A stretch of 34,349 nt of DNA from a virus. Below are positions 1 through 34,349 of this stretch, in pieces. Position 1 is the stretch's first letter. Each line of letters begins with the position of its first letter. Made by a program: the position numbers and the translations under genes. The stretch spans positions 1 to 34,349 of IMG/VR virus record IMGVR_UViG_3300048908_000104. The stretch is one strand, 5' to 3'. A model generated the notes under the pieces. The model did not search any database. It worked only from the letters and a program-made list of their open reading frames with translations, and was not told where the DNA came from.

Positions 1-245
1 TTCTTGTCCTCCCTCACATACCGGTCAATCGCGTCCGCCAGCAGCGGGTCTTCGCGCTTGGCCGACTCCAATGCGCCGGGCGCCTTCAGCGCCTTCTCGC
101 GCTTCTCCATCCAGGCTCGCGCGGCCGCCTCTCGGTCAAATGTCTCCGCCTCGGTGTGGACGACCTTCCCGTTCTCCTTTCGGCGAATCTGGGCCGTGTA
201 CCCTATACTTCCATCCTTACGTTTTCTCGGCGTGATCGTTCCCAT
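1..245 (-). CDS. int: phage integrase, N-terminal part (partial)
   Basis: The reading frame starts at an ATG at 245 and runs off the left edge, giving about 81 residues. The start MGTITPRKRKDGSIGYTAQI, followed by a TFDRE-AAARAWMEKRE helix and a DAIDRYVRED segment, is typical of the N-terminal arm-binding and SAM-like core-binding part of tyrosine recombinases that integrate phage DNA. The catalytic R-H-R-Y domain lies outside the window, so activity cannot be judged. The short GGGGACC just upstream can serve as ribosome binding site. It is the last gene of the leftward early block and its leader carries interleaved inverted repeats (254-298). Confidence 0.8.
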   Translation of the reverse strand, partial: MGTITPRKRKDGSIGYTAQIRRKENGKVVHTEAETFDREAAARAWMEKREKALKAPGALESAKREDPLLADAIDRYVREDK

Positions 246-253
246 GGTCCCCA

Positions 254-298
254 GTGCTACACGGCAAAAATCGGAGCAACATCGTAGCACTTTGCCGT
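254..298 (-). repeat. interleaved inverted repeats in the integrase leader
   Basis: GTGCTAC (254-260) is complementary to GTAGCAC (284-290), and ACGGCAAA (261-268) is complementary to TTTGCCGT (291-298). The four arms are in the order A-B-A'-B', so the two stems exclude each other unless a strained pseudoknot forms. The set ends 8 bases before the integrase ATG. A further GTAGCAC lies at 493-499. Possible roles are integrase or excisionase arm-type binding sites, or an RNA switch on integrase translation; the sequence does not decide between them. Confidence 0.5.
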
Positions 299-513
299 AA
301 AGATGCCTTATGAGACCCTCACATACGCACGGATACGACAGGCCGAAACGCGCAGTAAAGCTATGAATCAACAGGAAAATTCAATCAAATCAAGAGGTAG
401 GCGGGTTTCGGTGGCCCCGATGCTCGACTGGACCTGGTAAAGTGACGGCGGCCTTGACTAGCAAGGCCGTGCGTGGCGATGTGGAGCGCCGTGTAGCACT
501 CGCGTAGGACCGG
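299..513. other. intergenic stretch between integrase leader and prtN-like gene
   Basis: No convincing gene is seen. The stretch contains an AT-rich patch (about 355-395) unlike its GC-rich surroundings, a 7-bp hairpin CGGCCTT/AAGGCCG (449-469) just downstream of the prtN-like stop but without a T tract, and another copy of GTAGCAC (493-499). The location and AT-rich patch would suit an integrase promoter or part of an attachment region, but no attachment core can be identified. Confidence 0.4.
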
Positions 514-780
514 TCAACATTGACCGCAGAGCTGATCGCACTCTTTGACGGCGGCAGCCCGCCGGTCGTCGATCCATTTTGCAAGGTCGTCGACATGCAC
601 GCCCTTGGCCGATTTCAGCGAGCCCTCCATTCGAACAAGCGGAAGGGCGATTTCGCCAGCGTTGACCTTTCTGACGAACTGCGGAACGGTCAGGTGCGAG
701 AAATAGTCTCGGCAAACTCGCTCGACAGGGACGACGGCAGTAGCGCCGTATTGCGCCATCAGGATGAAGACGGTGTTCAT
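514..780 (-). CDS. PrtN-like pyocin activator family protein
   Basis: This 88-residue protein has the pattern MNTVFILMAQYG...VERVCRDYF...FVRKVNAGEIALPLVRM...SAKGVHVDDLAKWIDDRR. I recognise this as the PrtN family, small DNA-binding activators first known from Pseudomonas pyocin control and common in phage early regions. The ATG at 780 is preceded by GAGGGG, and it overlaps the upstream stop codon by ATGA, so longer in-frame starts are unlikely. It is the last early gene before the integrase. Its target here, whether integrase, excision or late genes, is not shown. Confidence 0.8.
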   Translation of the reverse strand: MNTVFILMAQYGATAVVPVERVCRDYFSHLTVPQFVRKVNAGEIALPLVRMEGSLKSAKGVHVDDLAKWIDDRRAAAVKECDQLCGQC

Positions 781-1109
781 TTTCCCCTCGTAGCCATAGC
801 GAGCTCGACGCGGCGGCTGATCTCGCGATCGTAGCCGGCGAGCGTGGATTGCAGGTTGGGTGCGAGACGCGGCCCGGCGGCCGGCGTGTCGAGTGGCGCG
901 CGCGGTGCGGCGACCGGCGTCAGCTGGTACGCGGTGTCCGTCGTGACGCGCCGATCGATCCGGATGCGTCCGGCATAGAACAGCGTGTCGAGGAAGCACT
1001 GCACGAATGCCGTCGATGTCTGCAGCTCGGTCGCGATCTGCCGCGCGGTATGCGTGCCGGTGCGCAGGACTTCGTAGACGGCGGTGCCGTTGATGCGGCG
1101 GCTAGACAT
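777..1109 (-). CDS. small winged-helix-like DNA-binding protein
   Basis: This 110-residue protein has an N-terminal segment INGTAVYEVLRTGTHTARQI followed by LQTSTAFVQCFLDTLFYAG and RIRIDRR. That is the pattern of a winged helix: a helix-turn-helix then a beta wing with a tyrosine-containing strand. The tail after residue 70 is proline- and alanine-rich, then basic. The ATG at 1109 was chosen because AGGAGG lies 6 bases upstream; an in-frame ATG at 1130 lacks such a site. The stop overlaps the prtN-like start by four bases, implying coupled translation. The specific role is unknown; a regulator is the natural guess. Confidence 0.7.
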   Translation of the reverse strand: MSSRRINGTAVYEVLRTGTHTARQIATELQTSTAFVQCFLDTLFYAGRIRIDRRVTTDTAYQLTPVAAPRAPLDTPAAGPRLAPNLQSTLAGYDREISRRVELAMATRGK

Positions 1110-1485
1110 GGCTGCCTCCTTTCTCTTCATTGGGGGCGGTCTTTAGGGCGCGGATACTCTCCGCCTCGGCCCGGTAAATCCGCCCCATAGTCATGCTCGT
1201 GAGGTTTCCATTCGCCTCGATCTCTGCGGCACGATCATCCATTACCTTCGCGCACTCCTCGATGATCGCCTCCCTGTCGGGAGTGGTGCGGCGGGAGGCA
1301 TCCGCCAACTTCTCGCAAGATTCGTCGACGATGGCACGGTACTTCTTGTATGTCTCATCCGAGCGGCGATTATCGGATGCGAACTCGCTATCGGCTTGAC
1401 GCCAATAGGTCTGACCCAGATTCCAAACCTGAGACAGCAATTTGCGCAAACCATCCTCCGTCAGCATGTCATCGGTGATCTTCAT
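1102..1485 (-). CDS. unknown phage early protein, 127 aa
   Basis: The protein is helical and charged: MKITDDMLTEDGLRKLLSQV, an aromatic WNLGQTYWRQADSEF segment, then DRREAI-type helices and a KTAPNEEKGGSHV tail. I recognise no catalytic motif. The start at 1485 has GGAG about 8 bases upstream and overlaps the preceding gene's stop as ATGA; the end overlaps the next gene by 8 bases. It is one of a run of tightly packed small early genes, and no function can be assigned. Confidence 0.7.
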   Translation of the reverse strand: MKITDDMLTEDGLRKLLSQVWNLGQTYWRQADSEFASDNRRSDETYKKYRAIVDESCEKLADASRRTTPDREAIIEECAKVMDDRAAEIEANGNLTSMTMGRIYRAEAESIRALKTAPNEEKGGSHV

Positions 1486-1760
1486 GGCTTGCTCCGGGTG
1501 AGGGCGTAGACGATGCGGCGATCGACGTAGCGGTAGAGCTGGTAGTTGTCGTAGACATCCTTCGAAACGTCGCCCCATACGGATGCTGGATATTTCCAGC
1601 TCGTCTGGTAGATCGGCTCTCGGCAAACCTCCGCCAGCAAATCAGCGATTGCCGCGCATAGGAGCCCGACCTCACGTGGCTCAAGCGATGCCTCGACATT
1701 TAGGCCGGGAACGGTGAGCGCTTCTAGGATCTGGTCGCGCGTCAGAATCGGTTCAGTCAT
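1482..1760 (-). CDS. unknown phage early protein, 92 aa
   Basis: The frame begins MTEPILTRDQILEALTVPGL and ends YRYVDRRIVYALTRSKP. A LEPREVGLLCAAIADLLAEV helix sits in the middle. The ATG at 1760 follows AGGAGA and overlaps the preceding stop by four bases; a longer in-frame start at 1790 lies inside the upstream gene without a good ribosome site. No family is recognised. Tight coupling on both sides supports it as a real gene. Confidence 0.65.
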   Translation of the reverse strand: MTEPILTRDQILEALTVPGLNVEASLEPREVGLLCAAIADLLAEVCREPIYQTSWKYPASVWGDVSKDVYDNYQLYRYVDRRIVYALTRSKP

Positions 1761-2011
1761 TGGTCTTCTCCTGCTAAAGCGATGCGGCATGACACCCTCG
1801 CTAGGCGTCTGCGTGTCCGCCTAAATGGTTCCAGCGATGCCTCTCCCCACCACACCTGAGTGAAGCCGCCGTTTTTGCGATCTGCAACGCGCACTGCGAA
1901 ATGGTCTTGGTGATTGTCGTACTCGGCGCGAGCAACGATTCTCCCTGTTTCAAGGCGAGGAAGGACGCGAACGCGTTGTCCGAGGCGGTACTTGAAGACA
2001 TGAATCTTCAT
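1757..2011 (-). CDS. unknown small beta-rich phage protein, 84 aa
   Basis: The protein MKIHVFKYRLGQRVRVLPRL ... ETGRIVARAEYDNHQDHFAVRVAD ... TQVWWGE looks like a small beta-barrel of the SH3/KOW kind: alternating hydrophobic strands, a GRIVAR turn and an EYDNHQD loop. Such folds bind nucleic acid or regulate partners, but that is inference only. The ATG at 2011 follows AGGAGAAGG, and both ends overlap neighbours by four bases. The last 20 residues are arginine-rich. Confidence 0.65.
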   Translation of the reverse strand: MKIHVFKYRLGQRVRVLPRLETGRIVARAEYDNHQDHFAVRVADRKNGGFTQVWWGEASLEPFRRTRRRLARVSCRIALAGEDQ

Positions 2012-2421
2012 TGGCCTTCTCCTGCGCGGGCGGCGTCGAGAAGTTCGCGAGCGAAGCCGAGAATATCGGCATCGTTCAATGCGGCGATGCCATTCTTGAG
2101 GCTGTACCCAGTGACTCGCTCAAACATGGCTGCAATCTGCCCGTCCGTCACCTCGTCTCGCGGCTCCGGCTGGAACTCGTCCATCAGCGCGACGCGAAGT
2201 GCGGTGCGTGTGTGCTGCGTCGGGTTCTCGTGATATGAGTCGACCAGACCGAGGATTCGCTTCGAGCGTGCGATGGCGTCTCGCGGCTCCGGCTGCTGAG
2301 CGGCGAGGAGGGTGCGAGCTTCATCGATGTACTGATCTTCGCTGCGGATGATGTTTCCCTTCTGGCGCTCAGTGAGTGCAAATAGCACTTGCCCCAAAAC
2401 TTCGGTCAGCGTCTTATTCAT
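2008..2421 (-). CDS. unknown phage early protein, 137 aa
   Basis: A mostly helical protein (MNKTLTEVLGQVLFALTERQ ... VTDGQIAAMFERVTGYSLKN ... FARELLDAARAGEGQ). It contains the word QPEPRDA/QPEPRDE twice, at about residues 44 and 85, suggesting a short internal duplication. The GITALNDADI-like stretch and FARELLDAA end are common in phage ead/eaa-type proteins. The start at 2421 has AAGGAG 6 bases upstream, and its 5' end overlaps the upstream gene by 8 bases. Function is unknown. Confidence 0.65.
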   Translation of the reverse strand: MNKTLTEVLGQVLFALTERQKGNIIRSEDQYIDEARTLLAAQQPEPRDAIARSKRILGLVDSYHENPTQHTRTALRVALMDEFQPEPRDEVTDGQIAAMFERVTGYSLKNGIAALNDADILGFARELLDAARAGEGQ

Positions 2422-2935
2422 GCTTGGCTCCTTCGAGACCGGAGATCGCATCGGCGCATTGGCCGACGAACGTACCGTCTCCGGCTTCGACTTGCCTCAG
2501 TACCTGAATCGCGTATTCGATGGCGTCATCCATCTCCTGCCGAGTGGCGACCTGCGCGGGCGGGGCGGTGTAGAGCTTCGCGCCGTGCTTGAGCGTTCGA
2601 TCGAAAATCTTCACGTCCCAGTGGTCACGGCCAGCGAACCACTCACGCACAATCTCTGCGGCCGGTTGTGCCTCTTGCCCCGCTGCCGCTGCTGGCTGCG
2701 ATGCTGCCGCGCGGGCGTAAGCCAGCGCTTCGCACCACGTTTTGCGGTGATAGTCCCATGCCTCTTGCGCAGCGCCGTCATACTCGGGCCGTGGATAGCC
2801 TTGATGGCGCTCAAACGCCGCCCGCTCGTCTGCCGGCGCTGCCGCTGCATCTGCGGAGAACTGTGCGGCTTCGATCAGAACTCGGCGTTGCTCGTCCGTC
2901 AGCACATCAGCGCGGCTATTGTCGGTGGTGGTCAT
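2414..2935 (-). CDS. unknown phage early protein, 173 aa (modular ead-like)
   Basis: The protein begins MTTTDNSRADVLTDEQRRVL, has an alanine-rich middle with YPRPEYDGAAQEAWDYHRKT, a WCEALAYARAAA helix, then VREWFAGRDHWDVKIFDRTL, KLYTAPPAQ and a helical tail. The stretches GAKLYTAPPAQ and the linker rich in A/Q/P are typical of shuffled phage early proteins. The ATG at 2935 is preceded by TGAGGA. I cannot assign a function. It lies 16 bases downstream of the PAPS-reductase-like gene and is likely co-transcribed with it. Confidence 0.65.
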   Translation of the reverse strand: MTTTDNSRADVLTDEQRRVLIEAAQFSADAAAAPADERAAFERHQGYPRPEYDGAAQEAWDYHRKTWCEALAYARAAASQPAAAAGQEAQPAAEIVREWFAGRDHWDVKIFDRTLKHGAKLYTAPPAQVATRQEMDDAIEYAIQVLRQVEAGDGTFVGQCADAISGLEGAKHE

Positions 2936-2951
2936 GGTGGTCCTCAGGTGG

Positions 2952-3914
2952 TCATTCACAGAGCCCGTACGCAGACGAGCATGCGGTTGCCGGTTCGGCG
3001 TCCGCGAGAAGGTCGTATTGCCGGCCGCCGCGGGTGGTCTTCGCCCACTCAACGACGGATGCGATACCGTTGTTGTTGCCCTTCTCGATGTGCATAAAAG
3101 TGGCAACGCGACCAGGGCGCGACACCAGCGTGACGAGGCGCTCCCATTCGGTGATGCGATCGATGTGCTCGGGAAAACGGCGTGCGATCTCGCGGATTTC
3201 GACTTTCTGCGCGTTGATGCAGGGCATGCAACCGACGCGAGACATACCCTCTCGATACAGAGGGTTCGGCTCGATGCCGGCGACTGCGTGCGCCTCGAAC
3301 ACGTCGGCGACGTTCCAGCGCAGGATTGGTCGAAACACCGCGTAATGGTCGCCGCGCCACTCGTAGTGCGGCAGCCACCGGCGTGACTCGCTCTCGTCGG
3401 CGCGCACTCCTTGCCATGACTCGACGAAATAGCCATCGTCGATCAAATCGATTTGGTGTTCCATGATCGGGTTGCGCTTCAGATACTCGGTGCAGTACTG
3501 GCGCTTGCGGGAAGGGAAACCACCCTTCAGCATGCAGAGGTCGAGATACGGGTTCCCGGTGGGGCGCAGCAGTTCCAGCGCGCGCGCTGCCGCCTCAGGC
3601 GTCCAGGAATACGCGAATTCGCGCTTGCCGTAGACGGCCGATTCCGGCTCGCCGGCGGCGATTCGCGCGAGGTTCGCACGCTTCGTTGCAAATTCGTCGG
3701 CGAAATCGGCCTTGACGACGTCTACCTGGATGTCGAGAACGCGCGGCAGATACTCGAGCGCGTATTCGTACGTTGCTTCGTGTTCGTTGCCGGTGTCAGC
3801 GAACACGGCGCGCACGTTGTCGTGGCCGTGCAGCTCAAGCGCGACGAGCAGCGTCGCGGTGCTGTCCTTCCCGCCGGAAAGCGAAACAACGTGGAGGGTA
3901 GGTCGGTCGCTCAT
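2952..3914 (-). CDS. PAPS-reductase/DndC-like N-type ATP pyrophosphatase
   Basis: This 320-residue protein carries the PP-loop SGGKDS at residues 13-18 after a hydrophobic strand, then AVFADTGNEHEATYEY, as in the adenine-nucleotide alpha hydrolase family that includes PAPS reductase and DndC. Cysteines at 127, 141 (RQYCTEYLK), 229 and 232 (GCMPC) resemble the iron-sulfur ligands of DndC-type proteins. The ECGxH motif of true sulfate-assimilation PAPS reductases is not seen. Phage members are common and mostly uncharacterised; sulfur activation for DNA or RNA modification is plausible but unproven, since no dndD/E or modification partner is present. The ATG at 3914 follows AGAGGA. A structured RNA element (3939-4056) lies just upstream. 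Confidence 0.8.
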   Translation of the reverse strand: MSDRPTLHVVSLSGGKDSTATLLVALELHGHDNVRAVFADTGNEHEATYEYALEYLPRVLDIQVDVVKADFADEFATKRANLARIAAGEPESAVYGKREFAYSWTPEAAARALELLRPTGNPYLDLCMLKGGFPSRKRQYCTEYLKRNPIMEHQIDLIDDGYFVESWQGVRADESESRRWLPHYEWRGDHYAVFRPILRWNVADVFEAHAVAGIEPNPLYREGMSRVGCMPCINAQKVEIREIARRFPEHIDRITEWERLVTLVSRPGRVATFMHIEKGNNNGIASVVEWAKTTRGGRQYDLLADAEPATACSSAYGLCE

Positions 3915-3938
3915 CGCATCCTCTGTTAAGTGGTCAAG

Positions 3939-4056
3939 CCTCAATGGCGGGTGCTCGGCTAGCATGTGGCAGCTGGTTAGCATGAAAGCGCCGCGCTGCA
4001 GATCTGTTGGCGTTGTGACGGCGCCCACCCGTCACTCCGAGCACCCACCGTTGAGG
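3939..4056 (-). ncRNA. C4-antisense-like structured RNA element 1
   Basis: On the minus strand a 20-bp basal stem (4037-4056 with 3939-3958; one C-A mismatch and one G-U pair) encloses a second hairpin, GTGACGG/CCGTCAC (4015-4035), set one base inside the 5' arm, and then a long loop ending GCTGCCACATGC. The same hairpin and the GCTGCC-CATGC word recur at the same relative places in element 2 (10599-10755), although the stems differ in sequence. That pattern of conserved loops and covarying stems argues for an RNA. Position in a phage early operon and general shape suggest the C4 antisense RNA family (P1 C4, P4 CI RNA). That identity is from memory and needs a covariance-model search. Confidence 0.5.
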
Positions 4057-4065
4057 CCGGTGGTT

Positions 4066-4089
4066 GCCGCGCGACGATTGCCGCGCGGC
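4066..4089 (-). other. GC-rich hairpin between two early genes
   Basis: GCCGCGCG (4066-4073) pairs perfectly with CGCGCGGC (4082-4089) across an 8-base loop. It lies just after the stop of the frameshifted gene and just before structured RNA element 1. There is no T tract on either strand, so it is not a classical terminator. It may protect an RNA end or separate the two transcripts. Confidence 0.35.
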
Positions 4090-4096
4090 ACGTGGA

Positions 4097-4883
4097 TCAA
4101 TGTGCCTTCCATTCAGCGCCGCGGACGATGCGGCCGACCGGCTGTAGCACGAGTACCTCGGCCTCGCGGTTGCCGCTGACGAGCGCCCGGCCGCGCTTCT
4201 GCGCCTTCTCGATGGTTGCGTGCCGCATGGGCTTCGCCTCGCGGCCGATGGTGACGAATACCGACCCGAGCGGCCGCACATCGCCGCTGAGCGAGTCGAT
4301 GCGCCTTTCGAGATCGGCGTTGTTCGCGCGCAGGCGCGCATTGACCGTCTTCAGCTCATCGTTTTCTTCGCGCAGGCCATCGCGCGCGGCCGCCGTGTCG
4401 GACAGCAGCTTGAACGTCATGTCGAGAGACGTGATTGCATGCGCGTCCGGCTCGGAATAAAAGGGGTTGCCGGCCAATTCATAGGTCACCAGCGCGCGCT
4501 GAAGGGCCGCCAGATGGTCGAGAATCGCGGCGCGATCACTGGTCATCAGCAGATGACGGGCGACGTCGATTACGCCTTGCGCAGACGGGCTGCACGGCGG
4601 TTCCGACGGCTCGACCACCTTCATCTCAGGATTCGCCGATCGCTCCACGATAGCGACCGCCGTCGGCACATTCTCAGCTGCCGCCGGCTCCGCTTTCTCG
4701 CCGCGCGTGAGCCAGTACGCGTATTCGTTGCCGTTGCGCTTCTCGCGTTCGACGACACCATCGGCGTGCATGCGGTTCAGCTCCTTCGCGACACTGAGCT
4801 GGTCTAGCCCCGACGTTCGTCGAGATCTTCTTCGCCGTCGAGTCGACGACCGTGCCGAGGTAGGTTTCGATGTCGGATCTCAT
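4097..4883 (-). pseudogene. winged-helix/coiled-coil phage protein, frameshifted
   Basis: An N-terminal frame from ATG 4883 (MRSDIETYLG ... STAKKISTNVG) stops making sense at a GGGG run (plus-strand CCCC, 4808-4811). The sense continues in the adjacent frame as LDQLSVAKELNRMHADGVVE and runs another 224 residues to 4097. Removing one G joins them into about 261 residues: an N-terminal winged helix, a charged middle, and a coiled coil (REENDELKTVNARLRANNA...LERRIDSL). The two halves only make one recognisable helix-turn-helix when joined. This could be a real loss-of-function mutation, a sequencing error, or programmed slippage. If translated from the internal ATG at 4771, the 224-residue part would lack the DNA-binding domain. 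Confidence 0.65.
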
Positions 4884-5551
4884 GCTTCCTCCGCATCGGC
4901 GTCAGCGGGGTTTTCCTCGTGCCACGACTTCCAGCCCTTGACCCAGGCAATGCACAGCTCGCCGCCCATGACCGGGCATTCGCTTTCGGGCTTGCCTTCT
5001 TCGGCCGCGCGGCGGCCGGCCTCGAACTGCTCGTCGATCTCGGATTGAAGCGGCCCATCGCCGAGCTGCGGCACCGGGCGCGCGTCGACATCGACGATAC
5101 CGTCGCCCATGCCATCGCCGTCGTCGTCGGTGTATTCGCGGCCGAGATCGAGCCCGCGCTGATCCGACTCGCCGCGGACTTCGTCCATACCGCCCGTGTG
5201 TTCGTCCGGATTCGCCACGACGACCAGAACCGCTTTTCCGCTGGCGTCATACAGCTCGTGCAGGTTCGGCGCGGCGCCGCTGAACTTCACGACCGCCTTG
5301 ACGCCATCCTTGATCGTGATCTGTTCGAGATCACCGGCCACGACCGTGCGGCCGTTGCTCGCGATCAGGTGCGTCGCCATCTTCACGTTGTGGTCGACGC
5401 GCTTGTGCAAGCGGTCGATGATGTCGTTCTGCTTCTTCTCGGACAGCTTCACCCAGACGTCGGGCAGCAACTTCAACTCGGTCACGAGCGCGGAAAGCAG
5501 GTCTTTCCCGATCGTGTCGGCGGTCATCTGGAGAACGTTCTTGTCGGTCAT
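4880..5551 (-). CDS. phage protein with C-terminal RMF-like domain
   Basis: A 223-residue protein. Residues 1-115 (MTDKNVLQMTADTIGKDLLS..., VVAGDLEQITIKDGVKAVVK) form a conserved phage N-domain. Residues 120-165 are an acidic linker. Residues 176-212 (EQFEAGRRAAEEGKPESECP, then WVKGWKSWHEE) match the layout of ribosome modulation factor: a GxxAGxxG-type helix, a CP pair, then W--GW. RMF dimerises and silences 70S ribosomes in stationary phase, so this domain could contact ribosomes. That is inference from similarity seen by eye. The ATG at 5551 has only a weak upstream site (GGACGA). The end overlaps the frameshifted gene's start by four bases. Confidence 0.7.
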   Translation of the reverse strand: MTDKNVLQMTADTIGKDLLSALVTELKLLPDVWVKLSEKKQNDIIDRLHKRVDHNVKMATHLIASNGRTVVAGDLEQITIKDGVKAVVKFSGAAPNLHELYDASGKAVLVVVANPDEHTGGMDEVRGESDQRGLDLGREYTDDDGDGMGDGIVDVDARPVPQLGDGPLQSEIDEQFEAGRRAAEEGKPESECPVMGGELCIAWVKGWKSWHEENPADADAEEA

Positions 5552-5605
5552 GGTTGGGTCGTCCTGGTCAGTGGAGGATGATGTAGATGCGCTGGTACGG
5601 CTCGA

Positions 5606-5848
5606 TTACTTCGGAATGCCTCGTTCGTCGAAATGAAGGCGGTCTTCGTCTGCTGTGTGAAACTTGTCTTCTTGCGCGGAATACTCTTCCGCCGTCAGCA
5701 TCTTGTATCGGGGCGCCTTGATTTCGGGATGCGTGAGGGTTGCGATTTGCCCGAGCATTTCATCCCAGCACAGTCGATCTGCGACTCGGCCGCTTTCGGT
5801 GACCGCATATCCGCGATCGTTATCGAAGGTAATGACGATCTGTCTCAT
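5606..5848 (-). CDS. unknown small phage protein, 80 aa
   Basis: The protein reads MRQIVITFDNDRGYAVTESG, then a helical CWDEMLGQIATLTHPEI segment and a charged, acidic tail. It looks like a beta-hairpin plus helix fold, without a recognised motif. Its ATG at 5848 overlaps the upstream stop as TGATG; a GTG at 5851 is an alternative. GAGGG lies about 8 bases upstream. It sits with the recombination genes. Confidence 0.65.
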   Translation of the reverse strand: MRQIVITFDNDRGYAVTESGRVADRLCWDEMLGQIATLTHPEIKAPRYKMLTAEEYSAQEDKFHTADEDRLHFDERGIPK

Positions 5849-6654
5849 CACGCAGCCCTCGCAGCGATCACGTCGTCCTCGAACACGCGCACACCGTCGA
5901 GCGGACAGTTCTTCTTCAGCGCGAGCGCGATCTTGTTGATGGCCGGCATGTTCGCGTCGAGCAGATCGACGTATTCCGGGTGCGCGGCGATGAAGCGGAT
6001 CAGCGCGTGCTTGTCGCTGACCTCGGCCTTCCAGACCTTCCGCGTCGAAACGCCGGCCGTGCGCACCGGCGCGGCCACGACGGGTGCCGTGACGAGCGTC
6101 GCCGTCGTCTGCAGCGTGGCAACCTCGGCCGCGCCTTGCTCGACCCGGCTTTCGGCCTCGGCATTCAGCCGCGCGGCCGCCTCGACATCGCCGGCCGCCG
6201 CAGCCTGTTCGGCCTGGCGCTGGATGGCCTGCGCCTCGGCCTGCGCTGCGGCTTCGCGCGCTGCCGCTTCCTGTTCGAGGCGCGCGCGCTCCTGCCGCGC
6301 AGCTTCTTCGAGGCGCGCTTGCTCGGCGATGCGCAGCTTTTCCTGCTCGCGGTCGTAGCCTTGAATCGCCTTTTTCAGCAGCGCCTCGGCCTGTTCGAGG
6401 TAGTCGGTCGGCGCGCGGAACAGGTCCATCACGGATTTCTTCGCGGCGTCGATCGGCTGCGTGATGGCCTTGCGCTTCGCGTCGAGATCCTTCTGCAGCC
6501 CCTTGATCTTCGTCAGATCCTGAACGGCCAGATCGCGCACTTCGGGGCAGTCGATCTCGAATGCCTTGGCGCTTTGGAGCGCGCGCTCGGCGCCCTTGAA
6601 CAGCGTATCTTCGGGCCTATTGACCTGCAGGTTCACCAGCGGTGTCGTGTCCAT
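5848..6654 (-). CDS. coiled-coil protein of the recombination cassette (DUF1351-like)
   Basis: The 268-residue protein has a helical N-part (LTKIKGLQKDLDAKRKAITQ...IDAAKKSVMDLF), a long alanine/glutamate/arginine coiled coil (about 95-185), and a compact C-terminal domain with KVWKAEVSDKHALIRFIAAH and PAINKIALALKKN. This layout recalls DUF1351-type and other accessory proteins encoded beside RecT/exonuclease pairs. It may act as a structural or inhibitory partner for them, which is inference from position. The ATG at 6654 lies inside the end of the exonuclease gene (overlap 38 bases). Confidence 0.7.
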   Translation of the reverse strand: MDTTPLVNLQVNRPEDTLFKGAERALQSAKAFEIDCPEVRDLAVQDLTKIKGLQKDLDAKRKAITQPIDAAKKSVMDLFRAPTDYLEQAEALLKKAIQGYDREQEKLRIAEQARLEEAARQERARLEQEAAAREAAAQAEAQAIQRQAEQAAAAGDVEAAARLNAEAESRVEQGAAEVATLQTTATLVTAPVVAAPVRTAGVSTRKVWKAEVSDKHALIRFIAAHPEYVDLLDANMPAINKIALALKKNCPLDGVRVFEDDVIAARAA

Positions 6655-7228
6655 TTTTTTCCTTCCAATTGCGGAGAGTGAGAAGCGACAGGAAAACCGG
6701 CCAGTCGCTTTTGTCGGTGTACGGCACGAGTCGATATGTGCCGTCGGCGCGCAGGCCGAGGCCGTAGCGGTCTTCGACGACCGTGCCGTTCTTTGCGAAG
6801 AGTTCGCGGTATGCGGCGAGCTGCAGGCCGATGACCGGGCCGAGCGTCAGCATCTTTTTGATGTCGATGACGGCGCGCCGGCCGTTGATCAGACCGGAGC
6901 GGTCCGGCGTGCCGGCGAAACGCAGTGCGGGATGAAACATGCGCTTTTCGATCGTCTCCGGCACGAAGCCGGTTTCCGCGCGGAACTTGATCCATGCCGT
7001 GAGATACGGCCGCAGCTCGTCCGCGAGGCTGTCCGTGTCGAGGTCGTCGAGGTCGTAGAGCTCGGTCATGCGGTGGACTGCAGAACCGAGTTGACGACCG
7101 CGCTCGAGCGTCTCGCGCGGCACCATCGAGTAATCGATGAGCGGCGCGAGGACTTGCGTCACGCTCGGCACGCGCTTGCCGTTGACGATGTAGGCGTGCG
7201 CGGCCGCATCGAATTGCAGGGCCGTCAT
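6617..7228 (-). CDS. PD-(D/E)XK exonuclease (RecB/Cas4-like), phage recombination
   Basis: This 203-residue protein shows the nuclease core: FAGTPDRSGLINGRRAVIDI, where the D of GTPDR and the acidic residue of IDIKK form the metal site, followed by LGPVIGLQLAAYRELF, the usual QLAxY helix. The N-terminus has VPSVTQVLAPL, typical of RecB-like phage exonucleases. It is expected to resect double-stranded DNA ends to feed the RecT-like annealing protein encoded immediately upstream. Start at ATG 7228 overlaps the recT-like stop as TGATG; a GTG at 7255 is possible but has no better ribosome site. Confidence 0.85.
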   Translation of the reverse strand: MTALQFDAAAHAYIVNGKRVPSVTQVLAPLIDYSMVPRETLERGRQLGSAVHRMTELYDLDDLDTDSLADELRPYLTAWIKFRAETGFVPETIEKRMFHPALRFAGTPDRSGLINGRRAVIDIKKMLTLGPVIGLQLAAYRELFAKNGTVVEDRYGLGLRADGTYRLVPYTDKSDWPVFLSLLTLRNWKEKNGHDTAGEPAGQ

Positions 7229-8250
7229 CACGCGCCCATCGGGTTTTCGATCCACGCGACCACGTCGTGATAGTTCGTCTTGGTCACGCCGTCGTAGCCG
7301 AACTTGAAGTGCTTGCGCATGTCGGCCTCGCCGAGTGCCGCCTGTTCCATCTTCGTCTTCAAGATCCGCAGCACGCTGTCGCTGACCGGTTCGCCTATCA
7401 GGTCGCCTTGGTCGTCGTCCGCGCCGGGCTCGCGCGCGGCGGCCGGTTGCGTGCTATCGGCAGCGGCACGGCGCGTCGAGCGCGCTTGCTGCACCGGCTC
7501 GGCCTGCTTCTGCGTGGCGGCCATTTCGATGACGCCGTCGACGTCCGCCTGGGCGATCGCCGGCTGCTCCGCGGCTCGCTCGCTTTTCGACTTCGGCTGC
7601 GGCACTTCGACGGCCGCCGGCGCACGCGCGCCGCCTTCCTCGACGCCGCCGAATGAAACGGTGCCATCCGGGCGCACGTCGATGATGTCGTGCAGTTCTT
7701 CCTGCGTCGGCAGACCCATCGAAATTTCCGGCGCGGCCGTGTTGATCATCCAGCCGGCGCTGCGGTACATCAGCATCAGCTGCGGGATCGTTTTCCACTT
7801 CGAGCCGTTCTTCCCGTACCAGCCTTCGTCCTTCGCCATCTGGATCGTCACGTCCGGCCCGACGATCTTCTCGCCGCTACTGGTTTCGATCGACGACGCG
7901 CGGCAGCCCCACGAATCGGTGCCTTTCTCGCCGAAGAATTCGTACTTGACGGCGGTGAAGCGGCCGCAGTGGTTGAAGGTCGCGATCAGGAACTTCGCCG
8001 ACCAGCCGGGCCGGCCGTGTACGATGTACAGGTTCTGCATCACCATCAGTGCGTCGGCCTTCAGGCGCTCGGCGAGGTTCAGCGCGATCATGCAGTTGGC
8101 CATGTTCCCTTGAAATTGCTGGGGAACCAGCGTCGACGATGCGAACGCCTTGGCGACGCGTTGCAGCAGTTCGAAACCTTCGAGGTCGAAGAAGCCGGCG
8201 CGGACCGGGACGGACGCGCGCGGCTGCTCGATGACGGCGGGAGTGGACAT
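7228..8250 (-). CDS. recT: RecT-family single-strand annealing protein
   Basis: A 340-residue protein. The core includes FELLQRVAKAFASSTLVPQQ, MANCMIALNLAERLKADALM, QNLYIVHGRPGWSAKFLIAT and a WKTIPQLMLMYRSAGW segment. These are hallmarks of RecT proteins, which coat single-stranded DNA and anneal it during phage recombination and replication. An alanine/glutamine-rich linker (about 205-285) precedes a C-terminal module with MRKHFKFGYDGVTKTNYHDV. AGAGGA precedes the ATG. It leads the recT-exonuclease-coiled-coil set, which overlaps gene to gene. Confidence 0.88.
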   Translation of the reverse strand: MSTPAVIEQPRASVPVRAGFFDLEGFELLQRVAKAFASSTLVPQQFQGNMANCMIALNLAERLKADALMVMQNLYIVHGRPGWSAKFLIATFNHCGRFTAVKYEFFGEKGTDSWGCRASSIETSSGEKIVGPDVTIQMAKDEGWYGKNGSKWKTIPQLMLMYRSAGWMINTAAPEISMGLPTQEELHDIIDVRPDGTVSFGGVEEGGARAPAAVEVPQPKSKSERAAEQPAIAQADVDGVIEMAATQKQAEPVQQARSTRRAAADSTQPAAAREPGADDDQGDLIGEPVSDSVLRILKTKMEQAALGEADMRKHFKFGYDGVTKTNYHDVVAWIENPMGA

Positions 8251-8289
8251 GGAATCCTCTGGAAATGGGTGTAAAAGGGAAAGCGGACG

Positions 8290-8586
8290 TTATGCGGTCG
8301 CCGGAACGATCGGCGCCGGAATCGGCATCTTCTCGATGCACACGTACGGGAAGCGCTCGGAGAACGGCTTGATGAACTTGTAGAAGTGCGAGCCGATCGA
8401 CTCGGCGTTCTTGAATGCGTCGAAGTTCGCTTGCGTGACCTGCGAGTAGTGGTAAAGCGACGACGGGTCGTTCGCCTTGTTCTTGAACCGAATCGCCAGC
8501 GTCTCGCTCGCCGCGTCATATCCGATGCTGTGGATCTGCGACGACTCGACCGGCTGCATTTCGATTGCGACAGTGGGTGCGTTCAT
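8290..8586 (-). CDS. KTSC-domain protein
   Basis: This 98-residue protein carries VESSQIHSIGYDAASETLAI, then SLYHYSQVTQANFDAFKNAE and SIGSHFYKFIKP. This is the KTSC-domain pattern (S-x-I-x-x-I-G-Y-D ... L-x-I-x-F ... Y-x-Y-x-x-V). The domain is short, found next to nucleases and in phages, and its role is unknown. The ATG at 8586 follows GAGGT, and overlaps the small membrane protein upstream by four bases. Confidence 0.75.
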   Translation of the reverse strand: MNAPTVAIEMQPVESSQIHSIGYDAASETLAIRFKNKANDPSSLYHYSQVTQANFDAFKNAESIGSHFYKFIKPFSERFPYVCIEKMPIPAPIVPATA

Positions 8587-8750
8587 GCGTACCTCGCGTT
8601 GATGGTGGTGACGGACGTGCCGTCCTGGTTGAGATAGGCGATCGCGATCATGCAGATGAAGGCGAGGGCGATCATCAGCGCCATCGCGCACACCGGGCTG
8701 CGTTCGAACAGGCGGTCGAGGGCGTCGCAGAAGTAGGTGATCGGGTTCAT
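8583..8750 (-). CDS. small membrane protein, 55 aa
   Basis: Read on the minus strand from ATG 8750 the frame gives MNPITYFCDALDRLFERSPV, then a hydrophobic span CAMALMIALAFICMIAIAYL, and a short polar tail. One transmembrane helix at about residues 21-40 is clear. The gene overlaps both neighbours by four bases (ATGA), the packing seen throughout this operon, which supports that it is real despite its size. No function is known; small early membrane proteins may aid exclusion or interfere with the host envelope. Confidence 0.6.
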   Translation of the reverse strand: MNPITYFCDALDRLFERSPVCAMALMIALAFICMIAIAYLNQDGTSVTTINARYA

Positions 8751-8905
8751 CGTGCAATCCCCGCGAGAAGTTCATAGGCCGGCGCAATGCCGCACGCGAT
8801 CAGATACAGCGCGCCGAGCACCGCGAGTGGGAACCAGTCGCGCGATACAACCGATCGGCTGTAATCGCGCAATACAGGCGATAGGCTGTTGAGAGGGGTG
8901 CGCAT
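8747..8905 (-). CDS. small membrane protein, 52 aa
   Basis: The frame from ATG 8905 reads MRTPLNSLSPVLRDYSRSVV, then SRDWFPLAVLGALYLIACGI and a short tail. There is one hydrophobic helix (about residues 25-42). AAGGA lies 6 bases upstream of the ATG; a longer in-frame start at 8959 would enter the neighbouring gene. It is coupled to the following membrane protein by ATGA, so the two may act together. Function is unknown. Confidence 0.6.
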   Translation of the reverse strand: MRTPLNSLSPVLRDYSRSVVSRDWFPLAVLGALYLIACGIAPAYELLAGIAR

Positions 8906-8906
8906 G

Positions 8907-9179
8907 TCAGTCCTTCCCGTAGAAGTAGTCTTCGTTGCTGAACAGATGCGCGTTGGCAAATTCCGTCGGCTCGTCGCCGCGCTCGCGCGCTTCTTGTCGA
9001 TCCCAGTAAGCTCGGGATTGCCCCGTGCGCTGTTCCTGCTTGATGGCCTTGCACGACTTCGAGCAGAACAGACCCCATCCGCGCTTCACGTCAGCAGCGC
9101 GCGCGAAAAACGGCGTCTTGCAGCGCTTGCACTTGCGCTCGACCATCTTCGGCGCAGGCGCGCGTTTGACTTCGCTCAC
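8907..9179 (-). CDS. zinc-ribbon phage protein, 90 aa
   Basis: A basic N-terminus leads into a zinc ribbon: KCKRCKTPFFARAADVKRG, then FCSKSCKAIKQ, i.e. C-x2-C ... C-x3-C. The tail is charged with repeated aromatic residues (NAHLFSNEDYFYGKD). The GTG start at 9179 was chosen because GGGAGGTG precedes it and it overlaps the upstream stop; the longer frame in the same phase is a shadow. Such zinc-ribbon proteins are common in phage early operons and of unknown role. Confidence 0.7.
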   Translation of the reverse strand: MSEVKRAPAPKMVERKCKRCKTPFFARAADVKRGWGLFCSKSCKAIKQEQRTGQSRAYWDRQEARERGDEPTEFANAHLFSNEDYFYGKD

Positions 9180-9523
9180 AGCGCACCTCCCACAATCGTC
9201 ACGTGCCGCACCGGCGTCGGCGCAGCCTTGCGGCCTGCCTTGATCAGGGCGGCGTCGAGGGCCATGCGCACGCCCGACGTCAGCAGCGGCTTGCCGTTGT
9301 GCCGAGCCGCGTCGTCCTCGGCGGCGATCAGTTCGAGGGCCATCGCCATGTCGGGAGCGGCGGCGATCAGAGCTCCGTTTGCTTCGACGATGGGCCCATC
9401 GATCTCCGAAGATCCATAGGCGCCGTACACGCATGCAACCGCGTATTCGTTCTCATCGGCCGTTCGCACCATGCCGAGCTTGCTGGCGCTCCACGGCCCC
9501 GGCGTGTGCTTGATCTCGTTCAT
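9176..9523 (-). CDS. HTPGPW-motif phage protein, 115 aa
   Basis: The protein begins MNEIKHTPGPWSASKLGMVR and contains VEANGALIAAAPDMAMALEL, the conserved hallmark of a very common phage early protein family of unknown function (HTPGPW near the N-terminus, then A-N-x-x-L-I-A-A-A-P). The C-terminus here has a helical RMALDAALIKAGRKAA. The ATG at 9523 follows GAGGTGA and overlaps the previous stop by four bases. Confidence 0.75.
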   Translation of the reverse strand: MNEIKHTPGPWSASKLGMVRTADENEYAVACVYGAYGSSEIDGPIVEANGALIAAAPDMAMALELIAAEDDAARHNGKPLLTSGVRMALDAALIKAGRKAAPTPVRHVTIVGGAL

Positions 9524-9858
9524 GCTTCACCTCGCGCGCGGAGCATGGCGTCGGCCATGCGATAAGCAGCCCGTGCCGCGACGTCAGCGAACTTTTGCTG
9601 TTCAAATTCGATGAATTCGGGGTCCGCGCTGTTGATCGGAACGTTTGTGCTCGGGTCCGCAAGCAACCCTTGCAGTGCCTTCGCCGCGAAGTAATCTCGT
9701 AGCGACACGCCGGCACGAGCGCGCGCCGTCGCTTCGATGTAGAGGCGGTCGCGTTCGGCCGAATCAGCGATTCCTTCAATCGCAGCTGCGCCGATGCGAT
9801 GCACCGACTGTGCATCGGTAAGCGGAAATGCCGGGCCGCCGTCGTTGATCTTGTCCAT
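9520..9858 (-). CDS. GGPAFP/SLRDYFAAKAL phage protein, 112 aa
   Basis: This protein has DGGPAFP near the N-terminus and GVSLRDYFAAKALQGLLADP in the middle, a signature of another widespread phage early family with no known activity. It ends in a helix AAYRMADAMLRARGEA. GAGGGA precedes the ATG at 9858. The gene couples to the HTPGPW protein by a four-base overlap; these two families often occur side by side in phages. Confidence 0.75.
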   Translation of the reverse strand: MDKINDGGPAFPLTDAQSVHRIGAAAIEGIADSAERDRLYIEATARARAGVSLRDYFAAKALQGLLADPSTNVPINSADPEFIEFEQQKFADVAARAAYRMADAMLRARGEA

Positions 9859-9874
9859 GTGGTCCCTCGCTCGC

Positions 9875-10096
9875 TTACGCGATCAGTTCGCCGCGCAGAT
9901 TTACAGCGGTCTGGCCGGTCGCTTTCAAGAATTCCGGGCCGGTCGTCGTCTGCGAAACATGCGCGCCGGTGCTGTTGATAACGACACGAAATTCCGTCGT
10001 GTACTCGTGCGACTGCTCTTTGATCTGGCGATGTAGTTCCGCGATGAGCTGCGTGATGTTTGCGGCGACTTTGCCGCTCTGTTCGATGTTGAGCAT
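9875..10096 (-). CDS. unknown small phage protein, 73 aa
   Basis: The frame from ATG 10096 reads MLNIEQSGKVAANITQLIAE with a following LHRQIKEQSHEYTTEFRVVI and a threonine-rich beta-like end. It appears to be an N-terminal helix pair plus strands. GAGGGA precedes the ATG, the same ribosome-site context as its downstream neighbour. No family is recognised. Confidence 0.6.
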   Translation of the reverse strand: MLNIEQSGKVAANITQLIAELHRQIKEQSHEYTTEFRVVINSTGAHVSQTTTGPEFLKATGQTAVNLRGELIA

Positions 10097-10122
10097 GTGG
10101 TCCCTCGGTGTGGTGTGATGGG

Positions 10123-10566
10123 TCAGTCGGCGAGCGCGCGACGCCCGATATGGTCGGCGCAGCTCGAAAACCCGGCGGCGCCCGGCCCGAACTTCTGGCC
10201 GCACGACGAGCACAGGACGTTGGCGAAGCGCGGGCGGTCGCTGTCGAGCGAGCGCTCGGCCTCGAGCTCGGCGTCCCCGCTCATCGCATGCACGATGATC
10301 GACATCACCAGATCGCCCAGCGCCTCCGGCGACTCGCGCCACGCAGCGCGCAGTGCGCGGCCGTGCTTCTCCTGCGTCGCGCTGTGCATGCCGCCGACCA
10401 GATCGTCGAACGACAGCGCGGCGATCTTCGCCTTCAGGCGCTCCTTCGCGATCTGCGCGACGAGCTCGGCGCGGTCAGCTTCGGCGTCGGCCACGTCGTT
10501 GAACTGCTGATGCTGGCGATCCGTCCAGAATTCGGCGGCGCGCTCGGTTAATTGAGGATTGAGCAT
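10123..10566 (-). CDS. phage protein with C-terminal zinc motif, first gene of leftward operon
   Basis: A 147-residue protein, mostly helical (TERAAEFWTDRQHQQFNDVA ... RAELVAQIAKERLKAKIAAL), ending in LCSSCGQKFGPGAAGFSSCA-DHIGRR, a likely zinc site (C-x2-C ... C-x2-H). ATG 10566 has AGGAG 5 bases upstream; GTG 10572 is less likely. It is the first clear gene downstream of structured RNA element 2, and a short hairpin (10586-10603) lies just ahead of its ribosome site, so its translation may be controlled. Function is unknown. Confidence 0.7.
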   Translation of the reverse strand: MLNPQLTERAAEFWTDRQHQQFNDVADAEADRAELVAQIAKERLKAKIAALSFDDLVGGMHSATQEKHGRALRAAWRESPEALGDLVMSIIVHAMSGDAELEAERSLDSDRPRFANVLCSSCGQKFGPGAAGFSSCADHIGRRALAD

Positions 10567-10585
10567 ATGCACTCCTAACAGGTTT

Positions 10586-10603
10586 GCCGGGAGACATTCC
10601 GGC
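10586..10603 (-). promoter_or_regulatory. alternative hairpin upstream of 10566 gene
   Basis: GCCGG (10599-10603 read on minus), the last arm of element 2, can instead pair with CCGGC (10586-10590) across 8 bases. This short hairpin ends about 9 bases before the AGGAG ribosome site of the gene starting at 10566. The two pairings are mutually exclusive, so the fold or processing of element 2 could affect ribosome access. No T tract follows, so it is not a terminator. Confidence 0.35.
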
Positions 10604-10755
10604 GGTACTCACTGCACTGGTGGACGGATACGCGACACTCGCATGAGGCAGCGTTTTCGCGTGGCAAGCGTGTCTTCAGACTCATCAAAAACAAGGTTTG
10701 TGACGGGGCCCAGCCGTCACTGCCGCATACCCGTCCATCAGGGCAGTAATGCCGG
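10599..10755 (-). ncRNA. C4-antisense-like structured RNA element 2
   Basis: On the minus strand an imperfect stem of about 30 bp runs from CCGGC (10751-10755) paired with GCCGG (10599-10603), through ACTGC/GCAGT and CTGATGGAC/GTCCACCAG, to a 13-bp inner part (GGACGGGTATGCG with CGCGTATCCGTCC) whose two differences are G-U pairs on this strand only. Inside the 5' arm sits the hairpin GTGACGG/CCGTCAC, as in element 1, and GCTGCCTCATGC precedes the 3' arm. The wobble pairs favour a minus-strand RNA. It lies in the leader of the leftward operon, where P1 C4 and P4 CI RNAs lie. Family assignment is tentative. Confidence 0.52.
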
Positions 10756-10777
10756 GTACTCTCGTCCGGCGACGCGC

Positions 10778-11020
10778 TCATCGTGGCGTCAGGTGGGCCG
10801 TCCTTTCCGACCTGTCAGTGCGTTTCGCTCTCACACCGGCGCCGCGCCTAACTCCGTCCCGTGATTCGCGGCGCGGTGTTCCACGCGGGACGCCCCTTGC
10901 GGGGCCTTTGGGGTACTGCGGGGCGCCGCGCCGAAACACGGCGCCCCATTCGGCTCTGTCGCGTCCCCGGCTCCTTCGCCGGTTCATCCGGTCCACCCAG
11001 TTGCAGCCTGGGCTAGGCAT
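10778..11020 (-). CDS. arginine/proline-rich leader ORF, possibly Ash-like
   Basis: An 80-codon frame in the long leader of the leftward operon encodes an Arg/Gly/Pro-rich protein: MPSPGCNWVDRMNRRRSRGR, then RGAPQYPKGPARGVPRGTPR, ending DRSERTAHLTPR. Its stop lies 22 bases before structured RNA element 2. The composition and the G-x-P-x-G-x-P word recall Ash-type proteins of P4-like phages, which accompany antisense immunity RNAs, but I am unsure. An alternative start at ATG 10987 would overlap the stop of a 28-codon frame (10984-11070) as ATGA. The ribosome site at 11020 (GAAGG) is very close to the ATG. It may instead be non-coding GC-rich leader. Confidence 0.35.
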   Translation of the reverse strand: MPSPGCNWVDRMNRRRSRGRDRAEWGAVFRRGAPQYPKGPARGVPRGTPRRESRDGVRRGAGVRAKRTDRSERTAHLTPR

Positions 11021-11142
11021 TCCCTTCTCACGCGGGCAGGCTTCACGGGCGATTTGGTCTGCGCGGCCATGCGCATTGCTTCTGATGCTTCCCGGATTGG
11101 CCGCCGGGCGGTGGCGCAGCGAGTTGTGCTGCGATGGACTCC

Positions 11143-11171
11143 ATTAAACACCATGTTTATACTAGTGTCAA
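11143..11171 (-). promoter_or_regulatory. leftward early promoter (PL-like)
   Basis: Read on the minus strand, a perfect -35 box TTGACA (11166-11171) is followed after exactly 17 bases by TTTAAT (11143-11148), five of six -10 consensus bases. The start of transcription would be near 11136, giving a leader of about 570 bases before the gene at 10566 that contains structured RNA element 2. One operator covers the spacer/-10 and another covers the -35, so the CI-like repressor should shut it off. Confidence 0.8.
11145..11159. promoter_or_regulatory. repressor operator OL1
   Basis: TAAACACCATGTTTA is a palindrome (TAAACA-3-TGTTTA). Its reverse complement is identical to the operator at 12464-12478 on the other side of the repressor gene. 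It overlaps the spacer and -10 box of the leftward promoter. Confidence 0.75.
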
Positions 11172-11183
11172 ACGTGGTGTTTA
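11169..11183. promoter_or_regulatory. repressor operator OL2
   Basis: CAAACGTGGTGTTTA matches the rightward operator TAAACATGGTGTTTA at 13 of 15 positions. Its centre is 24 bp from the centre of OL1, a little over two helical turns, which suits side-by-side binding of repressor dimers. It overlaps the -35 box of the leftward promoter. Confidence 0.65.
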
Positions 11184-11224
11184 TGTTTTTTGTGGAGGGG
11201 CGGCGGAAAGGTGCGAGAGGGCGC

Positions 11225-11249
11225 AAAAAAGCCCGCGCTCGGCGGGCTT
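11225..11249 (-). terminator. terminator of the repressor transcript
   Basis: AAGCCCGC pairs with GCGGGCTT (11229-11236 and 11242-11249) around a 5-base loop. On the minus strand it is followed by a run of T (plus-strand A run at 11225-11230). This is a good intrinsic terminator ending the repressor/secreted-protein transcript before it reaches the leftward promoter. Confidence 0.8.
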
Positions 11250-11268
11250 CGGTGAGGGCAGGGTGCGG

Positions 11269-11601
11269 TTATCGGAACGGCGCGAACTGCTTCTTCGGGA
11301 ACATGCAGTCGTTGACGAGTGCCGAGTAAATTCGGCTAGGCGGCCAGCGGGACAGATCCGGATCGAAGTAGACCATGTTGATGATCTCCTTCAGTGCGCC
11401 ATCAGGAAAGCCGCGGCGGAAGGCCGGCGCTTTCATGCGGGTGAGGGTATCTTGCGGCGAAATCCCGGTGTCGCGGAATGTTGCGGCGAAGCTGAAGGCG
11501 GACGCCGAGTCAGTGCATTGCGCGGCGACATCATCGGGGATAGGGGCAGCCTGCGCATTGAAGGCCAAGCAGATTGCGGCGATGAGGGATGCAGGTTTCA
11601 T
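11269..11601 (-). CDS. small secreted protein co-expressed with the repressor
   Basis: This 110-residue protein has a clear signal peptide: MKPASLIAAICLAFNAQA, then cleavage before AP. The mature part (about 92 residues) contains cysteines at residues 29 and 99 that could form a disulfide, with IPDDVAAQCTDSASAFSFAA and KEIINMVYFDPDLSRWP. No family is recognised. It starts 6 bases after the repressor stop and ends just before the shared terminator, so it should be expressed in the lysogen: the position expected of a lysogenic-conversion or superinfection-exclusion gene. The ribosome site is weak, suggesting translation coupled to the repressor. Confidence 0.65.
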   Translation of the reverse strand: MKPASLIAAICLAFNAQAAPIPDDVAAQCTDSASAFSFAATFRDTGISPQDTLTRMKAPAFRRGFPDGALKEIINMVYFDPDLSRWPPSRIYSALVNDCMFPKKQFAPFR

Positions 11602-11607
11602 GACGTT

Positions 11608-12405
11608 TCAGTTGCCGCCGGCCGGCCCTGATCCCGAACGATACATGACCTCGCCGGCGATCTGAAGGCTCGCGAGCTGATCGGCCGCGATGATGCGGTC
11701 CGGGAAATCGGCATTGTATGAATGCAGGCGAAGCGCGCCTTCGGGCTCTTTGAAGATCTGCTTCACGAGCGGCTCTTCTTCGAAGTACACCGCGTAGACC
11801 CGGCCGTCGCGCACGTGGTTGCGCGTGGTGCAGATCATCATCAGATCGCGGTTGAAAAGGTAGGGCTCCATGCTCGGGCCGTGCACCTGGGCGAGCTTGC
11901 AGTCCTGCGGCTTGACGCCGAGCGCCTTGAAAAAGCCGATGTCGAACGGCAGCGCCTTTTTCTGGCGAATCTCCCACTGAATCAAGCCTGTCCCCGCCGA
12001 AAATCTGTAGTCATAGCGGTCAATCCAGACTCGATCCTCATCGGGTTCGAGATCTTCCGGCCGCTCCCATACGGTTACGTTACCTTTGTCCTTTGGGAGC
12101 AAACGTTTAATAAGCGCCTCATCTTGGCGCATGCCCGACCCACCAGATGCTTCGGAATTGTGCTCGGGGGCAGTGAACATTGCGCCCGAGCCTTCCTCAA
12201 TCCATGTCGCGCTGATTCCCAGTTCCTTCTGGGCCAGCAGGCGTCCCTGCTTCGATACCCCGTTCCCGCGGTATGACCAGTTGTTGATCGTCTGCTCGCT
12301 CTGGTTGAGCGCGCGCGCCAGGTCGGCCGGCGTCTCAATATCGGATCGGGCTTTCTTGGCGGCTTCGAATAGCCGGCGCGCCGTCTCATGCATCACTTTT
12401 TCCAT
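11608..12405 (-). CDS. CI-like phage repressor, S24 peptidase family
   Basis: A 265-residue protein. Residues 22-48 (ETPADLARALNQSEQTINNW) form a helix-turn-helix of the XRE type. The C-terminal S24/LexA domain has an Ala-Gly self-cleavage site at 137-138 (FSAGTG), the nucleophile Ser178 in HGPSMEP, and the general base Lys215 in LVKQIFK. The 37-residue Ser-Lys spacing is usual for the family, so RecA-induced self-cleavage is expected. ATG 12405 was chosen for GAGAGA upstream; ATG 12444 is also in frame. It binds, by inference, the 15-bp palindromes flanking it at 11145-11183 and 12464-12478. Confidence 0.88.
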   Translation of the reverse strand: MEKVMHETARRLFEAAKKARSDIETPADLARALNQSEQTINNWSYRGNGVSKQGRLLAQKELGISATWIEEGSGAMFTAPEHNSEASGGSGMRQDEALIKRLLPKDKGNVTVWERPEDLEPDEDRVWIDRYDYRFSAGTGLIQWEIRQKKALPFDIGFFKALGVKPQDCKLAQVHGPSMEPYLFNRDLMMICTTRNHVRDGRVYAVYFEEEPLVKQIFKEPEGALRLHSYNADFPDRIIAADQLASLQIAGEVMYRSGSGPAGGN

Positions 12406-12451
12406 GGCGCGATTCTCTCGCGAGTAAACGTCTTGTTGATACACGCGGTGT

Positions 12452-12480
12452 TTGCAAACGGCCTAAACATGGTGTTTAAT
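12452..12480 (+). promoter_or_regulatory. rightward early promoter (PR-like)
   Basis: TTGCAA (12452-12457) and TTTAAT (12475-12480) are separated by exactly 17 bases. The distal half of the spacer and the -10 box are the same sequence as in the leftward promoter. Transcription should start near 12487, which is the first base of the Cro-like ATG. The repressor promoter must lie on the opposite strand in the same interval but no good boxes are seen for it. Confidence 0.75.
12464..12478. promoter_or_regulatory. repressor operator OR1
   Basis: TAAACATGGTGTTTA is the exact reverse complement of the leftward operator at 11145-11159. It covers the spacer and -10 box of the rightward promoter. A nearby GTTTGCAAAC (12450-12459) over the -35 box has the half-sites in inverted order and may be a second, weaker site. 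Confidence 0.75.
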
Positions 12481-12486
12481 GTGGGC

Positions 12487-12762
12487 ATGGATACGAACGA
12501 AACCGCCCCGCACCCGGACTGGCAGCTCATTGAGCGCCTGGGAGGTGCCACGAAAGTTGCTCGACTCCTTGGCTACGAAGAGAAAGGAGGCGCGCAGCGC
12601 GTGCACAACTGGAAATACCGAGGCATTCCGCCCGAGGTGAAGCTCCAGCGGCCCGATCTCTTTCTTATGGATCTGATCGAGAGAGCAAAGGCCTCGGACG
12701 ACGTGCAGCCTCCCGTCGGCCGAGTCGCCGACGATTCGAAGCTCTCGAAGATGGTTGTGTGA
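12487..12762 (+). CDS. Cro-like DNA-binding protein, likely leaderless
   Basis: This 91-residue protein has a helix-turn-helix of the Cro/YdaS kind: WQLIERLGGATKVARLLGYE, then AQRVHNWKYRGIPPEVKLQR. The first helix pair plus VHNWKYRGIP is the usual operator-recognition pattern. Being divergent from the repressor and first under the rightward promoter, it is the Cro counterpart by position. The ATG at 12487 lies 7 bases after the -10 box, so the mRNA probably starts at the A of ATG and no Shine-Dalgarno is present. The C-terminal third is polar and probably disordered. Confidence 0.78.
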   Translation: MDTNETAPHPDWQLIERLGGATKVARLLGYEEKGGAQRVHNWKYRGIPPEVKLQRPDLFLMDLIERAKASDDVQPPVGRVADDSKLSKMVV

Positions 12763-12794
12763 ATAGCGCATAGCCCATTGTTTTTTTCTTGTTC

Positions 12795-12820
12795 GGATGA
12801 CCGAGATCATCCTTTTTTTT
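12795..12820 (+). terminator. terminator after the Cro-like gene (tR1-like)
   Basis: GGATGA (12795-12800) pairs with TCATCC (12807-12812) around a six-base loop, followed by eight T. It stands between the Cro-like and CII-like genes, as tR1 does in lambda. The stem is short, so readthrough is likely, either at a basal rate or with an antiterminator; no N-like gene or nut site was recognised. Confidence 0.7.
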
Positions 12821-12897
12821 CGCCATTGTGCGTAACCCTATCGGACCCTAAAACGCGCTTTTCTTGCGGGGGCAGTAGGGGTCAAAGGGGTAAAGGT

Positions 12898-13305
12898 ATG
12901 CAGACCAAATTGTTCTACGAAGACGAATTCGAGGCGCTGCAGCTGATGGTCAGCAACAGCGGCAAGACCATCAAAGAGATCGCCTGTCACCTCTGGCCGG
13001 ACATGCGACCGGAAAGCGCCTACGCGAAGCTGAAGGCCTGCCTCAATCCCAAGGGCGACGAGAACTTCAAATTCAGCCAGGTCATCGCGCTGATGAGGTT
13101 CTGCAACTGCTACGACCCGTTGTACTACATCTGCGACGAGACGCTGCACGCGCGGCCCGATCGCAAGGTGCCCGAGGACGACGTCGTGAAGCTGACGGAA
13201 GCGATCAACGGCGCGATGGATGTCGTTCTGAAGGCGACGAATGCGCTCGAGCGCATCCGCGCGCAGACCACCGAGATGCGCCAGATTCCGCGGAGGGTGG
13301 CATGA
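12898..13305 (+). CDS. CII-like phage regulatory protein (CP76 family-like)
   Basis: A 135-residue protein with ALQLMVSNSGKTIKEIACHL, then WPDMRPESAYAKLKACLNPK and FKFSQVIALMRFCNCYDPLY. The order helix-turn-helix, then K-L-x-x-C-L-N-P, then a second helix resembles the phage regulatory protein CII (CP76) family. It presumably activates a lysogenic or delayed gene. The ATG at 12898 follows an AAAGG-type site; upstream in-frame codons lie across the terminator and are unlikely. It is the first gene after the tR1-like terminator and couples to the next gene by ATGA. Confidence 0.68.
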   Translation: MQTKLFYEDEFEALQLMVSNSGKTIKEIACHLWPDMRPESAYAKLKACLNPKGDENFKFSQVIALMRFCNCYDPLYYICDETLHARPDRKVPEDDVVKLTEAINGAMDVVLKATNALERIRAQTTEMRQIPRRVA

Positions 13306-13577
13306 ATTGCAAACCGGGAGATTTGGCTTACGTGGCATATGCGACCCAGTGCCAAAACACGGGGAGGGTCGTCGAAGTGATTTCAAAGGCTCCTGACGGC
13401 GATTACGGCCCCGAATGGGTCTGTCGATCCAGCGGGACCATTGTGGCTTGGGATGGGTTTCTGCAAAAGAATGTGGAAGTCCCGGCAGGCACTGAATTCA
13501 GGGCGCCGGACGCACACCTTCGCCCCATCACCGGCCTTCCCGTCACCGACGACATCGAAGACGAGGTGACGGCATGA
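13302..13577 (+). CDS. unknown beta-rich phage protein, 91 aa
   Basis: MNCKPGDLAYVAYATQCQNT ... GRVVEVIS ... EWVCRSSGTIVAW looks like a small beta-barrel of the type common in phages (CKPGDLA, G-x-x-V-x-V, W-x-C). The C-terminal half has AGTEFRAPDAHLRPITGLP, where DAHLRPI is a recurring end of this family. Function is unknown. Four-base overlaps join it to both neighbours. Confidence 0.72.
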   Translation: MNCKPGDLAYVAYATQCQNTGRVVEVISKAPDGDYGPEWVCRSSGTIVAWDGFLQKNVEVPAGTEFRAPDAHLRPITGLPVTDDIEDEVTA

Positions 13578-14041
13578 GCAAGATCGCTGATCACATCATC
13601 ACGCGCGTGACGCGTCGCGCACCGGACTTCATTATCGGTGGTGCCGAAAAGCCATATCTCTTGCGGTGGTGGATTCTGCCGCGCAATCGATTCTTCAACG
13701 TCTATCTGCATTGCTTCATGCGCAGTGACGATGACCGCGCGCTGCATGATCACCCGTGGTCGAATCTGTCGATTCTGCTGCGGGGCCGTTATGTCGAGCA
13801 TACGATCGCAGCAGGTGGCATCAACGTGCGCAGCGAGCGCATTGCGCCGGCGTGGAAGTTTCGTCCTTACGGCTCGGCCGCGCATCGCATCGAACTCGTC
13901 GACGGCTGCTGCTGGACGCTATTCGTGACCGGCCCGCGATACCGCGAATGGGGCTTCCATTGCCCTGAACGCGGCTGGGTGCATTGGACGAAGTTCACCG
14001 CGCCGCGTAATCCGGGTGAGATCGGAAGGGGATGCGAATGA
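13574..14041 (+). CDS. cupin-like phage protein, 155 aa
   Basis: The middle of the protein has HDHPWSNLSILLRGRYVEHT, followed by PYGSAAHRIELVDG and WTLFVTGPRYREWGFHCPER. The H-x-H-P-W word, the G-x-Y turn and the later AAHRIE histidine are the pattern of a small cupin barrel with a histidine metal site. Members are frequent in phages and usually of unknown substrate. The gene overlaps its neighbours by four bases on each side. Confidence 0.75.
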   Translation: MSKIADHIITRVTRRAPDFIIGGAEKPYLLRWWILPRNRFFNVYLHCFMRSDDDRALHDHPWSNLSILLRGRYVEHTIAAGGINVRSERIAPAWKFRPYGSAAHRIELVDGCCWTLFVTGPRYREWGFHCPERGWVHWTKFTAPRNPGEIGRGCE

Positions 14042-14124
14042 ACCAACTTCAAATCGCGCTGCTCGCCTACGTCGCGCTCGTCGTGATCCTCTCCGGGCTG
14101 CTTGCTTGGCTCATGCGGAGGTAG
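14038..14124 (+). CDS. 28-residue membrane peptide
   Basis: From ATG 14038, overlapping the previous stop as ATGA, the frame reads MNQLQIALLAYVALVVILSG then LLAWLMRR and stops. It is almost entirely one transmembrane helix with a positive C-terminal end. GGAAGGGG upstream gives a usable ribosome site. The exact fit between two overlapping genes argues for translation, but size allows no functional call. Confidence 0.5.
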   Translation: MNQLQIALLAYVALVVILSGLLAWLMRR

Positions 14125-14126
14125 GC

Positions 14127-15080
14127 GTGGCCGCAATCCCGTATCCGTCCGACACCCGGGCGAAGGGCTGGCGCTTCGAGCTCGACCTCGAACGCATCGA
14201 ACGATCCGACACGTGGGCGCTCACGCCGGCCGATCTGCGGCCATGGCTGCTGATGCTCTGGTCGACTGCCTGGCAACAGGAGCCGTGCGGCTCGCTCCCC
14301 GCCAACGACGAACTCATCGCCGCGCGTATCGGCATGAAGACGAGCGTCTTCGTGAAGAACCGCGACAAGCTCATGCGCGGCTGGTGGCTGGCCGATGACG
14401 GCCGCCTATACCACAACACGATCGTGACGCGCGTGCAGGAAATGCTCGCCGCGCGCGACAAGGAACGCAACCGCAAGGCCGAGTGGCGTGAGCGGAAAAA
14501 GGCTGAAAAGGACTCCGAAGAAGTCCCGGATATGTCCCACGGGACAACATCGGGACAGACACCGGAGTCACATGGGAGTGACGACACCGGAACCGGAACC
14601 GGAACCGGAAGTAAACCTAAAACCATAGGTTCTAACACCGACGGCGGTACACCTTCGCGCGCGAGCACGGAAGACGGCTTCCTGACCGCCGCCGGAATTT
14701 CGATGAGTCTCATCGGCTGGGAGCGGGAGCGCGGGAAGGCTGCGCGGAACATGACACCGAGCCAGCAGCAGGTCATCGATCTCGCAGGCATGCAGGTCAC
14801 GCCCGACGAACTGCGGAAAGCGTACGACGCTGCTGTCGCCGATCGGCTCGCAACGAACGACCCGGCGCCAGTGAATGCTGGGTTCGTGCGCGCGAAGCTC
14901 GACGGCGTGCGGCGGCCGCCCGTAAAGCGCGAGGACAACTCGTGGAAGCGGTCGAGCGCCGGCATCGAGCGAAAAGCATCTGAGCTGGGCATTGCGTGCC
15001 CGGCGGGCCGCGACCATGCGTGGTTGCTCGAGAAGTGCGAAAGCGTGATGCGCCAGCGGGCGCGGGAGGTTGCAGCATGA
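14127..15080 (+). CDS. DUF1376-like (YdaU) replication protein
   Basis: A 317-residue protein. The N-domain includes WALTPADLRPWLLMLWSTAW, EPCGSLPANDELIAARIGMK, then LMRGWWLADDGRLYHNTIVT, the DUF1376/YdaU pattern found in phage replication-initiation proteins (winged helix). A run of polar residues with a TGTGTGTG stretch (about 165-175) separates it from a helical C-domain. The GTG start at 14127 has GGAGGT upstream; the reading frame upstream is a shadow of the previous genes. No helicase or loader gene follows, so host replication proteins are probably recruited. Confidence 0.75.
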   Translation: MAAIPYPSDTRAKGWRFELDLERIERSDTWALTPADLRPWLLMLWSTAWQQEPCGSLPANDELIAARIGMKTSVFVKNRDKLMRGWWLADDGRLYHNTIVTRVQEMLAARDKERNRKAEWRERKKAEKDSEEVPDMSHGTTSGQTPESHGSDDTGTGTGTGSKPKTIGSNTDGGTPSRASTEDGFLTAAGISMSLIGWERERGKAARNMTPSQQQVIDLAGMQVTPDELRKAYDAAVADRLATNDPAPVNAGFVRAKLDGVRRPPVKREDNSWKRSSAGIERKASELGIACPAGRDHAWLLEKCESVMRQRAREVAA

Positions 15081-15538
15081 GCGATTCCGGACAGGCTTGG
15101 GGCATGTGCTCCGCGTATGGGTGCCCGCTGCTTGGCACCCTCGGCAGCGGCGGTCAGTGGTGGTGCTTCTGCCATCACGAGCAACCGCCGAGCGCGAACG
15201 CGGCGATCACGCTGGCGTTGCGCGAGAAGTTCTCGACCATCTGCCGTCTCACGATCGCGCTGCGAGGCCGCGATGAGGAAGCGATTCGGCTGAGTCGGCA
15301 GGAGCTGCGCGGCCATCCGAACGGGCACGATCTCGCGTTCCGGACCGATGCGGACAAGAACGCCTACGGCTGGCTGCTGCGTCTCGAGCGATTCCTGATC
15401 GAGCAGACGTCCGCGCTCGGTCGTGGCGCGCCTGCGCATCGTGACCCTGTTGGCGGCGTCATCGGGCCGACGCATGTGAGCGGCTACATGCCGGACACGG
15501 AGCGTCGTGCGGAAGAACCGGAGGGTGAAACGGCATGA
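15077..15538 (+). CDS. cysteine-rich phage protein, 153 aa
   Basis: The N-terminus MSDSGQAWGMCSAYGCPLLG then WWCFCHHEQPP holds a C-x4-C ... C-x-C-H-H arrangement likely to bind zinc. The rest is helical (LREKFSTICRLTIALRGRDE, LLRLERFLIEQ). I recognise the layout as recurring downstream of phage replication genes without known function; a DNA-binding or loader role is possible. Four-base overlaps on both sides. Confidence 0.65.
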   Translation: MSDSGQAWGMCSAYGCPLLGTLGSGGQWWCFCHHEQPPSANAAITLALREKFSTICRLTIALRGRDEEAIRLSRQELRGHPNGHDLAFRTDADKNAYGWLLRLERFLIEQTSALGRGAPAHRDPVGGVIGPTHVSGYMPDTERRAEEPEGETA

Positions 15539-15765
15539 AAGCATCCGAGAACTATGCATGGACATTTGATCCGGCATTGACCGATGCCAGCGAAGTGCTG
15601 TGCGGCGAATGCAATGGATGGAGCCCGATCGCTGATTGGGAAACCAGCCTCGTGGAATGCGAAACATGCGGGGATCATGCGGCCATCGTCTGTCCGCTTT
15701 GCGAACATCATCACGATCATGTCCATTGCGACACGTTCAAAACTCGTCTTCCGGAGGAAGCATGA
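15535..15765 (+). CDS. zinc-motif phage protein, 76 aa
   Basis: The protein has LCGECNGWSPIADWETSLVE, then CETCGDHAAIVCPLCEHHHD and HVHCD. Three C-x2-C pairs and a histidine cluster suggest one or two zinc sites. Acidic residues are frequent, unlike a classical DNA-binding zinc finger. It is joined by ATGA overlaps to two other cysteine-rich proteins, forming a run of three. Function is unknown. Confidence 0.65.
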   Translation: MKASENYAWTFDPALTDASEVLCGECNGWSPIADWETSLVECETCGDHAAIVCPLCEHHHDHVHCDTFKTRLPEEA

Positions 15766-15956
15766 AGCGCATCACGAAGGACATGGTCAAGGCCGGCGGC
15801 CACCGCTTCTGTTGCGAATGTTCGGCGCGCGGTCCGCGCGTGAAAGCGCATTGGACGCACAAGGGGCGCGATTACTGCGACATGCACAAGCTCACGGTTG
15901 CGCTGGAAAAGGCGGGTGAGAGGCTGGCGGCTCTCGCGCAGGGAGAACGAGCATGA
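15762..15956 (+). CDS. small zinc-finger-like protein, 64 aa
   Basis: MKRITKDMVKAGGHRFCCEC then KAHWTHKGRDYCDMHKLTVA: C-x2-C ... C-x2-H, a compact zinc site in a basic protein, with a C-terminal amphipathic helix. GGAGG lies upstream. It is coupled to the cysteine-rich protein before it and RusA after it, so a role in DNA processing is plausible but not shown. Confidence 0.65.
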   Translation: MKRITKDMVKAGGHRFCCECSARGPRVKAHWTHKGRDYCDMHKLTVALEKAGERLAALAQGERA

Positions 15957-16423
15957 CCCAGCAACCGCTCATCGGCGCGCCCGTCGCCGCGCAGCGCGTC
16001 GAGTTCGTCGTTCCCGGCACGCCGGTCGCGAAGGGGCGCCCCAAGTTCGCACGCCGCGGTGCGCACGTCACGACCTACACGCCCGAGAAGACCGAGCGCT
16101 ACGAGAACCTCGTCAAGCTGGCCGCGCGCGCCGCGATGCGCAGCACTGAGCCCTACGCCGGTCCGATCCGCCTAATCGTGCACATCGGCCTGCCGATCCC
16201 GTCGAGCTGGTCGCTGAAGAAGCAGGAAGCGGCCGCCGCCGGCGCCATCGGCGCGACGAAGAAGCCGGACGCCGACAACGTCGTGAAGTCCGTGAAGGAC
16301 GGCATGAACGGCGTCGTGTACGTCGACGATGGCCAGGTCGTCGACCTCTGGGTGTCGAAGCGCTACGCCCGCGCGCCGGGTGTGCGCGTCGAGGCCATCG
16401 AATTGAATCTGCAGCGAGCCTGA
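15953..16423 (+). CDS. rusA: RusA-family Holliday junction resolvase
   Basis: The 156-residue protein has FVVPGTPVAKGRPKFARRGA and the catalytic signature KKPDADNVVKSVKDGMNGVV followed by YVDDGQVV. The conserved aspartates of PDxDN, the K of K-x-x-x-D and VDD are present, as in active RusA nucleases that cut four-way junctions during phage recombination and replication. It stands directly before the Q-like gene, as in lambdoid phages. Confidence 0.9.
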   Translation: MTQQPLIGAPVAAQRVEFVVPGTPVAKGRPKFARRGAHVTTYTPEKTERYENLVKLAARAAMRSTEPYAGPIRLIVHIGLPIPSSWSLKKQEAAAAGAIGATKKPDADNVVKSVKDGMNGVVYVDDGQVVDLWVSKRYARAPGVRVEAIELNLQRA

Positions 16424-16434
16424 GGACTGGAAAA

Positions 16435-17022
16435 TTGGACAACATCGAATTCAAATCGGCATTCGACGCGGTGCGGTTCGCGCTCTGCTATTCGGCCCAG
16501 CAGTACGGCGAGACGCTCATGGCGAAGCGGCTGCGGCCGCCGAGCAGCGGCGGAATCGGTCTGGTCGGGCTGGAAGGTGCGGCGCAGGCCGGGATGATCC
16601 GGCGCGAGCTCGAGGAATTGCCCGAGCTGCACCTGTCGGCGATCGTGGCGAACGCGGCGCCGCGCGATTTGCCGTGTTCCTGCGGGGCATCGTGCTGCAG
16701 CGGCCGCACGCCGAATCTCGAATGGCAGGCGGCGATCGGCTGGCTCACCGGCTCGTCGGCCGCCTACTGCTCAGGCTTCTCGCACTACCGCGTGCGCCGC
16801 GCGATCATCGAGCGCATCTTCGGCGTGAAATGCGACCTCGCCGAGATCGCGAAGGAATGCGAGGCCCACGTGAACACGGTCAGCAAGCAGAACGCCGCGG
16901 TGCGGAAGTGGCTGGACGGCGACCGGAAGGCGGAAACGCCCGGCGTGATCCAGGTCGCTTGGATGGCGATGGAAGGGCGGTTGAAGCACGCCGGATTGCT
17001 CGCCGAGAGCGTTACCGCTTGA
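16435..17022 (+). CDS. probable Q-type late antiterminator
   Basis: A 195-residue protein with a central CSCGASCCSGRTPNLEWQAA cysteine cluster (likely zinc) and a C-terminal helix-turn-helix region CDLAEIAKECEAHVNTVSKQ-NAAVRKW. Zinc site plus DNA-binding helix fits several Q antiterminator families. Position is stronger evidence: it follows rusA and its stop codon overlaps a near-consensus promoter with two terminators downstream. The start is TTG at 16435, with GAGGA 8 bases upstream; the next in-frame ATG (16519) would lose 28 conserved-looking residues. Confidence 0.65.
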   Translation: MDNIEFKSAFDAVRFALCYSAQQYGETLMAKRLRPPSSGGIGLVGLEGAAQAGMIRRELEELPELHLSAIVANAAPRDLPCSCGASCCSGRTPNLEWQAAIGWLTGSSAAYCSGFSHYRVRRAIIERIFGVKCDLAEIAKECEAHVNTVSKQNAAVRKWLDGDRKAETPGVIQVAWMAMEGRLKHAGLLAESVTA

Positions 17023-17047
17023 CAATGTGTGTTTGACCCACAATAAT
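17019..17047 (+). promoter_or_regulatory. late promoter (PR'-like)
   Basis: TTGACA (17019-17024) and AATAAT (17042-17047) are 17 bases apart, so both boxes and spacing are near ideal. The -35 box overlaps the stop codon of the Q-like gene. Transcription would start near 17054 and meet the first terminator about 30 bases later, so productive late transcription needs antitermination. Confidence 0.8.
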
Positions 17048-17081
17048 CCGCGATATTCGATACACGTAAGAATTCCGCCCG

Positions 17082-17114
17082 AAGCCCGCTGAGCCAAAAG
17101 CCAGCGGGCTTTTT
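17082..17114 (+). terminator. first of two tandem terminators before the late genes (tR'-like)
   Basis: AAGCCCGCTG (17082-17091) pairs with CAGCGGGCTT (17102-17111) around a 10-base loop, followed by a T run to 17114. A ten-bp GC-rich stem plus T tract makes a strong intrinsic terminator immediately after the late promoter. Confidence 0.88.
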
Positions 17115-17154
17115 CGTTTCCTCGATGTCTCCATCACGCTCCCCCGCGTGATTC

Positions 17155-17180
17155 GCCCGGCTCGTCCGGGCTTTTTCTTT
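17155..17180 (+). terminator. second tandem terminator before the late genes
   Basis: GCCCGG (17155-17160) pairs with CCGGGC (17166-17171) around CTCGT, followed by TTTTTCTTT. With the terminator at 17082-17114 it forms a double block between late promoter and terminase genes. Confidence 0.82.
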
Positions 17181-17341
17181 TCCACCGCCGCAATGGCAAG
17201 CGCAAGCGGGCCAGTGCGCCGAAAACACCCGCAGTCCGCGATGTGGCGATCCGATGGCAACGTCCTCTCCGTCGTGAAACCGGCAGGCGCGGGCAAACCA
17301 TGACGAGAGAACGGGCCGCATGCCCTTGATGGGGCACGGAC
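17181..17341 (+). other. leader between the late terminators and the terminase gene
   Basis: No firm gene is seen. A 36-codon frame (17193-17303) lacks a ribosome site and family resemblance. The stretch could hold the packaging (cos or pac) site, which often lies next to the small terminase gene, but I cannot identify one. Confidence 0.35.
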
Positions 17342-17827
17342 ATGGCGAAGAAGACAGGTCGGCCGACTGCCTATACCCAGAAGCTCGCGAAAGCGATCTG
17401 CGCCGCGATCATCGATGGGATGACGCTGCGCCAAGTGTGCGCGCTGCCGGGAATGCCGGCGAAAAGCACGATCCTTCGGTGGCTGCAGGACGAGGACAAG
17501 GCCGAGTTTCAGGCCCAATACGTGCGCGCGCGGGAAATCCAGGCCGAAGACATGGCCGACGAGATCCTCGAGATCGCCGACGACGGCCGCAACGATTGGA
17601 TGGAACAGCATGATCGCGACGGCAATGCGGCTGGCTGGCGCGAGAACGGCGAAGCGATTCGCCGCTCGGCCCTGCGCGTCGAAGCGCGCAAATGGCTGCT
17701 GTCGAAGCGAGCCCCGAAGAAATACGGCGTGCCCGACCGCGAGCGCGGCGGGGCCGACCCGACCGATCCGGATGGAGGAAAGACGGTCGTCGTGATCAAT
17801 GGCGGACTGCCTGATGGCCCGGATTGA
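17342..17827 (+). CDS. terminase small subunit
   Basis: A 161-residue protein with an N-terminal helix-turn-helix: MAKKTGRPTAYTQKLAKAIC, then GMTLRQVCALPGMPAKSTIL-RWL. A following helical region QAQYVRAREIQAEDMADEIL with DRD...ALRVEARKWLLSKRAP is standard for this terminase small-subunit family, which recognises the packaging site and recruits the large subunit. Its end overlaps the large-subunit start by 14 bases, as usual for this gene pair. Confidence 0.85.
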   Translation: MAKKTGRPTAYTQKLAKAICAAIIDGMTLRQVCALPGMPAKSTILRWLQDEDKAEFQAQYVRAREIQAEDMADEILEIADDGRNDWMEQHDRDGNAAGWRENGEAIRRSALRVEARKWLLSKRAPKKYGVPDRERGGADPTDPDGGKTVVVINGGLPDGPD

Positions 17828-19085
17828 AGTCAATTTGCCGACGCTGCACACCGGCCAGATGTCCGCATGGAATGAGCGGGAGCGTTTCAACGCTGTCCGT
17901 TGCGGTCGACGCTGGGGCAAGACGCAGATGGCGATCGCGATATCGGGCACCGGATCGGCACATGGACGATTCGTCGGTATCTTCGCGCCTGACTACAAGA
18001 TCATGTCGGAGACGTATCGCGAGCTTGAAGATGCCCTCGCACCGATCACTGCTCATTCGAACAAGACTGACGGTCTGATTCGCACGATTTCCGGTGGCCG
18101 CATCGACTTCTGGACGCTGAACAACCCGAAGGCGGGCCGGTCGCGGAAATACCATACCGTCCTAATCGATGAAGCCGCATTCGCTGGCGAAGACATGGGC
18201 GACATCTGGGCGAAAGCGATTGCGCCGACATTGTTCGACTTTCGCGGTTCGGCATGGGCGTTATCTACGCCGAACGGAGCCGACCCAGAAAACTGGTTCT
18301 ACCAGATTTGCACCGATAAATCGCTGGGATGGAAGGAATATCACGCTCCCTCGAATACGAACCCGCATCTTCCGCAGGACGAATTCGAGCGCATTCGCGC
18401 GTCGAACATGCCGCTCGTGTTTCAGCAGGAATATCTTGCGGAATTCGTGGATTGGCATGGAGCGGCCTTTTTCTCCGAATCGTCGCTGCTGGTCGACGGC
18501 CAAGCGGTCGACTACCCGACGCGCTGCGACCAGGTCTTCGCGGTAGTCGACACCGCTCTGAAGGATGGCCTCGAGCATGACGGCACGGCCGTCACGTACT
18601 ACGGGCGCAACGTCATCGCCGGCACGCCGCTGATCATCCTCGATTGGGACGTGCTGCAGATCGAGGGCGCGCTGCTCGAATCGTGGCTGCCGACGGTGGC
18701 GCAGCGCTGCGAAGAACTCGCCGCACAGGTCGGCGCCCGTCAGGGCAGTCTCGGTGGCTGGATCGAAGACAAGGCGAGCGGCATTGTGCTGCTGCAGCAG
18801 GCCAAGCGGCGCAGCCTGCCGTTCCATCCGATCGACGAGAAGCTGGTCGACCTCGGCAAGGAAGGGCGCGCGCTATCGGTGAGCGGCTACGTGCACCGCG
18901 GCGAGGTGAAGATCAGCCGCTATGCGCACGACAAGGTCACGAACTACAAGGGCCAGACGCGCAACCACCTGATCTCGCAGGTATGCGGCTTCCGCCTCGG
19001 CACGAAGACGCCGCACCATCAGGACCTATTGGACACTTTCACCTACGGCGTGGCGATCAGCCTCGGCGATTCTGAGGGCTATTGA
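17814..19085 (+). CDS. terminase large subunit
   Basis: A 423-residue packaging ATPase/nuclease. Walker A is CGRRWGKTQ (residues 30-38) and Walker B VLIDEAA (116-122). Coupling motif STPNG follows near residue 152. The RNase H-like nuclease half starts at FAVVDTALKDG and ends with HHQDLLDTFTYGV, containing the metal-binding aspartates. It translocates DNA into proheads and cuts it. ATG 17814 is preferred; an in-frame ATG at 17799 would add five residues. Confidence 0.92.
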   Translation: MARIEVNLPTLHTGQMSAWNERERFNAVRCGRRWGKTQMAIAISGTGSAHGRFVGIFAPDYKIMSETYRELEDALAPITAHSNKTDGLIRTISGGRIDFWTLNNPKAGRSRKYHTVLIDEAAFAGEDMGDIWAKAIAPTLFDFRGSAWALSTPNGADPENWFYQICTDKSLGWKEYHAPSNTNPHLPQDEFERIRASNMPLVFQQEYLAEFVDWHGAAFFSESSLLVDGQAVDYPTRCDQVFAVVDTALKDGLEHDGTAVTYYGRNVIAGTPLIILDWDVLQIEGALLESWLPTVAQRCEELAAQVGARQGSLGGWIEDKASGIVLLQQAKRRSLPFHPIDEKLVDLGKEGRALSVSGYVHRGEVKISRYAHDKVTNYKGQTRNHLISQVCGFRLGTKTPHHQDLLDTFTYGVAISLGDSEGY

Positions 19086-20543
19086 ATGGGCGGTTACTAC
19101 GGCGATGCGGACGAGGGCTCGCAAGCGAGCCTGAACGTCGGCACGGCGATGTCTGCCGAGCTCATGCGCTTGCTCGGGACGGACGACCTGCAGCCCGGCT
19201 CGCCGCCGTCGTACGAGATGTGCAAGGTCATCTACAGCTACCACCCGCTGGGCGCGAAGATGGCCGAGGCGCCGTACGAGGAAGCGCTGTCGCAAGAGCG
19301 CGAAATCACGATCCCCGGCGCGCCCGAGGATGATCTGGTGCAGGCGTTCCGCAAGGAATGGAAGAAGCTCGGCGGCGTCGGCGCTGACGAGATCATCAAG
19401 AATTTCATGACGCTCAAGCGCGTCTACGGCATCGCCTCGCTGGTGGTCGGCGCGCGGGACTTCCCGACGGATGAGCCGCTGCCGATCGAGCGCATGCACG
19501 AGCTCGATCTGTACTTCAACATCCTCGACCCGCTGAACACGGCCGGCTCGCTGGTGCTGAACCAGAACCCGAACGCGCCGGACTTCCAGAAGCCGCAGTT
19601 CCTGCGCGTCGCGAACCACGACTACCATCCGTCGCGCGCGGTGATCGCGCTGAACGAAGCGCCGATCTACATCGAGTGGACGAACAGCGCATTCGGCTTC
19701 GTCGGCCGGTCGGTCTACCAGCGCGGGCTGTATCCGCTAAAGTCGTACGTGCAGGCGATGATCACGAACAACGCGATCATCGAGAAGGCTGGGCTGCTGA
19801 TCTACAAGATGGGCTCCCCCGGTGCGGTGATCGACAAGGTCGCGCTCGCATGGGGCGGCCTGAAGCGCCGCATGTTGAAGGGCGCGAAGACTGGCAACGT
19901 GATGTCGATCGGCATCAACGAAAGCATCGAGTCCATCGACCTGAAGAACATCCGCGACGCCGCGGAGTTCGCGCGCACGAACGTGATCAAGGACATTGCG
20001 ACGTCCGGGAAGATGCCGGCCGTGATGCTCGCGCAGGACACGCTGACGGAAGGCTTCGGCGAGGGCACCGAGGACGCGAAGCTGATCGCGCGCTTCATCG
20101 ACCGCGTGCGCATCGAGATGGGGCCGGCGTACGATTTCCTCGACCCGATCGTGATGCGCCGCGCATGGAGCCCCGAGTTCTACGCGTCGATGCAGCGCAA
20201 GCACCCGAGCCTCTACGGCTCGATGCCCTACGAGACGGCCTTCTACGAGTGGAAAAATGCTTTCACTGCTGCTTGGCCGAACCTGCTGGCAGAGCCCGAC
20301 AGCGAGCGCGTCAAGGTCGACGACATCATCACGAAAGCGGCGATTGCATGCGTCGAAGTGCTCGACCCGATGCTGGATCCGGAAAGCAAGGCTACGGCGG
20401 CTTGCTGGCTCGCAGAGGTGATGAACGAGCGGAAGCTGATGTTCTCGGCGCCGCTCGAACTCGATTGGGAAAAGATCGCGACCTACGTGCCGCCGCAGCC
20501 GATGGAAGAACCGCATCCGATCGTTGAATCGTCTCACGAGTAG
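19086..20543 (+). CDS. portal protein, DUF1073 type
   Basis: The 485-residue protein has CKVIYSYHPLGAKMAEAPYE, MTLKRVYGIASLVVGARDF, and a long wing/stem region ending FGEGTEDAKLIARFIDRVRI. I recognise this as the DUF1073 portal family (relative of Haemophilus HI1409), found in phages whose capsid genes are DUF2184-type, as here. It forms the dodecameric DNA gateway at one capsid vertex. It starts immediately after the large-terminase stop with GAGGG upstream. Confidence 0.88.
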   Translation: MGGYYGDADEGSQASLNVGTAMSAELMRLLGTDDLQPGSPPSYEMCKVIYSYHPLGAKMAEAPYEEALSQEREITIPGAPEDDLVQAFRKEWKKLGGVGADEIIKNFMTLKRVYGIASLVVGARDFPTDEPLPIERMHELDLYFNILDPLNTAGSLVLNQNPNAPDFQKPQFLRVANHDYHPSRAVIALNEAPIYIEWTNSAFGFVGRSVYQRGLYPLKSYVQAMITNNAIIEKAGLLIYKMGSPGAVIDKVALAWGGLKRRMLKGAKTGNVMSIGINESIESIDLKNIRDAAEFARTNVIKDIATSGKMPAVMLAQDTLTEGFGEGTEDAKLIARFIDRVRIEMGPAYDFLDPIVMRRAWSPEFYASMQRKHPSLYGSMPYETAFYEWKNAFTAAWPNLLAEPDSERVKVDDIITKAAIACVEVLDPMLDPESKATAACWLAEVMNERKLMFSAPLELDWEKIATYVPPQPMEEPHPIVESSHE

Positions 20544-20546
20544 CCG

Positions 20547-21383
20547 ATGAGCGTCCGCCCCGCAATCAACCGCACGTTTCACGACGCGCTGACTGAGGCC
20601 ATCCGCGACATCACCGAGCACGGCTATGACGATCCGGCCCGACTGCAGGAATGGCTGCGCCGACTGCGCTTCGCCGCGATGGCAGACCTGCCGACCGACT
20701 CGGAGATGCGCAATCGCATGCAGGTCGCGATGGACGCAGTATTCCGCCGCACGCTGTCGAAGACCGGCGCGCTGCGCTATCACCCGGGTGTGCCGCGCTT
20801 CACGATCGAGCGGATCACGCCGGCCTTGCGGCCGGAGCTCGACAAGCGCGTGCGCGCGAGCGTCGACCTGATCAAGCTGAACCGCGAGCGCGCAGTCGAG
20901 CAATCGCTGCAGCGCCTGGCCGGCTGGGTGTCATCGGTTCCCGCCGGCGGTTCGCGCGCGGTCGAGAAGGCCGACGTGCGCGAAAGCATCGCGAAGCCGA
21001 TCCGCCAGTTGCGCTACGAAGAGCGCCGCGTCTCGATCGACCAAGGACACAAGCTCATGTCGTCGATCAACGCGGTCATCGCCGAGCAGACGCAAGCCAT
21101 CGCGATGATGTGGCGCTCGCACTGGCGGCAGGCCGGCTATGACTACCGGCCCGACCACAAGGAGCGCGACAAGCGCTTCTACGTGGTGCGCGGCTCGTGG
21201 GCGCTTCAGCAAGGGCTGATCACGAAGGGCGACGGCTATCTCGATGAGATCACGCAGCCGGCCGAGGAGCCTTTCTGCCGCTGCTACGGCGTGTACGTGA
21301 ACAACCTGAGAGACCTGCCGCCCGAGATGCTGACCGAGAAGGGTCGGCGGGCGCTCGAAGAAACCCGAATCCGGAAACCCTGA
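20547..21383 (+). CDS. Mu F-like minor head / head morphogenesis protein
   Basis: The 278-residue protein carries MSSINAVIAEQTQAIAMMWR, then SHWRQAGYDYRPDHKERDKR-FYVVRGSW and AEEPFCRCYGVYVNNLRDLP. The C-rich P-F-C-R-C-Y core with preceding histidine pattern is the SPP1 gp7/Mu F domain of minor head proteins that bind the portal and help DNA delivery. Standard position between portal and protease. Confidence 0.85.
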   Translation: MSVRPAINRTFHDALTEAIRDITEHGYDDPARLQEWLRRLRFAAMADLPTDSEMRNRMQVAMDAVFRRTLSKTGALRYHPGVPRFTIERITPALRPELDKRVRASVDLIKLNRERAVEQSLQRLAGWVSSVPAGGSRAVEKADVRESIAKPIRQLRYEERRVSIDQGHKLMSSINAVIAEQTQAIAMMWRSHWRQAGYDYRPDHKERDKRFYVVRGSWALQQGLITKGDGYLDEITQPAEEPFCRCYGVYVNNLRDLPPEMLTEKGRRALEETRIRKP

Positions 21384-21384
21384 A

Positions 21385-23211
21385 ATGCCCAGTGTGAGCG
21401 AGAAGCAGCACCGCGCGATGGAAGCCGCGGCGCATGGGCATAGCACCCTCGGCATTCCGGAATCAGTCGGGAAAGAGTTCGTCGCGGCCGACAGCGCCGC
21501 GCCGGCCACGGACTGCGCCGGCATCCTGTTCCGCGCGCCGGGCCCGCTGTTCCTGCTCGTGCAGCGCAGCGACACGGGCGAATGGGAACAGCCCGGCGGC
21601 CACGCCGAGGGCGATGAAACGCCCGAGCAGGCGGCGGCGCGCGAGTGCATCGAGGAAATCGGCGGATGCCCTGAGGGGCTGCGCTGGGCGGTGCGGCGCA
21701 ATGCGATCTCCGGCGGCGCGGGCGAGTACACGTGCTTCGTGCAGAACGTGCCCGAACCGTTCAAGCCGGTACTGAACGACGAGCACACGGCATGGCAGTG
21801 GGCCGCGCCGGGCAGCCTGCCCGACAAGATGCACCCCGAGGTGGCGCGCACGATCGAACTGATGACGGGCAACGAGCTCGACATCGCGAAACGCATGGCG
21901 GCCGGCGAGCTGCTGTCGCCGCAGCGCTACGAAAACGTCTGGCTGTTCGATCTGCGCATCACGGGCACGGGCACCAGCTACCGCACCGAGCACGAAGAAT
22001 ACGTCTACCGGCCGCCGGAGAACTTCCTGACCGAGGAATTCCGGCAGCGATGCAACGGGTTGCCGGTGATCTTCGAGCACCCGAAGAAATCGATCCTCAA
22101 TAGCGATGAGTACCGCGACCGGTCGATCGGCACGATCTTCCTGCCGTATCTGACCGAAACCGAAGTGCGCGGCATCGCGAAAGTATTCGACGACGACGCG
22201 GCCCGGCTCATGCCGACGTCGCACGCGTCGACCAGTCCCGCGGTGATCTTCCGCGACGCGGGCTCAGCCGAAACCGTCGAGGTTGACGGTCAATCGGTCC
22301 TCATCGAAGGCAAGCCGTCCTATCTCGACCACCTCGCAATCTGCGAAGAGGGCGTGTGGGACAAAGGCGGCGAGCCCAGCGGAGTCAACACAGGAGATCC
22401 TGAAATGGATGGTATGGAAGAGCAAATCCCGGCGTGGGCCGATGCGCTGATCAAGCGCATGGACGCGATCGAAAACAAGGGTGGCGACCGCATGCCAGCC
22501 GCACCGCTCGAAGCCGATTCGGCCGAAAGCGCGGCCGAGCGTGAAGGCGGACGCGAAGTCGAGCATGAGCACGCTGCGGCGCGCGAACTGGCGGAAGCCG
22601 AGCGTGCCGGCGCCGCCGAGCATCGCGACGAAGAACGCGCCGATGCCGCCGGCTGCGAGCGCATGGACAGCACGGAAAGTGAGGAAGAACGTGCGGATTC
22701 CGCCGCGCGCGCCGACTCGCAGCGCCTCGCACGCGAAAACGCCGACCTGCGCGCGCAGATCAAGCGCATGGACGGCACGCTGTCGACGCTGACGAAGCCG
22801 CTGTCGATCGAAGATCGCGACGCGCTCGCCACGGCCCAGATGCGCGCCGACTCGGTGATGCAGATGTTCGGCCAGAGCGCGAACGCGCCGCTGCATGGCG
22901 AAAGCCCGGTCGAGTACCGCAAGCGTCTCGCCTCGAAGCTCGCCGCGCACAGCCCGGACATGAAGGGCGTGAAGCTCGACGCGCTGGATGGCGCCTCGTT
23001 CAAGGTGATCGAGGACAAGATCTACGCGGATGCGCAGGTCGCGGCGCGGAACCCCGCGTCGGCGCCCGCCGGCCGCCTGATCCCGATCGTCTCGCGCGAC
23101 GAGGCCGGCCGCCAGATCACCCGCTTCACGGGCGACATCGATGCCTGGATGCAGCATTTCAAGGCACCGGGCGTCATCTGCAAGATCAACCGTCAAGCCA
23201 AGGGGGCATAA
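21385..23211 (+). CDS. Nudix hydrolase fused to DUF2213 prohead protease and scaffold
   Basis: A 608-residue composite. Residues 1-38 (SEKQHRAMEAAAHGHSTLGI...VGKEFVAAD) form a small conserved leader found in other phage structural proteins. Residues 40-165 are a Nudix domain with a complete box at 72-94 (GHAEGDETPEQAAARECIEE). Residues 195-330 match the DUF2213 protease (EEYVYRPPENFL, LPVIFEHP with His232, SHASTSP, YLDHLAI with His316). Residues 345-520 are an alanine/glutamate coiled coil, the scaffold, and the end is a delta-domain-like tail. The protease would mature the capsid and destroy the scaffold; the Nudix role is unknown. Confidence 0.85.
   Translation: MPSVSEKQHRAMEAAAHGHSTLGIPESVGKEFVAADSAAPATDCAGILFRAPGPLFLLVQRSDTGEWEQPGGHAEGDETPEQAAARECIEEIGGCPEGLRWAVRRNAISGGAGEYTCFVQNVPEPFKPVLNDEHTAWQWAAPGSLPDKMHPEVARTIELMTGNELDIAKRMAAGELLSPQRYENVWLFDLRITGTGTSYRTEHEEYVYRPPENFLTEEFRQRCNGLPVIFEHPKKSILNSDEYRDRSIGTIFLPYLTETEVRGIAKVFDDDAARLMPTSHASTSPAVIFRDAGSAETVEVDGQSVLIEGKPSYLDHLAICEEGVWDKGGEPSGVNTGDPEMDGMEEQIPAWADALIKRMDAIENKGGDRMPAAPLEADSAESAAEREGGREVEHEHAAARELAEAERAGAAEHRDEERADAAGCERMDSTESEEERADSAARADSQRLARENADLRAQIKRMDGTLSTLTKPLSIEDRDALATAQMRADSVMQMFGQSANAPLHGESPVEYRKRLASKLAAHSPDMKGVKLDALDGASFKVIEDKIYADAQVAARNPASAPAGRLIPIVSRDEAGRQITRFTGDIDAWMQHFKAPGVICKINRQAKGA
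22405..23211 (+). CDS. nested scaffold protein from an internal start
   Basis: Inside the Nudix-protease gene an in-frame ATG at 22405 (MDGMEEQIPAWADALIKRMD) has AGGAG 8 bases upstream, the best ribosome site in this part of the gene. The start falls exactly at the boundary between protease and coiled-coil scaffold, giving a free 268-residue scaffold. This mirrors lambda C/Nu3, where scaffold is made from within the protease gene. Direct proof of translation is lacking. Confidence 0.5.
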   Translation: MDGMEEQIPAWADALIKRMDAIENKGGDRMPAAPLEADSAESAAEREGGREVEHEHAAARELAEAERAGAAEHRDEERADAAGCERMDSTESEEERADSAARADSQRLARENADLRAQIKRMDGTLSTLTKPLSIEDRDALATAQMRADSVMQMFGQSANAPLHGESPVEYRKRLASKLAAHSPDMKGVKLDALDGASFKVIEDKIYADAQVAARNPASAPAGRLIPIVSRDEAGRQITRFTGDIDAWMQHFKAPGVICKINRQAKGA

Positions 23212-23214
23212 GCC

Positions 23215-23811
23215 ATGTCGATTTCGTTCAACCCGATGCTGACGGGCTCGCCGACCGGCACTTTCCGCCAGGACACCGAGGGCTACGTCCAGGGCGCGTT
23301 CATGGACGACCCGTCCTCGAACATGTGGCTCGCGAGCGGCATCATTGCCGCATCGGTGACGCAGCCGGTCTGGGGCGGCATGCCTGTCACGGAAAACGTC
23401 GCCGCGCCGAACGCGAACCAGCTCGGAAACTCGCTGGTGCTCGCGGCCAACAACGCCGGCGTGACGGGTTTCACTGTCATCAACCGGTCGTACAACGCCA
23501 TCCTGACGCCGGGCAACAACGTGCCGCAGCTGATGGCGGGCATGACGGCCATGTTCTTCCGGACGGGCTCGAACGCGCGTATCGCGGTGCAGTGCGATGC
23601 GACGCTGGCGGCCAATCTCGACACGGGCGCGATCAACCAACAGGTTTCGTGGGACTTCACGAACCAGAAGCTGATCACGTACAGCTCGGGCGTCGGCGCG
23701 CTCGCGTGCAAGGTGCTCTCCGTCAACACCAACAGCAAGATCGTCAGCTACAACTCGGGGACCGGTGCGCTCACCTGGATCCAGGGCGCGGCCGCGATCA
23801 TCCAGATCTAA
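23215..23811 (+). CDS. capsid decoration-type structural protein
   Basis: A 198-residue beta-rich, cysteine-poor protein (GAFMDDPSSNMWLASGIIAA, VWGGMPVTE, NNVPQLMAGMTAMFFRTGSN, then a C-terminal part with repeated YSSGVGAL / YNSGTGAL words). The position between prohead protease and major capsid is that of a head decoration or stabilisation protein. The pair YSSGVGAL (about 155) and YNSGTGAL (about 180) hints at a duplicated strand unit. GGGGG upstream of ATG. Confidence 0.72.
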   Translation: MSISFNPMLTGSPTGTFRQDTEGYVQGAFMDDPSSNMWLASGIIAASVTQPVWGGMPVTENVAAPNANQLGNSLVLAANNAGVTGFTVINRSYNAILTPGNNVPQLMAGMTAMFFRTGSNARIAVQCDATLAANLDTGAINQQVSWDFTNQKLITYSSGVGALACKVLSVNTNSKIVSYNSGTGALTWIQGAAAIIQI

Positions 23812-23823
23812 GGAGCCTCCGAA

Positions 23824-24849
23824 ATGGCAAATTACTTCCCGGCTCAGGCCAAGGTCGCGCCGAGCTTCTCGGAGCCCGAGCTGATCGTCACCTACGCGCA
23901 GGCGTCCGGTGCGTTCAGCCTTCTTCAAGGCGGCAAGCCGCGTGTGAAGATCGGCAGCGAAGACCTGTTCGTCTACATCAACGCGCTGGACCTGCGCACC
24001 GAAACGCAGGCATCGCAGGGTGCGCCGAACCTGCTGCCGTCGGCGACGCTGACCGCGACCTACTACTCGACGGCGACGTATCTGATCCGCACGCGCGCGC
24101 AGTGGGACCATCACGACACCGCGGCGGCCGCAGCATACTCGATCGGCCTGCCGGCGGCGCAAGACCTCGCGCAGCGTCAGGGCATCTTCCAACAGGGCCG
24201 CGTCGGGCTGCTGTACGGCTTCAACCCGGCGAATGGCGAAGGCCTGATGAACACGGTCGGCGCCACCGCCGTGACGCTGCCGCCGGACAGCTATGGCAAC
24301 ACGACGGTGTCGACCTATGACAATGGCGAAATGTCGCTGTGGGTCCTTGCGCAGATCGTCGCGCTGAAGACGCGCATGTTCCAGTCGGGCGGCAACATCA
24401 AAAACAAGATCCGCATCTTGAGCCCGCAGCGCGTGTTCCTTCAGCTCACGTACGGCTCGATCGTGCAGGTCGTGCAGTATCAGCGCCCGGGTGCCGGCAC
24501 TTCCACGGTCGGTCAGGTAATCCAGAACGTCGTCGATGAAATGGGCGACGAGATCGAGTGGTACTTCGACGACACGCTGATCGGCAAGGGCGCCGGTGGC
24601 TCGGATGCTGTGATTCTGACGGTCCCCGAAATCGAGAAGCCGGACATTCCGGGTATCAACACCAACGTGTTCGCGGACGTGAACCCGAACATGAAGGCGG
24701 TGAACCTGATGTACGCGGACGCCGCGGCGCCGATCAAGATCCCGACGCCGATCCCCGACGGCGGCATCACCGAAGTGCAGGAGCTGCGTGTGACGTCCGG
24801 CTGGGGTGTACGTCCCGAAGGCATCACGATCCTGTCGATGCCGCACTGA
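23824..24849 (+). CDS. major capsid protein, DUF2184 type
   Basis: The 341-residue protein includes RTRAQWDHHDTAAAAAYSIG, GIFQQGRVGLLYGFNPANGE, a RILSPQRVFLQLTYGSIVQV segment and VWGVRP-like ending (TSGWGVRPEGITILSMPH). I recognise the DUF2184 family, the HK97-fold coat of phages with DUF1073 portals. No N-terminal delta domain is present; the scaffold is separate. AAGGAG lies 8 bases before the ATG, one of the strongest ribosome sites in the window, as expected for the most abundant protein. Confidence 0.87.
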   Translation: MANYFPAQAKVAPSFSEPELIVTYAQASGAFSLLQGGKPRVKIGSEDLFVYINALDLRTETQASQGAPNLLPSATLTATYYSTATYLIRTRAQWDHHDTAAAAAYSIGLPAAQDLAQRQGIFQQGRVGLLYGFNPANGEGLMNTVGATAVTLPPDSYGNTTVSTYDNGEMSLWVLAQIVALKTRMFQSGGNIKNKIRILSPQRVFLQLTYGSIVQVVQYQRPGAGTSTVGQVIQNVVDEMGDEIEWYFDDTLIGKGAGGSDAVILTVPEIEKPDIPGINTNVFADVNPNMKAVNLMYADAAAPIKIPTPIPDGGITEVQELRVTSGWGVRPEGITILSMPH

Positions 24850-24884
24850 GCGGCAGAGCAGCAAGAGTCAGCATCTCCACCCTG

Positions 24885-24916
24885 AAGGGGCGCCCGCGTG
24901 GCACCCCTTTCTTTTT
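24885..24916 (+). terminator. terminator-like hairpin after the major capsid gene
   Basis: AAGGGG (24885-24890) pairs with CCCCTT (24904-24909), with an inner GCC/GGC extension, followed by a T-rich run to 24916. A partial terminator here would raise capsid mRNA over downstream connector genes. It may be read through by antiterminated polymerase. Confidence 0.6.
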
Positions 24917-24928
24917 CCCGAGGACGAC

Positions 24929-25447
24929 ATGTCGATTTTCATCGCCAACTGCACGAAACAGCATCTGGACCACCATTTCCGCTCGCCCGAGCACGCCGGC
25001 AAGGCGCAGGTCGTGCATATCCCGTCGGGCCAGCAGCGCGAGATCGCGCGCGGCGCGTCGGGCGCCGTCATCGAGTCGCTCGTGCGGCACCTCGAACAGT
25101 TCGGTTTCCGCAACGCGGCCGAGGTGAACGGCAAGATCAGCGAGTTCTCGGGCTACCTCTACCGTGTCGGCAAGCCCGTCACGGAAACGCATATCGTCAC
25201 CGCGCACGATCAGCTGGTCGATACGCAGGAGCATCGCTCGGCGCAGGAAGCGACGCGCAGTGCACTCGCCTTCGACAGCGCGACGCGCGACAAGAAGGGC
25301 GGCGGCAAGGGCCGGCGCATGGCGAGCGTGACCTCCGTCGAGGTGAAGCAAGACGTCCCGCCCGGCCAGAAGCCGACCGGCGACGAAGTGAATTTCTCCC
25401 TGTCGGTGGCGCCGGACGGCCGCACCGACGCAAAGCTCCCGACCTGA
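24929..25447 (+). CDS. head-region protein, 172 aa, function unknown
   Basis: MSIFIANCTKQHLDHHFRSP, SGQQREIARGASGAVIESLV and FGFRNAAEVNGKISEFSGYL form an N-terminal beta-rich domain; a basic RDKKGGGKGRRMA linker and a polar tail follow. It lies between capsid and connector genes, so it is probably a head or head-completion component. No enzyme motif is visible. ATG 24929 follows GAGGAC; upstream codons of the same frame belong to no gene. Confidence 0.65.
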   Translation: MSIFIANCTKQHLDHHFRSPEHAGKAQVVHIPSGQQREIARGASGAVIESLVRHLEQFGFRNAAEVNGKISEFSGYLYRVGKPVTETHIVTAHDQLVDTQEHRSAQEATRSALAFDSATRDKKGGGKGRRMASVTSVEVKQDVPPGQKPTGDEVNFSLSVAPDGRTDAKLPT

Positions 25448-25448
25448 T

Positions 25449-25907
25449 ATGTCCTTCGTCGACTCGACCCAGCCGAATCTCGCGGACTTCACGACGTTCG
25501 TCTACAACCAGGGCGTGCCGCAGACCGACCTGCCGACGGACTCGCAGTACCTGCAGTGGGCATTCACGATGGCGATGAACCTCGCCTTGCAGTCGCCGTG
25601 CAGCGTGCCCGCGATCGTCTACGTGCTGGCGGTCTACAACCTCGGCATGCACCGGCTGCTGAAGGTCGCGCAGGACATCCCGCCGTCGACGTTCTTCGCC
25701 ACGCAGCGCACGGCGTTCAAGCTGATGGCGTTCGTCGGCGGCGTGGTGCAGTCGTCGGGCGATCAGGGCACGTCGAACAGTCTCGTCGTGCCCGACTTCG
25801 TGAAGAACCTCACGATGCAGGATCTCGATCTGCTGAAAACGCCGTGGGGTCGCGAGTATCTCGCGTACGCGCAGCAATACGGGCCGGACGTCGTCGGAGT
25901 TTCGTGA
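25449..25907 (+). CDS. head-tail connector protein (adaptor-like)
   Basis: A 152-residue helical protein (LQWAFTMAMNLALQSPCSVP, AIVYVLAVYNLGMHRLLKVA, ATQRTAFKLMAFVGGVVQSS). It starts 1 base after the previous gene and overlaps the next as TGATG. Size, helix content and order after the capsid gene suit a gp6/gp15-type adaptor that binds below the portal. No sequence family is recognised with certainty. Confidence 0.6.
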   Translation: MSFVDSTQPNLADFTTFVYNQGVPQTDLPTDSQYLQWAFTMAMNLALQSPCSVPAIVYVLAVYNLGMHRLLKVAQDIPPSTFFATQRTAFKLMAFVGGVVQSSGDQGTSNSLVVPDFVKNLTMQDLDLLKTPWGREYLAYAQQYGPDVVGVS

Positions 25908-26341
25908 TGCCAACCCTCCACCTCGGCGTGATCGACGTCGCCTACACGGGCGCCGGCGCGAAGCCGGGCGTCACCACGGGCGATGTCGCGACGTTCATCG
26001 AGGACGAGTACCACGTGATGCGCGTGTTCCTCGAGATGTACGAGGAAGAGATCGGCGAGCTGCTGGCGAACGACATCGCCGGCGAGATCGAAAGCATCGC
26101 TCAGGGCAAACCAGTCGGGCGCCTGTCGATTGATGTGTCGACGGGGAAGATCGGTGAGCTGTTTCGGGATTTCCTCGATGCACGTGAATGGAAGCAGGCG
26201 AGCGCGCAGGCGGTCGCGGCGGCCGACGAGGGCGTGAACCATCGGAAGAAGCGGCCGTACGCCGCAGAGAATCCGGCGCGCGCCGAGTTCATCGATACCG
26301 GCCTCTACCAAGCGTCGTTTCGTGCATGGGTGACTGACTGA
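25907..26341 (+). CDS. tail completion / connector protein
   Basis: A 144-residue protein beginning MPTLHLGVIDVAYTGAGAKP, with VATFIEDEYHVMRVFLEMYE and a C-terminal FIDTGLYQASFRAWVTD. The last word (D-T-G-L-Y-x-x-S-F-x-A-W-V) is typical of phage neck proteins of the gpG/HK97 gp10 kind at the head-tail joint. Overlaps neighbours by one to four bases. Confidence 0.62.
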   Translation: MPTLHLGVIDVAYTGAGAKPGVTTGDVATFIEDEYHVMRVFLEMYEEEIGELLANDIAGEIESIAQGKPVGRLSIDVSTGKIGELFRDFLDAREWKQASAQAVAAADEGVNHRKKRPYAAENPARAEFIDTGLYQASFRAWVTD

Positions 26342-27300
26342 TGGGATTGATCGATGAAGCAGCGGCCGCGCCGGGCGATCTCGCCGCGGCGCTCGAGGCC
26401 GGCGTCGAGCAGCTCTCGCGCAACCAGTCCGTCACGTTCCAGCAGTACACGAAGTCGACGCTGCCGACCGATGGTTATGTGTTCTGGGTGGCGAGCAGCA
26501 CCGCACAGCAGTTCAGCGGCTCGCTGCACATCCTGACCGACCGTCGGCAGGAAGAAGACCAGACGATCGCGGCGAACAAGCTGCTGTTCACGGCCGAGCA
26601 GGAGATCGCGCAGCTCAACACGATCTCGCCGGGCACGATGTGGATCGGCACGTGGCAGGTCGACGGCGCGACGCTTCAGGTCGCGTTCGCAGAGACCGGG
26701 CTGAATTACCAGCAGGCCGGCCTGTGGCATTACCGCGGCTTCGCCGTCTACCCGGCGCTGGCGTCGCAGCTCGTCGCCAGCGCGTCGGACCTGCCGGTCG
26801 AGCCGATCGTCTCTAACAGCCTCCCGATCTGGATGGCGCTGAGCGGCCTCGCCGGCGCGCCGGTGTACCCGTCGTTCCTCGTGCCGGACAACGTCGTGCC
26901 GCCGTACGTCACGGCGCATATCGAACCGGTCGAGACGGTCGCGATCCAGGCGTTCCCGACCTACCAATGGCCGGGCACACCGACGCCGCCGACCGCGCTG
27001 CAGCAGATGGCGAGCACGCAGCTCATGCGCGACAACGTGCGGCTCACGTTCTATGGATTCACGAATCAGCGCGCGATTCAGTTCTACGCAGCGCTGATCG
27101 ACTACTCGCTGAACACCGACGATTTCGGATTCTGCAATTCGCCGGCGATCCGCGACGAGAAGCGCACGCAGGTTGAGATTGCGGCGCTCGCGATGAAGAA
27201 GACCCTGACGATCCTCGCGTCGTATTACCAGGGAACCGCTGACGCGATCGCGCGGCGGCTGATCCTGTCGGCCAGCATCACCACCACCATCCAGGAGTAA
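26341..27300 (+). CDS. unknown neck/tail structural protein, 319 aa
   Basis: The protein includes SRNQSVTFQQYTKSTLPTDG-YVFWV, SLHILTDRRQEEDQTIAANK and VRLTFYGFTNQRAIQFYAAL. It lies between connector and sheath genes. The length and the Y-V-F-W-V / HILTDRRQEED segments recur in phages with this sheath type. It may be a tail terminator or neck protein; family is not certain. Confidence 0.62.
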   Translation: MGLIDEAAAAPGDLAAALEAGVEQLSRNQSVTFQQYTKSTLPTDGYVFWVASSTAQQFSGSLHILTDRRQEEDQTIAANKLLFTAEQEIAQLNTISPGTMWIGTWQVDGATLQVAFAETGLNYQQAGLWHYRGFAVYPALASQLVASASDLPVEPIVSNSLPIWMALSGLAGAPVYPSFLVPDNVVPPYVTAHIEPVETVAIQAFPTYQWPGTPTPPTALQQMASTQLMRDNVRLTFYGFTNQRAIQFYAALIDYSLNTDDFGFCNSPAIRDEKRTQVEIAALAMKKTLTILASYYQGTADAIARRLILSASITTTIQE

Positions 27301-27304
27301 CGAA

Positions 27305-27613
27305 ATGCCCCAGAACCCCATCGTCCCGCGTCCGGGCGGCGCGCTGTCGGCGCTCGACGTCAATGCCGCCACCGTCATCAAGAATTCCCCCGGCACCCTC
27401 GTGCGCATCACCGTGCTCGCGGTTGCCACGGCCGGCACGTTCGGTGCGTACGACGCCGCCACAGTCGGCTCGGCCGCCACGGCCAATGCGATCGTGCAAT
27501 ACGCGAGCGGCTACCCGGCCGTCGGCTCGGTGATCTATCTCCAATGGCCGTGCAACACCGGGATCGTCGTGAACCCGGGCACCGGCGGCGCCGTTTCCGT
27601 CGCATACGCATAA
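27305..27613 (+). CDS. small structural protein, 102 aa
   Basis: MPQNPIVPRPGGALSALDVN, then ITVLAVATAGTFGAYDAATV and a glycine/valine-rich end AVSVAYA. It is mostly beta strand and low in charge, like small decoration or capping proteins. AGGAG lies upstream. It directly precedes the sheath gene. No activity can be assigned. Confidence 0.62.
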   Translation: MPQNPIVPRPGGALSALDVNAATVIKNSPGTLVRITVLAVATAGTFGAYDAATVGSAATANAIVQYASGYPAVGSVIYLQWPCNTGIVVNPGTGGAVSVAYA

Positions 27614-27631
27614 CCCCAGGAGCCGCCCAAC

Positions 27632-28954
27632 ATGGCGCAGACCATCACCCAGACGATCGTCAATCTGAACGTCACCGTCACCCGGGCGCCCGTGCCGTCG
27701 CAGCTTCAGCGCAGCGGTGCGATCGTCTCGGTGGGCGGCACGACCCTCGCGGCCGGCACGTATCAGTACTGCGATCTGACCTCCGACCTGACGGCCATTC
27801 TCAGCGGCTCGGGCAATTCGACCGAGCTGACGAACATGGCGAACACGCATTTCGCCCAAGGCCAATCAGTCGGCTTCTATGTGCTTGAGCTCGGCGCCGA
27901 AACTGGCGTCGATCAAGGCATCGGCCTGCTGCAGACGTGGGTCTCGAACAACCCGAACGTGTTCTACGCGTACCTCGTGCCGGCGGCATGGGATTACTCG
28001 AAGGACGAGGTCGGCAGCGTCGTCGTGACGAACGGTGGTTCGGGCTATACGTCCGCGCCGACGGTCACGTTCTCGGCGCCGACGTCGGGCACGACCGCCA
28101 CCGGCACGGCCATCATCCAAAACGGCAAGGTCGTCGCCGTGACGATCACGAATCCGGGCTCCGGCTATACGGCAGCTCCGACCGTCTCGTTCTCGGGCGG
28201 CGGCGGCACGGGCGCAGTCGCGACGGCGAACCTCGCATCCGCGCTGAACATCCTCGCCGGCCTGTACTCGTCGCCGACCGGCAAGACGTATTTCCACGTC
28301 ACGACGACGGCCGCGAATCTCGCGAACTACGCGAATCTGAAATCGATCATCGCGTTCGTGCCGAGCCCGCTCGCGCCGTCGACGGAGTTCGGCGCCGCCG
28401 CGCAGTTCTACCAGTGGCTGGTGAATCAGCCGGGCGCGGCGAACAAGCTCGCGCCGATGGGGCAGCGGTTCCTGTATGGCGTCACGGCTTGGCCGGCGCA
28501 GGGCTACAACGCGCAGATCACGTCGATCCTGAGTGCATTCGGCAACTTGATCTTGACGGGCGCCGAGGGCGGCATTTCGACGGCCACGCTGCGCAATGGC
28601 ACGACGATGGACGGTTCGCAGGCGAGCTGGTGGTACGGCATCGACTGGTTCCAGATCCAGTCGAAGCAGGCGCTCGCGGCCGCGATCATCAATGGCTCGA
28701 ACACGAACCCGCCGCTGCTCTACGACCAGCCGGGCATCAACGCGTTGCAGTCGGTCGCCGAAAACACGGGCTCGCGCGCCGTGTCGTTCGGTTGCGCGCA
28801 ATCGGTGGCCGTCACGGCGATCGATTTCCAGATGTACACGACGCAGAACCCGGGCGATTACTCGGCGGGCATCTACAACGGTCTCGCCGCGACGGTGGTC
28901 GGTCAAAACGGCTTCCAGACCATCACCTTCAACATCGACGCCGTTCAGCTCTAA
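27632..28954 (+). CDS. tail sheath protein (DUF3383-like) with inserted repeat domain
   Basis: The 440-residue protein identifies a contractile tail. Segments SNNPNVFYAYLVPAAWDYSK, FLYGVTAWPAQGYNAQITSI, SWWYGIDWFQIQSKQALAAA and a C-terminal GDYSAGIYNGLAATVVGQNG match the DUF3383-type sheath. Residues 128-200 are an insertion with two copies of a glycine/threonine unit (VVVTNGGSGYTSAPTVTF and VTITNPGSGYTAAPTVSF). The insertion would decorate the outside of the tail. AGGAG 10 bases upstream. Confidence 0.82.
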   Translation: MAQTITQTIVNLNVTVTRAPVPSQLQRSGAIVSVGGTTLAAGTYQYCDLTSDLTAILSGSGNSTELTNMANTHFAQGQSVGFYVLELGAETGVDQGIGLLQTWVSNNPNVFYAYLVPAAWDYSKDEVGSVVVTNGGSGYTSAPTVTFSAPTSGTTATGTAIIQNGKVVAVTITNPGSGYTAAPTVSFSGGGGTGAVATANLASALNILAGLYSSPTGKTYFHVTTTAANLANYANLKSIIAFVPSPLAPSTEFGAAAQFYQWLVNQPGAANKLAPMGQRFLYGVTAWPAQGYNAQITSILSAFGNLILTGAEGGISTATLRNGTTMDGSQASWWYGIDWFQIQSKQALAAAIINGSNTNPPLLYDQPGINALQSVAENTGSRAVSFGCAQSVAVTAIDFQMYTTQNPGDYSAGIYNGLAATVVGQNGFQTITFNIDAVQL

Positions 28955-28966
28955 GGGGAACCATAG

Positions 28967-29413
28967 ATGGCAACCAATCCGCTTGTCAGCCAAGGCACCC
29001 TGAACCGCGTCCGGTGCTCGGTGCTGGTGCCGGCCTTCACGGCGTTGAACATCACGGCGCCGTACATGGGGAAGTCGTTCGCGCGCATCGCGTTCGAGGG
29101 CGACTTCACCGACCAGACCGGCACCGGCACGGGCCTTGTGAACTCGCCGGCACCGTACGTGCCGGCGACGATCTCGGTCGGCATCCTGCGCACGCAGGCG
29201 CTGTCGATGGCGTGGCGCGCACAGTGGGAATCGAACAGCGTGCTCGGCCAGATCAAGATCAACAGCGATTCGGCCGCGTTCGACTCGTTCACGCTGTACG
29301 ACGCGGCGATCCGCCACTTCGACCCGAACGCGTTCGACGGCATGGACGCGGTGTGCATGCTGGTGCTGCGCGGCACCTACTACACCAACAACGACCTGTG
29401 GAGCATGACGTGA
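28967..29413 (+). CDS. tail tube protein (DUF3277-like)
   Basis: A 148-residue beta-rich protein with SVLVPAFTALNITAPYMGKS, RIAFEGDFTDQTGTGTGLVN and FTLYDAAIRHFDPNAFDGMD. Size and position immediately after the sheath gene fit the tail tube of DUF3383/DUF3277 myophages. AGGGG lies upstream. Ends overlapping the chaperone start. Confidence 0.75.
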   Translation: MATNPLVSQGTLNRVRCSVLVPAFTALNITAPYMGKSFARIAFEGDFTDQTGTGTGLVNSPAPYVPATISVGILRTQALSMAWRAQWESNSVLGQIKINSDSAAFDSFTLYDAAIRHFDPNAFDGMDAVCMLVLRGTYYTNNDLWSMT

Positions 29414-30018
29414 TCCAGATCAATGAGGCGATGAACCTCGTCGTGCCGGTCGTCAGCGACGACGCCGGCGTGAAGGTGTGGGCCTACCACACGCCGATCT
29501 CGCGCCAAGTGTTCGAGACGAACTACCGCGTGCTCGCGGCGACGAAAGCATCGCTGATGAGCAAGGGCGGCATCTACATGATGGACTCGGGCCCGCGTAT
29601 CGCCGCATTGACGTTGCTCGACGAGGGCATGCGGGATGCCGAGGCGCGCGGCCGGGTCGACAAGGACGGCCGCGTGATCGACGAGGCGACGCCAGCGCTG
29701 ATGGCCGAGATCCGGCGTCTGACGATGGTGCTCGTGCCGACGGCCGGCGGCTGGGATCTCCTGCCGATCGAGAGCGCGGTCGCGGCGGGCAAGATCGACG
29801 CCGAGGACCAGGCCGAGACGGAGTCGGCGATCGTTTTTTTTACGTGCATCTGTGCGCTGGCGAGCAAGGCGGAACGGAAGAAGCAAGCGAGCAGCACAGC
29901 ATCCCTCCTGACGGGATCGATTACCTCCTTGTCGCCTATGGAATTCGCCGATTCCTTGCCGAACTCGATGAAGGCCGCGCCTTCGGCGCAACTGGCGGTG
30001 TCCTCGGTTCCGTCCTGA
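29410..30018 (+). CDS. tail assembly chaperone, short form (gpG-like)
   Basis: From GTG 29410 (GGAG 7 bases upstream) this 202-residue form carries EAMNLVVPVVSDDAGVKVWA, YHTPISRQVFETNYRVLAAT and AEIRRLTMVLVPTAGGWDLL. It lies between tube and tape-measure genes, the place of the gpG/GT chaperones that bind the tape measure. After the T8 slip site at 29834-29841 the frame becomes low in sense (lysine- and serine-rich), while the -1 frame carries good protein sequence. An ATG at 29431 is an alternative start. Confidence 0.75.
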   Translation: MIQINEAMNLVVPVVSDDAGVKVWAYHTPISRQVFETNYRVLAATKASLMSKGGIYMMDSGPRIAALTLLDEGMRDAEARGRVDKDGRVIDEATPALMAEIRRLTMVLVPTAGGWDLLPIESAVAAGKIDAEDQAETESAIVFFTCICALASKAERKKQASSTASLLTGSITSLSPMEFADSLPNSMKAAPSAQLAVSSVPS

Positions 30019-30146
30019 AGTTCGTAGCCGGCGAGGGCTTCGCGGAAACCGTGCAGCGGCACGGATTCGAATACCGCAGCGCGCGCGACTTCCGCGATCG
30101 CAACATCCTCGAGCTGATCCGAACCCTGAGAGGCGCAAGTGGCTAA
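29410..30146 (+). CDS. tail assembly chaperone, -1 frameshift form (gpGT-like)
   Basis: Zero-frame codons GTT TTT TTT (29833-29841) contain the slippery heptamer T-TTT-TTT. A -1 slip continues as YVHLCAGEQGGTEEASEQHS, then DGIDYLLVAYGIRRFLAELD and ends at 30146 with ELIRTLRGASG. The product is about 245 residues. Its second half starts as the tape-measure gene comes up, exactly as in phages with programmed chaperone frameshifts. Coordinates span the join; the -1 step is after 29841. Confidence 0.7.
29834..29841 (+). promoter_or_regulatory. slippery T8 run for -1 frameshift
   Basis: Eight T in a row, in phase G-TT-TTT-TTT with the zero frame, followed by ACG. This satisfies the X-XXY-YYZ rule for a -1 slip by two tRNAs. 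It is the longest T run in the late coding region, where T runs are otherwise rare. Confidence 0.7.
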
Positions 30147-31884
30147 TAAGCCGATCATCAACATCGACGTGAACGCCGAGCAATTCAAGGCGTTCTACGA
30201 GCTGTACGAACAGTTCGAGTCCAAGGTCGGCAATATGCCGAAGGAATGGCAGCAGATCGACACGTCGATGCGGCGGAATGCGGCCACCGCGAAGTCGCTC
30301 GCGAGCGGCATCCAGTCGTCGACAGAGGCGCAGCGCCAGTTCAACATCATGGCGCGCGAGGGTCTGCACACGATGTCGAAGATGGCGAAGGAGGCCGGCA
30401 ACGTCGGCAAGGCCGTGTTCGACATCGGCAAGTGGCTGCTGAAGCTCGGCGCCATCGGCGGCGGCATCGCGGGTCTCGGCGGCATTCTCGGTGCGATCAG
30501 CCTGCGCGATCTCGCGCATTCGGCTGTGACAGAGCAGCGCGGCGCGCGCGGCGTCGGCCTGACGCCTGGCCAATACAAGGCGTTCGGGATGGATTTCGGG
30601 CGGTTCCTCGACCCGAGCATCCTATCGCACGTCGCGGACGCACAGAACAGCTACCAAGGCCGCGTATGGCTCGGCCTCGCGACCGGCCTCGGCTCGCAGG
30701 CTGTCGCGAATCAGGGCCCCGATCAGCTAGCGATGCGGCTCGCCACGCGCGCGCACGACTGGTGGACGAAGACGCCGTCGTCGCAGCGCACGGCGGAGAA
30801 TCTCTCGGCCGCCGGTTTCACGCAGTCCGGCCTGACGCTCGAGGACATGCGTCGGCTCGGCAATACGCCGTTGTCCGAGCTGACGGCCGCGCGTTCGCAG
30901 TACGGCCGCGACCAGCGCTCGCTGAACGTCAGCAATGGCACGACGCAGGCCTGGTACGAGTTCGATCGCCAGATCACGCTTGCGGGCCGGACGCTCGAAA
31001 CGTCGCTGACGAATCGTCTCGTCGAGCTCGCGCCGTCGCTACGCAGCTTCGTGACGACGCTGACGAAGGATGCCGACCAGCTCATCAACGACATCTTCAC
31101 GCCGAAGAACCTGAAGGCGGTCGAGGACGGGATCACGGGGCTGACGAACTACCTCGGTTCGCCGACGTTCCAGCAGGACATGCGGGACTTCGCCGGCCTC
31201 ATCGGGCTGGTTGCCGGCGCCATCCGCAAGGCGGCCCGCTTCTTCGGGATCGACACGTCTTCGTCGTCGAATGCCGAGGTCGGAAATTTCGATTTCGGCA
31301 GCGGCTCGAACGACTGGAGCACCGGCGGCATTTCGTCGACTGACAAGGCGCTTGGCTACACGCGTCATGCATTGACGATGCCCGGTGATCCGGCCGGCTA
31401 TCTCGCGAGCATCGAGAAGCAGCGCGGGCTTCCGCCCGGGACGCTGTCGCGCATGTGGCAGGTCGAATCGAAATCGGGGAAGAACCTGGTCGGTCCGCTG
31501 CTGAAGAACGGCGACCAAGCGATCGGCGACTTCCAGTTCACCTCGGGTACCTGGAACGATTGGGGCAATGGCGGTGACCGCTTCAGCTTTAAGGATCAGG
31601 CCGGCGCATCTGGCCGGTACATGCAATCGTTGATGCGGAAGTACGGTGGCGACATCCGTAAGGCGCTCGCTGCGTATAACTGGGGCCCGGGCAACCTCGA
31701 CAAGGACATCGCGAAGAACGGCGGCCAGTGGGATTCGCATCTGCCCGCCGAGACGCGCAATTACATCGCGCAAATCGCAGGCGAGGTCGCCAAACGAAGC
31801 GCGGTGAAGCTGACCGTCGACGTCCGAAACAACACGTCCGCGCGCGTCGCCGTGCAGGCCAACGCAGCAGCACCGGGTAATTGA
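30139..31884 (+). CDS. tape measure protein with C-terminal lytic transglycosylase
   Basis: A 581-residue protein. Residues 100-122 are a hydrophobic segment (GAIGGGIAGLGGILGAISLR), usual for tape measures that cross the membrane during DNA entry. The middle is helical. Residues 410-560 form an SLT-like lysozyme domain: LSRMWQVESKSGKNLVGPLL with the likely catalytic Glu443, AIGDFQFTSGTWNDWG, and ALAAYNWGPGNL. It should cut peptidoglycan at infection. It starts with GTG, GAGAGG upstream, overlapping the chaperone end by 8 bases. The length is short for a tape measure. Confidence 0.83.
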   Translation: MANKPIINIDVNAEQFKAFYELYEQFESKVGNMPKEWQQIDTSMRRNAATAKSLASGIQSSTEAQRQFNIMAREGLHTMSKMAKEAGNVGKAVFDIGKWLLKLGAIGGGIAGLGGILGAISLRDLAHSAVTEQRGARGVGLTPGQYKAFGMDFGRFLDPSILSHVADAQNSYQGRVWLGLATGLGSQAVANQGPDQLAMRLATRAHDWWTKTPSSQRTAENLSAAGFTQSGLTLEDMRRLGNTPLSELTAARSQYGRDQRSLNVSNGTTQAWYEFDRQITLAGRTLETSLTNRLVELAPSLRSFVTTLTKDADQLINDIFTPKNLKAVEDGITGLTNYLGSPTFQQDMRDFAGLIGLVAGAIRKAARFFGIDTSSSSNAEVGNFDFGSGSNDWSTGGISSTDKALGYTRHALTMPGDPAGYLASIEKQRGLPPGTLSRMWQVESKSGKNLVGPLLKNGDQAIGDFQFTSGTWNDWGNGGDRFSFKDQAGASGRYMQSLMRKYGGDIRKALAAYNWGPGNLDKDIAKNGGQWDSHLPAETRNYIAQIAGEVAKRSAVKLTVDVRNNTSARVAVQANAAAPGN

Positions 31885-31885
31885 G

Positions 31886-32620
31886 ATGGCGGGACTTGAC
31901 CTTTCTTCGGGCTTCCGATCGGCGTACGACCTGTCGTTCCAAGTCTCGCCGATCATCCTGAACGGCGGGATCGTCGCGAACACGCTCGGCGGCATGATGC
32001 CGATCATCGGGCTCGTCGGCCAGCTCGGCGCGCTCGCGCAAAGCGTCCTGTCGAGCGGCAGTGTGAGCCTCGACAACTTCTTCGCGCGCTTCGTCGTGCT
32101 GCCCGGCGGCACGATCATCAGCAATGCGGTCGGCACGTACCCATTCGCGAACCAGCAGGTCGCCGGCAACGCGATCGTGATGCAGCCGAAGAACGTCTCG
32201 CTGCTGATGATCGCGCCGGTGAAGGACACCGGCGGCTACCTGACGAAGCTGGCGATTTTCACGTCGCTGCAAAGCTCGCTCGAAGCGCACTGCGCGGCGG
32301 GCGGCACGTTCCATGTCGCGACGCCCGCACGGATCTACACGAACTGCATCCTGACGTCGATGACGGACGTCACGAGCGGCGAGGGCAAGCAACAGCAAAT
32401 CCAGTGGCAGCTCGATTTCGTGCAGCCGCTGCTGACGCAGCAGGCGGCGAGCAGCGCGTTCGGCGCGCTGATGAGCAAGCTCGCGGGCGGCCAGCAGGTG
32501 ACGTCGCCGGCATGGTCCGGCGCGGTGGCGGCCGCCGGCTCGGCAGTGCAGGGCGCGCTCGAAGGCATCGGCAACATGGCCGGCGTCGTGAATCAGTTCC
32601 TTTCCCAGCCGGCGCTATGA
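31886..32620 (+). CDS. tail/baseplate protein, 244 aa
   Basis: Beginning MAGLDLSSGFRSAYDLSFQV, with ISNAVGTYPFANQQVAGNAI, then MLIAPVKDTGGY-type strands (LLMIAPVKDTGGYLTKLAIF) and a helical glycine/alanine-rich tail. The order after the tape measure places it in the distal tail or baseplate. The pattern TYPFANQQVAGNA recurs in DUF3383-type myophages, but no specific role can be given. Confidence 0.68.
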   Translation: MAGLDLSSGFRSAYDLSFQVSPIILNGGIVANTLGGMMPIIGLVGQLGALAQSVLSSGSVSLDNFFARFVVLPGGTIISNAVGTYPFANQQVAGNAIVMQPKNVSLLMIAPVKDTGGYLTKLAIFTSLQSSLEAHCAAGGTFHVATPARIYTNCILTSMTDVTSGEGKQQQIQWQLDFVQPLLTQQAASSAFGALMSKLAGGQQVTSPAWSGAVAAAGSAVQGALEGIGNMAGVVNQFLSQPAL

Positions 32621-32895
32621 CGACGCTCGTTCCTTTCCTGCCGTCGAATGCGGCGACGCCACCGTTTCAGGCGACCGTAACGCTTGACGGCGTGGCCTAT
32701 TCGCTGTCGGTGACGTGGAACATCGCGGGCATGCGCTGGTACGTCACGCTGACCGATCAGAACGGCAACATCGCCTGGTCGGGCGGAATGGTCGGCTCGC
32801 CGCTCGGTTTCGACATCCCGCTCGCGCCGGGCGTCTTTTCGACGTCGACGCTGCTGTATCGCGAGGACAGCGGTAATTTCGAGATCACTCCCTGA
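32617..32895 (+). CDS. baseplate plug-like protein, 92 aa
   Basis: MTTLVPFLPSNAATPPFQAT, then LSVTWNIAGMRWYVTLTDQN-GNI and PLGFDIPLAPGVFSTSTLLY. A small all-beta protein of this pattern (W-N-x-x-x-x-R-W-Y-x-x-L-x-D-x-x-G) resembles the baseplate plug family of myophages. Overlaps the previous gene by ATGA. The assignment is from pattern and position. Confidence 0.65.
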   Translation: MTTLVPFLPSNAATPPFQATVTLDGVAYSLSVTWNIAGMRWYVTLTDQNGNIAWSGGMVGSPLGFDIPLAPGVFSTSTLLYREDSGNFEITP

Positions 32896-32898
32896 CCG

Positions 32899-33870
32899 AT
32901 GCGCTACTACGACATCACCATCACGCCAGAAGGCGGCACGAAGCCGTTCCGGCGCTGGACGTCGCACCCGAACGGCAAGTTCGATCCGGGCGCGCTGAAC
33001 ATCGAATTCGACATCCCGGTCGCCACCTACGGCACGCCGCTCGGCGGCCAGTCGCTTCTGATCGAGGGTGTGCCGCTCGAGGATCTGCTGCAGGCGCAGC
33101 AGTTCGCGGGCATGAACCTGTCAATGAAGGGCGGCATGCAGGCCGGCTTGCCTCTGGCGAATCCGAAGCAGGCGGGGCTGATCGCGGCCGGCCAGATCTG
33201 GCAATCCTTCGGCAACTGGGAAGGCACCGAGATGACGCTCGATCTCGTGCTGAACCCGGCGGTGTACACGCTCGACGAGCCCGGCAATATCGTCCTGAAC
33301 TGGACGTCCGGGACGCCGCTCGCGCAGGCGCTGAAGCAGACGCTGTCGGTGGCCTACCCGACGATGCCCGCGCTGATCAACATCAGCGACAAGCTGGTGC
33401 AGACGCACGATGAGGTTCATCGGTGCTCGACGCTCGAGCAGCTCGCGCAGCTGCTGACGGAGATCACGCAAGGGAATTTCCTCGGCGCCGACTATGCGGG
33501 TGTGCAGGTGACGATCCAGGCCGGCCAGATCGTCGTCTATGACAGCACCTACAAGCCGAACACCGTGCAGCTCGCGTTCACGGACTTCGTCGGTCAGCCG
33601 ACGTGGATCGCGCCGAACGTGATGCAGGTCAAGCTCGTGATGCGGGCCGACATCCAGCTCGGCACGGAATTGCTGATGCCGCAGGGGCTGCAGAACACGC
33701 CCGGCATCGTGCTGACGTCGTCGTCCTCGCTGCCGTCGAGTTTGAAGTACAAGAGCGCGTTCCAGGGCAAGTTCTCGGTGATCGAGCTGCGGCAGATCGG
33801 CAACTTCCGCGCGCTCGAAAGCGCATCGTGGGTGACGGTCGCAAACTGCGCGGTGATGAGCAATGGCTGA
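32899..33870 (+). CDS. baseplate hub-like protein
   Basis: The 323-residue protein begins MRYYDITITPEGGTKPFRRW and contains NIEFDIPVATYGTPLGGQSL, GNFLGADYAGVQVTIQAGQI and a C-terminal SALKYKSAFQGKFSVIEL-like beta run. The domain order is that of gp27/gpD-type hub proteins that hold the central spike. It lies between plug and spike genes. No enzyme motif is seen. Confidence 0.7.
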   Translation: MRYYDITITPEGGTKPFRRWTSHPNGKFDPGALNIEFDIPVATYGTPLGGQSLLIEGVPLEDLLQAQQFAGMNLSMKGGMQAGLPLANPKQAGLIAAGQIWQSFGNWEGTEMTLDLVLNPAVYTLDEPGNIVLNWTSGTPLAQALKQTLSVAYPTMPALINISDKLVQTHDEVHRCSTLEQLAQLLTEITQGNFLGADYAGVQVTIQAGQIVVYDSTYKPNTVQLAFTDFVGQPTWIAPNVMQVKLVMRADIQLGTELLMPQGLQNTPGIVLTSSSSLPSSLKYKSAFQGKFSVIELRQIGNFRALESASWVTVANCAVMSNG

Positions 33871-34349
33871 CAACTATTCGAAGCTGCCGCTGCAGCGCTC
33901 GCTGAACCGCGTGGCAATCGCGCGCGCGCAGCAAGCGATCGAGGCTATGGGAAACGCGCTGCCGTGCCGCGTGACGAAGGTTTCGGGCGCGATCGTCACG
34001 GTCGAGTTCGAGATTCAGGGAACATGGACGTTGCCGCCGGTGACGATTCCGAAGGCCGAAAGCCAGTGGATTCGCAATCCGACGCAGGTCGGCGACAAGG
34101 GCGTGACCATGCCGGCCGACGCATATCTCGGCGGCATCTCCGGGTTGGGCGGCGGCACGGCCGATTTCCGGCGCCGCGGCAACCTGACCGCTCTCGTGTT
34201 CGTTCCGACCAGCAATGCGGCATCGCCTCCGGATGACCAGAACGCAGCGCAGGTGTGCGGGCCGAACGGCATGATCGCGCGGACCACTCAGGGCGCGACA
34301 TCCTCGTCGTGCGTTGTGAACCAGAACGGCGTGTCGATGACGTATGGCG
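33863..34349 (+). CDS. baseplate spike protein, N-terminal part (partial)
   Basis: The frame from ATG 33863 runs off the right edge after about 162 residues. NALPCRVTKVSGAIVTVEFE, TLPPVTIPKAESQWIRNPTQ and VGDKGVTMPADAYLGGISGL make the OB-fold seen at the start of gpV/gp5/Gp138-type spikes, which puncture the outer membrane. It overlaps the hub gene end by eight bases. The needle part is outside the window. Confidence 0.72.
   Translation, partial: MADNYSKLPLQRSLNRVAIARAQQAIEAMGNALPCRVTKVSGAIVTVEFEIQGTWTLPPVTIPKAESQWIRNPTQVGDKGVTMPADAYLGGISGLGGGTADFRRRGNLTALVFVPTSNAASPPDDQNAAQVCGPNGMIARTTQGATSSSCVVNQNGVSMTYG

Follow-up and report, generated by a model that had tools for sequence, protein, structure and literature searches.

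What is the RNA that appears to be encoded twice on the minus strand of a single phage early operon? The 34,349-nt stretch analysed here (referred to below as the window) comes from a Burkholderia-type phage, and the original prediction placed in it two diverged copies of a structured RNA, one in the promoter leader and one directly ahead of a DndC-like gene, which it tentatively assigned to the C4/CI antisense family of phages P1 and P4. Both elements lie where they had been proposed; we refined their limits to 3936–4059 (E1, minus strand) and 10613–10745 (E2, minus strand), the outer stems being slightly wider than first described. The two share one architecture: an outer stem, P1, of 20–22 bp encloses two hairpins, of which P2 has 7 bp and the loop NTGGGCN (NUGGGCN in RNA), and P3 is small and consists of CGC or AGC, the loop TGCCNNAT (UGCCNNAU in RNA) and GCG or GCT. 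Read on the minus strand, E1 comprises the P1 5′ arm GGCCTCAACGGTGGGTGCTCGG (4037–4058), P2 (GTGACGG-GTGGGCG-CCGTCAC, 4015–4035), P3 (AGC-TGCCACAT-GCT, 3961–3974) and the P1 3′ arm CCGAGCACCCGCCATTGAGGCT (3937–3958), with a GC-rich hairpin lacking a T-run, TGCCGCGCGGCAATCGTCGCGCGGCA (4065–4090, minus strand), directly 5′ of the element. E2, also on the minus strand, comprises the P1 5′ arm CTGATGGACGGGTATGCGGCA (10721–10741), P2 (GTGACGG-CTGGGCC-CCGTCAC, 10700–10720), P3 (CGC-TGCCTCAT-GCG, 10640–10653) and the P1 3′ arm TGTCGCGTATCCGTCCACCAG (10617–10637).

The likeness between the two is well beyond chance. GTGACGG-NTGGGCN-CCGTCAC, the hairpin on which the prediction had been built, occurs exactly twice in the window, as compared to 0.02 occurrences expected from shuffled sequences (allowing up to 3 mismatches). 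The P1 sequences of E1 and E2 are, as had been claimed, unrelated, and pairing is intact in both; furthermore, the minus-strand folds are better than those of shuffled sequences (z of −4.5 for E1 and −6.1 for E2, with none of 200 shuffles as good). The word GCTGCC-x-CATGC is indeed present in both elements, but its earlier description missed that it constitutes a third helix, P3. The G–U differences ascribed to the inner stem of E2 do not exist: the P2 stems of E1 and E2 are identical, the two hairpins differ at both ends of the loop, and the G–U pairs sit in P1.

Covariation among homologues, the check that the original prediction had itself proposed, provides very strong support for a selected RNA. 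Across 68 distinct members, aligned to a model of 123 positions with a 22-bp enclosing P1, we found two-sided changes in 27 of 32 base pairs: all 22 pairs of P1, four of the seven in P2 and one pair in P3, where E1 illustrates the change from CG to AU. The paired fraction is 94.5% (33–37% when partners are slid), and the covariation score is 0.516 versus 0.202 for shuffled alignments. The loops of P2 and P3, by contrast with the freely changing P1, are nearly invariant. Since the long palindrome lets the plus strand fold as well, the strand was settled by counting G–U pairs against A–C mismatches: 159 versus 42 overall, and 116 versus 14 in the inner helices alone, an excess that points to selection on RNA of the gene-sense strand and led us to reject the plus-strand reading. 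The palindrome also accounts for the matches of the model to the plus strand (about 25–40 bits). Alignment thus shows a family fold in which a sequence-free P1 of about 20–22 bp encloses P2 and P3 on the predicted gene-sense RNA. E1 and E2 both have this fold and the characteristic loops (138 and 74 bits with covariance model R1, and 75.8 bits for E2 with R2), and the comparative evidence identifies them as two copies of one selected minus-strand RNA.

Is this RNA a C4 antisense RNA? The leader position of E2 and the enclosure of conserved loops by a stem speak for the idea; however, the phage carries a protein CI-like (S24) repressor, encoded upstream of the leader (11611–12444, minus strand; phrog_4 / phrog_6201). 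Neither element gave a C4-like match at E ≤ 10 with the C4 covariance model, and the same model (RF01695) matched nothing in 11 element-bearing phages. As a positive control, the model recovers a true C4 RNA (75.8 bits) at another place in a B. cenocepacia genome. When complements to the loops were sought within 300 nt on each side of 117 element occurrences, the longest equalled the shuffled values. As the model is negative despite the positive control, and as the loops have no targets nearby, we reject C4 identity and regard it as extremely improbable.

Sequence comparison instead makes E1 and E2 members of an RNA family, not described before, that occurs in Burkholderia and in its phages. 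Scanning the window against Rfam (cmscan, with both elements additionally scanned at E ≤ 10) gave no match at the gathering score, and a published description of the element was not found in the main texts of the open literature searched. Family members were found in 56 IMG/VR contigs and in the phages Bcep176 and QDWS/zrk29-1; in Bcep176 an annotated gene, gp43, overlaps the element, and we take it to be a spurious ORF. Copies, mostly diverged, are present in 48 of 65 Burkholderia genomes. Searching GTDB genomes with the exact loop pattern gave 57 matches, of which only two (L076 and L100) are genuine; nearly all the rest are rplT coding sequence or chance. A separate match outside Burkholderia (G403) is a long hairpin that lacks the TGGGC loop, and we ascribe it to chance. 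The bcl element described below is also found in three records of a plasmid collection, where the records carry no gene annotation.

The gene under E1 encodes a PAPS-reductase family (DndC-like) protein (2955–3914, minus strand, ATG at 3914), which matches Pfam PF01507 (E 6e-22) and phrog_424 (E 8e-73). E2, as predicted, lies in the early-operon leader, downstream of a putative minus-strand promoter (TTGACA-17-TTTAAT, 11143–11171) that is surrounded by an operator-like inverted repeat (11145–11183); the promoter is predicted from its sequence, the start site being unmapped, and the transcript initiated there would run through E2. The first gene after E2 (10126–10572, minus strand; product M(H)MLNPQLTERAAEFW...) had no match in a PHROG search, and the same gene type follows the E2-type elements of QDWS, G032 and G376. 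These are also the phages in which, together with the source phage, a leader copy is accompanied by a downstream copy: two copies in one operon are unusual, as had been noted, yet no fewer than three further phages (QDWS/zrk29-1, G032 and G376) have such a pair. Most phages have the E1-type copy alone.

E1-type elements keep their syntenic position in dozens of phages, and the genes that follow them are exchangeable. The start codon follows 42–52 nt after P3 and belongs to unrelated genes: 17 of 34 first genes after phage elements encode DNA methyltransferases (Pfam), others PAPS reductases, one a Lar antirestriction protein and one an ASCH protein. Both the fixed spacing and the abundance of SAM-dependent methyltransferases would suit a riboswitch or other translational switch acting on the following start codon and sensing, for example, SAM, and E1 gives a weak match to SAM-IV. 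This match is not significant (19.6 bits against a gathering score of 38, E 0.26) and lies outside the conserved core; the element is shared with lectin, PPIase, exopolysaccharide and PAPS-reductase genes; and the element makes no difference to how accessible the ribosome-binding site is, which likewise removes a simple masking role. We therefore consider such a switch very unlikely. A promoter role was rejected too, no sigma70-like site beyond chance being found around the element.

An intrinsic terminator ends at most 17 nt upstream of 24 of 54 phage elements, as compared to 0.6 in shuffles, and these terminators comprise several unrelated sequences. The gene under E1 may plausibly be a second, separately controlled gene, as originally suggested, but a search of the interval that separates it from the terminator or hairpin ahead of it gave no promoter. 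A terminator directly upstream equally allows a role in elongation or antitermination, in which the nascent RNA, as with HK022 put or the EAR element, would modify RNA polymerase to pass terminators, E2 licensing the operon and E1 re-licensing it for distal DNA-modification genes. Consistent with this, E2 lies in the early-operon leader of four phages, intrinsic terminators immediately precede E1-type elements within the operon and are followed by no promoter, one chromosomal copy precedes the glycosyltransferase gene of an exopolysaccharide cluster, and the distant leader place of E2 is acceptable, given that about 270 nt separate putR from the start site upstream of it (PMC9378689). However, E1 follows rather than precedes the conserved terminator, most phages have no leader copy, the fold (two hairpins in a 20-bp stem, about 123 nt) is unlike put, and processive antitermination makes no sense for those chromosomal copies that close the 3′ end of an operon and face a convergent gene. 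On balance we judge it unlikely.

Such 3′ copies are among the elements found on Burkholderia chromosomes, where some lie ahead of the bclACB lectin genes and of exopolysaccharide and adhesin genes and others follow genes. One gene-sense copy lies about 300 nt upstream of bclA and another after bclB; a PPIC gene is flanked by gene-sense copies on both sides. The AT-rich conserved stretch between the element and bclA could contain the actual promoter, in which case this copy would not be part of the 5′ UTR. The distance to bclA, the copies at 3′ ends and the combination of conserved loops with free stems, typical of pairing RNAs, might suggest an independent trans-acting small RNA that would base-pair through its loops, host and phage copies of which would compete for or share targets. 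Against it, the spacing of phage copies to the next start codon is short and fixed, whichever gene follows, no terminator follows the element in phages, the flanks lack loop-complementary sequence, and the papers on B. cenocepacia sRNAs that were examined do not name the element in their main texts, which makes this explanation quite unlikely. Chromosomal copies also flank single genes (at loci L174 and L172) and are concentrated in one region of a replicon, which means that they spread in part by local duplication. Together with the syntenic place ahead of exchangeable genes, this could indicate a DNA-level element, such as a cassette boundary or a mobile or recombination site, folded as single-stranded DNA, through which phages would exchange their DNA-modification genes; but the preference for G–U over A–C is a one-strand RNA signature, orientation and spacing to the gene are fixed, and no recombinase adjoins the element in the contexts examined. 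We consider it highly improbable.

Since the element is used at 5′ as well as 3′ ends, an mRNA-end element is a better fit than a switch acting on the start codon. The reading that we tentatively prefer, although it falls somewhat short of an even chance, is a cis-acting UTR element that governs mRNA processing or stability and is read by a Burkholderia-encoded partner. Transcripts that pass the preceding terminator would fold the element within the untranslated region; the partner, probably a protein, would recognise the loops of P2 and P3, possibly joined by a GGC:GCC loop–loop contact (a candidate whose letters never vary among the members); and the long P1 would mark or protect the end of the downstream mRNA, setting the amount of phage DNA-modification or host lectin and exopolysaccharide mRNA. 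A broader proposal, possible but rather doubtful, is that of a Burkholderia-specific post-transcriptional regulon, in which one RNA-binding factor would read P2 and P3 on the host mRNAs for lectins, exopolysaccharide and adhesins of the biofilm matrix; temperate phages would have captured the element, coupling their antirestriction genes to the same control.

The outcome is an RNA family with strong support that Rfam lacks and that temperate phages have in common with their host genus. Its members mark the leaders of DNA-modification (antirestriction) genes in phages and of the operons with which B. cenocepacia builds biofilms. If the element is a regulatory signal used by both, it would point to a new RNA regulator of Burkholderia into which phages plug. 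The analysis also yields a ready covariance model and compact loci for direct tests (Bcep176 and bclACB).

Several known systems invite comparison. C4 RNAs, processed small RNAs that act in immunity, are likewise structured and phage-borne and can lie in an operon leader, and Burkholderia has real ones, among them ncS24 on a genomic island of J2315 (PMC4603805). The new element differs from C4 in sequence and fold, gives no covariance-model match, lacks local complementary targets, precedes methyltransferase genes and surrounds host lectin genes. The put elements of phage HK022, of which a phage can hold two, putL and putR (PMC9378689), resemble E2 in forming two hairpins, in lying in the leader of an early phage operon and, if our preferred reading holds, in acting in cis. 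However, put is about 70 nt long, with two stem-loops and no enclosing stem (as compared to 123 positions and a 22-bp P1), and mediates antitermination in cis via the zinc-binding domain of the RNA polymerase beta′ subunit. It lies in the leader after the early promoter and ahead of its target terminators; of the new elements, the E2 type lies in such a leader in four phages, and E1-type copies come after the nearest terminator. The new element is also present on host chromosomes. EAR and JUMPstart are leader RNA elements of exopolysaccharide operons and thus share the association with biofilm-matrix or polysaccharide operons, but they belong to other bacteria and have other sequences and folds, the new element having no Rfam match. 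Finally, the RNase III sites of T7- and lambda-type early operons place a long duplex of unconstrained sequence ahead of early genes or between them, much like P1; unlike plain RNase III sites, which do not need them, the new element has two nearly invariant hairpin loops.

The window, an IMG/VR virus record of 34,349 bases, is a temperate Burkholderia-type phage. Its early operon extends leftward from the gene of a CI-like repressor (minus strand, 11611-12444), taking in RecT (7231-8250), exonucleases (6620-7255 and 5851-6654) and then a PAPS-reductase family gene (2955-3914). As the original prediction had it, two minus-strand copies of one RNA element lie within this operon: E1 (3936-4059), ahead of the PAPS-reductase gene, and E2 (10613-10745), followed by a first gene starting at 10572 or 10566. 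In both, a long outer stem (P1) encloses a 7-bp hairpin (P2) and a small hairpin (P3). The shared hairpin GTGACGG-NTGGGCN-CCGTCAC occurs exactly twice in the window (0.02 expected), and both elements fold far better than shuffled sequences (z -4.5 for E1 and -6.1 for E2). Just upstream of E1 P1 is a GC-rich hairpin without a T-run. Judged from sequence only, E2 is within a leader: a minus-strand promoter, TTGACA-17-TTTAAT, is predicted at 11143-11171, embedded in an inverted repeat (11145-11183). This repeat, TAAACACCATGTTT/AAACGTGGTGTTTA, and the near-consensus predicted promoter that it overlaps (together window 11143-11183) are likely the operator and PL of the phage's CI-like repressor. 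A near-identical copy of the E2 region is found in a 15.8-kb metagenomic contig (L025, IMGVR_UViG_3300048916_000074).

Comparison across the family shows a maintained gene-sense RNA made up of P1, P2 and P3, bearing out the earlier claim of a selected RNA. For 68 distinct elements the share of cells that pair is 94.5%, versus 33-37% with slid partners; two-sided changes are seen at 27 of 32 pairs (P1 22/22, P2 4/7, P3 1/3) and the covariation score is 0.516 as compared to 0.202 in shuffles, although these counts are biased towards the model, the alignment having been built with a covariance model. An independent alignment by MAFFT (31 sequences) agrees, with two-sided changes at 14 pairs; its lack of variation in P2 comes solely from the search pattern, which fixed that helix. 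RNAalifold finds all three helices unaided. G-U pairs outnumber A-C mismatches (159 versus 42 overall, 116 versus 14 in the inner helices), the result expected of selection on the gene-sense RNA strand; a DNA cruciform or selection on the antisense strand would not yield this excess. The P2 loop TGGGC and the P3 loop TGCC..AT are nearly invariant and unpaired, and all members could form a GGC:GCC loop contact, an invariant one and so beyond test by comparison.

The proposed identity, C4 antisense RNA (RF01695), did not hold: Rfam was negative for the window, for the elements (E<=10) and for the chromosomal loci, and the C4 model was silent on 11 element-bearing phages, yet detected a genuine C4 in a B. 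cenocepacia genome (75.8 bits). Loop complements in the element flanks are no longer than in shuffles. The RNA family to which E1 and E2 belong is new. Its loop pattern matches 41 IMG/VR contigs, 56 with a second, looser pattern, and the same architecture is read in all pattern-matched contigs except one natural deletion form (L020 752, one phage), in which P3 and the middle region are missing, P1 and P2 remain as one long hairpin, and no obvious gene start follows. R1, a covariance model built on 31 sequences, finds a single element in almost all of 44 records; in most of them a second, weaker match is the same palindrome on the opposite strand. R1 copies are present in 48 of 65 Burkholderia genomes; a few are phage-type, and most are diverged, with different P2 stems (e.g. 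GGTGGCC-GGTGGGCGC-GGCCAC), different P1 stems and identical loops. A further model, R2, detects the element in 34 of 299 Burkholderiaceae genomes, of which the genus search had already found 32. Sampling 274 genomes across the class yielded only the B. cenocepacia reference itself and one chance hairpin. Named phages with the element are Burkholderia phage Bcep176, whose annotated gp43 (NC_007497.1 15698-15910) overlaps it and probably does not encode a protein, and the QDWS/zrk29-1 record. 'Hujiaoplasma phage zrk29-1' (OP650936.1) and 'Shewanella phage vB_Sb_QDWS' (OK094664.1) share a length of 47,902 bases, give the same matches, and hold elements and early genes of Burkholderia type. They appear to be a single phage that was deposited twice, under unrelated hosts, which makes both host labels doubtful.

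Among the fully read phage loci, the element keeps a syntenic place, 3' of recombination genes and 5' of an exchangeable DNA-modification block. At E1-type loci the next start codon lies 42-52 nt after P3 and ~20-28 nt after P1, for unrelated genes. By Pfam, 17 of 34 such first genes are DNA methyltransferases (13 C5, 2 N4/N6 and 2 Dam); PAPS reductases number one by Pfam and two by PHROGs, and there is one Lar restriction-alleviation protein and one ASCH protein. The window's pairing of leader and downstream copies recurs in QDWS/zrk29-1 and two further genomes (G032, G376), the leader copy always standing ahead of a gene whose product begins M(H)MLNP..TERAAEFW. In each of two metagenomic contigs (G367, G377) a pair of elements is closely spaced. 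Other contig types (L197, L207, L204) hold diverged elements with no gene start at the usual distance: L197 has a tandem pair, G377 has two copies and a 93-kb contig has one.

On Burkholderia chromosomes the element most often lies ~300 nt upstream of bclA, which opens a fucose-lectin operon (PA-IIL and Bc2L-C domains) that is under quorum-sensing control and required for biofilm structure, and in whose promoter a lux box was not found (PMC3426421). Other copies lie 5' of an exopolysaccharide-cluster glycosyltransferase, a trimeric-autotransporter-like gene, a symporter (these three named by reading the sequence, not by family search) and a PPIC gene, while some lie 3' of bclB or of the PPIC gene, in gene orientation. 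In two genomes same-orientation elements flank the PPIC-type peptidyl-prolyl isomerase gene (L174 7267-8931, L172 13751-14999). Conservation extends beyond the bclA copy, upstream to a second GC-rich hairpin and one more block and downstream to an AT-rich stretch, so the bclA transcript may start on either side of the element. An alignment of 29 Burkholderia loci (L138-L190) places the hairpin, GGTGCGGCGCCGG...CCGGTGCCGCACC, and the block, AATCAGTCC.GTCCGATAGGC, ahead of the element, between a divergent leuA-like gene and bclA.

Phage copies keep a fixed spacing to the exchangeable genes that follow them, and host copies surround biofilm genes. The element would act in cis on the adjoining mRNA, with a Burkholderia factor possibly reading the P2 and P3 loops. 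Plain masking of the ribosome-binding site was rejected. We favour an effect on mRNA ends, through processing and stability, since copies are seen at 5' as well as 3' ends and the P1 stem is long and free in sequence. Antitermination is the strongest rival given the adjacent terminators and the leader copies: a true intrinsic terminator, of several unrelated sequences, stands a few bases 5' of P1 in 24 of 54 phage elements (0.6 expected), and many others have a GC-rich hairpin without a T-run at its place. No sigma70-like promoter beyond chance was found around the element, so expression of the gene behind it seems to require readthrough. While the element does not have the fold of put RNA, its leader position is similar to that of put (PMC9378689).
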